The notes beneath the pieces were generated by a model. It made no database searches and had not been told where the DNA came from. It saw nothing but the letters and a program-made list of their open reading frames with translations. Of a stretch of 64,000 bases of DNA, positions 1 through 64,000 are shown in pieces. Origin of the DNA: Chitinophaga sedimenti (GTDB taxonomy: Bacteria; Bacteroidota; Bacteroidia; Chitinophagales; Chitinophagaceae); the NCBI RefSeq assembly GCF_023156195.1, contig NZ_JAKUKA010000001.1, positions 1,426,001-1,490,000 of the forward strand. The letters run 5' to 3'. The position numbers and the translations under genes are program-made. Numbering within the stretch: position 1 is the stretch's first letter; every line of letters begins with the position of its first letter.

Positions 1-573
1 GATATACCCGGTAAAATAACGAAGGTTGAAGAAGACGGCCAGGGACAGATACAGGTTACCGTATTATTTGATTTGCCGGGAGAAGAGCAGTTCAATTCAC
101 CGCAGGTGTTCATGATCTCTGCAGATAAGGCCAAGATCACCGGTGGATCGGCACCTATCATTTCAATGGTAGATATGAAATTATATCCAAAGGAATCTTA
201 CGGTATCGTGGGCATTTGGGCGCAGCCGGAACATCCGCAATGGTTCGCCGATGTGAATGTAATTAAGTTTTTTTCTCCGGAAGGATATACCAATTACATC
301 CAAAGCGGCATTCCTTTGATTGGTACCAGTAGCGATATGGGCGGTATGCTGTCGCCAACCTACAAACAGGATGGTTCCAGGCTCACATTTGCAGGCGTTG
401 ATCCAAGTGAATTACCGGTAAAGATTATCCCGTATTACGGCGTGCTGTCGGCCGACGGCAATATCTTATATGTAGATGCATATGAATTCAGTCGTGCCAG
501 GCTTACAGCATCACAAAGTACATTCGAATATTATGGACCCAGGGGCGTTACACCATGGTTGATCCGACAGTAA
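1..573 (+). CDS. 3' end of unrecognised protein (partial)
   Basis: The reading frame is open from the first base and stops at TAA 571-573, so the start lies outside the window. About 190 residues are visible. They look like beta-rich globular sequence with many Gly, Tyr and Pro residues, and no transmembrane segment or motif that I recognise. The end reads YYGPRGVTPWLIRQ. I see no terminator directly after it. Function is unknown. It may be a surface or secreted protein judging by composition, but that is a guess. Confidence 0.6.
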   Translation, partial: DIPGKITKVEEDGQGQIQVTVLFDLPGEEQFNSPQVFMISADKAKITGGSAPIISMVDMKLYPKESYGIVGIWAQPEHPQWFADVNVIKFFSPEGYTNYIQSGIPLIGTSSDMGGMLSPTYKQDGSRLTFAGVDPSELPVKIIPYYGVLSADGNILYVDAYEFSRARLTASQSTFEYYGPRGVTPWLIRQ

Positions 574-719
574 TGGATCGAACTTCTACGCACCCAGGTC
601 TGATAAGATTTAATATCGCGTTGACATCATTGTCGGTGGGCTGGTCTTTTCTGCGTTGAACTTTCCGTAGTTGCATGAAAATGGCTGAGCAATAGACGCT
701 CGCAGGGATATGAATGACA

Positions 720-742
720 AAACCCGCTCATAGAGCGGGTTT
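720..742 (-). terminator. Terminator of the tRNA-Leu transcript
   Basis: A perfect 10-bp inverted repeat (AAACCCGCTC / GAGCGGGTTT) with a 3-nt loop lies 8 nt beyond the encoded CCA end of the tRNA. On the minus strand it ends in TTTT. Its position fits intrinsic termination of the tRNA transcript. Confidence 0.75.
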
Positions 743-750
743 CACTTCGT

Positions 751-837
751 TGGTGCCCAGAACAGGAATCGAACCTGCACTCCGTTTCCGAAACAAGATT
801 TTGAGTCTAGCGCGTCTACCAATTCCGCCATCTGGGC
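751..837 (-). tRNA. tRNA-Leu (anticodon CAA)
   Basis: The minus strand folds as a class II tRNA. The acceptor stem is GCCCAGA/TCTGGGC, with discriminator A and an encoded CCA (751-753). The D arm carries GGTAGAC, there is a long variable arm, and the T arm reads GGTTCGATTCC. The anticodon loop CTCAAAA gives CAA, which reads leucine UUG. One oddity is a T-T mismatch at the second pair of the anticodon stem (CTAGA/TCTTG), which may be natural or a base error. It is a stand-alone gene with its own promoter (861-892) and terminator (720-742). Confidence 0.95.
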
Positions 838-860
838 AATGCGTCTCGCATTGTGGGATG

Positions 861-892
861 CAAATGTATGTAATCAATCTATATTTCACAAT
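861..892 (-). promoter_or_regulatory. Bacteroidota-type promoter for tRNA-Leu
   Basis: On the minus strand, ATTG (889-892) is followed by a 20-nt spacer and then TACATTTG (861-868). This matches the Bacteroidota primary-sigma consensus TTTG-N19-21-TAnnTTTG, with one mismatch in the first box. It sits 23 nt upstream of the mature 5' end of the tRNA, in AT-rich DNA. Confidence 0.6.
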
Positions 893-964
893 TTTTTTTC
901 ATAATAATTAAAAATCCCTCACTCAGCACAGTCAAATCAGCCCGATATACCGTTTCTTTGCACC

Positions 965-1541
965 ATGCAACAAATTCAGGAACTCATTCAGTCGGGACAA
1001 ATTGAAACTGCTATCCACGAAACGGAAGCGAAGCTCGGTCAACTGCCATCATCAGACTTCCACAGTGTAATCGGTAAAAACCTGCTGCATCTCCCAGGGA
1101 CCACTAACAGGGTATTTCAATTATTTCTATGCGGCCATGACGGAAGAAGAGGAGCTGGACATTAAAGCCCTGTACCTGGAAATGAACAGTTTTACCACGC
1201 ACTACGACCGGTGGTTCCTGCATTTGCTGGCCTACGAGTCCGTAATGAACCGCGATAATCTCGATTGGCTGGCAGATTTCAGTGGCGAGTCAGATAAAAC
1301 GTTAACTGTTACAGGTTTTGAAGCGTTGCAGGAAGCCAATAAAAAATACATGCAAACGGAAGGCTATCGCAACGATCAACTGAGAGAGGCATGTGAGCTG
1401 CAGGAATATCTGATCATTCTTCGGGTGCAGGAGCTGGTGAAGCAAACACTCGGTGCAAACAGGGGCAAGGCCGCCTGGGCCGATCTGCCGGTGTTTGTTG
1501 GTGCGCACGATTATGAAGACCTGCTATTCGTGATGCAATAG
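965..1541 (+). CDS. Hypothetical protein, frameshifted
   Basis: An ATG frame from 965 runs into a second frame that ends at 1541. The switch lies at about 1085-1105. The second frame continues upstream of its first ATG with sensible residues (NYFYAAM), so the two belong to one gene of about 190 residues. The sequence is acidic and probably helical, rich in Glu, Leu and aromatic residues, without a signal peptide. I do not recognise the family. The gene lies just upstream of a serine hydrolase on the same strand. The frame jump resembles the other likely sequencing errors in this window. Confidence 0.55.
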
Positions 1542-1582
1542 CATCGATGTATCACGCAAAGTTGACCACTTAACCTCTGTAT

Positions 1583-2625
1583 ATGCCAAATATTCGTGCC
1601 ATTGGAGTTATTATACTGCTGCTGCTCTGTCCTGCCGTTATTTTCGCCCAAAAGGACAGGATCGATACGTTTATTGAAAACAATATGGCCAGGCAACGGA
1701 TCGTCGGTTTGGCAGTAGGTGTAATCAAAGACGGAAAAGTCATAAAAGCAAAGGGCTACGGATACGCCAACCTGGAACTCAATGCCCCGGTAACTACCAG
1801 CACGATGTTTAAGCTGGGTTCTGTCAGCAAACAGATTATTGCATCGGCAATCATGAAGCTGGTGAGCGAAGGTAAGTTGCGGTTGAACGACCCGGTTATG
1901 AAATTCTACCCTGATGCGCCGGCGCATTGGTCTGCCATTACCCTGCGGCACCTGTTGAACCATACTTCGGGGCTAATACGGGAGTCGCCAGCCTTTGATG
2001 CAATATGATGCGCAGTCAGACTCACTGCTGATAAGGGCTGCCTATAAGGACACGCTGGTGTTTGCGACCGGTACTAAGTTTCAGTATTGTAATCTTGGTT
2101 ATTTCATGCTGGCAGACATTATCAGGCAAGTAACCACCGGGAGTTTTCCCGATTATATGAAGAAGGAAGTCTTCGAAAAAAATGGCCTGACAAGGACGCA
2201 GGTTACTTCGCTGAGCGACATTATTTATGGCAGGGCAGGAGGATACGTGCGTATTGGCGACACGGTGACCAATGCTGTGAACTACGTAGCACTAAGACCC
2301 AGCGGCGCATTCCTGTCAACCATCGATGATATGTTGAAATGGGAAATGGCGATGCAGAAAGATAAGGCACAGTGGCAGCAGATGTGGCAGGACCGGTCAT
2401 TACTAATCCAGCCGACACCAGCAACGGCACTGTGTATTATGGTTATGGGTGGTATGTTACGCGTTATAAAACAGGAACGCCGTTTTCCATGGCGGCACAT
2501 TGCCGGGTTTCAGATCGATATTCTTCCGGTTTCCCGACGAACGTACGGCGGTGATTGTGCTAACGAATTCGGAGCCGGCTAATACAGCCGTTATTGCACA
2601 AGGAGTGGCCGATATTATTCTGTAA
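1583..2625 (+). CDS. Serine hydrolase, class C beta-lactamase fold, frameshifted
   Basis: This is a secreted protein of the beta-lactamase/DD-peptidase-like serine hydrolase family. Residues 1-22 form a signal peptide ending FAQ. The SxxK nucleophile motif is SVSK, in KLGSVSKQ near residue 77. The YxN motif is YCN in the second frame. The frame changes near 1990, again around 2400-2420, and again around 2480-2540. The true tail (EPANTAVIAQGVADIIL) ends at TAA 2623-2625. As written the gene is broken three times. Either it is a pseudogene or, more likely given the rest of the window, the consensus has indels. Its tail overlaps the convergent J-domain gene by 11 nt. Substrate unknown: such proteins include esterases and peptidases as well as beta-lactamases. 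Confidence 0.75.
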
Positions 2626-3505
2626 CACGCAAACTTCCATCATCATTTGCGAACCCGACAACCCTGTCGTCCGCAAAACTTACTGTAGCACCGGGGTACA
2701 CCCATATTTCACCACCCTCCACGTCTGTCCTCCGGACGATCAGCGGTTTCCCCTGCAGTTGTAACACCACGCTGCGCGTAGCCCCCGCTGCGAAATGAGT
2801 GCTGGCGGTTTTTTCACGATCGTAAGTAGTATAAGCAAAATTCAGGCTGTCGCCGAGATGTGCATATTCCCATACCCGCCCGTCATGTAAGGTAATCGAG
2901 GTGGCGCCATATTTTAGGAGGGTTTCCCCACTGGCGTTTTCCAACATAGAGGTAGGTGGCCCCAGCTTCATCAGCACCGAGTCAAAAGTGTCGCCCAGCT
3001 TAAATGCATTACGTGGCGGCTCGTACCCAGGCTGTGTTTTGTTAAGTTGTTCTGCAAGGAATTCGTCGAGCGTGACTTGCCGCCCCGCGCCGCCGGGTTG
3101 ATCATATACGGTCAGCAGGGCAATGTTGTATTCAGGTGTTTCGTCCTGGTTGGTGGCTATTATCAGCGCAATGACCGGGAACAGTATCGCGGCTAAAACA
3201 GCACCGGCCTGCCAACGGAATCGCCGCTCCGCCCGGTAGTCGTAAGCCGGGGCCTGCGGCTTGGCTGCGGGCTGTGGTGGAATGTACGCGGTAGTCGGCG
3301 GTACATACCTCAGCCGGTTATCGTGCGCCGATTTAGTGTAAGGATCGGTCAGTATATCATAGGCATGCTGTACTTGTTTGAAAAGCTCGTCGAGGCGCTT
3401 ATCACCACCGTTTACATCGGGATGATATCGCTTTGCCAGTCGCCGGTAGGCGGCCTTGATCTGATCTGCGCCGGCAAAGTCGGGTAGTTCCGGATTTTGT
3501 AGCAA
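2615..3505 (-). CDS. J-domain membrane protein
   Basis: The N-terminal 65 residues form a DnaJ J-domain with helix II (AAYRRLAKRYHPDVN), the HPD tripeptide that stimulates DnaK ATPase, and helix III (QVQHAYDILTDP). A Pro/Ala-rich stretch follows, then one transmembrane helix (about residues 100-120), then about 170 residues of unrecognised, probably exported sequence. The protein is therefore likely a membrane-tethered Hsp70 co-chaperone, not canonical DnaJ, because there is no Gly/Phe region or zinc finger. The TTG at 3505 starts inside helix I, and the frame is open upstream to about 3544 with no ATG. The real start may be hidden by an indel. Confidence 0.75.
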   Translation of the reverse strand: MLQNPELPDFAGADQIKAAYRRLAKRYHPDVNGGDKRLDELFKQVQHAYDILTDPYTKSAHDNRLRYVPPTTAYIPPQPAAKPQAPAYDYRAERRFRWQAGAVLAAILFPVIALIIATNQDETPEYNIALLTVYDQPGGAGRQVTLDEFLAEQLNKTQPGYEPPRNAFKLGDTFDSVLMKLGPPTSMLENASGETLLKYGATSITLHDGRVWEYAHLGDSLNFAYTTYDREKTASTHFAAGATRSVVLQLQGKPLIVRRTDVEGGEIWVYPGATVSFADDRVVGFANDDGSLRVTE

Positions 3506-3622
3506 TTGTACATAGGTGTGAAATAAAGATCCTGAAAAATCGAGTTAAAAACAATAAAATTCGGAGGCTGCTGACATAATGCTGTCAAACACCCGGCTTT
3601 ACTTTGCCTGAAAATATACAGT

Positions 3623-4018
3623 ATGCGTCTTTCTTCTCTTCGGATTATTACGGCCGATATAAAGGCCCTGGTTAAGTTTTATGAGACCGTTACCGGCTTG
3701 TCATTTACCTGGTATACGGATGATTTTGCCCAGCTGAATACGGCCGTTGCCGCGCTGGCGATCGGCAGCACGCGCACCCTGGCGCTGTTTGGGGGCAATG
3801 CCGTAGCCGCTGCGGCAAGCAACAGGTCGGTGATTATTGAATTCCAGGTAGATGATGTTGACCTCCGCTATCAGCAGATAACGGAGGTGCTGGTAGATGT
3901 GGTACAGCCGCCGACGACCATGCCCTGGGGCAATCGCTCGCTGTTATTCCGCGACCCGGATGGTAACCTGGTGAACTTATTTACGCCGCTGACGCAGGAA
4001 GCGAAGGAGCGGCGCTAA
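3623..4018 (+). CDS. VOC family (glyoxalase/dioxygenase-like) protein
   Basis: At 131 residues this has the length of a single vicinal-oxygen-chelate unit. It opens with MRLSSLRIITADIKALVKFY, the first beta-alpha of the fold, and ends with FRDPDGNLVNLF, the hallmark C-terminal strand with a Glu/Asp-Gly turn. Members bind a metal and act as glyoxalases, dioxygenases or resistance proteins. The sequence does not reveal the substrate. It is a stand-alone gene with 117 nt upstream and 228 nt downstream. I see no further feature in the downstream gap. Confidence 0.85.
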   Translation: MRLSSLRIITADIKALVKFYETVTGLSFTWYTDDFAQLNTAVAALAIGSTRTLALFGGNAVAAAASNRSVIIEFQVDDVDLRYQQITEVLVDVVQPPTTMPWGNRSLLFRDPDGNLVNLFTPLTQEAKERR

Positions 4019-4246
4019 GGCCGGGGCAATGCCCGTCCTTTAAGTCATGCGGCATATCGGGTAATGTTTTCAGCTGAACAGCGTCAAAACGCACAGGTGA
4101 GCGACCAACGACCGACGGGAGGTGTCCCTGGGGGACATCATCCTGCAAATTCCTCCGCACATCATAAATATGTTCATTAAGCGTAGTATTTTGTATGTTG
4201 TGTACAATTACGGAAAACATTTTATAATCATCAAACAGATTAATCA

Positions 4247-5470
4247 ATGAACAAAGGAATAGCAGGTCTTCTTGGTAGCGTCATGTTTATGATTCCGCCC
4301 GCTTGCTTACATGCACAGCAGGCTCCTGTGGAAACTAAAAAGGCTAACTCCGCTTATACCCCGGCGTTTAAAGGTCAGACCCGCATTGCAGGGGTGACCA
4401 CGAAAACCGCTTATGAAGGCAAGGTGTTAACTTCTTCGCTCGAACGCCCCTGGGGTATTGCAGCACTGCCCGACGGCCGGTTTCTCGTGACCGAAAAGGC
4501 AGGCAATATCCGCATTGTAACCGCTAAAGGCGCGATCAGTGAACCGGTTGCCGGCGTTCTTAAAGTGGACGACGACGGACAGGGAGGTTTGCTTGGCATT
4601 TGCATCGATCCGGCTTTCGCTAAAAACAGGATGGTATACTGGGCCTTTTCTGAGCCTGTTGGAGAGGATAACGTTACGTCTGTAGCGAAAGGTAAGCTGT
4701 CGGCCGACGGTAAACGCCTCGAAGGCGTGACTGTTATTTACCAGGCTAAACCCGCTTACAACAGCGACCTGCACTTCGGCGGCCGCGTATTGTTCGGGAA
4801 AGACGGTAATCTTTACCTGAGCACCGGCGAACGCTCCGACATGAAAACCCGTCCGCAGGCGCAAGACCTGAACTCAGGCCTGGGCAAGATCATTCGTATT
4901 ACTACCGACGGTAAACCCGCTGCTAATAATCCATTTGCAGGAAATAATGCTGCAAGGCCCGAGCTGTACAGTTACGGCCACAGGAACGTACAGGGAATCG
5001 CGTTTCATCCGGTAACCGGTGATCTCTGGGATGCCGAATTCGGCCCACGGGGCGGTGACGAAATTAACAGGGTGGTTGCCGGTAAAAACTACGGCTGGCC
5101 TACCATTACCTATGGTATTGAATACTCCGGTCAGAAAGTAGGCGAGGGTATTCAGCAGAAAGACGGAATGGAACAGCCGGTGTACTACTGGGACCCGGTA
5201 GTTTCGCCCAGCGGCATCACTTTTTACAATGGTAAAGGCATCGCAGAATGGAAAAATAACCTGTTCATTGCCTGCCTCAGCGGCATGCATATTTGCCGTT
5301 TGGTGATCGAGAACAATAAAGTTGTGGGAGAAGAAAGACTCCTGGCAGGGGAGAAACAACGCTTCCGCGATATCATCCAGGGTAATGACGGGGCGCTGTA
5401 TTCCGTGACCGATATGGGGCGGCTTTACCGCATCGCTAAAAATAACAAGGAAGCCCGCTCCGTGACGTGA
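4247..5470 (+). CDS. Secreted PQQ-dependent sugar dehydrogenase
   Basis: A soluble quinoprotein of the glucose/sorbosone dehydrogenase family, a six-bladed beta-propeller. Residues 1-24 are a signal peptide (ending LHAQQ), so it works in the periplasm. Family motifs include RPWGIAALPDGRFL, GGLLGICIDPAF, LHFGGRVLFG with the catalytic-type His, YGHRNVQGIAFHP, and FGPRGGDEIN followed by GKNYGWP. The length of 407 residues is typical. It oxidises aldoses and passes electrons on via PQQ. The cofactor must be imported or made elsewhere, since no pqq genes are in view. It is a single-gene unit followed directly by a terminator. Confidence 0.92.
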   Translation: MNKGIAGLLGSVMFMIPPACLHAQQAPVETKKANSAYTPAFKGQTRIAGVTTKTAYEGKVLTSSLERPWGIAALPDGRFLVTEKAGNIRIVTAKGAISEPVAGVLKVDDDGQGGLLGICIDPAFAKNRMVYWAFSEPVGEDNVTSVAKGKLSADGKRLEGVTVIYQAKPAYNSDLHFGGRVLFGKDGNLYLSTGERSDMKTRPQAQDLNSGLGKIIRITTDGKPAANNPFAGNNAARPELYSYGHRNVQGIAFHPVTGDLWDAEFGPRGGDEINRVVAGKNYGWPTITYGIEYSGQKVGEGIQQKDGMEQPVYYWDPVVSPSGITFYNGKGIAEWKNNLFIACLSGMHICRLVIENNKVVGEERLLAGEKQRFRDIIQGNDGALYSVTDMGRLYRIAKNNKEARSVT

Positions 5471-5483
5471 GCGGGTTTTTCTT
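5454..5483 (+). terminator. Terminator after the sugar dehydrogenase
   Basis: CCCGCTC (5454-5460) pairs with GAGCGGG (5469-5475) and is followed by TTTTTC. The stop codon of the dehydrogenase lies inside the hairpin. Confidence 0.7.
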
Positions 5484-5519
5484 TATGCACCTCCGGGATC
5501 ATGATTGCAAATTACTACG

Positions 5520-7190
5520 CTAGAATCCTGGCGGTGCTTCAAAACTGATCCGCTGCTTGCTCTTAGGATGTACAAACTCGAGGTACGCCGCATGCAGATA
5601 CATCCGGTCCGCCGCAACCCCGTACAGGTCATCGCCAATAATAGGGGCATCTAATCCCTGTTCATGCGCAGCGTGCATCCGCAGCTGGTGTGTTCTGCCG
5701 GTATGTGGCCAGAAGTGAATCCGGGTGCTGGATGCGTAGCGGTCTACCACCTTCCAGGTAGTGACGCTTTTCTTGCCGGAGGTGAAGCAAACCAGCTGGC
5801 GCGGACGGTTTAGCAGGTCTGCGCGAAGGGGTAAATTAATTTCGCCTTCCGGTTGTTCGATCACCTTGGAAAGGAGGGCGGTATAACGTTTCTTCACGGT
5901 GCGTTGTAAAAATTGCCGTTGAATATGTTTGTGTACCGGTTTCGTTTTGGCCACGACCAGCAAACCGGAAGTGTCCATGTCAAGGCGGTGAATCATCAAC
6001 GGCTCTGTATCTCCAAACACCTGTCTCAGCCTTGTGTACACGGAATCTGCGATATTAACGCCGGGGACGGAACGCAGGCCGGACGGCTTGTTAACTACTA
6101 CGAAACACTCATCTTCATAAACAATTTCCAGTGGTTCAACGGGCGCTGGTAAATACAGCAGCGGGTTTTCGTCTATCGGGATGCCTTCCAGCATGTGCGC
6201 CAAAATGGGTTTGCATTTACCCGTGCAGGCAGGGTAAAAATGCTGGTGCTTCCGGATGTCGGATTTAGGCGAACTACCCCACCAGAACTCGGCCATCGTA
6301 ATGGGTGTATAGCCATGCGTAAACGCGTATTGTAATAGCTTGGGTGCCGCACATTCGCCGGCGGCAGACGGAGGTTTGCCTAAGGGTGTATCAGCGAAAA
6401 TCTCGCCTACACTTTTCCCTTTTCCATCTTTATTTAAGAAGATGTATTGATCGAATAATTCCTGCTGTAAAGCAGCAGATCGTTCTTTACGTTCATTTTT
6501 TAATGCGTCAATATCCGCTTCCAACTGACTCAGTTTGACCTGCGTCTCCGCCAGGGACTCTTGCCATTTGTCGGTCAGCCCTTTCAGGGTACGTTTGTCA
6601 TGCAAACTCTGTTTGATCAGCGCTGCTTCCGTCAATGCATATCCGGGTAGACCCTTTAACGCATCGCGTTGCGCTTTGCGGTCAGCTTTATTGGTTTTGA
6701 GTTGTTCTTTTAAGGCGGTGATTTCCAGCGCAGCAGTAGCAGATAATTGCTCGTGCTCCAGGATGAGTTGCCGGTACACCGGGGCTGCTGTCATCTCTTT
6801 CACCCGGGCATTGATGGTGTTGATCACTTCAACTTTCTTAAGGAAGAAACTGTCTTCTTCCAGCATATCAAACACTGGTGGCACAAACCTGGGGTGATCG
6901 TTGGAGTTGGCGAGTTTGCCCGAGAAGGCCGACAGGTAGGCAAGTTTACCCTCCGCATCCTGCACCACCAGCACGCCGAACATTTTGCCGATAGCGCCCT
7001 CTTCCGCATCGTTTTCGAGCCCGAAGTTGTGATCGAGTTGCGTCTGCGATTCCAGGTAAAGCTGTAGCTCCGCCGCAGCAATCCTCGCCAGCGGATGCGG
7101 CTCGTAGTAGAATGGATAAGTAAACCGCTCCGGCAGCGCAATTCCCCGTATCAATTCATCCGGAAAGTAAGAAACCCTGCTGTCTCCCAA
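5520..7190 (-). CDS. RluA-family RNA pseudouridine synthase (long form)
   Basis: The C-terminal 200 residues are an RluA-type pseudouridine synthase. They contain the catalytic motif HRLDMDTSG with Asp near residue 402, KKRYTALL, and the late motif PHTGRTHQLRMH. The enzyme isomerises uridine in rRNA or tRNA. It is much longer (556 residues) than a minimal RluA. The first 290 residues include a long charged coiled coil (about 130-230) and a Cys-containing segment (AAPKLLQYAF, then YPACTGKCKPIL). This long architecture is, to my knowledge, usual in Bacteroidota. The RNA target is unknown. It is a single gene with no close partner. Confidence 0.9.
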   Translation of the reverse strand: MGDSRVSYFPDELIRGIALPERFTYPFYYEPHPLARIAAAELQLYLESQTQLDHNFGLENDAEEGAIGKMFGVLVVQDAEGKLAYLSAFSGKLANSNDHPRFVPPVFDMLEEDSFFLKKVEVINTINARVKEMTAAPVYRQLILEHEQLSATAALEITALKEQLKTNKADRKAQRDALKGLPGYALTEAALIKQSLHDKRTLKGLTDKWQESLAETQVKLSQLEADIDALKNERKERSAALQQELFDQYIFLNKDGKGKSVGEIFADTPLGKPPSAAGECAAPKLLQYAFTHGYTPITMAEFWWGSSPKSDIRKHQHFYPACTGKCKPILAHMLEGIPIDENPLLYLPAPVEPLEIVYEDECFVVVNKPSGLRSVPGVNIADSVYTRLRQVFGDTEPLMIHRLDMDTSGLLVVAKTKPVHKHIQRQFLQRTVKKRYTALLSKVIEQPEGEINLPLRADLLNRPRQLVCFTSGKKSVTTWKVVDRYASSTRIHFWPHTGRTHQLRMHAAHEQGLDAPIIGDDLYGVAADRMYLHAAYLEFVHPKSKQRISFEAPPGF

Positions 7191-7257
7191 GTGCCTATGT
7201 GTATTTAGGCCGCAAAATTACGTCTTCTGCCTTTAATGGGATGAAAAATACCCCTTT

Positions 7258-8181
7258 TTAGTTAAACGACTTCCGGAACGCCAGCGGCGACACGTTCGTT
7301 TTAGCCTTGAAAAGCTTATTAAATGACTGCGGATGCCCGAACCCAAGTTCATAGGCCACTTCGCTCACCGATAAGGTGGTGGCCGAGAGCTTCTCCTTTG
7401 CTTTTTCGATGATCTTCTGGTGTATGATATGCTGTGTGTTTTGCCCGGTCATAGATCGTAACATATCGCTCAAATAGCTGGGCGATATATTCAGCCTGTC
7501 TGAAAGGTACTGAACCGTTGGGATGCCCTGTTTGGCAGACAGATCACTGTTGAAGTATTCATCCAGTATATCATCGAGCTTCTGCAGCAGGTCGTTGCTC
7601 ACGGCTTTCCGGGTAATGAACTGGCGTTTGTAAAAGCGGTTGGCGTAGTTCAGCAGCAATTCTATCTGCGAGATAAGCACATCCTGGCTAAAATCATCTA
7701 TCCGGCTGTTCAATTCCTCTTCAATATTTTTGAAGATGGCCATGATGGTCTCTTTCTCCTTTTCTGACAGGTGCAATGTTTCATTGGTGGCGTAAGAGAA
7801 GAAGCCATATTGTTTGATCTTCTTTGCCAGCGGGTAATTCCAGAAGAAGTCGGGATGGATCAACAACGTGTACTGGGAACAAACTTCGTCCGAAGTATGG
7901 CCATGGTTGCCGATTACCTGGTTAGGCGCGGCAAACAAAAGCCCACCTTCATCAAAATCATAATAGCCCTGGCCATATTTCAGCTTACCGCCCAGTGCGG
8001 GTTTATAGGAGATTTTATAGAAATGCAGCACATGCGTATACGGCAACTGGCTGACCACCAGCCGGTTCGTAGCCCCATCTATCAGGCTGATCAAAGGATG
8101 TGCGGGGGCCGGCAAGCCGAAGGCCTGGTGCATATCCGATAATGAGGCCATATTCACGTGATTCGTCTCGTCCTTTTTCAT
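7258..8181 (-). CDS. AraC family transcriptional regulator
   Basis: The last 100 residues hold the double helix-turn-helix of AraC regulators, with SYLSDMLRSMTGQNTQHIIH, then SVSEVAYELGFGHPQSFNKLFK and SPLAFRKS near the end. The N-terminal part resembles the cupin-like sensing domain (GGLLFAAPNQV). I place the start at ATG 8181 (MKKDETNH), preceded by an AT-rich leader. A GTG at 8226 would add 15 residues. It lies 73 nt downstream of the SDR gene on the same strand, and it may control that gene, as AraC/SDR pairs often do. That link is inference. Confidence 0.88.
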   Translation of the reverse strand: MKKDETNHVNMASLSDMHQAFGLPAPAHPLISLIDGATNRLVVSQLPYTHVLHFYKISYKPALGGKLKYGQGYYDFDEGGLLFAAPNQVIGNHGHTSDEVCSQYTLLIHPDFFWNYPLAKKIKQYGFFSYATNETLHLSEKEKETIMAIFKNIEEELNSRIDDFSQDVLISQIELLLNYANRFYKRQFITRKAVSNDLLQKLDDILDEYFNSDLSAKQGIPTVQYLSDRLNISPSYLSDMLRSMTGQNTQHIIHQKIIEKAKEKLSATTLSVSEVAYELGFGHPQSFNKLFKAKTNVSPLAFRKSFN

Positions 8182-8254
8182 GTTGATAAAATTAAAGTAA
8201 TTATAACCGGCAGCGCTGCCCGCCACCGGTTATCCCTGAATATTGACCAAAAGA

Positions 8255-9087
8255 TTACTTTGAAGCACCCTGTGCCGCAACGGCTACGTCATCCCACGCC
8301 TCCCAGGTAGCTATTCTTTCTGCATAAGCACCGCGTACCCACGAAAGGTTATGGCTGCCAAGATGAATACGCAGGGGCGGATTTTCCGCGTCCACCACTT
8401 TAAAGATCGCGTCCGGAGTGGCACTGGGATCGCCTCTTTCCATGTTGCCCAAACGGCCGAAGAACTGGGTTTTAAAGTCCTGGTAAATATCCATTCCCGC
8501 CGAAAACTTCAGGGACTCTGGCTGCTGAACTCGGTGGCGTAAGCACCCGGCTCAATGATTGTAACTTTAATGCCGAATGCCTTTACTTCTTCGGCCAGAC
8601 TTTCATGGATGGCTTCGAATGCCCATTTGGAGGACGCGTAGTAGCCGATAACCGGCAGGGTAACATGGCCGAGATTGCTGGAGGTGCCCAGTATATGCCC
8701 GCCGCCCTGGGCGCGCAGTAAGGGCAGCGCGGCTTGTATCACCGCTACAGGGCCTAATACATTGGTCGCGTAGAGCTGTTTGATTTCTTCCGCGCTGGCT
8801 TCTTCGATCATCCCTACTAAGGAGTAACCGGCATTGTTCAATACGATATCCAACCGGCCGAAATGCGCGTGCGCCTTTTCTACCACCGCTTTCACCTGGT
8901 TCGTGTCTGTTACGTCCAATTCGAGTGTAAGCACATTAGCGCCGTATTTTTCATTCAGATGATTGATGCTGGATAATTGGCGTGCGGTTGCAGCTACTTT
9001 ATCGCCGCGCTGCAATGCCGCCTCCGTCCAAACTTTTCCAAAACCCCGGGAACTGCCGGTAATGAACCAAACTTTTTGCTGTGTCAT
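8255..9087 (-). CDS. Short-chain dehydrogenase/reductase, frameshifted
   Basis: A classical SDR: the nucleotide-binding motif TGSSRGFG is at residues 11-18, NNAG marks the central sheet, and the catalytic YASSK carries Tyr and Lys. The first frame stops at 8509 after SSQSP and the second frame continues with LKFSAGMDIYQDF to the stop at 8255. One extra C in the CCC run near 8500 restores a single protein of about 278 residues. It is an NAD(P)H-dependent oxidoreductase with unknown substrate, upstream of an AraC regulator. Confidence 0.85.
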
Positions 9088-9241
9088 AATTTTAGCGTTT
9101 TATCTTTTTTACACAACAAAGGTCGGGGAGTGGCTTTTACCGGATGTAGCCGAAATGCGGGGATGTGTAGCCAAATTGAGAATTATGAGTGGTTATTAAA
9201 AACGAAGAATAACCCCTATGTTTAGGGCAGCATTCCACGAT

Positions 9242-10252
9242 ATGAAGCAACTTGTCCTGATACTCTTCTCCGGCATCGCTACGATGTCCGCCACGGCGCA
9301 ATCCCTGGAAAAAACAGCCCATGCCTTTATTGCCACGCTCGATAGCAGCCAGCGCACGGCCACTTTATTCGCCCTGGAAGATGCAGAGCGGTACAACTGG
9401 CATTTTGTGCCAAGAGAACGCAAAGGTCTGCCGCTAAAAGCGATGACCGCCGCGCAGCGGAGCAAAGCCTACGAACTCCTGAAAGCCTGCATGAGCAGCA
9501 CCGGTTATCAAAAGGCCACTACCATTGTGGAGCAGGAATTGATTCTCCGCGCGCTCGAAGGCAGGGGCGACAATGATACCTACCGCGATCCCGGCAAGTA
9601 CTACTTTTCCGTCTTCGGTATGCCGGGGAACGGCAAACCCTGGGGTTGGCGGATGGAAGGGCATCATCTTGCGCTGAACTTTACTGCGGCGGATAAGAAA
9701 ACGATCGCAGTTACGCCCACTTTATGGGGCCAATCCGGCCATCGTACCCGATGGGCCTAAAAAAGGTCAGCAGGTATTGAAGGAGGAAAGCCAACTTGCC
9801 TTCGCATTGCTCGAAAGTCTTACACCCACCCAACTGGCCGGTGCAGTCGTGGCCGAAAAAGCGCCATCCGATATTATTACCGGCAACAAACGTAAAGCGT
9901 GGCTGCAAGACCCTCCGGGACTGCCCTACGGTCAGTTGCAACCGGCGCAGCAGGCGCAATTGAAACGGCTGCTGGCAGTCTATATTGACCGGTATACAAA
10001 GCTAATGGCGGACGTGCTATGGAAAGAGATCAACGACGCGGGTTTGGAGCAGTTGCATTTTGCCTGGGCCGGCGGCAGGAACTGGGGTAGCGGTCATTAC
10101 TACCGGGTACAGGGGCCGACATTTGTTATAGAGTACGATAATACGCAGAACAACGGCAATCACGTGCATACCAGCTTCCGCGATCTGAAAAATGATTTTG
10201 GGAGGATATGTTGCGGGAGCATTACGACAATGCCCATCACGCAAAAAAGTAG
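9242..10252 (+). CDS. Secreted DUF3500 protein, frameshifted
   Basis: ATG 9242 starts a signal peptide (MKQLVLILFSG, ending ATAQ). The body matches the DUF3500 family, with YNWHFVPRERKGLPL, GWRMEGHHLALNF, and FAWAGG, YYRVQGPTFVIEYDNTQNNGNHVHT toward the end. The frame changes near 9735 (joins to NPAIVPDGPKKGQQ) and near 10200, where one G restores the tail EDMLREHYDNAHHAKK ending at TAG 10250-10252. The conserved His and Asp residues suggest a hydrolase or metal site, but no activity is established as far as I know. Confidence 0.8.
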
Positions 10253-10331
10253 CGTCACTATGGACTCCCCCGGTAGTTTTCATTTTTAATCCAATAAAAC
10301 CCTAATTTCACCCTGGTAAAATTTAACGGAA

Positions 10332-11197
10332 ATGATGCGATTTTCCCCCTGGTGTTAGCTGCAGGGCTGCTGTATACGCACACCTCCTCCGCCCAGAAAG
10401 TCGTGGAGCCCAAAGCGATGAGTGACGAATGGTCCAAACCATACGAACCGTTCCGTATTGCCGGCAACCTGTATTACGTAGGCACCTACGACCTCGCCTG
10501 TTACCTGGTGACAACGCCGCAGGGAAATATACTCATCAATACCGGCCTGGCCGCCTCTACGGGCATTATCCGCAGCAATATCGAAAAGCTGGGCTTTCGG
10601 TTTGCCGATACTAAAATCCTGCTCACCACGCAGGTGCATTACGATCACGTTGGCGCCATGGCGGAAATCAAAAAGCTGACCGGCGCTAAGTTGATGGTGG
10701 ACGAAAAGGATGCAGCGGTTATGCAGGACGGTGGCACGTCAGATTATTATTTCGGTGGTGATCATGCGGTATTTAAGCCGGCTAAAGTAGACCGCCTGCT
10801 GCGCGATCATGATACGGTCGCGCTGGGCGGCTCAAAACTGGTACTGCTGCATCACCCGGGACATACGAAGGGCTCCTGCAGTTTCCTGCTCGATGCGCGC
10901 GATGGCGCCCGCACCTACAGGATACTCATTGCGAACATGCCTTCCATCATCATCGATGGAAAATTCTCGGAGGTGAAGTCCTATCCCGGTATGGCTGCTG
11001 ATTATAAACGCACGCTTCAACAGATGAAAGCCGTTTCTTTCGACCTGTGGGTGGCTTCACACGCCAGCCAGTTCGATCTGCATACCAAACGAAAGGCAGG
11101 GGACAACTACAACCCGGCCGTGTTTGCGGACAAAGCAGCCTATCAATCCAAACTGCGCGATTTGCAGCAGTCTTTCGATAAAAAAATGAAAGAATAA
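10332..11197 (+). CDS. Subclass B3 metallo-beta-lactamase, Gln116 type
   Basis: Periplasmic zinc hydrolase that could open beta-lactam rings. The metal motif reads QVHYDH, the B3 pattern with Gln instead of the first His as in GOB-type enzymes. The other ligand regions are HHPGHTKGS (His196 type) and ASHASQF (His263 type). The opening segment GNLYYVGTYDLACYLVTT is typical of B3. The ATG pair at 10332/10335 begins a signal peptide that is interrupted in the T4C5 run at 10341-10349. One added T gives MMRFFPLVLAAGLLY. The in-frame GTG at 10352 is a secondary choice. It lies 79 nt after DUF3500. A non-lactamase hydrolase remains possible. Confidence 0.87.
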
Positions 11198-11206
11198 TAC
11201 CCATTA

Positions 11207-11607
11207 TGGATCTCACCAACACCCTTCAAAACGCTTGCAAATACGCCAGCACCAACTTTGACACCGCCGCCTGGCGACGCTTCATCGACGGGCTGGTCAT
11301 CGGCAATCAACTCGATTATTCCTGGGACGATGCGGATGATACCGGATCAACGTGATGAGCCGCGAGGGGGAACAGGTGTTCTTTTGCGGCCGTAATATGC
11401 CGTTATTATTTATTTCGGAAGAATATTCGCTTACGGGTCTGGATAGTTATCCGCACAGCCGGAGATCGTGTCCGCGCAAGATTGGTGGACGGCATCCTAC
11501 ACCTTCAGCTGGATGAACTAACGACCACCTGCCTTAGCTGGCATACCGAAGAAATACCGCACCGGGGCAAGTTCTCGCTGCTGGATTTCGTGTATGCGAC
11601 ACATTGA
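11207..11607 (+). CDS. Broken hypothetical gene
   Basis: ATG 11207 opens 9 nt after the lactamase stop and reads MDLTNTLQNACKYASTN until a stop near 11355. Sensible coding continues in a second frame (RINVMSREGEQVFFCGRN, then PLLFISEEYSLTGLDSYPHS) and in a third (DRVRARLVDGILHLQLDEL) to TGA 11605-11607. At least two frameshifts are needed to join about 130 residues. I do not recognise the family. Spacing suggests it was co-transcribed with the lactamase. It may be a decayed gene or consensus error. Confidence 0.45.
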
Positions 11608-11634
11608 TGAAGCACGCCCATTAAAACACTCGAT

Positions 11635-12999
11635 ATGAAGACGATCAGCCGTTTATCTTTCTTGTTATTCATTCCACTTACCGCCTTAAAGCCACCTGAT
11701 CCACCCAGGAAACCCAATGTAGTCATCATTCTTACTGACGATATGGGATTCAGTGATATCGGTTGCTTCGGTGGCAATTTTGTACCGACGCCGCACATCG
11801 ACCAGATGGCGAAAAACGGGTTGAAGTGCACCCAGTACTACAGCGCTGCCCCGATCTGCTCGCCGTCCCGCGCCGGAATGCTTACCGGTCAGTACCCCGG
11901 CCGCTGGAACTTCGCTACTTACCTCGACAATAAAAAGCATAACAGGGACGCTGAACAGGCCGACTACCTCGACCCGAAGGCGCCCTCTATTGCCCGGATA
12001 TTTAAAAATGCCGGCTATGCCACCGGCCACTTCGGTAAATGGCACCTCGGCGGCGGCCGCGATGTAAAGGATGCCCCCGGCTTTGACCAGTATGGCGTTG
12101 ATGAACACAACAGCACCTACGAAAGTCCGGACCCGGATCCGCTGCTTACGGCCACCAACTGGATCTGGTCGGATAAAGACAGTATCAAACGCTGGGACCG
12201 CAGCAAGTACTTCGTTGACAAAGCGCTCGACTTCCTGCAACGTCACCCGGATCAACCCTGCTTTATCAACCTCTGGCCCGATGATGTACACACGCCCTGG
12301 GTACCACGTAAAGACCCTGAATCTGCTGCTGTATACCCGGCAAATCCGGAAGAAGAAGCTGCGTTTAAAGGTGTGTTGAAAGAATATGATGTACAGATCG
12401 GTCGTTTCCTCGAAGGACTGAAACGACTAGGTCTTGATAAAAACACGATCGTCATTTTTACCAGTGATAACGGTCCGCTGCCTTCCTTCCGAGGCGCCCG
12501 CGCCGCAGGTTTCCGCGGTACGAAGCTCTCGCTGTACGAAGGCGGTACGCGCATGCCTTTTATCATCAATTGGCCGGGGCATATAAAAGCCGGCGTCACA
12601 GACGAAAGCTCGGCCATCAATGGCACGGATTTGCTACCCACACTCGCCGCCATGGCGGGTGTACCTTTACCTGCAGGTTATAGGGGCGATGGGGTTGATC
12701 GCAGTACCGTGTTGCTGGGCAGGCCCTCCGCGCGCAGGCAGGACATGTACTGGGAGTACGGTCGCAACAATGTGGCTTACCGTTTTCCGCGCCAACGGGA
12801 TAAAAGTCCGCAGCTGGCCGTCCGCTCCGGCGACTGGAAGCTGCTGATGAATCACGATGGGAGTGGGGTAGAGCTCTATAATATTCAACAGGACAAGGGA
12901 GAAACAACGAACCTTGCCGAAAAGGAAGCAAAACTGGTGAATGAGCTCAAAGCGAAGCTCACAGAATGGTGGGAGGCCTTGCCCAAATTGAAGGCATAA
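11635..12999 (+). CDS. Secreted sulfatase
   Basis: Arylsulfatase-type enzyme of 454 residues that hydrolyses sulfate esters, probably on host or algal polysaccharides. The signature CSPSR near residue 75 places the Cys that is converted to formylglycine. Metal and substrate residues are visible in ILTDDMGFSDIG, GHFGKWHLGG, INLWPDDVHTPW and FTSDNGPLPS. The N-terminus (MKTISRLSFLLFIPL) is a signal peptide. Its maturase (a formylglycine-generating or anaerobic maturase) is not in view. It is followed by a strong bidirectional terminator. Confidence 0.93.
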   Translation: MKTISRLSFLLFIPLTALKPPDPPRKPNVVIILTDDMGFSDIGCFGGNFVPTPHIDQMAKNGLKCTQYYSAAPICSPSRAGMLTGQYPGRWNFATYLDNKKHNRDAEQADYLDPKAPSIARIFKNAGYATGHFGKWHLGGGRDVKDAPGFDQYGVDEHNSTYESPDPDPLLTATNWIWSDKDSIKRWDRSKYFVDKALDFLQRHPDQPCFINLWPDDVHTPWVPRKDPESAAVYPANPEEEAAFKGVLKEYDVQIGRFLEGLKRLGLDKNTIVIFTSDNGPLPSFRGARAAGFRGTKLSLYEGGTRMPFIINWPGHIKAGVTDESSAINGTDLLPTLAAMAGVPLPAGYRGDGVDRSTVLLGRPSARRQDMYWEYGRNNVAYRFPRQRDKSPQLAVRSGDWKLLMNHDGSGVELYNIQQDKGETTNLAEKEAKLVNELKAKLTEWWEALPKLKA

Positions 13000-13038
13000 A
13001 GAAAGAGGTTGTAATCGCAGATTACAACCTCTTTCTTT
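12998..13038. terminator. Bidirectional terminator
   Basis: A 19-bp perfect inverted repeat (AAAGAAAGAGGTTGTAATC and its complement) around a GCA loop lies between the convergent sulfatase and lipoprotein genes. A-rich and T-rich flanks on both sides allow termination in both directions. Confidence 0.8.
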
Positions 13039-13063
13039 CCATTAACCCCGTTGTGGGTCAATC

Positions 13064-13872
13064 TTAATACTTCTTGTAACTGATGTTCAACTCACCATCA
13101 AACGCGTTCGTGTAATTAAACAACCACTCAAAATTGTTGTAGCTGCTGGAACGCGAAATGGTGGCCGGATAACCCCAGCTGCCCAATGTTGTCGGGGTAA
13201 ATTTATTGTTCTTTGAAAAGTCTCTCGCCATTACCTGCCACAGCGGATGTGTACCCAGGAAGCTTTTCAGCGTGTCGTGCTGGTACACCAGCGTGTACGG
13301 CGTTTCGTTGATCGGCGCATAGGTGGCGGAATCCAGGTTGCCTGCAGTGCCGTAATAATAGTCAACGGTGGCGGTAGCGCCGCTCCAGTCTTCATCCTGG
13401 TGTACAATGCGGCCCAGTGCATCATAGGTAAAATGATAAATCACCCAGGGGTAGATGTAACCGCCCGGGGTAGGGTGCGGCTCGTCATCCGGGCCCCATT
13501 CGCCATTGCCCATAATAATCGTGTCACGGACGATCTGGTTAAGACCGTTGTATACGAATTTGTGCCATGACTCGAAATCGTTGCCGAAAATAGGGTTCCG
13601 CATGTAGTTCACCAATCCCTTCGGTCTGCCCGAACCATCATATACAATATGGGTCTGGGCATGACGGAAGTCGTCGTAGTTGCGGATAATACTGTCGGGG
13701 TTGCCCTGGGCATTGTAATAGAAGCGGAGGGTGTCCCAGTGTGCGGGGTAAAGCGGGCCCCAGATCTTATCGATCCGTACCTTTTAGCGTGAAACTGGCC
13801 AGCTTGTTTCTGGCAGGAGGTGGCGGCGATAAGGCATACGGCGGCCACCAACAAAGTAAGGGTTTGTTTCAT
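13064..13872 (-). CDS. Lipoprotein with RHS/YD-like repeats, frameshifted
   Basis: The start codon at 13872 opens MKQTLTLLVAAVC followed by the lipobox AATSC, so the product is a lipoprotein. After about 30 residues the frame changes, with the change complete by about 13615. The remainder contains motifs such as HFTYDALGRIVHQDEDW, KFVYNGLNQIVRDTI and IVYDGSGRPKGLV, which resemble YD/RHS wall-associated repeats in loose form. Bacteroidota often carry such small lipoproteins of unknown role. The end is NISYKKY. Convergent with the sulfatase. Confidence 0.65.
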
Positions 13873-14098
13873 GTACTTGTTTTTATATGTGGGGGGATTA
13901 ATGGCGTGTTGCCTTTTGTTTCATGTAATAATGCTTACAGGGTAAAGCGCTGTCAGAATGATAAAGAAATCGGGTTTGCTGTGCGCACATGGTTTCGCTT
14001 ACTCATTGGTTTCCTCAATAAAAAAGGTAAATTTTGGGGTAGATGTATTGGGTGTTAACGGGTTTAAAGATAGTTAAAGAAATATAAAAACAAACATA

Positions 14099-14128
14099 TT
14101 TGTCACGAGGGATTTAGATTTAACTTTG
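14099..14128 (+). promoter_or_regulatory. Bacteroidota-type promoter for the radical SAM gene
   Basis: TTTG (14099-14102), an 18-nt spacer and TAACTTTG (14121-14128) match the two-box Bacteroidota promoter. The TTG start at 14151 lies about 22 nt downstream. The surrounding 278-nt gap is otherwise AT-rich with no gene. Confidence 0.55.
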
Positions 14129-14150
14129 CGGGATAAAATTCAGAACGATT

Positions 14151-16345
14151 TTGAGCGCGTCCGTTTTCCTGATTACACCGCCCTTCACACAGCTGAATAC
14201 GCCTTACCCGGCCACCGCTTACCTGAAGGGCTTCCTGAATACCAAAAACATCACGTCTTTTCAGGCGGACCTCGGTATTGAGGTAACACTGGCTTTGTTT
14301 TCCCGCAAAGGCACGGAAGCGCTGTTCTCCCGTATCACCGAACGCGATGGTTTGTCCGACAATGTTACCCGCATCCTGGCACTGCAGGACGACTACATCC
14401 ATACTATCGACGATGTGGTACTTTTTCTCCGGGGAAAAATCCCACACTGGCGCACCGCATCTGCAAACGCGACTTTCTTCCCGAAGCCGCCCGTTTCGCA
14501 CAGCTCGAAGACCTTGACTGGGCCTTTGGGTCCATGGGTACACATGATAAGGCAAAACACTTTGCTACCATGTACCTCGAAGATCTGTCGGACCTGATCA
14601 TGGAGTGTGTCGACGAACACTTCGGCTTCAGCCGCTACGCCGAACGGCTGGCCCGCTCCGCCAATAGCTTCGACGAGTTGTATGAAGCGCTGCAGAAGGA
14701 ATATACCTTCATTGACGAACTGCTCATCAACCTGTTGAAAGAAAAGATGCACCGCCTGCAACCGCAGCTGGTCGCTATTTCGGTACCCTTTCCCGGTAAT
14801 CTGTACGCCTCGCTTCGCTGCGGCCAATGGATCAAAGCCAATTTTCCGCAAACCAAAATAGCCATGGGCGGCGGTTTCGCTAATACGGAACTGCGGTCGT
14901 TATCCGATCCGCGGGTATTTGAGTTCTACGATTTTATTACCCTGGACGATGGCGAAGCACCTATCGAAAATTTGCTCAAACACGTGCAGGGCGAAGCGTC
15001 GCAGGAGGGGCTCAAACGTACGTTTACGCTCAATAACGGCGAAGTATCCTACCACAACAATGCCGCCTGTCATGATTACAAGCAGGGCCAGGTAGGCACG
15101 CCCGACTACGCTGACTTATTACTCGATCAATATATTTCCGCCATCGAGGTGGTAAACCCGATGCACCGCATGTGGAGCGATGGCCGCTGGAACAAGCTGA
15201 CCATGGCGCATGGCTGCTATTGGGGTAAATGTACTTTCTGCGATATTTCCCTCGATTATATCCGCGTATATGAACCGATTGCCGCGTCGCTGCTGTGCGA
15301 TCGTATGGAAGAAATTATTGCGCAAACCGGGCAAAACGGTTTTCACTTTGTGGACGAAGCCGCGCCGCCTGCACTGATGCGGGCGCTGGCGCTGGAAATC
15401 ATCCGCAGGAAATTAACAGTAAGCTGGTGGACCAACGTGCGTTTTGAGAAAAGCTTTACGCGCGACCTCTGCCTGCTCCTGAAAACTTCCGGCTGCATTG
15501 CCGTGTCAGGTGGGCTGGAGGTGGCATCTGACAGGCTGCTGGAGCTGATCCAGAAAGGGATCACTGTTGCGCAGGTGGCACAGGTGAACCGTAACTTTAC
15601 AGAGGCAGGCATCATGGTGCATGCGTACCTCATGTACGGTTTTCCTACGCAAACGGAGCAGGAAACCATCGATTCGCTCGAAATGATCCGCCAGATGTTT
15701 AAAACCGGTATCCTGCAATCCGCGTTCTGGCACCTGTTTACGATGACGGCACACAGTCCCGTAGGCATGGACCCGGCGAAGTATAAAGTCAAAAAGGAAA
15801 CGGAATTAACAGGCGCATTTGCCAACAATGATATTGTACATATCGATGAATCCGGGGCCGATCATGAAACGTTCGGTTTCGGGTTGAAGAAATCGCTCTT
15901 CAACTACATGCACGGCCTTTGTCTCGATGATCCCTTGCAGAAATGGTTTGAGTTTAAAGTGCCCAAAACCAAAGTGGCGCCGGATTACATCGAAAAGTGT
16001 TTGTTGGAGGATATATACGTTACGCCCAAGCCCACGAGCAAAGTCGTGTGGCTGGGCAAACAGCCCAAGGTGGAACACTTCACCAAATCGAAAAAAGGCA
16101 ATACATGGGAAATGACCTCGCTCACGTTCCAGGACCGCCGCGAAAAGGTAAGCATCAGCGTGAGTCAGCCGCAAGGCAAATGGCTGGCGGAAATGCTGGA
16201 AAAGTTGTCGATCAGTAATCCTAAAACCTTTACACTGCAAGAAGTAAAAGATAGTTATGCAGCTGCCGAACTCGAAGACTTTGAACTGTTCTGGGATAAT
16301 AAGCCGGTGAGCACCCTGTACAAGTTTGGCCTGCTAAAATTGTAA
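14151..16345 (+). CDS. B12-binding-like radical SAM protein, frameshifted
   Basis: About 730 residues in all. The N-terminal third resembles a cobalamin-binding Rossmann fold (AISVPFPGNLYASLRCGQWI, then AMGGGF), without an evident DxHxxG. The radical SAM barrel carries HGCYWGKCTFCD, a CX4CX2C spacing instead of CX3CX2C, then HFVDEA and SGGLEVASDRLLELI. The C-terminal region may be accessory. The start is TTG 14151. The first frame breaks near 14445, where one A in an A5 run restores NPTLAHRICKRDFLPEAA. Substrate unknown. It is followed after 6 nt by a small gene that is likely a partner. Confidence 0.85.
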
Positions 16346-16351
16346 GCCCGC

Positions 16352-16855
16352 ATGAAAATCAGTAAGTACGCACAGGAAGGCAAATCCGAAAATTATCAGC
16401 ATGCCGAAGCAAGAGGATTGCTGAAAGCCGGCGAGGCTGCGGCTTTATTGTCGAAACGTTTGGGCGTTAAAATAACGGCAAAGGAGATCGAGGTGTTCTC
16501 CAAAGAATGGCACCACGCGGGTGTATTCAACGCCGGTAGGGGTATCAAAGGCCGCCGGGTGTATTTCTTTTCGGAGGAAGCTTTAAGTAATATTTCTTTG
16601 GATGCGATTTTAGCTAATCGTAATAAGCCGAAACCCGTGCCGGACGAGCGTACGGTACAAGGTTGGTATATCCAGTTCTTCAAAATGACCGATCCTGCAA
16701 CCCGCAGGCGTTATTCCAAACCGTTCGTGGGCATTTACAAAGGTCCCGCCCACAAAAAGCCCAAGGGCTTTAAACCACTGTCGGACGAAGCGTTCGAAGT
16801 TGCCGCCAAACAGCGCGGAAAAGCGCTGCTGCCCGGTGAAACGCCCTCCTTTTAA
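16352..16855 (+). CDS. Hypothetical protein linked to the radical SAM gene
   Basis: A basic protein of 167 residues beginning MKISKYAQEGKSENYQHAEA. It starts 6 nt after the radical SAM stop, so the two are probably translated from one mRNA. The region around EAAALLSKRLGVKITAKEIE looks helical and the middle (GIKGRRVYFFSEEAL) may be a beta wing, giving a faint winged-helix impression. The C-terminal half is Lys/Pro-rich. No family recognised. It has no signal peptide or membrane segment. Confidence 0.7.
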   Translation: MKISKYAQEGKSENYQHAEARGLLKAGEAAALLSKRLGVKITAKEIEVFSKEWHHAGVFNAGRGIKGRRVYFFSEEALSNISLDAILANRNKPKPVPDERTVQGWYIQFFKMTDPATRRRYSKPFVGIYKGPAHKKPKGFKPLSDEAFEVAAKQRGKALLPGETPSF

Positions 16856-17109
16856 CCCGGTAATTCCGGCCATTGGACAAAGTGTTTAACCATTCATCAG
16901 AATTAACCTCCGTCTATATGCTAAATTCCGGCGGCGCACTTGCTAAAACCACGTGTGCTGTTTAGCCCGCTGCCATCGTGATAATTCCCCGAATCGCCAG
17001 TAGAAAAACGGTTTAGCACCCGATTAAGTGTTTTAAGTTTAACACTGTTTTTTGACCATTCGTCAGTAATTTTTCGACTTACAAAAAGAACATCTTTATT
17101 TTGCCGGCT

Positions 17110-18929
17110 ATGGTACTAAGATCGAAAAACAATTTTATTGGCCGGTCTCTCCGGATCGGCTTTTTATGTGCATGCGGTGCAGGCTTTGCTTTTTCACAGC
17201 AGGCCAGGGCTCAGGGCCAGCTGCCGCTGCAGGATTTTTCTTCTTTTAAAAATGCCGGCAAAAGCTGGCAGATTGTAGGGGATGTGACTACGGAACAGGG
17301 AAAGGAGAACACTTTCAAAACCTCCGGAGGTACAGGCGTTCTCGTTAATCAACCTTCAAGGAAGGTGCACGGGGAAGATCTTTTTTCCAATTTCGAACAT
17401 GGCGACATCGACCTCGAACTGGAATACATGATGGCGCAGGGTGCTAATTCAGGCATCTATTTACAGGGACGTTACGAGTTGCAGCTGCTGGACAGCTGGG
17501 GCAATCCCGCTCCCAAACCCGGCGATAACGGCGGTATTTATGAGCGTTGGGATGACAGCAAACCTGAAGGTCAGAAAGGCTACCAGGGTTATGCTCCCCG
17601 CCAGAACGCCAGCAAGGCTCCCGGTCTTTGGCAGAAGCTGCGTATCTCCTTCCAGGCGCCCCGTTTCGACGCTGCAGGCAATAAAATCGCTAACGCGAAA
17701 ATGCTGCGTGTAGAACTGAACGGCGTATTGATCCACGAAAACGTAGAATTGGCCGGTCCAACCCGTGGCGCCATCGGCGGCAACGAAGTAAGCTTCCGGC
17801 CCGCTCCGCATCGGGGTGACCATGGTGCAGTAGCGTTCCGTAACATCAACATCAAACAATACGATAAAGCCCGCCCCGAACTGAGCGGCTTATCTTACAA
17901 AGCCTACAAAGGCCGCTTTGACCGCGCAACGGATTACAGCAAACAGAAACCCGAGGCAACCGGCACTTCCAGCCTGCTGACCGCCAACGCTTCTCATCTT
18001 TCACAGGAGTATACCCTGGTATATACCGGTACCCTCAACGTAAAAGAAGCAGGCGAGTACCAGATCGAACCTAACACCCAGGGCGGTAACGCCATGTTGT
18101 CCATTAACGGTAAACCCGTTCGTGGCCGCGTAACACTGGCTGCAGGTAGCACGCCGGTAGAAATCATGTACTCCCGCTCCGGCGACTGGGGTAATCCTAC
18201 TTTGGGCCTGAACATCACTGGTCCTGGTGTACGTACGTTCTATGTAGGCGATGTAATCACGCCGGACGATACCGATCCGATTATCCTGAGCGCACCGACC
18301 AACACCGTGCTGAGGAGCTTTACAGACGTTCCCGGTTATGGCAAGGTAACGCACGCAGTATCTGTGGGCAGCCCGCTGAAAGTGAACTACACCTACGATC
18401 TCGACCATGGTATGGTGGTACAGGTTTGGAGAGGCGAGTTCTGGAAACAACACCGATGTGGCACGAGCGTGGTAACGGTACATCCCGGCCCATGGGCGCT
18501 GTACAGCGTTTGGGCAAACCGTTCTTCCAGCTGGCGAAACTGAGCGGCGAACAGGCTGCCTGGACCGCCGACTCCACCGGCAGCGGTTACCGTCCGAAAG
18601 GTTATGTACTGGACGACCAGGACAGGCCTACTTTTAAATACAACATCTATGGCGCAACCGTTACCGACCAGGTGCGAGTGGCAGAAAACGGCCGTGGCAT
18701 TGTACGCGAAATCAGCGTAACCGGTGCTCCGTCTGACCTGTACGCTAAGCTGGCCGAAGGTTCCCAGATTGAATCAATAGGAAAGGATCTCTATCTCGTG
18801 GATGGTAAAGCCTACTACCTGCAACTGCAGGATGCGGGCGGCGCCAAAGCTGTGGTACGTGAATCCGCCGGCGTAAAAGAACTGATTGTTCCCGTACGCG
18901 GCAAATTGAGTTATTCCATCCTTTTCTAA
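17110..18929 (+). CDS. DUF1080 (3-keto-glycoside hydrolase-like) protein, frameshifted
   Basis: Secreted multi-domain protein of about 606 residues. After a signal peptide (ending QARAQ), residues 40-255 are a DUF1080 domain with MAQGANSGIYLQGRYELQLL and DNGGIYERWD. This concanavalin-like fold is found in 3-keto-disaccharide hydrolases. A PA14-like or beta-sandwich region follows (TLVYTGTLNVKEAGEYQIEP), then an unrecognised tail. The frame breaks at about 18430, where one C joins GEF to LETTPMWHERGNG. The gene is 19 nt from the CxxCH cytochrome gene. It probably acts in the periplasm on oxidised glycosides. That role is inferred from the family. Confidence 0.82.
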
Positions 18930-18948
18930 CCTTTAGACCGATCAACGA

Positions 18949-20901
18949 ATGAAAAATATAATCAGGAAAGCGGCATGCTTTTTATTGCCTCTGGCCGCAA
19001 CCCTTACACAACCCGCCTTCGCACAGGAAACGCCGAAGGAGGAAGACTATTTCCGGATCATGAAGCTGAGCGCTCCGGAAGGCACACTGCTCGAAGTAGG
19101 TGGTTTAACTGTATTGCCCAGCGGTGATCTCGGTGTATCTACCCGTCGTGGTGATGTATTCATCGTGGAAAACCCTACCAGCAATCGTCCCTTCTTCCGC
19201 AAGTTCGCCAGTGGCCTGCACGAAATCCTCGGGCCTCGCCTGGAAAGACGGCGCGCTGTACTGCGCACAACGCGGTGAACTCACCAAACTGGTGGATTCT
19301 AATATGGACGGCAAAGCCGACATCTACGAAACGGTCTACGCATGGCCTTTGTCCGGTCACTACCACGAATATAGCTTCGGCCCCAAACTGGCGCCCGATG
19401 GTTCCTTCTTCGTGAGTGGCAACGTAGCTTTCGGTAATGAAGAATGGTGGCGTGGTGAAAGCCGTGTTCCCATGAGGGGCTGGATGATGCACATTTCCGC
19501 AGACGGACAAATGGAGCCATGGGCTACCGGTATGCGTTCTCCCTGCGGCCTGGGCATGATCAACGGCGAACTGTTTTATTCCGAAAACCAGGGCGACTAC
19601 ATGGGCTCCGGTGGTGTATGGCAGGTAAAGAAAGGTGATTTCGTAGGTCACCCCGCAGGTCTGAAATGGACCGGACTGGCCAACTCCCCGCTGAAATTGA
19701 CTGCCGAAAAGTTCAACTCCATCGTGGACGAACGTAAAGTGAAAAATGAACAAGGTCGTTATATCAAACCGGAGAACGTGGTAAATGAGAAATTCATCAC
19801 CATGTTCGAAGTGAAAAAACAGATCCCTGAACTGCGCACGCCGGCGGTTTGGCTGCCTCACGGCGTACTGGGTATCTCCAACTCCGAAATCCTGGCCATC
19901 CCTGAAGGTAACTTCGGTCCCTTCGGCGGACAGGTGCTCGTGGGCGACCAGGGCCAGAGCAAAATCATGCGTGTGGTAATGGAGAAAGTGAACGGTGAAT
20001 ATCAGGGTGTGGCGTTCGACTTCCGCCAGGGTTTCCAGTCGGGTGTACTGCGTATGGCATGGGCACAGGATGGTTCCCTGTTTGTAGGTGAAACCAACCG
20101 TGGCTGGGGTTCTGCAGGTGATGCGAACGAAGGGTTGCAACGTCTTGTGTGGAACAACCGCATTCCGTTCGAAATGAAAACCGTAAAGGCAATGCCCGAT
20201 GGTTTTGAGATCGAATTTACCCTGCCCGTAGATAAGAAATCTGCAGAAGACCTCGCGTCTTACGCTGTAGAGAGTTTTATCTACAAATACCACCCGGTAT
20301 ATGGTAGCCCGACCGTGAACCAGGAGAAGTGCGAAGTGAAAGGTGTAAAAGTATCTGCAGACGGCATGAAAGCCCGTATTATCGTAGATAACCTGCGCCA
20401 GTACTACATCCACAACATTACGCTGAACGGCGTACGCGCTGCGGACATGTACTACTCACTGGTACATCCGACCGGCTACTATACGCTGAACAATATCCCG
20501 ACAGGTACTAAACTGGCGATGAGCGAAGTAAGCACCCGCAACTCCGAGAAAGAAGCGGCTGCAAAAGCAAAAGCTGCGGAAGCCGCGAAAGCTAAAACGG
20601 CTGCTGCTAAAGCAACCGAAGCTGCGAAACCCGCTGCACCAAAGGTGTACACTTATGAAGAGGTAAAACCTTTGCTGGCAAAACATACTTGTTCTGCCTG
20701 CCACGCTGCTGACAAAAAACAGGTGGGTCCTGCCTTCCGCGATATTGCTAAAAGAACTACAGCAACGAAGGCATCGTTAAACTGATTTACAATCCTAAGC
20801 CGGAGAACTGGCCTGGTTATGCGACAGAAATGCCGCCGATGCCGCAGGTTCCGAAAGCGGATGCGCTGAAGATCGCGAGCTATATCAACTCGTTGAAATA
20901 G
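18949..20901 (+). CDS. Propeller-cytochrome c (CxxCH) protein, frameshifted
   Basis: Signal peptide (ending AFAQ), then a beta-propeller region of the type seen in PVC-type heme-binding proteins (GGLTVLPSGDLGVSTRRGD, GLAWKDGALYCAQRGELTKL). An Ala/Lys-rich linker at about 520-555 follows, then a small cytochrome c domain with the heme site CSACH and VGPAFRDIAKR. One surplus G near 19229 and one missing A near 20757 break the frame. The true tail (MPPMPQVPKADALKIASYIN) ends at TAG 20899-20901, with Met as the likely sixth heme ligand. It probably carries electrons for a periplasmic oxidoreductase acting with the DUF1080 partner. Confidence 0.85.
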
Positions 20902-20924
20902 GTTGCTTCTTTGAATAATAGACG

Positions 20925-20950
20925 AAGGCCCGGCAGTGATGCCGGGCCTT
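20925..20950. terminator. Terminator between convergent genes
   Basis: AAGGCCCGGCA (20925-20935) and TGCCGGGCCTT (20940-20950) form an 11-bp perfect stem with a GTGA loop. It separates the cytochrome gene from the convergent SMP-30-like gene and can serve both. Confidence 0.75.
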
Positions 20951-20955
20951 ATGTT

Positions 20956-21771
20956 TTACTGTAGTTTGTAAGCCGCTACCGTCTTTGCAAAGAACGTTGG
21001 CACATACACGATCCGTTTTTTTGCATCATACCCGATATCCGCCGCGTTAATCTTCTCCGCGGAAGTATTCAGCAGCGTTTCCACCTGGCCATTTGCGGAT
21101 ACGTAAAAGATCCAGCCGCTCCAGGAGGTAACGAGGTAATCGCCGTTGCCGATGGGTTCAATGCCATCACCGCCTTGTGGCAGGGTAGCAATAGGCGTCA
21201 CCTTTTTCGCACGGTCTGCTTTTATGAATTTTTTGCCGGAAGCAATAATGAGATCTTTTCCAACGGATTTAAGACCGTTTACACCATCCATATGCTCCAG
21301 GTACAGTTCGGGTTTGTCGTGCTGAATACGCCAAACCTTCGCGGTCTTTGAGTCAGACACGTAGACGGTGCCGTCCGCATCGATGGTGAGGTCGTTCAGT
21401 CCCTCTGCATCCTCCCATTTGATGTTCTTTTCAATGGCGCCCTTCTTCAGGTCGATCACCACGACCGTGGTGACATCCGCTACGTACAGACGATTACGAT
21501 AGATGGCCATGCCCTTGGGCGCATTGAGGCCGGTAATGAAGGTAGAGTCGTATCCGCTGCCATCTGGCTTCAAACGGGCTACGCCGCCTTTACCGTCAAG
21601 TCCCCACGGATCGCCGTCGATCAGGGTTACATATAATGTGCCTTTGCCATCGTCGAGTACCGATTCGGGTACGGCGACGATGGGCTTTGTTTCCCATATT
21701 TTTTCAAGACGATGTTGTGCCTGGGTGGTGGCAGACAGGCCGCAAAGCATGACGAGCATAAGTTTTTTCAT
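20956..21771 (-). CDS. Secreted SMP-30/gluconolactonase-like protein
   Basis: A signal peptide (MKKLMLVMLCGLSATTQAQ) precedes a six-bladed propeller of the SMP-30/gluconolactonase/LRE type. Visible repeats include KGMAIYRNRLYVADV, LNDLTIDADGTVYVSD and AADIGYDAKKRIVYVPTF. Members hydrolyse lactones or bind small ligands. The metal ligands expected in true gluconolactonase cannot be assigned with certainty here. The length (271) is slightly short for the family. The start is ATG 21771. Confidence 0.8.
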   Translation of the reverse strand: MKKLMLVMLCGLSATTQAQHRLEKIWETKPIVAVPESVLDDGKGTLYVTLIDGDPWGLDGKGGVARLKPDGSGYDSTFITGLNAPKGMAIYRNRLYVADVTTVVVIDLKKGAIEKNIKWEDAEGLNDLTIDADGTVYVSDSKTAKVWRIQHDKPELYLEHMDGVNGLKSVGKDLIIASGKKFIKADRAKKVTPIATLPQGGDGIEPIGNGDYLVTSWSGWIFYVSANGQVETLLNTSAEKINAADIGYDAKKRIVYVPTFFAKTVAAYKLQ

Positions 21772-21902
21772 AACACGATCAATTGAGGTTTGCCGGTAAG
21801 ATAGGCTTTATGCCGCTCAACCGCAAGCATTGTTCCATGCATTGCATATATGCCGCAGGCTGATTATATTAGAGCAACGTTCCTCCGTATAAACAACTAA
21901 CT

Positions 21903-23177
21903 ATGAACGATGTCGTTAACCTCCGTCCCTGGAGTGCTGGTGAGAAATTTGCCGTTCGCTTTTTTACGGTCTTTTTCGTCTTCTATATTTTTCCTTTTCC
22001 TGTTGATATTATTCCTTACATCGAAATGTACTGGAACCAGCTGTTACAGGTATTGATACCCTGGATTGCCGCGCATATCCTTCACCTCGAAAAGCCCATC
22101 ACCATTTTTGAAAATGGGAGTGGGGACACCACTTACAACTACGTCGAATTGCTCACGATGGTCTCAACAGCGCTGATCGCCGCCATCGTGTGGTCGTTGC
22201 TGGACAGGCGGCGTAAAAGTTATCATTACCTGCATTACTGGCTGCGGGTGCTGGTGCGGTATTTCCTGGCTTATAACATGTGCCTGTACGGCTTCATAAA
22301 GGTTTTTCACCTGCAAATGGCTACGCCTTACCTGTCGCAATTGCTGCAGCCGTTTGGTGAAAAGTCGCCGATGGGACTGGCCTGGTCGTATATGGGCTAT
22401 TCTCCAGGTTTTAGTGCATTTACGGGCTGGGCAGAGGTGGTCACCGGTATGTTGTTGCTGTTCCGCCGTACCGTGACGCTTGGCGCCATGGTAGCCATCG
22501 TGGTAACGATCAATATTATGGCGGTGAACTATTTCTTCGATGTGCCGGTAAAACTGTTCTCCACCATGTTGTTTACGATGTCGGTATTCCTGCTCGCGCC
22601 GGATATGCAACGGCTCGCCAAACTGCTCATCCTGAACAAACCTGTGCCGCCGAAGGTATTCCACAATTATATTGAACGCCGCTGGCTTAAAATAGTGCTG
22701 ATGACGTTCAAGTTTCTCTACATCACCGTTGGTATCTATTTCCTCGTCAGCTCTAACGCCAGTGCCGTAAGCGTGTATGGCGATAAACGTCCCAAGCCGC
22801 CGTTATGGGGTATTTACGATGCGCAACTGGTAGTGCGTAACGGCGATACGATTCCGCCGCTGCGTACAGATCATGATCGCTGGAACAGGCTTGTACTCGA
22901 TTTTAAGGATTGGGCTACCATTTATATGACCAGCGACAGTATAAAAGGTTATTCTTTTGAAGTGGACACCACACTGAAAACCGCGGTGGTTTATGAACCC
23001 GGCGATACTTTACACAAATCCACTTTACATTACCGCGTGCATGACGATAGTTTATTCCTCACCGGCAAATATGTGAATGATTCTATTTTGATTAGCTTTA
23101 CCAGGCGTGATCACAAAGACTTCCGACTGCTGAACAGGGGATTTCACTGGATCAACGAACACCCGTATAACCGGTAA
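21903..23177 (+). CDS. DoxX-like multi-pass membrane protein
   Basis: Residues 1-290 contain about seven hydrophobic helices. Around GYSPGFSAFTGWAEVVTGMLLLF there is a pattern resembling DoxX/DoxD-family quinone-linked membrane proteins. The last 130 residues (from DKRPKPPLWGIYDAQLVV) form a soluble beta-rich tail. It is probably in the inner membrane with unknown function. It is the first gene of a run with spacings of 4 nt and 1 nt to the next two genes, so it is likely the operon head. Confidence 0.75.
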   Translation: MNDVVNLRPWSAGEKFAVRFFTVFFVFYIFPFPVDIIPYIEMYWNQLLQVLIPWIAAHILHLEKPITIFENGSGDTTYNYVELLTMVSTALIAAIVWSLLDRRRKSYHYLHYWLRVLVRYFLAYNMCLYGFIKVFHLQMATPYLSQLLQPFGEKSPMGLAWSYMGYSPGFSAFTGWAEVVTGMLLLFRRTVTLGAMVAIVVTINIMAVNYFFDVPVKLFSTMLFTMSVFLLAPDMQRLAKLLILNKPVPPKVFHNYIERRWLKIVLMTFKFLYITVGIYFLVSSNASAVSVYGDKRPKPPLWGIYDAQLVVRNGDTIPPLRTDHDRWNRLVLDFKDWATIYMTSDSIKGYSFEVDTTLKTAVVYEPGDTLHKSTLHYRVHDDSLFLTGKYVNDSILISFTRRDHKDFRLLNRGFHWINEHPYNR

Positions 23178-23181
23178 TGTC

Positions 23182-24602
23182 ATGCAGTACGATGCTATTA
23201 TAGTAGGGGCAGGCCCCAATGGCCTGGCCGGCGCGATTACCCTGCAGCAGCAAGGCCTGCGTACGTTGTTGCTCGAAGCCAAACCGACCATCGGTGGCGG
23301 CATGCGCAGCGCGGAGCTCACGTTGCCCGGCTTCGTACACGACATTTGCTCCGCCGTACACCCACTCGGTGCAGGATCCCCGTTTTTCAGGCAGCTGGAT
23401 TTACAGGCCTTCGGACTTGAGTTCGTACATCCGCCGGTGTTAGCTGCCCATCCGCTGGACGATGGCAGCGCCGGTGCGCTTTATCGTTCTTTTGACTATA
23501 CCGCCGCGGCACTTGGCGCCGATGAGTCGGCCTATCGCAGCCTGTTGGGCGGCTTGTACCGCGACTGGCCGCAGATTGATAAGGATGTACTCGGGCCGCT
23601 GAGCCTGCCTTCGCATCCTTTGATGATGGCGAAGTTTGGGCTCACTGCTTTGCGCCGCGCCAGCGATATTGTAAAAAGGTTTAACACGCAGCAGGCCCGT
23701 GGTCTGTGGGCCGGTATCGCCGGCCACTCGATGCTGCCGCTGGATCATTATACCACCGCTGCAGCAGGTTGTGTGCTGATGTTAGCCGGTCATCATCACG
23801 GATGGCCGATCCCGAAAGGCGGCTCGCAAAGTATGGCAACGGCGCTGGCGGGCTTATACCAATCGTTGGGAGGCGTCATTCAAACGGATACTTATGTGAA
23901 AAGCCCGGACGAGTTGCCGGCAGCCAAGGCCGTACTGTTCGATTTGTCGCCGCAACAACTGGTCAGCATTGCGGGACAACAGTTCTCGTCTATCTACCTG
24001 AAGCAATTAAAAAGGTTCCGCTATGGCATGGGCGTGTTTAAAATAGACTGGGCGCTGGATGGCCCGGTGCCTTTTACCAACGAAGCCTGCCGCAATGCGG
24101 GCACGGTGCACCTCGGCAACACTTTCGAAGAAATTGCGCACGCCGAAAAGGCGGTCTGGAATGGCCAGCATCCGGAAAAGCCATTTGTATTGCTCGCGCA
24201 GCAAAGCCTGTTCGACCACAGCCGCGCCCCGGAAGGCAAACACACGGCCTGGGCGTATTGCCACGTGCCCAGCGGCGCAGAAAAGATATGACGGCAGCCA
24301 TCGAAGCGCAGGTAGAACGTTTTGCGCCCGGCTTCCGCGATCGTATTTTACAGCGCCATACGATGAATGCCCGCCAGATGGAGGCTTACAACCCCAACTA
24401 TGTAGGCGGTGATATCAACGGCGGTGTGCTTGATATTACACAACTTTTTACCCGGCCGGCGTTACGCCTGTCGCCCTACCGTACTTCCGCAAAAGGGATA
24501 TACCTCTGTTCCGCTTCCACGCCCCCGGGCGGCGGCGTGCATGGCCTCTGTGGCCATCATGCGGCCCAACGCGTGCTGAAGGATATTTTTAAATTTAACT
24601 AG
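23182..24602 (+). CDS. Phytoene-desaturase-like FAD oxidoreductase, frameshifted
   Basis: The N-terminus holds the FAD-binding Rossmann motif IIVGAGPNGLAGA, then LEAKPTIGGGMRSAEL. The C-terminal motif near PPGGGVHGLCGHHAA is typical of Crt-type carotenoid/retinoid oxidoreductases. The first frame ends near 24291. One A in the AAAA run at about 24284 restores the join (GAEKDMTAAIEAQVERF). The total length is about 473 residues. It likely oxidises a lipophilic substrate, which the sequence does not name. It begins 4 nt after the DoxX-like gene and ends 1 nt before GH43. Confidence 0.85.
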
Positions 24603-24603
24603 T

Positions 24604-25638
24604 ATGATGATGAAACGATTGATGGGTTGTTTATTCCTGTTTTTATTTTTCCTGAACAACACTTCCGCGCAAACCGAAACCTTCGCTAACCCGCTGTTGT
24701 CTTCGGGTGCAGATCCTTATTCTTTTTATAAAGATGGATTTTATTATTACACCCATACCACCGGTAACCGCCTGGTGATCTGGAAAACCAAGAACCTCGC
24801 GGACCTTGAACACGCCGAAAAGAAAACGATTTACACACCGCCCGCCGGTACTATGTATTCAAAAAACCTTTGGGCGCCCGAAATCATCTTCCTTAATAAC
24901 AAATGGTACGTATACTTTGCCGCCGATGACGGTAAAAACGAAAACCACCGCATGTATGTGGTGGAAAACGGCAATGCGGACCCATTACAGGGCGAATGGA
25001 CATTTAAGGGTAAGGTAGCTGACCCGACCGACAAATGGGCCATCGACGGGGATGTATTCAGCTGGAAAGGGCAGTTGTACATGATCTGGTCAGGATGGGA
25101 AGGCGATGTAAATGGTCAGCAGAACATTTATCTCGCTAAAATGAAGAATCCCTGGACCATCACCGGCAAACGGGTGAAGATAGGAGAGCCGACGTACCAC
25201 TGGGAAAAGCATGGTAACCTGGGCGCGAAGGATGATGTAAAACACGTAAGCGTGAACGAAGGCCCGCAGGCCCCGGAGCATGGCAACCGTTTGTTCATCG
25301 TATTCTCCGCCAGCGGTTGCTGGACGGACTACTACGCCCTGGGACTCATGCGTTTTGAAGGTAAAAACATCATGGACCCTAAGTCCTGGAAAAAGTCAGC
25401 TGAACCTTTCTTTAAACAGAATAAAGAAGTGGGTGTATATGCGCCCGGTCATAACTCTTTCTTCAAATCGCCTAATGGGAAAGAAGATTGGATCCTGTAC
25501 CACGCCAACGACGAGCCGGGGCAGGGTTGTGGCAGGTTCCGCACACCGCGCATGCAGCCTTTTACCTGGGATAAAAACGGCCTGCCTGTATTTGGAGAAC
25601 CCGTTAAAAAAGGCGTTTCATTGCCGATTCCGCGCTAA
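24604..25638 (+). CDS. GH43 family glycoside hydrolase
   Basis: Signal peptide (MMMKRLMGCLFLFLFF, ending SAQ), then a five-bladed propeller of family GH43. The catalytic triad positions are visible: Asp in SSGADPYSFYK (general base), Asp in KWAIDGDVFSW (pKa modulator), and Glu in SVNEGPQAPEH (general acid). Members are alpha-L-arabinofuranosidases or beta-xylosidases. The subfamily, and so the substrate, cannot be fixed here. At 345 residues it is a single-domain member. It is probably periplasmic or outer-membrane associated. Confidence 0.9.
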   Translation: MMMKRLMGCLFLFLFFLNNTSAQTETFANPLLSSGADPYSFYKDGFYYYTHTTGNRLVIWKTKNLADLEHAEKKTIYTPPAGTMYSKNLWAPEIIFLNNKWYVYFAADDGKNENHRMYVVENGNADPLQGEWTFKGKVADPTDKWAIDGDVFSWKGQLYMIWSGWEGDVNGQQNIYLAKMKNPWTITGKRVKIGEPTYHWEKHGNLGAKDDVKHVSVNEGPQAPEHGNRLFIVFSASGCWTDYYALGLMRFEGKNIMDPKSWKKSAEPFFKQNKEVGVYAPGHNSFFKSPNGKEDWILYHANDEPGQGCGRFRTPRMQPFTWDKNGLPVFGEPVKKGVSLPIPR

Positions 25639-25663
25639 GTCCAAATGCTTCGAGGATCTGGTC

Positions 25664-25695
25664 ATTGCCGGTAGCAGCAGGTGATCGTAGTTTTG
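25664..25695 (+). promoter_or_regulatory. Bacteroidota-type promoter for the alpha/beta hydrolase
   Basis: ATTG (25664-25667), a 20-nt spacer and TAGTTTTG (25688-25695) match the consensus with one mismatch in the first box. It lies 50 nt upstream of ATG 25745, in the 106-nt gap after GH43, and suggests the hydrolase is transcribed separately. Confidence 0.5.
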
Positions 25696-25744
25696 TAAGG
25701 TGGACTTCCCGATACCGTGTGCAGACCATCTTCAAAACCTTTTT

Positions 25745-26527
25745 ATGTCATCCATCCAGTCAAAAACGATCCTTTTTGTTACCGGCTGCTTCGTAAGCCA
25801 CCATTGCTGGAACGACTGGGCCGCGTATTTCGAAAGCCAGGGTTACAAAACCGTCACCCCGCACTGGCCCGGCAAAGCCGGTGAGCCAGCTGCGCTGCGG
25901 AACAGTCAGCCCAACAAAGCCATTGCCAGCCTGCGGTTAACACAGGTACTGGAGCATTACATCAGCGTAATCAAACAACTGCCCGAACTGCCGGTCATCA
26001 TTGGTCATTCGTTCGGCGGACTGCTGACGCAATTGCTGATTAACCGCGGTTATGGCGTGGCGGGCGTGGCTATTCATTCGGTGCCGCCGCAGGGCGTATT
26101 GCCGATCGAGTTTTCGTTCCTGAGATCCACTTTCGCTGCGCTGGGCCTGTTTACGCCGCTGGACGAGGCGTACCTCATGAGTTTCAAAACCTGGCAGTAC
26201 GCTTTTACGAATGGCTTTCCACTGGAGTTGCAGCATGCTACCTACAATGCACTGACCATTCCGGAGTCTAAACGGCTTTGCCGCGATGGCCTCACGAGCG
26301 CCGCGCACGTAGATTTTAAAAAGCCCCATGCGCCATTGCTGTTGCAGGCCGGGGCCGAAGATCATATTATACCTGCTTCCCTCAACAGAAGAAATTTCAG
26401 GGCCTACAAAACACCCGGCTCGGTCACCGATTTCGTGGTAAAAGAAGGACGGAACCATTTTGTATTAGGGCTTCCAACGTGGAAAGAGGATGCCCGGGAC
26501 ATACTGGACTGGATCAGGAAACAATAA
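25745..26527 (+). CDS. Alpha/beta hydrolase
   Basis: About 260 residues with the nucleophile elbow GHSFGG, an oxyanion-type start (ILFVTGCFVSHHCWNDW), a probable acid in AGAEDHIIPASL, and a catalytic His in NHFVLG. The start is ATG 25745 (MSSIQSKTILF). An upstream in-frame start at 25700 would add 15 residues. It has no signal peptide, so it is cytoplasmic. Substrate unknown. Related proteins hydrolyse esters, lactones or haloalkanes. Confidence 0.85.
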   Translation: MSSIQSKTILFVTGCFVSHHCWNDWAAYFESQGYKTVTPHWPGKAGEPAALRNSQPNKAIASLRLTQVLEHYISVIKQLPELPVIIGHSFGGLLTQLLINRGYGVAGVAIHSVPPQGVLPIEFSFLRSTFAALGLFTPLDEAYLMSFKTWQYAFTNGFPLELQHATYNALTIPESKRLCRDGLTSAAHVDFKKPHAPLLLQAGAEDHIIPASLNRRNFRAYKTPGSVTDFVVKEGRNHFVLGLPTWKEDARDILDWIRKQ

Positions 26528-26568
26528 GAAGGAGGCCCGGGATCACATGTCCCGGCCTCCTTCTTATT
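26524..26568. terminator. Bidirectional terminator
   Basis: AATAAGAAGGAGGCCCGGGA pairs with TCCCGGCCTCCTTCTTATT with one bulged base, around a short loop. It lies between the convergent hydrolase and membrane protein genes. A- and T-rich ends serve both strands. Confidence 0.75.
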
Positions 26569-26572
26569 ACTG

Positions 26573-27721
26573 TTAAAAGGTGCCGGTGGCCCCGCCACCA
26601 ACGCCCGATCCGCCGCCGAATCCTTGCTGGTCCGGCGCCTGGCCCGGCTGCATAGTTTGCACGATGATCAGCGATTCGAGGTGCAGCTTTTCGGCCGCAT
26701 GCTTGTCGTCGTCTTCTTCCTTTGTAAAGCCATGTTTAGGCGTTTTAAGGTAGCGCATGCCCCACCAGGCAGTGCCTGCCAGCAACGCCCCGGCCAGTAT
26801 CAACTTACCTTCCAGCGCCATCAGGTGATGGTACATGTGTATCGTGTAACAGGCGGCGGCCACCAGCATCAGACCGGTAAGGAGCAGGGTGCGGTCTTTT
26901 CTTTTCAACCCGAAAAAGATATATACTAATGGCAATATAATCGTAGTGATCCAGAAGAACCAGGGTACGATATTATCCGGAAGTAAGGGATTGCCCATTA
27001 CTGCCGTTACTGCGAGCGTATAGTAATTGAAACATGCGTAGAAAGATAGCAGTGCACAAATCTCCAGCGCCGTCAGGCAATGGCGGTAATGCCGTGCGCC
27101 ATGCAGCGTGGCCAGTTTGCGGGCGCCAAAGTAAAAGGCTGCCGATACCATTGCCAGCGGAATGTAAGCATATAAACGCAGTACGGACGAAGGATCTGTT
27201 TGAAGGAAGATAAACGTCAGCAACGCAAAGTACGCGATGCCCGTCATGATCACGTCTGCATAACGCAACGCCAGCACCGTGGCGATTAACAAGAACGCGA
27301 CCGACACCCGTAGCGGATACTCAAACAGATCCTGGAAAGCAAGTCCCGTCAGCAAAAACGCGCCGGCCATCCACATCAGCGCGGTGTCCACACCCGATTT
27401 GTAGTGCTTTTTACCGCCGTGAATGAACAGTTCTGCCGCCACAATACACATAACGGTCAGGAACACACAAAAGCCGGTAACGCTATCCAGGCTATCTACC
27501 ACTCCCTATGAGCAGCAGCAGTCCGACGCCGGCCATTACAGCCACCACGGTCGCAATCAGCAGTCCTGCCCGTACAAAAATGTTCGGATGAAAAAATGCT
27601 TTCGGATAGGCCTCGCTGGCGGCTTTCATTTCGTCGGCCGTAATGAGGCCTTTTTATGGGCGGATTCCACCTCTTCGCGGAGGTAGGTCTGGTCGAGGGT
27701 TTCGGAATTATATGCGAGCAT
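26573..27721 (-). CDS. Multi-pass membrane protein, frameshifted
   Basis: The main frame (about 309 residues) contains about ten hydrophobic helices and ends in a charged cytoplasmic tail with a Gly-rich end (GFGGGSGVGGGATGTF). Upstream of it, a broken N-terminus continues to ATG 27721 as MLAYNSETLDQTYLREE, then GLITADEMKAASEAYPKAFF and a helix (AGLLIATVVAVMAGVGLLLL). Frameshifts lie near 27651 and 27500. The start overlaps the end of the upstream membrane protein gene by 14 nt, implying translational coupling. The two proteins look like partners. Function unknown. Confidence 0.7.
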
Positions 27722-28670
27722 CTTTTTTCAGGTTTTTGTACTGGTAGGTAAGGAAAACACTAATGCCGATGGCGGAGCACAGGAAGTAGAGCAGCATAAT
27801 GACCAGGTCAAAGTAATGGTAGTTGTTGAGCACCACGATGCTCAGGGAAATGTAGCTGTACAACACGCAAATCAGTATAAAATAAAAGGAATGTTCCTTA
27901 CGCGCCTGCCAAAGGAATAAGGTGGTAATGCCCGCTACCGGCAGTACCCACAAACTGTTTTCAAAATACAGTTGCGCGGCAATAAGTGCGATATATAAAA
28001 TATGCACGCCGAAGTTGCAGTAGGTGAAAAAGAAGTGCCGTTTAAGGTTGCGCAGCCGGCTGAGGTAGCCGCCGCCGATAAGGATCGCGCCGAGCAGGAT
28101 GCCGGTGAAAATCAGCCTGCTGTCGCCAAAGTCATTTTCGGAGAGTATGCCCGTTGGCGTTAGGGCAATGCCCATCCAGGCGGCAAGATTCGTAATAGCC
28201 AGGCTCAATACGCCCAGGTGATCAAAATAGTAAGCGCTGAAAAACAGGATGAGCATCGGAATGAAAGTACTCGCGCCGTAACCCTGACCAAATACCCCGT
28301 ATTGCGCCTGCAGGTAGGTGATAAATGATATGAGCGTAAGACAGCCGAGCAGCAGCACATAATCGAATACTGCATTTTCCGTAAGCACTTTATGCCAGGA
28401 AAACGGCGGCCGGTGCCGGAAACAGTATACAAAACAGCCGATACTGACCGCGGCGATCAGTAATATTACGGCCATATGGCCAATGGTGTCGAGGTTGCGG
28501 TAAATGGGTGCCGAGGCCACCGCTTAGCAGCAGTACCCCAGGTACAACAAGGTCTTTAATTCCCAATGCAGGGAAAACAAACGGCCGGCAGCAGCGGCTT
28601 TAACGCGGTCCAGCGAGGCGGCTGACAGGTGGCCTTCACGGTGCAGTTTTTCAAACAGTTTTTCGTCCAT
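27708..28670 (-). CDS. DUF2157-like membrane protein, frameshifted
   Basis: The N-terminus at ATG 28670 reads MDEKLFEKLHREGHLSAASL followed by the first helix (LLYLGVLLLSGGLG). One missing G near 28540 breaks it from the main frame (IYRNLDTIGHMAVILLIAAV), which holds about eight further helices. The small cytoplasmic N-terminal helix followed by a membrane bundle matches the DUF2157 pattern. It is upstream of, and overlapping with, the second membrane protein. Function unknown. Confidence 0.72.
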
Positions 28671-28709
28671 AGGTAGGGGAAATATATAACCTTTTCCCGA
28701 ACCGGCAAA

Positions 28710-29604
28710 TTACAGCTGGTCCGTACCCGAACTGAATACGGTGAGCGCGCGGTGCATGATGTCTGCGTTCACGCGGTAAACTTTGCCCGGTATTCGCCGT
28801 CCAACTGGAAGTGCGCCTTTCTTTTCGTATGGATGGTGATGTGTTGTGCAGGAATGATTTCTGTTTTACGCGGATCGAAGGGGCGGTGACGGAACAGCAT
28901 TTTCAGGAGTTCGAGCACGGACAATTGCTTAATCAGCACCACTTCAAATATCCCGTCGCTTAAGTCGCCATCGGGATTAATAAAAGCGCCGGTACCATAT
29001 TGGCGGGCATTGCCGAACACGACCATAAACGCCTGTCGCTCCAGCTTTTCCTTTCCATTATCGATGGTAATATCCAGCAGTTGACGGTAGTACAGGGTTT
29101 TTAATGCTACCCTGGCATAGCCGATCTGCCCCCGGATGCCCGATTTCTCAAAGTATTTTACCATCAGGGCGTTCAGGCCGATATCGCCCAGGTGTACGCA
29201 GTACTGGTCGCGGTCTACCCGTACCACATCGATCTGTTGGGTATTTCTTTGCACAATCACCTCGAGCGCCTCCGGGAGGGTGAGGGGCAGCGATAACTCC
29301 CGGGCCATGCCGTTCGCCGAGCCTGCAGGCAGTATCCCCAGGGGAATGCCTGTATCCACCAGTACAGAAGCCACGGCGCGCACGGTGCCATCGCCCCCGA
29401 CGGCTACAACCCCGTCTGGCTGCAGCTCATGGACGGCCTGCTGCAGGGAAAGGCCCTTTTACGGGCGGTATGTATATTGAAGTAATGAATGTGGTAGGGC
29501 TTGTCCTGGAAAAAAGTATGGATCAAATTTTGCGGATCTTGTTTTCCGCGGCCCGATTTCGGGTTGATCACAAAAAGGAGTGTGCGAGTGCCGGAGCTTT
29601 CCAT
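28710..29604 (-). CDS. Diacylglycerol-kinase family lipid kinase, frameshifted
   Basis: The start MESSGTRTLLFVINPKSGRG holds the NPKSG motif, and VGGDGTVRAV is the diacylglycerol-kinase nucleotide-binding loop. PLGILPAGSANGMAREL and the C-terminal FNARQYGTGAF-like segment complete the YegS/DgkB pattern. The frame breaks near 29390 and near 28778, where one G restores GKVYRVNADIMHRALTVF to the TAA at 28710-28712. It would phosphorylate diacylglycerol or a related lipid alcohol at the membrane. It is transcribed divergently from an APP1-type phosphatase, with 15 nt between the start codons. Confidence 0.85.
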
Positions 29605-29619
29605 CTAGGTGTTAGTTGT

Positions 29620-30695
29620 ATGCAATTAGATAACGGAACAGAACATATCAAATTTAAAGCCGCAAATAAAACGTGGCGCGATCGCTGGCTGGGATGGTTA
29701 AAGCTCACCGGGAGGGTAACCGTACGTGTTTACCGCGGTTACGGCCGCGACGGGCAACTACAGCTCTTCGGCCATGTGCTCGAACTGGGTCCCATTCCCC
29801 CGAAACGTTATTCCCGCAACATTATCCGCAATTTTTTCGGGTTGATCCGTTTGTTTATCGTGCGGGCCAAACCCAATGCCCAGGTAACTCTCACCTGGCA
29901 GGGGAAAGTGATCAGGGCTACCACGGCGGCCGATGGCTTCTTCCACTTTCAATGGACGCCGGAGACGCCTACGGATGCCGGCTGGCATGAAGTGCGGGTA
30001 GATCATACTGCTTCCGCCGATGGCGCGGTGCTGGCCTCGGCGTCGGGGAGCATTTTCATTCCCCACCGCACACAATACGGCTGTATTTCCGACATCGACG
30101 ATACCTTCCTCATTTCTCATTCCTCTCGACTGGGCAAACGCCTGTTCGTATTGTTCACGCACAACGCCCGCACCCGCAAACCGTTCGACGGCGTGGTAGA
30201 GCACTACCGGATGCTGAGTTATGCAGGCAGCCACGAAGATACGCCCAACCCATTCTTTTATGTGAGCAGCAGCGAATGGAACCTGTTCGACTATATTACT
30301 GAATTTACCCGAACGCATAAGCTGCCGCATGGCGTGTTCCTGCTCAGCCAGATGAAACATTGGTACCAGCTGCTGAAAACCGGCCAGAACAAGCACGGCA
30401 CCAAGTTTACCCGTATCACCCGTATCCTCGAAAGTTATCCCAACATGCGCTTCGTGCTGCTGGGCGACGATAGCCAGGAAGACCCCAACATCTACGAAGC
30501 CGTCGTGAAACATTTCCGCAAACAGATCATCTGTGTATACCTGCGGCATGTCAGCAAAAGAATCACCACCATGTAATGGAAGTGGCTGATCGCATCGAAA
30601 CGGCCGGCGTACATTGTTGTTACTTCAAGCACAGCGAAGAAGCGATTGCCCATTCGTTACGCATTGGCCTGGTAGAAAAGCAGGTGAGTATTTAA
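29620..30695 (+). CDS. APP1-type phosphatidate phosphatase (DUF2183), frameshifted
   Basis: About 358 residues. The catalytic core reads SDIDDTFLISHS, the DxDxT motif of haloacid-dehalogenase-like phosphatidate phosphatases, followed by PFFYVSSSEWNLFDYI and RFVLLGDDSQEDP. The N-terminal region (from MQLDNGTEHIKFKAA) is a beta-sandwich. The start is ATG 29620, and the frame is open to 29470. One G near 30575 joins the tail MEVADRIETAGVHCCYFKH to the stop at 30693-30695. It would remove the phosphate from a phospholipid such as phosphatidate, the reverse of the adjacent lipid kinase. Confidence 0.88.
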
Positions 30696-31618
30696 AAAGG
30701 CAGATACACAAAACGCGTGACCGGGTACTGGTCGGTGATCATCAGCACGCCCTGTTTGTATTGCAGGATGCCTTCCCAGTTATCGCAGCCCCACATGAAT
30801 GGTGCCGTGGGCGTTACCGTAATTCCCTGGTCAGTGACGTTTATTTTAATCAGCCGGCCCACGCAGTCCTTCCGCCAGTCGGCCATTTTGCCATTCTCTT
30901 TTTAAGCGGAACGGTGGGTTCATACTCTTCATACTCCCCGTTGTAATAGTAATTGATACCCCACAGCTGCCCGTTTTTTTCATGCAGGTCGGTTACCCGG
31001 AAGGGAAAGGCTGTACCGGGATATCTGTGACACCGGCGAAGCTGGTGTCGATGAGCCAGGCCTTGCTGCGGTCCGCGAAGTTGTTGTATTCGAACATCAC
31101 CAGCAGTTTGTTCTGCTGCGGCAGGTAGGCGATGGCCTCATGTCCCGCTTCGGTCAATGCGGCTCCCTGCGCTTTTTTCAGTTTGGGGATGGTGATAATA
31201 TGCGCCGTGTCCATCCATATCTTTTGCCCGCAATGCGGCCACGGACCACATAGCCATTGTCGTTGTAGGATTCTGTTTCCACGCTCATGAACAGCTGGTC
31301 GCCCACAACTACGCTGCCTTCCATGCCCTGGTAACCACGGAGTTTGGCCAGCAGTTCGTACAGGTTTTCGAAGCGGTATTCGTACAAGGTGTCTTTTGGT
31401 GTTTGTCCCGCCAATACGGCATCCACATAGGCCGTGTCGATGGCATAGATGTACCGGGCCGGGTATTGCGGCATCAGTATAATGCGGTCCTGGTAAGTGG
31501 CCAGGCTTGAATATTCGTTGTTCCGGTTCGACACGGTGCAGGGCAGCGGTATGTCCGTCAGTGATGTTTGCGCACTTGCCGCGGTGCTGACCAGCAGTAA
31601 TAACAGCAGGTATTTCAT
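30692..31618 (-). CDS. Secreted protein of unknown function, frameshifted
   Basis: ATG 31618 begins a signal peptide (MKYLLLLLLVSTAASAQ). The remainder reads through three frames (PQYPARYIYAIDTAYVDAV; then HIITIPKLKKAQGAALTEAG; then GQLWGINYYYNGEYEEYEP) to a stop at 30692. The alternation of short strands suggests a beta-propeller. No family recognised. It is the last gene of the LytTR operon and overlaps the APP1 gene tail by 4 nt in the convergent direction. Confidence 0.6.
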
Positions 31619-31635
31619 CCCGCCAAAATAAGTAA

Positions 31636-32336
31636 TTACCGGCTTTTCCATTCATCAACAAATGATGAATAACTGTCGCTGATGGGTAATGCGATGCCCG
31701 AATCCAGTATAGCCTTGCGGTTGACGACTGATGTTACCCTCTGCAGCGGTACGATGTACGAGCGGTGGATCCGGCGGAACCGGGCCGGCGGGAGTTTGTC
31801 CAGCACCGCCTTTAATGTCATCAGGGTCATGACCGGCTTGCCCGTGTTGAGGTGGATGCGGATGTAGTCTTCCAGTCCCTCGATATAGGCGATATTGCGC
31901 AAATCGATTTTGACGATTTTGTATTCGGAGCGCACGAACAGGCTTTCTTCCTGGTCGGCATGCGTACCGGTTTTGTACTCGTAGTAAGTAACCGCCCGCT
32001 TCACCGCTTTGGAAAAACGTTCGTAGTCTACGGGCTTCAGCAGGTAGTCCATGGCCTCCAGCTCAAAACCTTCCACGGCGAACTTTTTATGCGCTGTAAT
32101 GAAAATGATGATGGGTTTGTGTTCCGGGAGCGCACAAGGTCCATGCCACTGATATCCGGCATATTAATATCAACAAAAAGCAGGTCGACGGGATTGTGCC
32201 GCAGGAACCCGGCGCCCGATACTGCATCCTCAAAGGTTTGCAGGAGGCGAAGGTCCGGCGACCGCGAAATGTATTCGCGGATCAATGCCAGCGAGAGTGG
32301 TTCATCGTCTATGGCGACACATTTCAACTGGGTCAT
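31636..32336 (-). CDS. LytTR-family response regulator, frameshifted
   Basis: A CheY-like receiver (KCVAIDDEPLSLALI; the phosphoacceptor Asp lies in LLFVDINMPDISG; Lys in LLKPVDYERF) is joined to a LytTR DNA-binding domain (VRSEYKIVKIDLRNIAYIEG and RRIHRSYIVPLQRV). One G near 32143 restores LVALPEHKPIIIFITAHKK. It starts 1 nt before the histidine-kinase stop, so it is its cognate output. LytTR proteins bind direct repeats. The target is not visible, though the downstream secreted gene is a candidate. Confidence 0.9.
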
Positions 32337-32337
32337 A

Positions 32338-33542
32338 TCATACCTTTAACGTGAGATCAACGGTATACACATCGTTTTCTTCCCGGATGTTCAGCAGGTA
32401 GCGGTCCTGGTACAGGTGCTCCAGCCGCTGCCGCGTGTTGGCGATGCCGATGCCGGTACGTTCAGGCGCCACAGCGGCGGCGCGGAATATCCTGTTCCGG
32501 CTGAAAAACGTAATGGTATGCTGTTCCGCGAATATACGGATAGTAATATTGGTCGGTTCGTGGTTGCTGATCCCGTATTTAAACACGTTTTCTATAAACG
32601 TCATTAATATCAGCGGTGCGATTTCTTTATGGTCCAGGTCGCCGGACACGTCAAAATCCAACTGCACCTTGCCGCCGAGGCGCAGGCGTTGCAGGGCGAT
32701 GTAGTCCCGGATACAGGCGACCTCGTCCTCCAGCGACACGTAATCTTCCGTCGCATCATCGGTAACATACCGCATGATATTGCTCAGTTTCATAATACTA
32801 TCTGCCGTATATTCATTTTTAGATATAGCCAGTGAGTAGATATTGTTCAGTGTATTAAACAGGAAGTGCGGGTTGATCTGGGCTTTCAGGAACGACAGCT
32901 CCGCATTGGCTTTGTCGGCCTCCGCCCGGGTGATGCGTTGTTCCGTCATCCGCCACTGCTTGCCCAGCTCGATGGACATGGCGAGGGTGACCAGCATTAT
33001 ATAAAGGAAGATGCTGACAACGTCGGTCCGCGGGCCGCCACCCGGCTGGCTGCCGGGGTCCGGCGGGCCAGGAAAATCACGACGACGGGCGTTCGACACA
33101 CTGTCGGGCGGATAACCGGGAAAGCCGCCATCGCCCCGGCGGTCAAACGCACCAACCCCACCACCTGGCCGGCCAGGACCGGCGTCCCCGAACGGCCCGG
33201 ATTCCCCTGCCGGAACGCCATTCCCCGGTCGGCAATGTGTTTACGCTGCAGCTGGTCGAACGGGCGCAGGTAGTACACCATGGCAAACAACGCCAGCAGT
33301 GATGCGGCATACAGCAAAAACTTCTTTTTAAGAAACAGCTGCGGCACCAGCAAGGCCGTATTCAGATAAAAGACGATGATAAAGACAAGGCAAAACTTCC
33401 AGTAGGTCCAGGAGGAGAGGAGGTCCCAGGAGGGGCCGCTACCGCGGGGACTAACGGAAAAGAGCAGGGGCAGACTCATGAAAATCAGCCATCCTGCAAT
33501 ATGTACAATGAAAGTGGACGCTTTAATCCGGAACATACGCAA
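32338..33542 (-). CDS. LytS/YehU-type sensor histidine kinase, frameshifted
   Basis: The N-terminus has three hydrophobic helices (MRMFRIKASTFIVHIAGWLIF and FCLVFIIVFYLNTALLV), a Gly/Pro-rich extracytoplasmic loop, and another helix (SIFLYIMLVTLAMSI). The cytoplasmic part is a His_kinase (PF06580 type) with FLKAQINPHFLFNTLNNIYSL, where His is the phosphorylation site, and the ATPase N box LMTFIENVFKYG. The frame breaks inside the loop around 33190. With the adjacent LytTR regulator it forms a two-component system. The signal is unknown. Confidence 0.88.
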
Positions 33543-33702
33543 AGTAATAGGTATAACCCCTTTAAAGATTCGATCTATCGGTGACCGGGCCGTATTTACC
33601 GACCAAAAAAACTTCCCCGGCGGTTGATATCCGTTATTTTATGAAGATAAATAAGTATAACGATTTCCACTGCGACTACTCATCAGTATGCCCTCCGGGT
33701 GA

Positions 33703-34278
33703 ATGAATAAAAAAATTGTTTACATGGAAAGTATTTATATTGCGCACAGAATACTCCCTGCAACATTGACGAAAGTACCGGTACATATAAGTGAAGATTA
33801 TCTGGTAGCACAATTAATCGCCGGCGATCACGAAGCCCGCACATTTGTGTATGATAAGTACTCACCCGCCCTTTACGGAGTGATCCTCCAGGTAATTCCC
33901 GAAGAGGAGCGCGCCAATGAACTACTGGTCAAGTTATTCGTACATATCTTCAGGAATGCGAAGAACTTTACAACTTCCGGCCATTTTACCCTATTCGGCT
34001 GGTTGATGAAAACTACCCGCGAATTTGTCGTGCAAGCTATACCTCCGTCCATTAGTTCGTCAGTGAACACAAAAATCCCTATACTGCGACCGAAAGAAAA
34101 TGCGTTAATGCTGTTTATGAAAAATCTGCCCGCCGATGTTCAACGTATATTTGAATTATGTTATCAGAAGGGCTTATCACAGAAAGCAGCAGCCAACGCA
34201 ACAGGACTTCCGGAAGCGGAGGTGTCTAGGCTCCTGAGGTCGTCAATGGTGGAACTAAGAAAATTTATGCAAAAGTAG
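33703..34278 (+). CDS. ECF-like RNA polymerase sigma factor
   Basis: The 191-residue protein has a region-2-like helix set (YLVAQLIAGDHEARTFVYDK, with KLFVHIFRNAKNFT) and a region-4 helix-turn-helix (KGLSQKAAANATGLPEAEVSRLLR). There is no regulatory extension. It starts at ATG 33703, with an alternative at 33724. It directly precedes its likely anti-sigma factor, whose GTG follows the TAG with no gap. It probably drives an outer-membrane uptake or envelope response regulon. Confidence 0.78.
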   Translation: MNKKIVYMESIYIAHRILPATLTKVPVHISEDYLVAQLIAGDHEARTFVYDKYSPALYGVILQVIPEEERANELLVKLFVHIFRNAKNFTTSGHFTLFGWLMKTTREFVVQAIPPSISSSVNTKIPILRPKENALMLFMKNLPADVQRIFELCYQKGLSQKAAANATGLPEAEVSRLLRSSMVELRKFMQK

Positions 34279-34743
34279 GTGGAAATCAAAGAATACATAG
34301 ACAGTGGAATTATCGAGAGCTACTTGCTGGGACTTGCAACACCTGAAGAGGAGTTGGAGTTACAGCAACTCAGAAGGGTGTTTCCCGAACTGAATGTAGA
34401 AATTGCGATAACCGAAAGAAAGCTGGAGAAACTGGCTTTCGAAGATGCCGTAGAGCCGCCCGCCCTCGCCTGGGATAATATTATACAAAGGATTACCTGG
34501 GAAGAAACCAACCGTGACTACGGCCGTACACGCAAAAAGGACTCCAGTAATATTCATATTCACATGGCGCCCCGTAAAGATGACCTCATCACGGTGCACA
34601 AATATTGGAAATACGCTTTCATCTGTATTTTCATCTTATCCAAACTATTCCTGATAGGCGCTATCATTTACGGGTTGAAATATTACCGCGAGCTGAAAAG
34701 TCAGCCTGCCCAAACCCCCACCCAGCAGGAGCAAACCCGGTAA
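34279..34743 (+). CDS. Probable anti-sigma factor, single-pass membrane protein
   Basis: A small protein of 154 residues. Residues 1-70 are a helical cytoplasmic region (IESYLLGLATPEEELELQQL), like the sigma-binding part of RskA-type anti-sigma factors. A single hydrophobic helix (YAFICIFILSKLFLIGAIIYG) follows, then a Gln/Pro-rich tail that lies across the membrane. It starts with GTG immediately after the sigma factor stop. There is no FecR domain and no adjacent TonB receptor, so the signal is not evident. Confidence 0.7.
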   Translation: MEIKEYIDSGIIESYLLGLATPEEELELQQLRRVFPELNVEIAITERKLEKLAFEDAVEPPALAWDNIIQRITWEETNRDYGRTRKKDSSNIHIHMAPRKDDLITVHKYWKYAFICIFILSKLFLIGAIIYGLKYYRELKSQPAQTPTQQEQTR

Positions 34744-34750
34744 ATCTTCT

Positions 34751-34981
34751 TTACAACCACTTTTCAATGCTTTCCGCTATTTTCTGCAAAAGCGGCACGT
34801 CCGGATTTTTATAGTCGGCCGGCACCATCGCGCGCAGGTTATTTTCCTCATCGGGCTCAAACGTAATGCGGCTTTCCCCGATATACACGATAAATTGCGC
34901 CGTGTAACCCACCAGCGCCGGTTGTACTTCAAAAGTTTGTTCCGTTCCTTTGTGGGAAATCTTTAACAGAAAGGGATCCAT
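34751..34981 (-). CDS. Small hypothetical protein
   Basis: At 76 residues it starts MDPFLLKISHKGTEQTF and ends IAESIEKWL. It appears to be a small beta-rich fold with a C-terminal helix, without signal peptide or motifs. It follows the DinB gene by 12 nt on the same strand, so the two are likely cotranscribed. The frame shows sensible codon use, so I think it is real. Function unknown. Confidence 0.65.
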   Translation of the reverse strand: MDPFLLKISHKGTEQTFEVQPALVGYTAQFIVYIGESRITFEPDEENNLRAMVPADYKNPDVPLLQKIAESIEKWL

Positions 34982-34993
34982 GCGGCAAATATA

Positions 34994-35461
34994 CTATGCC
35001 GCGGCGTATTTGTGCAGCAATACGATCTGTCCCAGGTGGTACCCTGCATGCACCACCACACCACGGATGTAGTAATAAGAGCTATGCTGCGTATTGGGCA
35101 CCAGGCCATAGAGTTTGTCTTCCGGGTAATTACGCACGGTTTCCGCCATCAGCTGAAAGGAATGCTCCAGCCGTTGCAGCGTATTATACCAGTTTTCTTC
35201 GTTCGTATTTTCAGGCAGATAAAAGTCGGGCAGGTCGCCTTCCTGGTCTGGCTGCTCGCCCCGCAGTTTGCGCATCACGTTCTGGTGCCAGAATATCAGG
35301 TGATTCACGATTTCCCAGGTGTTGTTGGAACCGTTAAGGCGGTAAGTTGCCTGCTCCGGCGTAAGCTCCTGCAAATGCTCAAGCAGCGTTACATCCAGCC
35401 AGGGCTGCCCGCTGTATATATGTTCCAGTGCTTCTGCGAGTACAATCACGTGTGATGACAT
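34994..35461 (-). CDS. DinB family protein
   Basis: About 155 residues starting at ATG 35461 (MSSHVIVLAEALEHIY). The four-helix DinB bundle is indicated by WEIVNHLIFWHQN, with His early, and by VHAGYHLGQIVLLH, where the HAGYHLGQI motif supplies metal-binding His. Members are metal-dependent, thiol-linked enzymes or damage-inducible proteins. The specific reaction cannot be read from the sequence. The nearby small gene is probably in the same transcript. Confidence 0.85.
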   Translation of the reverse strand: MSSHVIVLAEALEHIYSGQPWLDVTLLEHLQELTPEQATYRLNGSNNTWEIVNHLIFWHQNVMRKLRGEQPDQEGDLPDFYLPENTNEENWYNTLQRLEHSFQLMAETVRNYPEDKLYGLVPNTQHSSYYYIRGVVVHAGYHLGQIVLLHKYAAA

Positions 35462-35528
35462 ACAAACTATTTTTATACGACGTGTGATCCAACAATTATG
35501 CCTTATTTTTAGCAAAACAATCTACGTT

Positions 35529-37166
35529 ATGGACCATCAGCAACTGGAAATTAATAAGAATGAAGACCAAATGCGTTTAATGGTGAGCACCATGAAACAA
35601 CGCCTCGCCGTGATAGAACAGGGTGGCGGCAAGAAAAGCCTCGAAAAAGTTAAACAGCGCGGCAAACTCAACGCCCGCGAACGCATCAGTTACCTCATCG
35701 ATGCGAACAGCACCTTTACTGAAATTGGCGCTTTTGCGGCGTACGACATGTACACCGAACATGGTGGTTGTCCCGCCGCGGGCACCGTAGCCGGCTTAGG
35801 CTACATCGCCGGCCGCCAGTGCATGATCATTGCGAACGATATGACCGTGAAAGCCGGCGCCTGGTTCCCGCTCACGGGCAAAAAGAACCTGCGCCTGCAG
35901 GAAATCGCCATGGAGAACAGGCTGCCTGTTATTTACCTGGTAGACAGCGCCGGGGTGTATTTGCCCATGCAGGATGAAATATTCCCGGATAAAGAGCACT
36001 TTGGCCGCATTTTCCGCAACAACGCCCGCATGAGCGCCATGGGTATTACCCAGATCGCTGCCGTGATGGGCAGCTGCGTGGCCGGCGGGGCCTACCTGCC
36101 TATCATGAGCGACGAAGTGCTGATGGTAGAAGGCAACGGCTCCATCTTTTTGGCCGGGCCTTACCTGGTAAAAGCCGCTATCGGTGAAGACGTAGACGCA
36201 GAAACACTCGGCGGCGCCGTTACCCACACAGAAATTTCCGGTATCGCGGACTATAAGTTCAAAACCGACGAGGAGTGCCTCGACCAGATCAAAAAGATCG
36301 TTGGCAAACTGGGTAAACCGGAAGACGCCGGTTTTGACCGTATCGCGCCTGTGGCGCCCGCTAAATCGCCGGAGGATATTTACAGCATCATTCCCCGCGA
36401 CGGCAGCAAACCTTATGATATGGTTGAGCTGATTGAGCGCATCGTCGACAATTCAGCATTCGATCAGTATAAAGAAGATTATGGCAAGAGCATTTTATGC
36501 GGATATGCGCGGATAGACGGCTGGGCCGTAGGCATCGTGGCCAACCAGCGCAAAATCGTGAAAAGTCGTAAAGGCGAAATGCAGATGGGCGGCGTAATTT
36601 ATAACGACAGCGCGGACAAAGCCGCCCGTTTCATCATGAACTGCAACCAAAAGAAAATCCCCCTGGTGTTTTTGCAGGACGTAACCGGCTTTATGGTCGG
36701 CAGTCGCAGCGAACATGCCGGCATCATTAAAGATGGGGCCAAACTGGTAAATGCCGTGTCCAACTCCGTGGTGCCCAAAATCACCATTATTGTGGGCAAC
36801 TCTTACGGCGCCGGCAACTACGCCATGTGTGGCAAGGCCTACGATCCGCGTTTCATTTACGCCTGGCCCAGCGCCAAAATTGCGGTAATGGGCGGGGAGC
36901 AGGCCGCAAAAACATTGTTGCAGATACAGGTGGCATCGCTGAAAGCGAAGAACCAAACCATCTCGCCCGAAGAAGAAGCGAACCTGCTGAAAACCATTAC
37001 CGATAAATACAATGCCCAGACCACGCCCTATTATGCGGCCGCCAGACTTTGGGTAGATGCAATCATTGACCCGGGAGAAACGCGTAACATTATCTCCGAA
37101 TCGTTGAAAGCCGCCAACCAGGCGCCGGTGGAAGAAGCGTTCCGCACAGGTGTGATACAGGTATAA
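35529..37166 (+). CDS. Acyl-CoA carboxylase beta subunit (carboxyltransferase)
   Basis: The biotin-dependent carboxyltransferase subunit that moves CO2 from biotin to an acyl-CoA such as propionyl- or methylcrotonyl-CoA. The start is ATG 35529. Both crotonase-fold halves are present: VAGLGYIAGRQCMIIANDMT, LVDSAGVYLPMQDEIFPD and MGSCVAGGAYLPIM in the N half, and LVFLQDVTGFMVGSRSEHAG with GNSYGAGNYAMCGKAYDPRF in the C half. The length (about 546) is normal. The matching biotin carboxylase/carrier subunit is not next to it. Which acyl-CoA it uses is uncertain. Confidence 0.92.
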   Translation: MDHQQLEINKNEDQMRLMVSTMKQRLAVIEQGGGKKSLEKVKQRGKLNARERISYLIDANSTFTEIGAFAAYDMYTEHGGCPAAGTVAGLGYIAGRQCMIIANDMTVKAGAWFPLTGKKNLRLQEIAMENRLPVIYLVDSAGVYLPMQDEIFPDKEHFGRIFRNNARMSAMGITQIAAVMGSCVAGGAYLPIMSDEVLMVEGNGSIFLAGPYLVKAAIGEDVDAETLGGAVTHTEISGIADYKFKTDEECLDQIKKIVGKLGKPEDAGFDRIAPVAPAKSPEDIYSIIPRDGSKPYDMVELIERIVDNSAFDQYKEDYGKSILCGYARIDGWAVGIVANQRKIVKSRKGEMQMGGVIYNDSADKAARFIMNCNQKKIPLVFLQDVTGFMVGSRSEHAGIIKDGAKLVNAVSNSVVPKITIIVGNSYGAGNYAMCGKAYDPRFIYAWPSAKIAVMGGEQAAKTLLQIQVASLKAKNQTISPEEEANLLKTITDKYNAQTTPYYAAARLWVDAIIDPGETRNIISESLKAANQAPVEEAFRTGVIQV

Positions 37167-37213
37167 GGCTTTCGATATTTTCTGTTATTTTTGCCCGCTT
37201 AACTCAGGAAATT

Positions 37214-37684
37214 TTGGCAAACCAGCAATTGATTATTTATACAGACGGTTCTTCGAGAGGCAATCCCGGTCCGGGCGGTTATGGTGTAGTAATGTTGTGG
37301 GGCAGCCTGCGTAAAGAAATGGCGCAGGGCTACCGCAAAACCACCAACAACCGAATGGAGTTGCTGGCCGTGATTGTGGCGCTGGAAGCGTTAAAGAAGG
37401 ATGGGCAGGATATCATCATTTACACCGACAGCCAGTATGTGGTAAACTCCGTAGAAAAGGGATGGATATGGAGTTGGGTGAAAATCGGGTTTAAGGATAA
37501 GAAAAACAAAGACCTGTGGCAGCGGTTCATCCCGCTGTACCGCAAACATAAAATCAAGTTTGTCTGGGTGAAAGGCCATGCCACCAATGCCGAAAACAAC
37601 CGTTGCGATATCCTCGCCACCGAGGCGGCAGACAGTGGCCATCACCTGGTAGACATTGGCTACGAAAACGGCGACGGCAATTAA
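37214..37684 (+). CDS. rnhA: Ribonuclease HI
   Basis: The 156-residue protein carries the DEDD metal residues of RNase HI: Asp in IYTDGSSRGNPGPGGYG, Glu in NNRMELLAV, Asp in IYTDSQYVVNSV and Asp in NNRCDILA. It cleaves the RNA strand of RNA-DNA hybrids. The start codon is TTG 37214, since no ATG lies in frame upstream. TATTTTTG at 37186-37193 could be a -7 element but lacks a clear upstream box. A basic handle helix region is present (GWIWSWVKIGFKDKKNK). Confidence 0.93.
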   Translation: MANQQLIIYTDGSSRGNPGPGGYGVVMLWGSLRKEMAQGYRKTTNNRMELLAVIVALEALKKDGQDIIIYTDSQYVVNSVEKGWIWSWVKIGFKDKKNKDLWQRFIPLYRKHKIKFVWVKGHATNAENNRCDILATEAADSGHHLVDIGYENGDGN

Positions 37685-37692
37685 TATAACTC

Positions 37693-38716
37693 ATGGACCG
37701 CAAGCATTTTTATCCTCTCTTGTTACCGCTGGCGCGACATTGCCCGCGCTCGGCGCCGTGGCGGAATTAACCGCGGAAGACCATCCGGTTACGATACCGC
37801 CTTACCTGAAAAAAGGCAGCGTAATCGGCATAACGTCGCCTGCTGGCCACATTACCCGCGAAGAAATAATGCCATCGGTACAGCTGATGGAAAGCTGGGG
37901 ATGGAAGGTGCAGATCGGCAGTACTATCGGCAAAGCAGATTACAGTTTTGGTGGTACCGATGAAGAACGCTGCCGGGACCTGCAACGTATGCTGGACGAT
38001 CCCAAAGTGGCTGCCATTATGTGCGCACGTGGCGGTTACGGTTGCGCGCGTATCATCGACAAACTGAATTTCGGGAAATTTAAGCGCCATCCCAAATGGG
38101 TGATCGGCTTTAGTGATATTACTGCGTTGCACAGCCACATTGCCCGGCAGTGTGGCATTGCAACGCTGCACTCCAAGATGTGCAACAGTTTTCCCATTGA
38201 TTTCGGCGGAACAGACAGCATGGTGCAGGCCACCATCTTGTCTATCCGCGATGCGCTGATGGGTAATACCATGCATTATACCGCTGCTGCAGACCCGAAG
38301 AATCGCCTGGGTAAAGCGCAGGGCATACTCGTAGGCGGCAATCTCTCCATGCTTGTCAGCGTGGCTGGTACCCGCTCCGAAATGAACACAAGGGGCAAAA
38401 TTCTGTTCCTGGAAGAAGTGGGCGAGTACCTGTACAGCCTCGACCGCATGATGGGCAACCTGCAACGTTCCGGCAAGCTGGATGCCCTCGAAGGACTGAT
38501 TATCGGCGCTTCAACCGTGTTAAGCCCGACGATCCCGGCGAAGAATTCGGTCGTACGTTGTACGATATCGTGTTCGAAAAAGTAAAAGACTACCACTACC
38601 CGGTGTGCTTCAATTTCCCCGTAGGGCACCAGCGCAATAATTATGCGCTTAAATGCGGCGTCAGCCACCGGCTCGAAGTAACGGCCGGCGGCGTAAAGCT
38701 GGATGAAGTACGCTAA
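37693..38716 (+). CDS. LD-carboxypeptidase (S66 family), frameshifted
   Basis: Serine peptidase that removes the terminal D-Ala from murein tetrapeptides during peptidoglycan recycling. The motifs CARGGYGCARI, VIGFSDITALHSH (nucleophile Ser), FLEEVGEYLYSLDRM (catalytic Glu) and FPVGHQRNNYAL (catalytic His) are all visible. One missing T in the T5 run near 37703 restores MDRKHFLSSLVTAGATLPAL, a signal peptide. One missing G near 38515 restores IIGGFNRVKPDDPGEEFG. The stop is 38714-38716. The exported form would be periplasmic. Confidence 0.88.
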
Positions 38717-40270
38717 CTAACGGCTACCTAAACTTGGTTGCGCCGCCTGTTTACGGGGCAGCTTTTCATCGCGCTGCGCGGTGTTGTATACAAAGGCGGC
38801 AATCACCACCGCTGCCTGTTTCAAATCATCTTCCACCAAATGATCGTACGTGTCCATGTTGCTATGGTGCGTGCGGGTATTGTATTCTATCGGGTCCTGT
38901 ATAAACTGGAAGCCGGGCAGTCCGAGTGCGTCGAACGACTGGTGATCGGTACCGCCGGTATTGCGTATTGTTACCGTGGTGGCGCCCAGGTCGGCAAAGG
39001 GTTTCAGCCATTCGGTAAAGATGGGGTTACAGGCTTCGTTGCCCTGCAGGTAAATGCCGCGCACTTTACCGGTACCATTATCCAGGTTGAAATAACCGGA
39101 GAACTTTGATTTCGCGTCTGCGGTCGCAAACTCCTTTTTCGTGTAAGCCCCGGATCCTAATAACCCCTGCTCTTCGCCGCTCCACAAGGCAATGCGGATG
39201 GTGCGGCGTGGTTGTACGCCAATCGCTTTCAGGATGCGCAGGGCTTCCATCATCACCGCACAACCGGCAGCATTATCGGTGGCGCCACTGCCGCCATGCC
39301 AGCTGTCGAGGTGCCCGCCCAACATCACCAGTTCCGATTGCAGTTGCGGATCGGTGCCGGGCATTTCGGCCAGTACGTTGTAAGCTTTGGTGTCGTTGGT
39401 GTTCGTGCGTATTGCAATGTCGATGTCGAGTTTCACGGGAATATCTGCACGCAACATGCGCACCAGCGGCATGTAATCTTCAATCGTCATCGCCATGCTG
39501 GGAAAGCCGTCTGCCGCTTTGGGATCGTAGAGCCCACCGCTGGCCACGAAGATGGTGCCGTCGTGGTTGCGGTTGCCGGTGCTCAGTAAAGCGATGGCGC
39601 CTTCCGTTTCGGCCATTTTGCGCAGGGAAGGGGTGAGAAATACGTTGCGCCTTACCTGTAAGCGCGCCTGTTCTGCGGCGCGACGCTGAGCGGCCGTATC
39701 ACGCGGTGCGGCGGACCTGTTTGTCGCCGATTGCATGTCGGCCAATTGCTCGTCGGTAAAACGTACTGCATCCGCTTTAAAACTCTGTTGATAAGGATCT
39801 TCGCGGTCCAGTACCAGTATTTTGCCTTTCAGCTTTCCTTTTAACGAGGCTAAGTAGACAGAGTCGCTGCCGGTAATCAATATCGCGGGAGCGCTTTTTA
39901 ATCCCTTCGTGCCGCTGGTCCAGCTGGGTGGAAAGGCGATCAGCGGGCGGTAATATGGTGCGGTTAACGCAAGGTAGGAACGGGTGAGTTCCCAGCTTTT
40001 ACCGAACTCGCCCCAGGCTTCAGTGCGCGCGTTTTGCAGTCCCCAGCTCGTCATCTGGCGAATGGCATAATCTGCGGCGCGTTTGTAACCCGGGCTGTTC
40101 GTCAGTCGCGGCCCTGCCACGTCTGTCAGTTGAAAAGCGATGTTCATCACCTGCGAGCGTTGCAGGCCTTCTTCGCGTATCTTTTGCATCACAGCGGCAT
40201 CGGGCTGGTCCTGTGCGTAGGTAATAACGGGTAACAACACGAGGAGTGTCAGTTGGCTAAACTTTCTCAT
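38717..40270 (-). CDS. Secreted M28 family metallopeptidase
   Basis: 517 residues with a signal peptide (MRKFSQLTLLVLLPVITYAQ). A PA-like insertion (APAILITGSDSVYLASLKGKL) precedes the M28 peptidase domain. The two-zinc ligands are visible in VMLGGHLDSWHGGSGATDNA (His, Asp), WSGEEQGLLGSGAY (catalytic Glu, zinc Glu), GYFNLDNGTG (Asp) and THHSNMDTYDHL (His). It is an exopeptidase acting in the periplasm or outside. Its stop is adjacent to the convergent LD-carboxypeptidase stop. Confidence 0.92.
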   Translation of the reverse strand: MRKFSQLTLLVLLPVITYAQDQPDAAVMQKIREEGLQRSQVMNIAFQLTDVAGPRLTNSPGYKRAADYAIRQMTSWGLQNARTEAWGEFGKSWELTRSYLALTAPYYRPLIAFPPSWTSGTKGLKSAPAILITGSDSVYLASLKGKLKGKILVLDREDPYQQSFKADAVRFTDEQLADMQSATNRSAAPRDTAAQRRAAEQARLQVRRNVFLTPSLRKMAETEGAIALLSTGNRNHDGTIFVASGGLYDPKAADGFPSMAMTIEDYMPLVRMLRADIPVKLDIDIAIRTNTNDTKAYNVLAEMPGTDPQLQSELVMLGGHLDSWHGGSGATDNAAGCAVMMEALRILKAIGVQPRRTIRIALWSGEEQGLLGSGAYTKKEFATADAKSKFSGYFNLDNGTGKVRGIYLQGNEACNPIFTEWLKPFADLGATTVTIRNTGGTDHQSFDALGLPGFQFIQDPIEYNTRTHHSNMDTYDHLVEDDLKQAAVVIAAFVYNTAQRDEKLPRKQAAQPSLGSR

Positions 40271-40424
40271 AAATAAAACGGGGTTTGATCAATTTAAGAT
40301 AACCATATTTTTCCTGCTTTACATCGCTAATTCGATAAGTGGCAGCGTTGCGTATAACTACGCAGTTCTGTAAATCCTTTTTTATGCTGATGCAGGTGCG
40401 CTGACGATGCAGCAACTTTGCAAC

Positions 40425-41726
40425 ATGTCACAACCCCGCGTTTTATTCGCCCACGTTCCCTTCGATGGGCATTATTATCCCCTTACCGGCCTTGCCATGT
40501 ACCTGGTGGAGCAAGGCTACGACGTACGCTGGTACAGCGGTACCGCGCACGCTGAAAAGATAGCAGCGATGGGCATCCCGGTATTCCCGTTTAAGCGCGC
40601 GGTCGAATTGAATCAATCTAACACAGATGAATTATTTCCCGAACGCCGGCAACTGAAAGGCAAAATCGCTAAACTGAAATTTGATGTGCGGCAGTTTATT
40701 GCCCGTGCGCCGGAGTATTACGAAGACCTGCAGGAAATCAAAGCCCGCTTTCCTTTTGATGTATTGGTGTGTGATGCGGCTTTTACCGGTGCCTGCCTCG
40801 TAAAAGCGTTGATGCGCATCCCGGTTGTGGCCGTGGGCGTGTTCCCGTTATCGGTGTCTTCCCGCGATCTGCCGCCCAATGGTATGGGTTTAACGCCTGC
40901 CCGCAATGGTTTCGAAAAGTTGAAACACGCGGGCCTCCGTTGGATGTCGCGGAACGTATTGTTTGCCGGTGCCTTGAAACAGACCAATCGTATTTTCACC
41001 CGCTACGGCGTTAATACCTACAATGGTCTGGTGTTCGATGTGTTGCCTAAACGCTGCGACCTGCTGCTGCAGAGCGGTGCGCCGGGTTTCGAATACCAAC
41101 GCAGCGATTTGCCGAACAATGTACGGTTCGTGGGTTCGCTGCTGCCATTCCGCGCCAAAGCCCCGGCGCCTTTCCATTTGCAATCGCGGCTGGCTTCGTA
41201 TGGGCGTATCATCCTGGTAACACAGGGTACGGTGGAAAAGGACCCGGAAAAGCTGCTGGTGCCTACGCTCGAAGCGTTTAAAGACACGCCATACATGGTG
41301 GTGGCTACTACAGGTGGTTTCAACACGGCGCTGCTGCGCAAACGCTTTCCGCAAAACAATATCATTATAGAGGATTATATCGATTTTGACGGTGTGATGC
41401 CGCTGGTAAACGTGTATGTAACTAATGGCGGCTACGGCGGCGTCATGCAGGCCGTAAGCCATCAACTGCCGCTGGTGGTGGCGGGACTGCACGAAGGCAA
41501 GAACGAGATCAACGCCAGGGTAGGGTATTTTAAGCTCGGGATCGATCTGCGGACCGAGCGGCCAACCGCCTGGCAAGTCAGGTCGGCCATAGAGAAAGTC
41601 CTAAGCGATCACCGGTACAAAGAAAACGTACGCAACCTGGCCCGCGAGCTGGAGCGTTACCATCCCGGACGCGCTGCCGAACGGTATATCAAGGCGCTGC
41701 TGCACCTCTATCAACAAAAAAGGTAA
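40425..41726 (+). CDS. GT1-type (UGT/MGT) glycosyltransferase
   Basis: A GT-B fold enzyme of about 434 residues. The N-terminal half opens VLFAHVPFDGHYYPLTGLAM, the acceptor domain of macrolide/UDP-glycosyltransferase-like enzymes. The donor half contains ILVTQGTVEKDPEKLLVPTL, IEDYIDFDGVMPLVNVYVTN, GGYGGVMQAVSHQLPLVVAG and HEGKNEINARV. It transfers sugar from a nucleotide donor to a small lipophilic acceptor that is not known. The preferred start is ATG 40425. A second ATG at 40407 would add six residues. It has no signal peptide. Confidence 0.87.
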   Translation: MSQPRVLFAHVPFDGHYYPLTGLAMYLVEQGYDVRWYSGTAHAEKIAAMGIPVFPFKRAVELNQSNTDELFPERRQLKGKIAKLKFDVRQFIARAPEYYEDLQEIKARFPFDVLVCDAAFTGACLVKALMRIPVVAVGVFPLSVSSRDLPPNGMGLTPARNGFEKLKHAGLRWMSRNVLFAGALKQTNRIFTRYGVNTYNGLVFDVLPKRCDLLLQSGAPGFEYQRSDLPNNVRFVGSLLPFRAKAPAPFHLQSRLASYGRIILVTQGTVEKDPEKLLVPTLEAFKDTPYMVVATTGGFNTALLRKRFPQNNIIIEDYIDFDGVMPLVNVYVTNGGYGGVMQAVSHQLPLVVAGLHEGKNEINARVGYFKLGIDLRTERPTAWQVRSAIEKVLSDHRYKENVRNLARELERYHPGRAAERYIKALLHLYQQKR

Positions 41727-41974
41727 GGGCTGAGGTAAGATAAACTTAACAGATAATAAGGGTAATTATGTTTAATATTGCCGGGATGCAAACAGCGTTC
41801 CGGCCATTTCAACGTTTAAAAACAGCATTTCGTCGGGTAATCTGGCTAACGTACCATGCAGCCGGCATGTTACAGCTATTCCCGCTTTTTAATTTGGAAT
41901 TATTGGTCTATATTGGTTCCCAGCCAAAATCCAGGACAAAAATTAATACCCGTTACCGCGTCTTTTATAATTGT

Positions 41975-42718
41975 ATGAATCGTTTTACCAGGATTTATTG
42001 TATTGTTTTTTGCTTAACCGCCCTGCGCAGCGTTTCGTTTGCCCAGGACCAAACGGCAGATACCTCCGTGCGCCAGTCGGCCATCCGCAATGCCGAAGCC
42101 TACTATCATAAAGTAATCGGCGGGCAGTCGCGCCTCTATAACGGCAGCGAATACGTGCCTTACCCTTTTGCACTCAACGAGGGCAGCCACTTTTTTATGT
42201 CGGACAGTCTCCTCCGTGGTACTGTTTCCTACGATGGCATGTACTTCGAAGACGTACCCATGATGTTTGATATGGTGAAGGACCAGCTGGTGGTGCAGCA
42301 AGTGGGCAACTTCTTCCGCATTTACCTGGTGAACGAAAAGCTCTCGGAGTTCACTATTGCAGGACATACATTCGTACGCATTGTACCCGACAGTCTTAAC
42401 GCCCGGGTGATGAGCACCGGGTTCTACGACCGCCTGTACCAGGGTAAAACCGGGGTATACATGCGCACCCAGAAAATGATCCAGGAAGCGACGAATAACG
42501 ATGGCATCAAACGTACCATTAACCAGGTGGTGCGATATTACGTGTTAAAGGACGGGAAATTCCATCCTGTTAAGAATGAGAAATCGGTGCTGGCGCTGAT
42601 GGGAGACCAGAAAAAGGAAGTGCGTCAATACCTGCGCAAAAACAAGATCCGCTATAAAAAGAACCGTGCAAACGCCATTGCCCGCACAGTGGCTTACTAT
42701 GACCAATTGATCAAGTAA
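41975..42718 (+). CDS. Secreted hypothetical protein, first gene of the receptor locus
   Basis: ATG 41975 begins a signal peptide (MNRFTRIYCIVFCLTALRSVSFAQ). The rest, about 223 residues, is beta-rich early (YVPYPFALNEGSHFFMSDSL) and ends in a basic helix (KNKIRYKKNRANAIARTVAY). It is not recognised by motif, but its position four nt upstream of the TonB receptor gene implies a shared transcript. It may be a periplasmic or surface partner. The 248-nt gap before it shows no gene, only AT-rich DNA. Confidence 0.7.
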   Translation: MNRFTRIYCIVFCLTALRSVSFAQDQTADTSVRQSAIRNAEAYYHKVIGGQSRLYNGSEYVPYPFALNEGSHFFMSDSLLRGTVSYDGMYFEDVPMMFDMVKDQLVVQQVGNFFRIYLVNEKLSEFTIAGHTFVRIVPDSLNARVMSTGFYDRLYQGKTGVYMRTQKMIQEATNNDGIKRTINQVVRYYVLKDGKFHPVKNEKSVLALMGDQKKEVRQYLRKNKIRYKKNRANAIARTVAYYDQLIK

Positions 42719-42722
42719 AATC

Positions 42723-45492
42723 ATGCTTTTACGCTTTAATCTGCTTTGTATTACCCTGCTGCTGCTCTTTTCCTCCACGCGTGCCCAAACGCCGGAGAAA
42801 ATGATAACGGCAGACTTCACCGATGTGTCGGTGGAGCGCTTCCTGCTGTCGCTGGAGGCCCGCACGGGATACCGCTTTTTTATGATACCGCGCAACTGGA
42901 CAGTGTGCGCATTACGGTAAGCGTAAAGGACGCCCCGCTCACGCAGGTGTTGCAGAAAGCCCTGGCCGGCACGCCGCTGAACTTCGCGATCGACGGCAAC
43001 CGGGTATACGTGGTAAAGGAAAGAACCATCCGCCTGTCGCTGCCGGAAGAGTATTTCGTGCGCAGGGTGGTGGATCTGGCCAACCGAAGAAAAACGAGGA
43101 GGTGATCGACTATGCGCAGGGCGCCAAACCCGTGCAGGAAGCGACGCTCGAAAATAAACTCTATGTCATTGGTACCCCCGGCGGCAGTAAAGACCCCACG
43201 GTGAACCTGGCCGGTTATATCCGCAACACGCAAACCGGCGAACCGGTAATCGGGGTATCGGTGTATGTTGATGCGCCTAAACGTATCGGCGTGGCCACCG
43301 ACCAGTACGGCTATTATTCCATCAATCTTCCCCGCGGCCGGCACGTGCTGCACATCCAGAGCATTGGCATGCGCGATACCCGCCGCCAGGTGATGCTGAA
43401 CGATCATGGTAAACTGAACATCGAACTGGCAGAGCAGGTGATTTCACTGAAACACGTAACTATTACCGGTGAGAAAGCCGGTAACGTACGCGGTACACAA
43501 ATGGGCGTGGAGAAGCTGAGCATTAAAACCATCAAACAGGTGCCCGCGGTATTCGGCGAGGCGGACATCCTTCGCGTGGTGCTGACGCTGCCCGGTGTGA
43601 AGTCGGTAGGGGAAGCCAGCACGGGCTTTAATGTACGCGGCGGCGCAGCCGACCAAAACCTCATCCTGTTCAACGATGCCACCATCTATAATCCATCCCA
43701 CTTCTTCGGCATGTTCTCCACGTTTAACCCCGAGGTGGTGAAGAGCGTGGAACTGTATAAGGCAAGCATCCCCGCGAAATACGGCGGCCGCCTGTCTTCG
43801 GTGCTGGCGGTGGATGGCCGTGAGGGTAACAAGAAGAAGTTCGCAGGCGTAGGTGGTATCGGGCTGCTCACCAGCCGTATCAACCTCGAAGGCCCGCTGG
43901 TCAACGACCGCACTTCCTTTGTATTCGGCGCGCGTACCACGTATGCCAACTGGATGCTGAAGTTGCTGCCGCAGGAATATGAGAACAGCAAAGTAAATTT
44001 CTACGATGTAAACCTGTTGTTAAGTCACGAGGATAAAAAGAAAAAGAACAACTTCTACCTGACTACCTACCTGAGCCGCGACCGGTTTGCGCTGAACAGC
44101 GATACGACCTACGGCTACGGCAATAAAAACATCTCCTTTAAATGGAAACATGCCTTTAACAGCAAGTTCTCCGGGATGGTGACGGCGGGATATGATTTTT
44201 ACGATTACAACATCAACAGCGACGCAAAAGAGCTGGAGGCCTATAAAATGAAGTTTGACATCGGGCAGGCAAACCTGAAATTCGATTTTAATTACTACCT
44301 CAACTCGAGCCATACGCTGGATTTCGGCGTCAGCAACATCCTTTATAAGCTGCACCCCGGCAGCTATGAGCCGGTAGGCAAGGAGTCCGAAGTGATTGCC
44401 GATATTATGGAGCCGGAGCAGGGAATGGAGAGTGCCGCGTACATTGCGGACCACTGGACGATCACGGATAAAATTTCCCTGGATGCAGGCATCCGCTGGT
44501 CGATGTTCAATTATCTCGGCCCCCGCACCGTGAATTACTACCCGGCCGGCGTATCGCGCACGGATGAAAACCTGATCGAAAGTAAGCAACATCACCGCGG
44601 CGATTTCATCAACAATTACAATGGCCCGGAATACCGCGTTGGTGCAAGGTTTGCGACAAGCGCTACCTCGTCGCTGAAAGTATCCTACAACACCATGCGC
44701 CAGTACATTCATATGCTGTCGAATACCACGGCCATTGCACCGACCGACATCTGGAAACTAAGCGATCCGAATATCAAACCACAGCGTGGCGACCAGGTGG
44801 CATTAGGGTTCTATAAAAACTTCAAATCGAACACGATAGAAACATCGGTAGAAGTATACTATAAAAACCTGCACGATTACCTGGATTACAAGAGCGGCGC
44901 TTCGCTGGTACTGAACCACAAACTGGAGCAGGACGTGATTAACACAAAAGGCAAAGCGTATGGCGTGGAACTGATGGTTAAAAAGCTGACGGGTAAACTG
45001 AATGGCTGGATCAGTTATACTTACTCGCGTACCCTGTTGAAGGTAGATGATCCGACGACGACGGAAACCGTGAACAAGGGCGATTTTTATCCGTCCAATT
45101 ACGATAAACCGCACGATGTAACCATGGTGGGCAACTACCGCTTCTCGCACCGCGTGAGCTTTTCACTGAATACTACCTACAGCACGGGCCGGCCGATTAC
45201 GCTGCCGATCGGCAAGTACGAATACGCCGGCGCGGTGCGCACGCTGTATTCCGACCGCAATGCCTATCGCATACCCGACTACTTCCGCATGGACATGTCG
45301 CTTAATATCGAGGGCAACCACAAGGTGCACCAGAAAACCCATAACTCCCGGACGTTTGGCGTGTACAACCTGACGGCGCGCAGGAACGCATATTCGGTGT
45401 ATTTCGTGTCGGAGAATGGATATGTAAAGGGATACAAGCTGTCGATCTTCGGCGCGGCCATTCCATTTGTGAACTTTAACATCAGATTTTAA
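42723..45492 (+). CDS. TonB-dependent receptor with STN domain, frameshifted
   Basis: After a signal peptide (ending STRAQ) come an STN secretin/TonB N-terminal domain (ITADFTDVSVERFLLSLEAR), a carboxypeptidase-like beta-sandwich (GYIRNTQTGEPVIGVSVYVD), a plug (DILRVVLTLPGVKSVGEAST, with FNVRGGAADQNLILFNDA) and a barrel ending in FNIRF. Two breaks near 42884 and 43090 fall in homopolymers and are fixed by one base each. An STN domain usually means transcriptional signalling to a FecR-type regulator, but none is adjacent. The ligand is unknown. Confidence 0.9.
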
Positions 45493-45495
45493 GAT

Positions 45496-46637
45496 ATGCG
45501 CAACCGACTTATATACGCCCTGCTGGGTGTGGTGCTGCTGGCTACCGGCGCAGGTTGTAAGGATCCGTACACACCGGATATCACCACCAGGAACCTGAAC
45601 TACCCGGTGGTGGAAGGTGAGATCATTAACGGCCAGGCGGAAACTATTTTTAAGTTGAGCCGCACCGCTATGATGGCCGACACCTCTTACATCAAAGACG
45701 AATTGAATGCCGATATACGCGTGGAAGGCGACGACAACAGCAGCCGGCAACTGGCAGGCATCGGCGGTGGCCGTTACACGGCTGGTATACTGAACCTTAA
45801 CACGGCTGCAAAATACCGCGTGCACATCCGCACGAGCGACGGTAAAGAATATGCATCCGCCTTTGTGAACGTGCATACCAATCCGCCGATCGATAGCGTA
45901 ACCTGGCGCTGGGAGCCGGCCGAAGGGGTAAAAGTGTTCGTGCATACGCACGATCCGGCTAACAATACCCGCTATTACCGCTGGCAGTATGAAGAAACAT
46001 GGGAGCATGACGTATACTATATTTCGGCGATGAAGTACGTGACGCCGCCGCCCCGGGTGATAGAAAGACCCGCCAATGAAACGCTGCCGATACGTTGCTG
46101 GCAGTACGAGAATTCGTCCAGCATCATCATTCATTCTACCGCACGTTTGCAGAACGATATCGTGAAAGACAAACAGCTACTGACAGTGCCAAACGGCTCC
46201 TGGAAAATGGGAGTGAAATATACGGTGCTGGTGAAACAGTTCACCATGGATAAACAGGCGTTCGACTACTGGCAGATGATGAAGCGTAATACGGAATCAC
46301 TCGGCTCCATCTTTGATCCCCAGCCTTCCGAATCGCGGGGTAATATAACCTGCCTGACCAACCCGTCGGAACCGGTGATCGGCTGGGTAAGTGCGGGATC
46401 TGTGCAGGAACAGCGTATCTGGATCAGCCGCAGCCAGCTGATCGGCTGGCGTTACTCGCTGATCTGCGAGGAAACGCAGGTGCCGGCGATCGCAGACAGC
46501 CGGAGATTTATTTCGGCAGTGGCATGTTAACGCCCATTTCAGAGAACCCGGCCGACGGCAGGGTGCTGGGTGTACCGCGCTATTGCGCCGATTGTTCCAC
46601 CAGGGCCAATCCGCAGAAACCTATTTACTGGCAATAA
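45496..46637 (+). CDS. DUF4249 lipoprotein, frameshifted
   Basis: Starts 3 nt after the receptor stop. The lipobox is GAGC in MRNRLIYALLGVVLLATGAGC, so it is a lipoprotein, likely on the outer membrane. DUF4249 partners TonB receptors in Bacteroidota. A G lost near 46492 restores VPADRRQPEIYFGSGM and the tail GRVLGVPRYCADCSTRANPQ, ending in TAA 46635-46637. The cysteine pair CADC near the end is a typical feature. The ligand is unknown. Confidence 0.85.
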
Positions 46638-46657
46638 CCGATAACGATATTATTCGA

Positions 46658-48976
46658 ATGATAAAGAAACTGATTTATATCCTTGCTGTACTCGCCCTGC
46701 CGTTGCAACTGGCGGCACAGTCGGTATTGCAGTCGTCGCTCGACCAGTACCGCCGCAAAGTGTTCCAGGAGAAAGTGTATGTGCATACCGACAAGGAATT
46801 TTATGTAGCGGGAGAAATCATGTGGTTCAAGGTGTACAATGTGGACGCCTCCCGGCATCAACTGGCCGACGTGAGCAAGGTGGCGTACGTGGATGTACTG
46901 GACCAGCAGAACCACCCGGTAATGCAGGCAAAGGTGGAACTGAAGAATGGCACGGGCAGCGGATCGGTATATGTACCGGTACTGCTGAATACCGGCACCT
47001 ACAAACTGCGCGGCTATACCGCCCGGATGAAGAACTTCGACCCTTCGACCTATTATGAAAAGACGGTAACCTTCGTCAATACACAGAAAGTACTGGATAT
47101 ACCCGCGAATGAACCACCGAAATATGATATCCGGTTTTTCCCCGAAGGCGGTTACCTGGTAAAAGATCTGCAAAGTAAAGTCGCATTCACGGTGAAGGAT
47201 TTCGCCGGTAATGACCTGTCGTATACCGGTGCGGTGCTGGACCAATTCAATGATACCGTCGTAACCTTCACACCGGCTAAAAACAGTGCCGGCACGTTCC
47301 TGTTCACCCCAAGGGAAAATCGCGTATATCATGCGGTGATTCGTCCTGCCGGGGCAGCGCCGGTGACGGCGAAACTGCCGGAAGTGAAGGCGGCCGGTTA
47401 TGTAATGGCGTTAACGACGGAAGGCAACAATGTCAAAATAACCGTTAGTGCCGCCAATGCCCCGGGCGACGGCGTATACCTGCTGGCGCATACCCGCCAG
47501 GTGGTGAAAGTGGGAGAGAGCAGGTCGCTGAAAGACGGGCGCGTGGAGTTTATCGTGGACAAGAATAAGCTCGGAGATGGGGTTACACATTTCACGGTGT
47601 TTAATATGGACAGGCAGCCGCTCTGCGAACGCCTGTATTTCAAGCGCCCGAAAACGATGGAGATTGGCGCGGCGACAGATAAAGCGCAATATGGTGTGCG
47701 CGAAAAAGTAGCCATCAATATCAATGCAAAGGATGCCGTGAGCATGTCGATGGCCGTGTACCGCCTCGATTCGCTGCAGGTGCCGGCTGCGGATGATATT
47801 ACCACTGCCTTTTACCTTACTGCCGATATAGGCGGCTACGTAGCCAATGCCGCGTCGTACCTGGACGATGAAGCAGCAATGGATAACCTGTTGTTAACCC
47901 GCGGCTGGCGTAGGTTCCGCTGGGACGATGTGTTGGATACGAACAAGAAACCCGCCTTCCAGTATGCACCGGAATTCAACGGCCACCTGATTACCGGCCG
48001 GGTGATCGACACCCGCAACAACAGGCCCACTTCCAGTATCGCTACATTCCTTTCTGTACCCGGTCCCACGGTAGAGTTTTATACATCACTGAGCGATGCG
48101 CAGGGCAATGTACGCTACGACGTGCGCGATTTTTATGGTCCCAGCGAGGTGATCGCACAAACCGATGGACAGAAAGACAGCATGTACCGCATCGATATTC
48201 ACAGTCCCTTTTCCGACAGCATTTCCAACATGCCCTGGCCGCAGCAGCCACTGAGCGAGATCTATGCGCAAACGTTGAACAGGCGGAGCATCAATATGCA
48301 GGTACAGAACATCTTTACCGGTGAGCGGATGAAACGAGTAATCTTTCCGGACGTGGATACGTCGGCCTTTTACGGCAAGCCGGACGCGCGGTACATGCTC
48401 GACGATTATACCCGCTTCACCACCATGGAAGAAGTACTGCGCGAGTATGTACTGGGCGTAAATGTACGCCGCCGCAATAACCGCTTCGTATTGTACGCAC
48501 TGGACATGCCCACCCGCAACTTCTTTACGGGCAACCCGCTGGTATTGCTGGATGGCGTGCCCATGTTCAATATGGATAAAGTACTGGCTTACGACCCGTT
48601 AAAAGTTCGCAAGATGGAAGTACTTACTAAACGCTATTTCCTCGGCGCCCTGTATTTCGACGGCGTCGTAAGCATGACCACTTACAAAGGCGATATCGGC
48701 GGTTACGAACTGGATGCCAATGCCACTGTGGTGGATTATGAAGGACTGCAGGTGCAACGCCAGTTTTATAGCCCCGACTACAGCACGGACGCCGATAAAG
48801 CCAGTCACTTGCCGGACTACCGCAACCAGCTCGCCTGGCGGCCGGAAGTAGCCTCAGCACCTGCGCAGACCTTCTTTACCTCCGACTTACCGGGCCGTTA
48901 CGTAGTAGTGTTGCAGGCATTGGGCGCTCACGGGCTTACCGGTAGCAAAACACTTTATTTTGAGGTGAAGGAATAA
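46658..48976 (+). CDS. MG2-domain protein with TonB-plug-like C-terminus
   Basis: 772 residues with a signal peptide (MIKKLIYILAVLALPLQLAAQ). Early sequence is an alpha-2-macroglobulin-like MG2 unit (VYVHTDKEFYVAGEIMWFKV), and further beta-sandwich repeats follow. The C-terminal part (LVLLDGVPMFNMDKVLAYDP and YFDGVVSMTTYKGDIGGYEL) resembles a TonB receptor plug without a barrel. Such large proteins occur in Bacteroidota next to receptors. It may be a surface accessory for ligand delivery, which is inference. ATG 46658 lies 20 nt after DUF4249. Confidence 0.8.
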   Translation: MIKKLIYILAVLALPLQLAAQSVLQSSLDQYRRKVFQEKVYVHTDKEFYVAGEIMWFKVYNVDASRHQLADVSKVAYVDVLDQQNHPVMQAKVELKNGTGSGSVYVPVLLNTGTYKLRGYTARMKNFDPSTYYEKTVTFVNTQKVLDIPANEPPKYDIRFFPEGGYLVKDLQSKVAFTVKDFAGNDLSYTGAVLDQFNDTVVTFTPAKNSAGTFLFTPRENRVYHAVIRPAGAAPVTAKLPEVKAAGYVMALTTEGNNVKITVSAANAPGDGVYLLAHTRQVVKVGESRSLKDGRVEFIVDKNKLGDGVTHFTVFNMDRQPLCERLYFKRPKTMEIGAATDKAQYGVREKVAININAKDAVSMSMAVYRLDSLQVPAADDITTAFYLTADIGGYVANAASYLDDEAAMDNLLLTRGWRRFRWDDVLDTNKKPAFQYAPEFNGHLITGRVIDTRNNRPTSSIATFLSVPGPTVEFYTSLSDAQGNVRYDVRDFYGPSEVIAQTDGQKDSMYRIDIHSPFSDSISNMPWPQQPLSEIYAQTLNRRSINMQVQNIFTGERMKRVIFPDVDTSAFYGKPDARYMLDDYTRFTTMEEVLREYVLGVNVRRRNNRFVLYALDMPTRNFFTGNPLVLLDGVPMFNMDKVLAYDPLKVRKMEVLTKRYFLGALYFDGVVSMTTYKGDIGGYELDANATVVDYEGLQVQRQFYSPDYSTDADKASHLPDYRNQLAWRPEVASAPAQTFFTSDLPGRYVVVLQALGAHGLTGSKTLYFEVKE

Positions 48977-49004
48977 ACCTAAACAGCATAATTTGTCGGT
49001 GCAG

Positions 49005-49040
49005 CGCCGGCTTTCCTTTCGGGGAAGGCCGGCGTTATTT
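49005..49040 (+). terminator. Terminator after the receptor locus
   Basis: CGCCGGC (49005-49011) and GCCGGCG (49028-49034) form the closing stem of a longer hairpin with inner TTTCC/GGGAA pairing, followed by TTATTTG. It ends the 41975-48976 operon. Confidence 0.65.
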
Positions 49041-49049
49041 GTTAATAGT

Positions 49050-49080
49050 ATTGATAAAATTATTTAATATGTTATATTTG
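49050..49080 (+). promoter_or_regulatory. Bacteroidota-type promoter for the M24 gene
   Basis: ATTG (49050-49053), a 19-nt spacer and TATATTTG (49073-49080) fit the two-box consensus with one mismatch. It lies about 39 nt upstream of ATG 49119 and just after the terminator of the receptor operon, in an AT-rich gap. Confidence 0.55.
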
Positions 49081-49118
49081 ATCACTGGTGAATGCGCAAC
49101 CATATTTAATGAGAACCT

Positions 49119-49808
49119 ATGAGCAACAGGATGAACGAGTTGGAGCGCAAGTTAAAAGACGCACAACTGAAGGCGGAACGACTGTTCCCGGAGGCGAAAG
49201 AGCGCGGTCTGCTCTGCGCCGGACAAACGGAGCGGGCCCTGAACACCAAAATGTACGAGTTGGCTGATGAACTGTTTGGGATCCACAAGTACTGGCACAA
49301 GCGGATTGTGCGCGCCGGTGTAAACACCCTGGCGCCTTACGATGAAAACCCGCCCGATTTACTGATTAAAGATGATGACATCATGTTCCCGGATTTCGGT
49401 CCCGTGTTCGAAGACTGGGAGGCCGACCTGGGCCGCACGTTCGTGCTGGGGTATAACCCGGACAAGCAGCGCCTCGGCAGGGATATTATCAGTGCCGGGA
49501 ACAGGGGCGATTACCTGCGCGCGCATCCTGGTATAACGGGAGCCGCTTTATATCAATATTCGGTAGAGCTGGCACAACGTTACGGATGGGAATTCGGTGG
49601 CACGATTGCCGGTCATATTATCGGTAACTTTCCACATAAAGAAATACTGGGAAGCGAAATAGAACACTACGTGCACCCGGACAATCATGTGCCGATGAAC
49701 ACGCCGGATAAATTCGGGCACCAGCGGCACTGGATTTATGAGCTTCATTTCGTAGACCGGAAGGCGGGGACAGGGGCATTTTATGAACAACTGGCAACGA
49801 TCGACTGA
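49119..49808 (+). CDS. M24 family metallopeptidase-like protein
   Basis: At 229 residues it has the pita-bread fold of M24 proteins. Two Asp ligands lie in MFPDFGPVFEDWEADLGRTF, His in GGTIAGHIIGNFPH, and Glu/His in HWIYELHFVD. Family members include methionine and X-Pro aminopeptidases. The N-terminal 55 residues form a helix pair (LERKLKDAQLKAERLFPEAK). It has no signal peptide. It is alone on its transcript and has its own promoter and terminator. The exact substrate is uncertain. Confidence 0.85.
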   Translation: MSNRMNELERKLKDAQLKAERLFPEAKERGLLCAGQTERALNTKMYELADELFGIHKYWHKRIVRAGVNTLAPYDENPPDLLIKDDDIMFPDFGPVFEDWEADLGRTFVLGYNPDKQRLGRDIISAGNRGDYLRAHPGITGAALYQYSVELAQRYGWEFGGTIAGHIIGNFPHKEILGSEIEHYVHPDNHVPMNTPDKFGHQRHWIYELHFVDRKAGTGAFYEQLATID

Positions 49809-49815
49809 CCCATAG

Positions 49816-49842
49816 AAAAGGCGCTGATGACAGCGCCTTTTT
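49816..49842. terminator. Bidirectional terminator
   Basis: AAAAGGCGCTG (49816-49826) pairs with CAGCGCCTTTT (49831-49841) around ATGA. It lies between the convergent M24 and ankyrin genes, with T-rich ends on both strands. Confidence 0.8.
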
Positions 49843-49845
49843 ACA

Positions 49846-50316
49846 TTATTTCAACAGCTTAAGAATCTCCTCGTCTTCTTCCCGGTCGCGGGCAATTTCG
49901 TAAGGCCTTTCGCCATTTACATCTTTCGCATTTTTATTGGCGCCGTGCTGGAGCAGCAGTTTTACCATATCGTATTGTTGTTCGCCTTCTGCCACCTGTA
50001 TGTGCAGCGGTGTTTCATCATCCATAGATTTTGCGTTTACGTCTGCACCCAGTTTAATGAGCGTTTCCGCTACTTCGGGATACAATACGATGTGCAGTGG
50101 CGTTAAGCCCTCATCGTTTTTCGCGTTCACGTCTGCGCCCAGTCCGGCCAGGTATGTGATCAGCTGCGGGTCTTCTGCCAGGGCAGCGGCGTGCATGATT
50201 GAAAATTCGTATTCATCTTTTTCTTTCAGCAGTTCCGGCTGAGCAGTGAGGATGGTTTTAACCAGCTCCATGTCGCCGATTTCTGCTGCGTGGTACAAAT
50301 CAAAGAATGTATGCAT
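49846..50316 (-). CDS. Ankyrin repeat protein
   Basis: 156 residues from ATG 50316 (MHTFFDLYHAAEIGD). Four ankyrin repeats are visible, ending with GADVNAKNDEGLTPLHIVL, GADVNAKSMDDETPLHIQVA and GANKNAKDVNGERPYEIAR. It has no signal peptide. Such small ankyrin proteins act as protein-binding modules. The partner is unknown. Single-gene unit. Confidence 0.9.
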   Translation of the reverse strand: MHTFFDLYHAAEIGDMELVKTILTAQPELLKEKDEYEFSIMHAAALAEDPQLITYLAGLGADVNAKNDEGLTPLHIVLYPEVAETLIKLGADVNAKSMDDETPLHIQVAEGEQQYDMVKLLLQHGANKNAKDVNGERPYEIARDREEDEEILKLLK

Positions 50317-50453
50317 GTAAGTGTCTATTTGCGGTAAATATAAGTTGCAGATGATTAAATCTATCAACCTGATATAGTTTTTACTAAAGATTAATGTTCC
50401 TGAGAGCTGGAATGGTCTTTGTGACGTTAGGGCATAGCTTTAATCTGTTTGTT

Positions 50454-51230
50454 ATGCAATACAAAGACAATAAACGCTCCCGGCCCCGTGCGGGCACATT
50501 GTACGAAAGCAGCCGCGTGATGAACGTGAGCAAAGCCGGACGCGTAGCTTCGTCTACCGCTGGCGCCATGCTGCTGTGGGGTGGCATTGGTGATTTTAGG
50601 AAATCGCCATTCAGTTCGCTGCTGAAAGTGGTATCCGGCAGTTACCTGCTGTACCGCGGCATCTCCGGCAACTGCCCGCTTTCCGCCATGTTCCTGGCCG
50701 ACGACGAGGTGCGGCATACCCCCGCGGTAAACATCCGCACGGAGTTTATCGTGAATAAACCCCGCCCCGAAGTATACCAGGCCTGGCGACAGCTCGAAAA
50801 CCTGCCCCGATTCATGAAACACCTGAAATCTGTCGACGTTGTAAGCGGCACGCATTCCCGGTGGACGGCCAAGCTGCCCGGTGGTTTCGGCGACTTTGTT
50901 TGGGACGCCGAAATCGTACTCGAAGAAACGAACAACGTGCTCGGCTGGCGCTCATTGCCGGATTCGATGATCGAGAATGCCGGCAAGGTGGTGTTCGAAG
51001 ACACAGAAGATGGCGGTACTCACCTCGAGGTAATTATCACTTACCGTCCGCCCGCAGGGCTGATCGGTACCGGTATTGCCAAATTGCTGAATCCCGCCTT
51101 CGAGAAGCTGGTGGAAGGCGATGTGCATAATTTTAGACAGTTCGTAGAAGAGGGAATCAGTATAAAGGATGTTCCCGAAAGGAAAACGACCTTTAGGAAC
51201 AAATCCAAAGAGGAAGGATTGACTTTATAA
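50454..51230 (+). CDS. Membrane-anchored SRPBCC protein
   Basis: About 258 residues starting at ATG 50454 (MQYKDNKRSRPRAGTL). The N-terminal part contains a short hydrophobic region (ASSTAGAMLLWGGIGDF, YLLYRGISGNCPLSAMFL) like the YgaP/DUF2892 membrane domain. The C-terminal half (TEFIVNKPRPEVYQAWRQLE, FMKHLKSVDVV, FEDTEDGGTHLEVIITYRPP) is an SRPBCC (polyketide cyclase/START-like) domain that binds a hydrophobic ligand. The combined architecture is common in bacteria. The ligand is unknown. Confidence 0.82.
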   Translation: MQYKDNKRSRPRAGTLYESSRVMNVSKAGRVASSTAGAMLLWGGIGDFRKSPFSSLLKVVSGSYLLYRGISGNCPLSAMFLADDEVRHTPAVNIRTEFIVNKPRPEVYQAWRQLENLPRFMKHLKSVDVVSGTHSRWTAKLPGGFGDFVWDAEIVLEETNNVLGWRSLPDSMIENAGKVVFEDTEDGGTHLEVIITYRPPAGLIGTGIAKLLNPAFEKLVEGDVHNFRQFVEEGISIKDVPERKTTFRNKSKEEGLTL

Positions 51231-51248
51231 GGTATTTAGTTTGATAAT

Positions 51249-51288
51249 AACCTCCCGGGCGCTTGTGCGGTCGGGAGGTTTTTTTTTG
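51249..51288 (+). terminator. Terminator after the SRPBCC gene
   Basis: AACCTCCCG (51249-51257) pairs with CGGGAGGTT (51272-51280) and is followed by a run of T. Confidence 0.75.
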
Positions 51289-51363
51289 CCCCCCTCGATA
51301 TACAAAAAGCAGCGTGCTTTCGCAACGCTGCCGATTACGGACGATGAACCCACACTACCTGGT

Positions 51364-52032
51364 TTATATGTCCGTAAGGCTGTTCGCCAATGCAATATCA
51401 TCCGTGTTCAATCCCGTGCTGTCGCACAGTTTCCAGAAGAGGCTCTGCGCAATGATCGCGGCGTCGAAGTCGCGGTGTTGGCGCGTGTCGTTTTCGTATA
51501 TGCGTTTTCGGCTAAACAGTGCGTAGAAGTTCTTTAAAGGGGCGTGTTCGTAAACCGGGCCGATACTGTAATGATCGTCCGACTCCGGCATATCGCGGCC
51601 GGCATTCATGCACAGTGCACCGATGCGGACGTGCATGTTGGCGGCGGCAGGTACGGTAAAGGTGATGGACTTCGGCACAAGTCCATTCTTTACAGTAGCC
51701 GAAGCGGCGACGAATACCAGTCCGGCCGGCAGGGTAAGTTTTATAGGGTGCAGTGTCGTATTCTGCAGGCTGATACAAAGGGCTACGCGGGCGTAACTCA
51801 TCCCGAAGCGCTGTGCTTCCGGCGTTTCACAGTTACCGCCGTGAATGCCTTGCAACTTAAGCCCTTCCGGCAGCCGGAATAACTCGCCCACGGGCTGGTC
51901 GTTGCCCGTACCCATTCCTGCGATCTGTACGCGGGCGGGCGGAGTGGGCCGCGCCGTCCGCACGGTTTTATCCTTTTCGCAGGCAGCTGTGGTGAGCAGC
52001 AAAATCGAAACGTAAGTTAATACCGTATTCAT
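51364..52032 (-). CDS. Hypothetical lipoprotein
   Basis: ATG 52032 starts a lipoprotein signal (MNTVLTYVSILLLTTAAC, with lipobox TAAC). The remaining 205 residues are beta-rich (GLKLQGIHGGNCETPEAQRF, and TLPAGLVFVAASATVKNG) and end in a helix (LCDSTGLNTDDIALANSLTDI). I do not recognise the family. It is probably outer-membrane attached. An open frame extends upstream to 52200 but the lipoprotein start is more plausible. Confidence 0.7.
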   Translation of the reverse strand: MNTVLTYVSILLLTTAACEKDKTVRTARPTPPARVQIAGMGTGNDQPVGELFRLPEGLKLQGIHGGNCETPEAQRFGMSYARVALCISLQNTTLHPIKLTLPAGLVFVAASATVKNGLVPKSITFTVPAAANMHVRIGALCMNAGRDMPESDDHYSIGPVYEHAPLKNFYALFSRKRIYENDTRQHRDFDAAIIAQSLFWKLCDSTGLNTDDIALANSLTDI

Positions 52033-52219
52033 CAGCAAAAGGTTTTTGGGGGTTACCGCGAATGAATGTGCAACAAATTTGCCCATATTTGCCGGTTTGT
52101 GCAAGATTTGCCCGAATGAACTGCCGGAATTTGTGATTGAACTGCACATATTTTGATTAGCGGGTAACAGACGCCGATTTAATCGTACTTTTGCAGCCAT
52201 TTTTAATACTTATTTCAAG

Positions 52220-52675
52220 ATGATTGCATCTAAAGGCAGGGTGGTAACGATTACCTACATCATAAAGGACGGACAGGGTAACTTATTGGATAACAACGAC
52301 GAACAGCCGGTTTCGTACGTCCAGGGCGCTAATAAACTGCTGCCCGGACTCGAACGCGCACTCGAAAACAAACAGGCGGGCGACGCCGTTGTGGTAAAAC
52401 TGCAGCCGGAGGAAGCCTTCGGCCAGCGGGTAGATAACCTTATCCGCACCCTGCGGCTGCAGGACCTCGAAATAGGTGACACTCCCCTGGAACCAGGCGA
52501 AATCATCACCCTGGGAGAAGAAGAAGGCGGCTGGATCGTAACAGCGATCGAAGACGACACCGTATACCTCGACGGAAACGACCCATGGGCGGGTAAAACG
52601 CTCCACATTTCGGCGAACGTGCTGGCAGTAAGGGAAGGTTCGCAGCGGGAGATATCGAAGGGGGAAGTGGAATAA
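52220..52675 (+). CDS. SlyD-like FKBP-type peptidyl-prolyl isomerase
   Basis: 151 residues. The FKBP core with an inserted flap is seen in VTITYIIKDGQGNLLDNN, YVQGANKLLPGLERALENKQ and VVKLQPEEAFGQRVDNLI. It ends with NDPWAGKTLHI, a variant of the usual NHPLAGKTL. There is no His-rich metal tail. Predicted as a cytoplasmic folding catalyst or chaperone. TACTTTTG at 52186-52193 is a possible -7 element, but no matching upstream box lies at the right distance. Confidence 0.88.
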   Translation: MIASKGRVVTITYIIKDGQGNLLDNNDEQPVSYVQGANKLLPGLERALENKQAGDAVVVKLQPEEAFGQRVDNLIRTLRLQDLEIGDTPLEPGEIITLGEEEGGWIVTAIEDDTVYLDGNDPWAGKTLHISANVLAVREGSQREISKGEVE

Positions 52676-52777
52676 AACACAAGCCCCCGCAACCAGCCAC
52701 ACAGCGCGCCGCAATGGCGAGCAAAGCACTTCACAGTTAGTCGCGAGGGGCATCCCAGTTCTAAGCAGTCATGTCTT

Positions 52778-53412
52778 TTATTTATATTCTTTCGCCAGTT
52801 CCTGGTAAATATTCTCTCCCAATCCGGGTCCAGGGGCGACTTGGGCTCAAATGACGCGAACTTTTCGGCCGTTTGCTCCACTACTGGTTTCGCTTTCTTT
52901 TTACCACCGCCAAACATGGTAGGGGTATGATATATCACTAAAGCTTTTACAAGATATGCCCTGGGGTTACCGGGATTGGCCGTGATGGCCCGTTCCGCAT
53001 ACTTCCTGCTCTCTGCTCCCAGCGTTACGCCGCGGGAGTTTTTGGCATTGATGCGGGCGCTGAGCCAGTAGGCCATCAGGGTGAGGGTTTCTGAATGCGT
53101 AGGTTGCAGGGCGAGCGCCTTTTTTACATAGGGCTCCGCTTTATCGCAAAGGGCTTCGGAATTATCGGCTTTAAAAGAGGCCTGCGTATTTGCCCATCCC
53201 GCGTAGTATTGTAACAACCACTCATTGGGGTGTTCCTTCGCCATGCTGGATATTTTATCCGCAGTCTGTTGCCATACGCCAACCGACGTGCTGCTATTCA
53301 GGGTTTTGATGTCGCCGGACAATTCCCCCTGCCAATCCGCGGGTTTGTCCTGGGCGGTAAGGGTGAGGCTCAACAACAGGAAGGATAGTAAATGTGTAAT
53401 CTTGTTCCTCAT
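52778..53412 (-). CDS. Secreted TPR-like protein, frameshifted
   Basis: ATG 53412 starts MRNKITHLLSFLLLSLTLTAQ, a signal peptide. The following 190 residues include helical repeat patterns of the TPR kind (EWLLQYYAGWANTQASFKAD, AEPYVKKALALQPTHSETLT, AERAITANPGNPRAYLVKAL). One missing G near 52822 restores DWGENIYQELAKEYK, and the stop lies at 52778-52780. It may be a periplasmic scaffold. It is a single gene, with a terminator between it and the upstream beta-barrel gene. Confidence 0.72.
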
Positions 53413-53462
53413 AATCTCGGGTTTTCGTGAACTATCTATACAAAGGCCAATTACGTACCAAA

Positions 53463-53497
53463 ACAAAAATGCCGCCCCGTTTAAGGTAGCGGCATTT
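53463..53497 (-). terminator. Terminator after the beta-barrel protein gene
   Basis: On the minus strand AAATGCCGC pairs with GCGGCATTT around a loop and is followed by TTTTG, giving a stem with a T run. It separates the beta-barrel gene from the TPR gene. Confidence 0.65.
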
Positions 53498-53524
53498 CTT
53501 TTGGGGAAATAAACGTGATGAATA

Positions 53525-54094
53525 TTAGAATTTGAAGCTGATGCCCAGTTTAGTCCAGGTTACATCGTAACCTACCTCGGCAAAAGCAGAGATGTTGCTG
53601 GCAAAGTAGTAACGGCCGCCCACGATTACGCTGCCGTAGAAGTGCGTGTAACGCTCTTTTACATCTTCTTCGATCCATTTGGACCGGTAGTTTTCGAAAC
53701 GCAGACCTGTTTGTACACCACCGTACACATCATATTTTTCCGTGTTCAGTTGCTCCCAGTGATAAGTACCGCGGATGCCAATAACGGTATTCGCGTACTT
53801 GGTTTTGAAAGAATCACCCTCATAGTCGTTATACTTATGAGTGATGTTGCGGTAGCTGATGATACCGCCCACAGCGAGCAAACCGGGACCCAGTTCTTTC
53901 GGGATCACCCGTTCAAAGGCCACGCTAACAGCGGGGAAGCCTTTAAAGCCGGAGCCATAGGCATAAGCAGAGCCAAATCCAATGCCCACGTTCACGAGGT
54001 TGTCGCCTCCTTTTAACTGAGCTTCTGCCTGGGGGATAGATAAGCCAACAATGAATGCGGCTGCGAGCGCGATGCGCTTTACATACATGTTCAT
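53525..54094 (-). CDS. Outer-membrane beta-barrel protein
   Basis: 189 residues with a signal peptide (MNMYVKRIALAAAFIVGLSIPQAEAQ). The rest is a series of amphipathic strands with Tyr/Phe-rich turns (YHWEQLNTEKYDVYGGVQTG, and FAEVGYDVTWTKLGISFKF). The C-terminal Phe fits barrel recognition. It resembles the small OmpA/OmpW-like barrels of Bacteroidota. TACTTTTG lies upstream at 54143-54150 but lacks an obvious second box. Ligand unknown. Confidence 0.82.
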   Translation of the reverse strand: MNMYVKRIALAAAFIVGLSIPQAEAQLKGGDNLVNVGIGFGSAYAYGSGFKGFPAVSVAFERVIPKELGPGLLAVGGIISYRNITHKYNDYEGDSFKTKYANTVIGIRGTYHWEQLNTEKYDVYGGVQTGLRFENYRSKWIEEDVKERYTHFYGSVIVGGRYYFASNISAFAEVGYDVTWTKLGISFKF

Positions 54095-54205
54095 GATTCA
54101 GGAATTATTGAGGTTTTTAAGTGTATTCCGTCGATTGCGATGCAAAAGTAACAGGACACACGCCGGGTTCCTTCAGTAGTAATACGGAGAATTTGAAATG
54201 CGTGT

Positions 54206-55397
54206 TTATTGGAGATACTGCCGCGCTGCCGCCTGCATCCGGGCATCTTCAAGATAGGATTTGGCCCTCGGTGTATTGGGATCCAGGCGGATGGCCTTAT
54301 TCAGGAAGGCGATGGCCGCGCCATAGTGTAAGGTTTTCAGGTAATACAAGCCTAAGTTCCTATAGGCATATGCGTTAGAAGGATCGAGTTCCGGCTGTGC
54401 GCAATCATGCGGCGGCCTTCCTCCAGTTCATTCTGCATCAGGTGCGTATAACCCCGGTTGTCGTATGCCAGCGCCAGTTGGGGGCCAGGTCTATCGCTTT
54501 TTCCAGGTAGACGGATGCTTCCGCATAGTCGCCGTTTTCCGCCAGTTCATAGCCAAGGTTATTCAATACTGCCGCATTTTCGGGATCTACGGCCAATGCC
54601 TGGCGATAGTGTTTTACGGCCTGTTCACCATCATTGTTACGGCTGGCCAGGCAGCCCGCATGAAAGTGATCGGTCGCATCAAAGCTGGATATCTTACGCA
54701 AATGATCGAGACAACGCGCGGCCTCTTCATGTTGTTTGTCGAGCAGCAATGCGCTGCATAAGGCACGCAATACGATCTCGTTCGAAAAGCCCTGTTGTAC
54801 GATATAATTCAATTCAATCGCCGCATCGCGATAGTTCTCCTCACTATAATGCCGGTGCGCCGCGTGCAGGTGCGGATGAAAGTGGCGCGTGCGGATAGTG
54901 AACAAAATCATATAGCCATCATTGTAAAAACGCTGGCGGCCATTTTTGTCCTTCATGCTGCGCGGTACGAGATTCATCAGCAGGTCGATCACGGCAAATG
55001 CCAGCACGGTAAAGCCGATAAGCGACAACGCGCGATGATCGTTATATACCAATATCAAACTTAAAGAAACAACAGCGAGCAAAAGAGAGAAAACAGCGCC
55101 GCCGAAAAGGATCACCAATTGCTGGCGATAGCTGCTTTCCGCCTGCGAACCGCGACAGAGACCAGCGGGCTTCATCAGCAGTAAAGGCGTTAGGCGGATG
55201 TATAAATGTAAGCGGCCCATTTTAAATTGAACCGATTTTTCAACGTCGTTAAATGAACCGATAAACATGTCTACTTTCCCTTGCCTGTTGAACAGCAACA
55301 TCGGGATAGCATGGCCCAGCTCGTGGAAAAATGTGGTGACGGGATTGATGACCACAATTAACAGATAAATTACGGTAAAGGTCATTACGATCGTCAT
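54206..55397 (-). CDS. M50-like membrane metalloprotease fused to TPR repeats, frameshifted
   Basis: The first frame starts at ATG 55397. It has several membrane helices with the zinc motif HELGH in TTFFHELGHAIPML, and a later NLVPRSMKDKNG in place of the NPDG turn. From about residue 190, TPR repeats follow (YSEENYRDAAIELNYIVQQG, AVKHYRQALAVDPENAAVLN, EASVYLEKAIDLAPN). Two frame breaks near 54470 and 54405 leave the last repeats in other frames (MQNELEEGRRMIAQ, then GAAIAFLNKAIRLDPN, ending MQAAARQYLQ). It is probably an inner-membrane protease whose TPR domain recognises substrate. That is inference. Confidence 0.8.
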
Positions 55398-55517
55398 AGG
55401 TAATTTTTTATCCGGTTAGTGGAATTTACAACTAAGATGCGTAATTCCGCATTTTCCATAGTCAAAATAATGTTAAAATATTTAATATATATCGTATTGA
55501 TATCAGTATCAAGGTAT

Positions 55518-55548
55518 TTTGTCAGAATACGGGGAGCGGGTATCTTTG
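55518..55548 (+). promoter_or_regulatory. Bacteroidota-type promoter for the exonuclease-GIY gene
   Basis: TTTG (55518-55521), a 19-nt spacer and TATCTTTG (55541-55548) match the consensus exactly. ATG 55556 lies only 7 nt beyond the second box, so the mRNA would be nearly leaderless. Confidence 0.7.
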
Positions 55549-55555
55549 TTGTCCC

Positions 55556-56919
55556 ATGTATGCAATTGTCGATATAGAAACTACGGGAGGGCACGCGAGT
55601 GCCAGCGGCATAACGGAGGTGGCTATTTTTATTTCGGACGGCATCCGGTGGTAGATCAATACCAGACCCTGGTTAACCCTGGCGTAAAAATCCCTGCTTA
55701 TATTACCGCCCTTACCGGCATCACCAATGAAATGGTGGCGGATGCGCCTTATTTTGAAGATGTGGCGGGCGAGATTTATGCCTTCCTGAAAGACCACATT
55801 TTCGTGGCGCACCATGTTAATTTTGATCATTCTTTCCTGAAATTCCACCTGGCGCATTACGGCTACGACCTGAACGTCAGAAAGTTGTGCACGGTACGAC
55901 TGAGCCGCAAGATATTCCCGGGATTTCCTTCTTATAGTCTGGGTAATCTTTGCCAGCAACTGCGCGTGCCCCTGGTGAACCGTCACCGTGCGGGCGGCGA
56001 TGCGGAGGCTACCGCCAAACTGTTTGCCATGCTCGTGGAGGCCGATGTGAACGGCGCTATCGCCGCCGCACTGAAGCCAAGTTCCAAAGAGCAGTTCCTG
56101 CCACCTAACCTGCCGGTGGAACAGGTACGCGCATTACCGGCGCAACCGGGCGTGTACTACTTCCACGACGAAAAGGGCAAGGTGATTTATGTAGGTAAAG
56201 CGAAGAATATCAGCAAACGCGTTAACAGCCACTTTACGGGCAACAATGCCGGCAGGCAGCGGCAGGAGTTTATGCGCAACATCCACAGCATCAGTTTTGA
56301 GCCCACCGGTACCGAGTTGATGGCTTTTATCCTCGAATCGGTAGAGATCAAACGCCTGTGGCCGGCCTATAATTATTCACAGAAAAGGGTAGAGGCCCGT
56401 TTCGGTTTTTACCTGTTCGAAGACCAGCAGGGTTACCTGCGCCTGGCCATCGAAAAACGCCGCAAACATACCGTCCCGCTCTTCAGCTTCAACCTGATGC
56501 TGGATGGCCGCAACCGCCTGAAACAGCTCGTCGCTAAATTCGAACTGTGCCCAAAACTCTGTTTCCTGCAAACGGACCCGAATTGTGTTGGCCGGGCAGA
56601 CCATTCCTGCCATGGCGCCTGCGAAAAGCAGGAAACGCCGGAAACGTACAACCAACGCGTACTGGAAGCCATCCGGCACCTGCAGGACGAACAGCCTTCG
56701 TACGTGATCATGGGCAACGGCCGTGGCGTGGGAGAACAAAGTTGTGTATTGATGGAACGCGGCAAGTTCTACGGCATGGGGTACGTTACCCGCGATATGG
56801 CCGTGACCAGTGTTGAAATGTTAAAAGACTTCCTGACACCTTACCCGGAGAACGAGTACATCCTGAACCTTATCCGGCAATATGCAGTCACTAAAGGCCT
56901 GAGCAGTTTAACGGCCTGA
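55556..56919 (+). CDS. DnaQ-like exonuclease fused to a GIY-YIG endonuclease, frameshifted
   Basis: ATG 55556 opens the DEDD exonuclease motif MYAIVDIETTGGHASASGIT. The first frame ends after SDGIR. One missing G near 55647 restores VVDQYQTLVNPGVKIPAYIT. The later exonuclease motifs are VAHHVNFDHSF and HRAGGDAEATAKLF. A GIY-YIG nuclease domain follows (LPAQPGVYYFHDEKGKVIYV, then GKAKNISKRVNSHF). The C-terminal 200 residues contain a conserved Cys cluster (CPKLCF, CVGRADHSCHGACEK). This exonuclease-UvrC-like fusion is known in several phyla and may act in excision repair or processing. Confidence 0.88.
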
Positions 56920-56940
56920 CGGAACCATACTGTATTCACG

Positions 56941-56969
56941 AGGTGCGGCCTTCGGGTCGCGCCTTTTTT
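56941..56969 (+). terminator. UUCG-loop terminator after the exonuclease gene
   Basis: AGGTGCGGCC pairs with GGTCGCGCCT (two G-T pairs) around a TTCG tetraloop and is followed by a T run. Positions run from 56941 to about 56969. Confidence 0.8.
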
Positions 56970-57066
56970 GTGCGTAAAACTGACGTTTCTCAGTCGCTGC
57001 TTTGAGCGAAGTCTTTTATTGCCGGTGTGGCCATTGGTACCTTTATACCACGTTAAACATACTGTC

Positions 57067-58418
57067 ATGAAAATACAACAGTTCGAAGACCGGCCACTGG
57101 CGCACTATTCTTACGCCATCCTGAGCGAAAAAGAAGCAGAAGTAGTATTGATCGACCCATCGCGCGACATCACCCCCTACCTGCAGTTTGCCCTGGCGCA
57201 CAAAGCACGCATTACCGCGGTGATCGAAACCCACCCGCATGCCGACTTTGTGAGCGGTCACCTGGAGCTGCACCGCGCAACCGGCGCTACACTCTACATC
57301 TCTAAAATAGCAGGCGCTTATTATCCGCATACCACGTTCGACGATGGCGACGAAATCAGCATCGGCGAAATCAAATTAAAGGCGCTGAATACGCCCGGTC
57401 ACTCGCCGGACAGTATTTCCATCCTTTTGGAAGAAAACGGCGAAAACAAGGCCGTATTCACCGGCGACACCCTGTTCGTTGGCGATGTGGGCCGCCCCGA
57501 TTTGCGTGAGCAGGCGGGTAACATTACGGCCGACCGGAACAAACAGGCCGCACAGCTGTATCATTCCCTCCGGGAGAAGCTGGCTGTATTGGAAGACGAG
57601 GTGATCGTATACCCCGCGCATGGCGCAGGCTCCCTCTGCGGCAAAGCCCGGGTAAAGAAAGCAGCAGCACCATCGGCACCGAGAAGGCCGGCAACTGGGC
57701 TTTCCAGGATATGAGCGAAAGAGCATTCGTGGCTGCCCTGAACAGCGAGCAGCCTTTCGTGCCCGCTTATTTTCCCTATGATGTGATGGTGAACCTTAAA
57801 GGCGCTTGCGCACTCGCCGATGCTTTATTGCATGTGCCTTTGGCGCAAGATGAAGTTGAAACGGACAAAGGCCTGCCCATCATCGACGCCCGCCCTTCCC
57901 GCTTATTCAGGCAGGGCTACTTAGCCGGCGCTATTAACCTGCAGGAAGGCAACGGCTTTGAAACCTGGCTCGGCACGTTCGTGAAACCCGGCACCGCGTT
58001 TTACCTGGTGGCAGCATCCCACGAAAAGCTCCGCGAACTGATGGGCCGCGCCGCCAAGATCGGTTATGAACCGTTCATTAAACAGGCATTCGTCTTACAG
58101 GGCCCCGTACAAATGGACGTGCTGGACATCGAAGACCTGAAAATGTATGAAGACGACTACACGATCATCGACGTACGCAACGCCTCCGAAGCCGCGGCAC
58201 AGCCAGTCTTCACGCATGCGATCAACATTCCGCTGAGTGAATTGCAGGAAAGGGCCCGGTTAATTCCCATTCATAAACCCGTAGTGGTGCATTGCGCCGG
58301 CGGTTACCGCAGCGCGGCAGGCAGCAGCATTATCGCGAATGCGCTGCGTGGTAAAACAAAAGTGTACGACCTCGGTGAAGCGGTCAAACAGTTCACCGCG
58401 CTGGCAGTACATCCTTAA
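57067..58418 (+). CDS. CstB-like persulfide dioxygenase-rhodanese fusion, frameshifted
   Basis: About 450 residues in three parts, the same plan as CstB. The N-terminal MBL-fold persulfide dioxygenase holds ETHPHADFVSGHLEL, TPGHSPDSIS, FTGDTLFVGDVGRPDL and YPAHGAGSLCG, with iron ligands among the His and Asp. A middle rhodanese-like part (PIIDARPSRLFRQGYLAGAI) has no active Cys. The last part is a catalytic rhodanese with VHCAGGYRSAAGSS. One missing C near 57652 restores GKESSSTIGTEKAGNW. It would oxidise persulfides to thiosulfate-level products, detoxifying sulfide. No CsoR-like repressor is in view. Confidence 0.88.
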
Positions 58419-58430
58419 TCACCTATAAGC

Positions 58431-58460
58431 AAGGGCGGCCCGGGACAGGTGGTCGCCCTT
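58431..58460. terminator. Possible terminator
   Basis: AAGGGCGGCC (58431-58440) can pair with GGTCGCCCTT (58451-58460) with one G-T pair and a 10-nt loop. It lies between convergent genes. There is no clear T run, so confidence is low. Confidence 0.4.
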
Positions 58461-58465
58461 CACTA

Positions 58466-61400
58466 TTAAACAACTTCTTCCCAGCCTTCCTTCACCTTAT
58501 CCTCCGCCAGTTTCTCCATCCCCGCCAGCGCCGCCTGCGCGCCCGGGAACGTTTTCACCTGTACCTGCCCTTTTGCCCCGTTTTTACCGCTCCGTACGAT
58601 CAGTTTCGCGCCATCCGTGGCTACTTCCCAGAACCTGCCGGTTTGGGTGAACCGGCGGAACGTCAGCGCATCATAGGCGCCGGTAGCTGCTACGGGCGAA
58701 GGAGTGGCCTCCGGGAACAGGCTTTGCGGCGCTGCCGGTGCTTTAGGTGCTTCTTCGCGGATATGTTGCAGTTTCTTCAAAATTGCATCCATGACCCTTT
58801 GCGGTTGATGCAGCCAGTCTTTGGCAAACACTGTGATCGTGCGCCAGCCTGCGTTTTCCAGCAGGGCAGGGCGTTGGTAGTATTGTTCGATGACGTCGGG
58901 ATTTGCATAGTAGTTTTCATCGTCGATGATGATGCTCAGGGTGTATGCGTCATCGTCCGGCGACAACTTCACGGCCAGGGAGCAGCGGAAGCCGCTCTGG
59001 CCCACCTGCTCGGCTACCGTGAACCCACGCTGTTCCAATTGCTGGCGTACCTGTTGGCGAATAACGTCTTCGCCTGCACGTTGTTTGTGCTGGAACTTCT
59101 GCGGCAACAATCCATCCAGGATCTGGCGTGCCTGCTGCATGTGACCGGCACTTACGTTTTCGGCGTAATGCAAAAAGCGGCGGAAGTAATTGGCGCCGGC
59201 ATTGTACTCGTTCGTAATCTGCGTATGGCGAATGCTGGTCACTACCGCCATGTGTTTCCGGGCGCGGCTGAAAATCACGTTCAGGCGTTTTTCGCCACCT
59301 TTTTTATTGATGGGGCCAAAGTTCATGGCCATCTTGCCGCGCTTGTCGGGTGCGTAACAAATACTGAGGATGATGATGTCGCGCTCGTCGCCCTGCACGT
59401 TCTCCAGGTTTTTGATAAACAGGCCGGTGAACTGGTCGTCGTCTGTGCGCTCCTGGGCTTCTTCCAGCAGTAGGGAGAAGACTTTGTCTTTGTCTGCCAG
59501 GGCATCCAGCGCATTTTCGATGGCGTGCTGCTGTTCCTGGCTGAAGGCCACGATACCGATGCTCTCTTTCGCGCCACGCCGCAATAATTCGCGCACCAGT
59601 TCCGCGATATAGGCGGCTTCGCCGGTGTTGCTGCGTTTCACATACTGCCCATGCTGCATAAAGTGATAACTGATGCTCCGGTCGAACAGCGCATTTGCAA
59701 ACTGTGGCGCATCTTCGGGCAACTGGCTTACAATCGGCACTTTCTCTTTATGATGGATCGATCTGTCGGGGATGGTGAGCAGGCTGGCGTCATAAAACGC
59801 GTGGTTACTGTAGCTGATCAGCGTTTCGTACAGGCTGCGGTAGTGCCAGCCGAGCATCACGCTCTGCATTTTGCGCGCGCCCTGTACGAGCAGGCTGTCA
59901 GCGTCTGCGCTGAGGATATCGTCTTCGTCCTCGTCATAGGTCATTTCAGGTCGTCCGGATCGCCGCTCTTCGCTGCGAAGAAGTCGGTCGGCGGCATTTG
60001 CTTTCATCTCCCACAATGATGGCCTGTGGCGCGCGGTAGAGGGTCGGTACGCCTTCTTCCAGCGTAATCTGGCTGGCCTCGTCGAAGATAACGGCGTCGA
60101 AGAAGTTGACGTCCAGCGGCAGGCTGTCGCTCACGCTCAGGGGGCTCATCAACCAAACTGGTTTCAGGTCTTTTAACACTAAACCACTTTCTTTTTCCGC
60201 CAGTTCCCGAATGCTCTTGTGACGCATGCTTTTCGAAAACTCGTTTTCGAGAATACGCCGGCCTTCGGCATAATCTTTCTTGAATTGCTGTTCATCTTCC
60301 TTCAACTGTGCCAGCGAACGATTGCTGATATCCACGTGATGCTGGAACTGCTGGCGGATATTGGCGCGGATGCAGTCGGCATTGAGTTTCAGCAGTTGTT
60401 TGTAGTTGTGACGTACGTGCTCCACGGCTTTCTCAATAGCAAGACTGTCCGTATTTGCAAAGCTCTTATTATACTGGTAAATATGCCGCAGCGTTTTATG
60501 CGCCATGTTCGCTTCCATCTGTTCGGGCGACATGGGCATGCGGCGCACCGCGTGTTTAATACCATCGGGCATGTTGACGTAGTTGCCGAGTGCGGGCAGC
60601 AGGTCGTCCAGCGAATCGGCGTTGATGCTGATGTTCTCCAGGTCGTCCAGCAGCTCCTGTACAGAAGGCCGTGCCGGGTCCTGCAAACACTGGCGGAGTT
60701 GGGTGTCCAGGCGGTTCAAGATTTCGTGTATGCCTGCGAGTTGTTTCACCAGCCGGGATGCTTCGGGATGTTTTAATAAATATTGCAGGCTGCGGTCGTC
60801 CATCTTTGCGCGCATGCGTTCAATGGCGAGGCGCGTCATATCGAGGTGATCGATCCGGTATTGCTGTTGCAGCTGGCGATATAACTCGTTCACCCTGTCA
60901 GCTGCATCATATTCAGATTTCAATTGTTCAAGAATAGCGCTGTACGCAGGTTTAACGAGGTGCTGCGAAAAATCGTAGCTGTCATCTATCTGTGCTTTCA
61001 GTTGCCGCCAGGTACCATTCAGGAAACGGAAAAACGCCTGTTCCTGCTGCGTGGCCACCTGTATTGCGTGTAACGTATCCTGCTGGCTGAATTTCCTTTT
61101 CCAATTACGATTCTGTTCCACGATGGCCGCCTGGGCCTGTTGCGCCAGCTTGTACTGCACCACTTGCTGGTCGAACTGCTGTGCAGCCGGGTTAGCGGGA
61201 TCTACCAGTTCTAAGTTGCCGGTTTCCGCCAGCGGTTGTAACAGCGTGGCATGCAACACCAGCTGCCGGATGCCTTCGATACTTCCTGCATATGCGGCGT
61301 CCACATTATTTTCCTCCACAACGCGGATTACGGCGTTCAGCAGTTCCTGTGTTTGTTGCAACAGCTGCTCCAGCAAATGATGTGGTTGTGGCGATGTAAA

Positions 61401-63769
61401 TACCTGCTCGTTCAGCCGGCTGATGGGATGTTCTGCAAAAGAAGACGATGCGCCGGTTTCTTCCAGTGCTTTACCCAGTTGTTCGATGACCTGTCCGAAC
61501 TGCAACCATTGCTGGTAGTGGGGCAGGAGTTCTTCCTCCTTCGCCTGCATCTGCTGTAACAGCGGCCGCATGCCGATCACCTTTTCGATGAGGCGGTGTA
61601 CGCTGACGCCCGCCAGTTCCTGTTCTTCGGCGTTGATGTTATGATATTGCTCCAGCAGCAGCAGCTGTTCCTGCATGTTTTGCAACAGCACACTTCTTTT
61701 CAGGTTGATGCTGTGGAGGTCCATTTTCTTATGCAGGAAATCTTCGTAAGTGGCTTTGAGGTTGCGGATGAAAGGACGTTTGTCGCCCTGGCTGTCGTGA
61801 ATGTAACAACACAGCTCATCGAGCCCCTGTTGTTTGAGGCGGTAATACACCACATCCAGCGCCGCGCGCTTTTCACATACGAACAACACCGTTTTGCCAC
61901 GGGCTACGAAGTCGGCCACTAGGTTCGTGATCGTCTGGCTTTTACCCGTACCCGGAGGACCCTGGATGATATAACTTTCCCCCGTACGCGCCTGCGATAT
62001 GGCCCTGGCCTGCGTGGGGTCGGCATTAATCACATGAAACCACTGATCGGGCGGGGCCGATTCCGGTACGCCATGTTGCAACGGTTTGGGTTGCGCACTG
62101 AACAGCTGTTCAAACACCTCGTGTGCCACATCCTGCTCCATCACACTATTGTAATCGCGCACCAAGCTCATTTTCTTATAATTGAAATTGCCCAGCACCA
62201 TGTTGCACACGTCAAAGTCCCAGCGGTAGGGATTGGCCTCCGTTTCGGCCATGGTAAACATTTCCTTCTCGGTTACCGGGTCGGTAATGAGCTGCGGCGC
62301 TTCTTCGTCGGGCGTTAAGGTGGCTACCGCCTTGGTATCCGCGGCCGCGCCGGGTTTATTCAGCCTTTTCAGGTATTGATTTACGGTTTGCCGCGCTTCC
62401 TTATATACCAGGTTGATGCGCGGTTTATCCGAATACTGCAGCACAATGCCGCGGTTCGCCCCCTCGATCTGCACCTGTAACAATTGATAAAACTGTTGCA
62501 GGCTCATTTCGTCCAGGTCGATGTATTCCGGCAATTTAATGCCGTATAATTCGTGCAGGAAGTTGGCCAGTACCGGGTTTACCTCGGCTTCGTTATCCGT
62601 TACCTTTAACAGGTACTGATCTTCCGTTACACTTTTCTTTTTCTTCAGTTCGACAGGTATGAGCAGCAAGGGGCTCTGGATGCGTTCATCGGCCTCGTCG
62701 CGCAGGTTGTGCCAGCTTAAAAACGCGATCACCAGTTTCAGCTGACTGAAGCCAAATTCCTGTATGTCGTGCTGCGCTTCCACACGGATTTTATTAAGTG
62801 CCGCCGGCAGATACGGGTGGTCATCGAACCGCAGGTATTTGTTGAGCGACATCTCCTTCATGCCCTTTACGTTCGCGGCAATGTCTTCGTTCCAGGTGAA
62901 GAGGTGCTGGGGACGGATGCTCTGGTAATGTAATACCATGGGCACGCTGCTGATCGTGAGGTTCACGAAGCGGGCATTGGATTTATAATACAGCAAACGA
63001 TTACGCCGGCTCGAATCGAACAGACGGTTACGGAGTTTATTGAGAATAAAGGTATTGCGGTCGTTACTGGTTTTTTGTCCCCAGCCGGCTACTTCGGCAA
63101 GGTCCAGTTGCTTTTCCGGATCGAAGTCGCGGTAATGTTCCAGCCGGTGAATGGCTTCGTACAGGTCCTGCGTACGTTTGTTGCGGTCCAGTTCCGTCAT
63201 TTCCGCGATCAGCGTGCCCACGGCCGGGTGAATACGTTGTTTGTAACGACTTGGGTGGGAGCGGTGCGTGACAAACAGCGCGAGTTCTTTTCGTCATACA
63301 GGTCCAGGCTCATGGCCATACTGCCGAGTACGAGCCCGAGGCAAAAAATGTCGGTCTGTTCGTCGTGGTGGCTCAGCAACATTTCATAACCCTGGTAACC
63401 AGGAATATACGCCGGATGTTTCAGCGGTTGTTGCAGGTCGGTTTGTATGCGGAGGCTCACCGCGTTGTCGTCGGTGATCTTTACTTTGTCAACTACCTCA
63501 AAATGTGGCGATTGGGAGCGGGTAAGTGCGTTCACCGCCGGAATATTGAACTGCGGCATGCCGGCCATGTCCGTGTTCATGGTCAGCGTTTGCCCCTCGG
63601 CAATCAACGCTTCCTCCCGTTCAAAAGGAGCCACCAGCTGGTCTTCATGGATCTTTATTACGGTCCGGAACAGTGGCAGCACACAAGCAATCACATCATC
63701 CGTTGTGTAATCCCCATGCTGAAATGCCGTCACTAAAAATTGCCTGAATGTCTGTGTCATAATTGCCAT
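58466..63769 (-). CDS. Giant DUF4011-type SF1 helicase with kinase-like, nuclease-like and WGR domains, frameshifted
   Basis: About 1,767 residues. Domains in order: a kinase-like C-lobe (KIHEDQLVAPF, then DEQTDIFCLGLVLGSMA and VGTLIAEMTELDRNKR) with no N-lobe, HRD or DFG; a DUF4011-like start (LNKLRNRLFDSSRRNRLLYY); an SF1 helicase with Walker A GPPGTGKSQT (near 61950), Walker B VIFDEASQ (near 60080), GD motif then MPPTDFFAAK, NVQGDERDIIILS and VIFSRARKHM; a long alpha-helical insert between motifs; a nuclease-like domain near 58790-59080; and a WGR-like domain at the end (GRFWEVATDGAKLIVRSG). Frameshifts lie near 63283 and, twice, between 59946 and 60030. Related proteins are reported as anti-phage factors, so nucleic-acid surveillance is the likely role. 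Confidence 0.85.
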
Positions 63770-63835
63770 TGCGATTGCGCAAAAATATAACGTTTTTATG
63801 CTTTTGTTGGTATAAATGATTTGGGGGAGCGCAAA

Positions 63836-63871
63836 GAAAAAGCCGCCGAAGTGAGTGACACAGCGGCGGCT
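63836..63871 (-). terminator. Terminator after the ABC transporter gene
   Basis: On the minus strand AGCCGCCG (63864-63871) pairs with CGGCGGCT (63841-63848) around a loop and is followed by TTTTTC. It lies between the ABC transporter stop and the helicase start. Confidence 0.7.
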
Positions 63872-63891
63872 GAAAGTGGTTATGTGGCTGG

Positions 63892-64000
63892 TTACCCTAA
63901 GAATTGCAACTCCCCAAGCCCTTTATACAACCCTTCATCCTTCATCATCAGCTCCTCATGCGTGCCGCCTTCTACAATGCGGCCCTTGTCCATGACGAGA
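63892..64000 (-). CDS. ABC transporter ATP-binding/permease protein, C-terminal end (partial)
   Basis: The minus strand reads LVMDKGRIVEGGTHEELMMK, then DEGLYKGLGELQFLG, ending at TAA 63892-63894. The DKGRIVEGGTHEEL segment is typical of the end of the nucleotide-binding domain of exporters such as MsbA-type proteins. Only about 35 residues lie inside the window, so the transported substrate cannot be told. It is upstream of the helicase but separated by a terminator. Confidence 0.8.
   Translation of the reverse strand, partial: LVMDKGRIVEGGTHEELMMKDEGLYKGLGELQFLG

Follow-up and report, generated by a model that had tools for sequence, protein, structure and literature searches.

A conserved pair of lipid kinase and APP1-type phosphatase genes in Bacteroidota, predicted to act in opposite directions on phosphatidate and diacylglycerol

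A back-to-back lipid kinase and phosphatase gene pair

We analysed a 64,000-nucleotide stretch of the Chitinophaga sedimenti genome (hereafter the window) in which a lipid kinase gene and an APP1-type phosphatase gene are arranged divergently around a very short gap (Table 1). The kinase is read from an ATG at 29604 on the minus strand to a TAA stop at 28712-28710, and this ATG is the earliest possible start because an in-frame TAG lies directly 5' of it. The phosphatase is read from an ATG at 29620 on the plus strand to a TAA at 30693-30695, its final part lying in another frame. Its frame is open 5' of 29620 and the list of open reading frames begins this ORF at 29470; we chose the ATG at 29620 because the two closest relatives begin at the aligned residue. 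These coordinates confirm the earlier note on this DNA, which had placed the genes on opposite strands with starts 15 nt apart, and both start codons are upheld.

Table 1 Features of the kinase/APP1 locus in window coordinates
Feature	Position	Strand	Remarks
YegS/DAGK-family lipid kinase gene	28710..29604	-	Has GGDGT and DGE motifs; broken by two frameshifts, with parts in three minus frames
Intergenic gap between both start codons	29605..29619		15 nt
APP1_cat (DUF2183, PF09949) phosphatase gene	29620..30695	+	Carries DIDDT (DxDxT); a single frameshift close to the C-terminus
TAAATTTG, candidate -7-like box of a kinase promoter	29649..29656	-	Inside APP1 codons 10-13; weak, suggestive only

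Both genes of the pair are interrupted, with three frameshifts in all, which the earlier note had read through. Searches by tblastn with proteins of three relatives spread the kinase over three minus frames and the phosphatase over two plus frames. In the closest relative, G288 (locus L040), the APP1 protein, 85% identical to that of the window over the main frame, is encoded in a single frame. Completeness of the source genome is estimated at 80.5%, and close to the pair a response regulator/LytTR gene is split into two ORFs (window 31636-32336). On these three grounds we read the frameshifts as sequence errors and not as signs of pseudogenes; the three in the pair are probably assembly errors, and the source assembly seems to carry many frameshifts. 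Elsewhere in the window, an FAD-dependent oxidoreductase gene (23182-24602) may be cut short. By eye, a frameshifted membrane-protein gene with the start MDEKLFEKLHREGHLS seems to lie just 3' of the kinase in the same orientation (27708-28669, minus), the main ORF of which had no Pfam match, and the kinase of L040 appears to change frame near its C-terminus.

The paired APP1 protein is a predicted phosphatidate phosphatase

The window phosphatase matches APP1_cat (PF09949) in Pfam with an E-value of 7.9e-43 (146.5 bits against a gathering cut-off of 27.1). Its SDIDDT motif, a DxDxT motif of the HAD type, is intact, and S-D-I-D-D-T is invariant in 26 sequences. The catalytic family PF09949 and the DxDxT motif are shared with the phosphatidate phosphatase App1 of yeast, which differs from the bacterial paired clade in being an actin-patch protein (reportedly so described by Chae 2012) and for which we know of no kinase partner gene. 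Yeast App1 and Pah1 are treated in PMC4130541 and PMC10797186.

Fold comparisons were made with a structure model of a relative, L142 (mean pLDDT 85.3), which shares 59% of its aligned residues with the window protein. The model aligns with the phosphatidate (PA)-bound C-terminal domain of Nir2 at a Z-score of 19.9 over 244 residues and 3.4 A, and Tetrahymena Pah2, a PA phosphatase of the lipin/Pah group, at Z 14.6-15.9 in both domains. Both matches run from residue 10 or 12 of the model to residue 329, spanning an Ig-like sheet and the HAD domain, and proteins alike in the HAD part alone reach Z 12.3 and below. Foldseek places the same two groups, Nir2 and lipin/Pah, first. The two-part Ig-like and HAD layout is thus common to the phosphatase model, the lipin/Pah enzymes and the LNS2 domain of Nir2, whereas the latter two are eukaryotic and only 10-16% identical to the bacterial phosphatase; a PDB sequence search with the APP1 protein of G288 gave no match at E up to 1. 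Judged by the modelled fold, the paired APP1 protein is likely to be a PA phosphatase.

The fold could be read in another way, with the phosphatase as a lipid-phosphate sensor or weak enzyme that regulates the kinase, as Nir2 LNS2 might, instead of opposing it. The top structural match is indeed a PA-binding LNS2 domain, and a domain of this fold can bind PA yet leave it intact. Non-catalytic LNS2 domains, however, have not kept the DxDxT and HAD residues, whereas in the APP1 proteins DxDxT and further HAD residues are invariant across aligned sets of 12 and 26 sequences, and we regard a sensor as very unlikely.

The kinase belongs to a group that accepts several lipids

In the window, the kinase fragment matches the Pfam families PF00781 and PF19279 (DAGK_cat and YegS_C) with 42.4 bits against a cut-off of 23.6 and 51.4 bits against 27, respectively. 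A whole-genome search also found a DAGK_cat match over the cut-off at this place, and GGDGT is read in the kinase frame. Against NCBIfam, the 204-aa frameshifted fragment taken alone scored below the cut-offs of all 11 matched models (YegS, PRK13337, MamU and others; best score 109.7 against 274 bits), and the kinase of a relative, G026, is akin to the YegS and DgkB structures. The window kinase has its family, the GGDGT motif and the C-terminal domain in common with YegS, DgkB and BmrU (PF00781 with YegS_C); unlike these members of the group, the paired kinase forms a clade of its own, apart from 26 other DAGK copies.

According to PMC10331486 and PMC9045371, the YegS/DAGK group also takes in phosphatidylglycerol, ceramide and dihydrosphingosine kinases. 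Because the group accepts several lipids, the substrate of the kinase is the weaker half of a reading in terms of PA and diacylglycerol (DAG), and lipids other than DAG are possible for the paired enzyme. One such case is a pair that acts on a sphingoid base or ceramide, in which the kinase would make dihydrosphingosine-1-phosphate or ceramide-1-phosphate and APP1 would dephosphorylate the product. Bacteroidota make sphingolipids, and a dihydrosphingosine kinase of P. gingivalis, PG1348/dhSphK1, has been described (PMC9045371 and PMC10191378); dhSphK1, YegS and CpgB belong to distinct clades whose activities overlap (PMC10331486), and the other DAGK copies in the same genomes could serve DAG recycling. 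The closest folds of the phosphatase, however, are enzymes and binders of PA, and we consider sphingolipid substrates unlikely.

The pair is conserved in one phosphatase clade across Bacteroidota

Conservation of the pair was surveyed within Bacteroidota, at the level of the genus (35 relatives besides the source genome), the order (a draw of 396 genomes) and the phylum (a draw of 395 genomes). APP1_cat occurs in 13 of the 35 genus relatives, and a divergent kinase adjoins it in 13/13. In the order draw, 105 APP1 places in 100 genomes exceed the cut-off; a kinase is divergently adjacent in 32 and no DAGK lies within 5 kb in 73. The phylum draw, with members of the order counted once, under the order, adds 51 genomes with 63 APP1 places, 34 of them paired (29 divergent and five tandem, each of the latter with APP1 first and the kinase second), 27 without a DAGK nearby and two with a convergent DAGK 4.0-4.3 kb off, which were not scored as pairs. 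These counts leave out APP1 rows below the cut-off (nine in the order and one in the phylum sample) as well as two fragmentary rows over the cut-off in the phylum sample (G586 C34 and the second place of G715 C96); with both included, and no DAGK on either, 34/65 places are paired. Some kinase rows, mostly weak and some on other contigs, were also left out; a check by eye found none of them closer than 5 kb to an APP1 place in the counts. Draft genomes of small contigs may conceal some pairs.

The earlier note had proposed conservation of the pair across Bacteroidota as a check, and conservation holds for one phosphatase clade while most APP1 genes of the order sample are unpaired, which shows that the APP1 family can do without the kinase. 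In a named collection, 78 of the best 80 of at least 564 relatives have the divergent kinase, and in the remaining two no more than 300 bases separate the start of the gene from a contig end; since these 80 are the best matches to an alignment of paired proteins, 78/80 is not the rate for the family. Paired loci among these best 80 include those of Chitinophaga (C. ginsengisoli DSM 18107 and C. eiseniae DSM 22224 among others), Pedobacter, Larkinella, Spirosoma, Hymenobacter, Runella and Halpernia. Among 26 of the 80 loci taken as genus representatives, the pair recurs in 26/26 and the next neighbour family in only 4/26, so that a larger conserved operon around the pair is ruled out.

Presence of APP1 goes with an additional kinase. 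A second DAGK copy is found in 13/13 genus genomes with APP1 and in 1/22 without it (Fisher p ~1e-8, a value that ignores shared ancestry), and with E up to 0.001 as the limit, 21 of the 22 genomes that lack APP1 contain just one DAGK gene. In the remaining one, G005, the extra DAGK sits on a long branch away from the paired clade. Five family members, L068-L072 (G191, G197, G232, G250 and G399), have a second, unpaired APP1 protein, which belongs to a separate clade and has a better Pfam score.

Paired copies share descent in the sampled trees, and the linkage withstood rearrangement

A tree of 97 APP1 proteins (63 divergent, five tandem and 29 hand-picked unpaired, two of the last with a DAGK 4 kb off) places the 29 unpaired rows on one side of a branch with 100/99 support, and the tandem label requires two changes. 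In a kinase tree of 72 rows (46 paired and 26 hand-picked unpaired, same-genome paralogues included), the 46 paired copies form one side of a 99/98 branch against the 26 unpaired. Long branches were flagged in the trees, among them L036, L100, L114, L035 and L099. For both proteins, the paired copies therefore descend together in the sampled trees.

The tandem pairs differ in layout. Counted from the last base of the APP1 stop codon, the kinase start codon in the five genomes is at -4, -4, -4, -1 and +2 nt, and four of the five pairs overlap by 1-4 nt, an organisation common among translationally coupled genes. Since such tandem pairs exist, the linkage of kinase and APP1 has outlived a change of arrangement.

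These data bear on whether the adjacency is simply an old, rarely broken inheritance of two unrelated household genes with no functional meaning. Linked genes can remain together by descent, and nearly all pairs are in one arrangement, the divergent one. Against this stand the absence of any other conserved neighbour around the pair, the persistence of the linkage in tandem and the single DAGK of nearly all APP1-less genus relatives. Moreover, of these 22 relatives the kinase tree took in G001, G002, G019 and G005, and their copies, including both of G005, fall outside the paired kinase clade. Inheritance without function is already disfavoured on this evidence, and we hold it to be highly improbable.

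Predicted action on phosphatidate and diacylglycerol

PA and DAG form a branch point of membrane lipid synthesis. The explanation that we favour, and consider probable, is that the pair is a self-contained Bacteroidota lipid kinase/phosphatase module in which APP1 dephosphorylates PA and the kinase rephosphorylates DAG, with expression of the two probably tied. The APP1-type enzyme, with the Ig-like and HAD fold of lipin/Pah and Nir2 LNS2, would take the phosphate off PA, or alternatively off a close lipid phosphate, at the membrane, leaving DAG in the case of PA. The paired YegS/DAGK-type kinase would restore the phosphate at the expense of ATP, and together the enzymes would determine the ratio of PA to DAG and allow DAG to be recycled. 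Opposite reactions on these lipids had been claimed in the earlier note; the phosphatase part now draws on the fold and the kinase part on family membership. Taken together, fold and family make opposite action on PA and DAG the most economical reading, and a likely one.

Opposed kinases and phosphatases acting on one lipid pair are a known idea in mammals, where DGKs and phosphatases cycle PA and DAG (PMC11555698). The mammalian case involves networks of many enzymes, whereas the bacterial case would be confined to one two-gene locus. The catalytic families themselves are known, and the new part would be a dedicated, isolated two-gene version in Bacteroidota. Among the matches listed in searches of the open-access literature, we found no paper that treats the kinase/APP1 pair and no study of the bacterial paired APP1 clade; the name DUF2183 occurs there in two papers, neither with a lipid subject by its title. 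Retention of the pair in many Bacteroidota suggests that the two enzymes serve as a dedicated on/off system for a membrane lipid. It gives the bacterial APP1/DUF2183 family a concrete partner and a hypothesis, and being isolated and conserved it offers a two-gene bacterial system for genetic testing of PA/DAG cycling.

The short gap and candidate promoter signals

Measured between first ATGs, the gap has a median of 53.5 nt in the 78 named relatives drawn from the best 80 of at least 564, overlaps counting as negative, and is 20 nt or less in 17/78. Thirty other divergent neighbours from these loci have a median of 234 nt, with 4/30 at 20 nt or less, a comparison that rests on crude start calls. 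In 59 of the 63 divergent loci a choice of starts exists that gives a gap of 13-92 nt; the exceptions are L054, where the genes overlap, and L050, L067 and L097, where the gap is longer. The gap in the window is at the short end, yet not unheard of.

Because the starts are back to back, expression of both genes would probably be tied, either reciprocally or in step, and each promoter would lie in or over the 5' end of the partner gene. The sequence TAAATTTG (Table 1) is a candidate -7-like box by the Bacteroidota -33/-7 consensus. TAnnTTTG matches at this place in both close relatives, L026 and L040, and an exact search for it across loci gave sparse matches. Scores against the same consensus, controlled with single-letter shuffles, exceeded the shuffles in the kinase direction for Chitinophaga (8.25 vs 6.99), the window set (8.17 vs 7.02) and Flavobacteria-like loci (8.73 vs 7.70), and were close to them for Pedobacter (7.55 vs 7.51) and Larkinella/Spirosoma (7.20 vs 7.21). 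In the APP1 direction one of the five groups scored clearly higher (Chitinophaga, 8.25 vs 7.36). Since the scored rows are related, this evidence is suggestive only. A sigma-54-like reading, GG-N10-GC within GGCCTTCTTTTTGC, was set aside; its -24 half is poor by the sigma-54 consensus.

The tandem genomes (n=5) have no divergent promoter in their arrangement. They point to co-expression rather than mutual exclusion, and speak for expression in step being no less important than exclusion.

An element frozen in the kinase codons of related loci

Within codons 10-30 of the kinase, the block GGCGGCAAAAAGAAGGCCGATCC (kinase sense) is nearly invariant at synonymous positions in L025, L024, L028 and nine other loci of the Chitinophaga group, the frozen part covering ~23 nt (GGC GGC AAA AAG AAG GCC GAT CC). 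Over the first 20 kinase codons from FVINP, the ratio of observed to expected synonymous change (O/E) in these 12 loci is 0.34, with 0/5000 column permutations as low, whereas the remainder of the gene varies freely (lowest O/E 0.85 in 222 other 20-codon segments). Diverse subsets of seven and five loci gave O/E values of 0.38 and 0.36 for the block. These figures are direct sequence evidence for an overlapping element in the kinase gene of the 12 loci, whatever its role.

The element is restricted in distribution. Pedobacter, Larkinella/Spirosoma and Flavobacteria-like loci have no such block, their O/E for the 49 codons at the start of the gene being 0.90-1.00; where it is lower in these three groups, the first 10 codons are mainly responsible, and the Flavobacteria-like kinases have an O/E of 0.94 with 188/5000 permutations as low. 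An unpaired-DAGK control likewise has no frozen block (O/E 0.97). Nor does the window's own subgroup carry the element. Five relatives on its side, the window being excluded for its frameshifts, gave 0.78 (78/5000 as low), and another segment of the same gene gave 0.70. A 20-nt core was sought with up to two mismatches in 12 genus genomes, six of them from the 12-locus group, and matched the kinase locus in 6/6 of the group genomes and 0/6 of the others, among them that of the window. Elsewhere in these 12 genomes it had no exact match and occurred once, at a two-mismatch site in G026; a reversed-pattern control had two matches. By this search the element looks local and unlike the operator of a regulon.

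The earlier note had argued that the promoters must overlap the coding sequences or be shared, which would allow mutual control. Overlap is plausible, given the -7-like box in the APP1 codons and the frozen element in the kinase codons of 12 relatives; mutual control of kinase and phosphatase is only suggestive. Tentatively, and with some doubt, we propose that the pair may be a PA/DAG switch module with kinase and lipin-like phosphatase clades of its own across Bacteroidota and with regulatory DNA inside its coding sequence. If this were true, the frozen element would fit a site that controls the phosphatase gene locally. Consensus structures from RNAalifold were weak whichever direction was read (-8.4 to -9.7 kcal/mol), and the stems differed between directions. 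Separately, a conserved leader, CAAAATMARCGCCT, stands directly before the APP1 ATG in L022-L025, L028-L030, L033, L039 and L041-L043; reversed, it holds a TTATTTTG-like box, a possible element of a kinase promoter.
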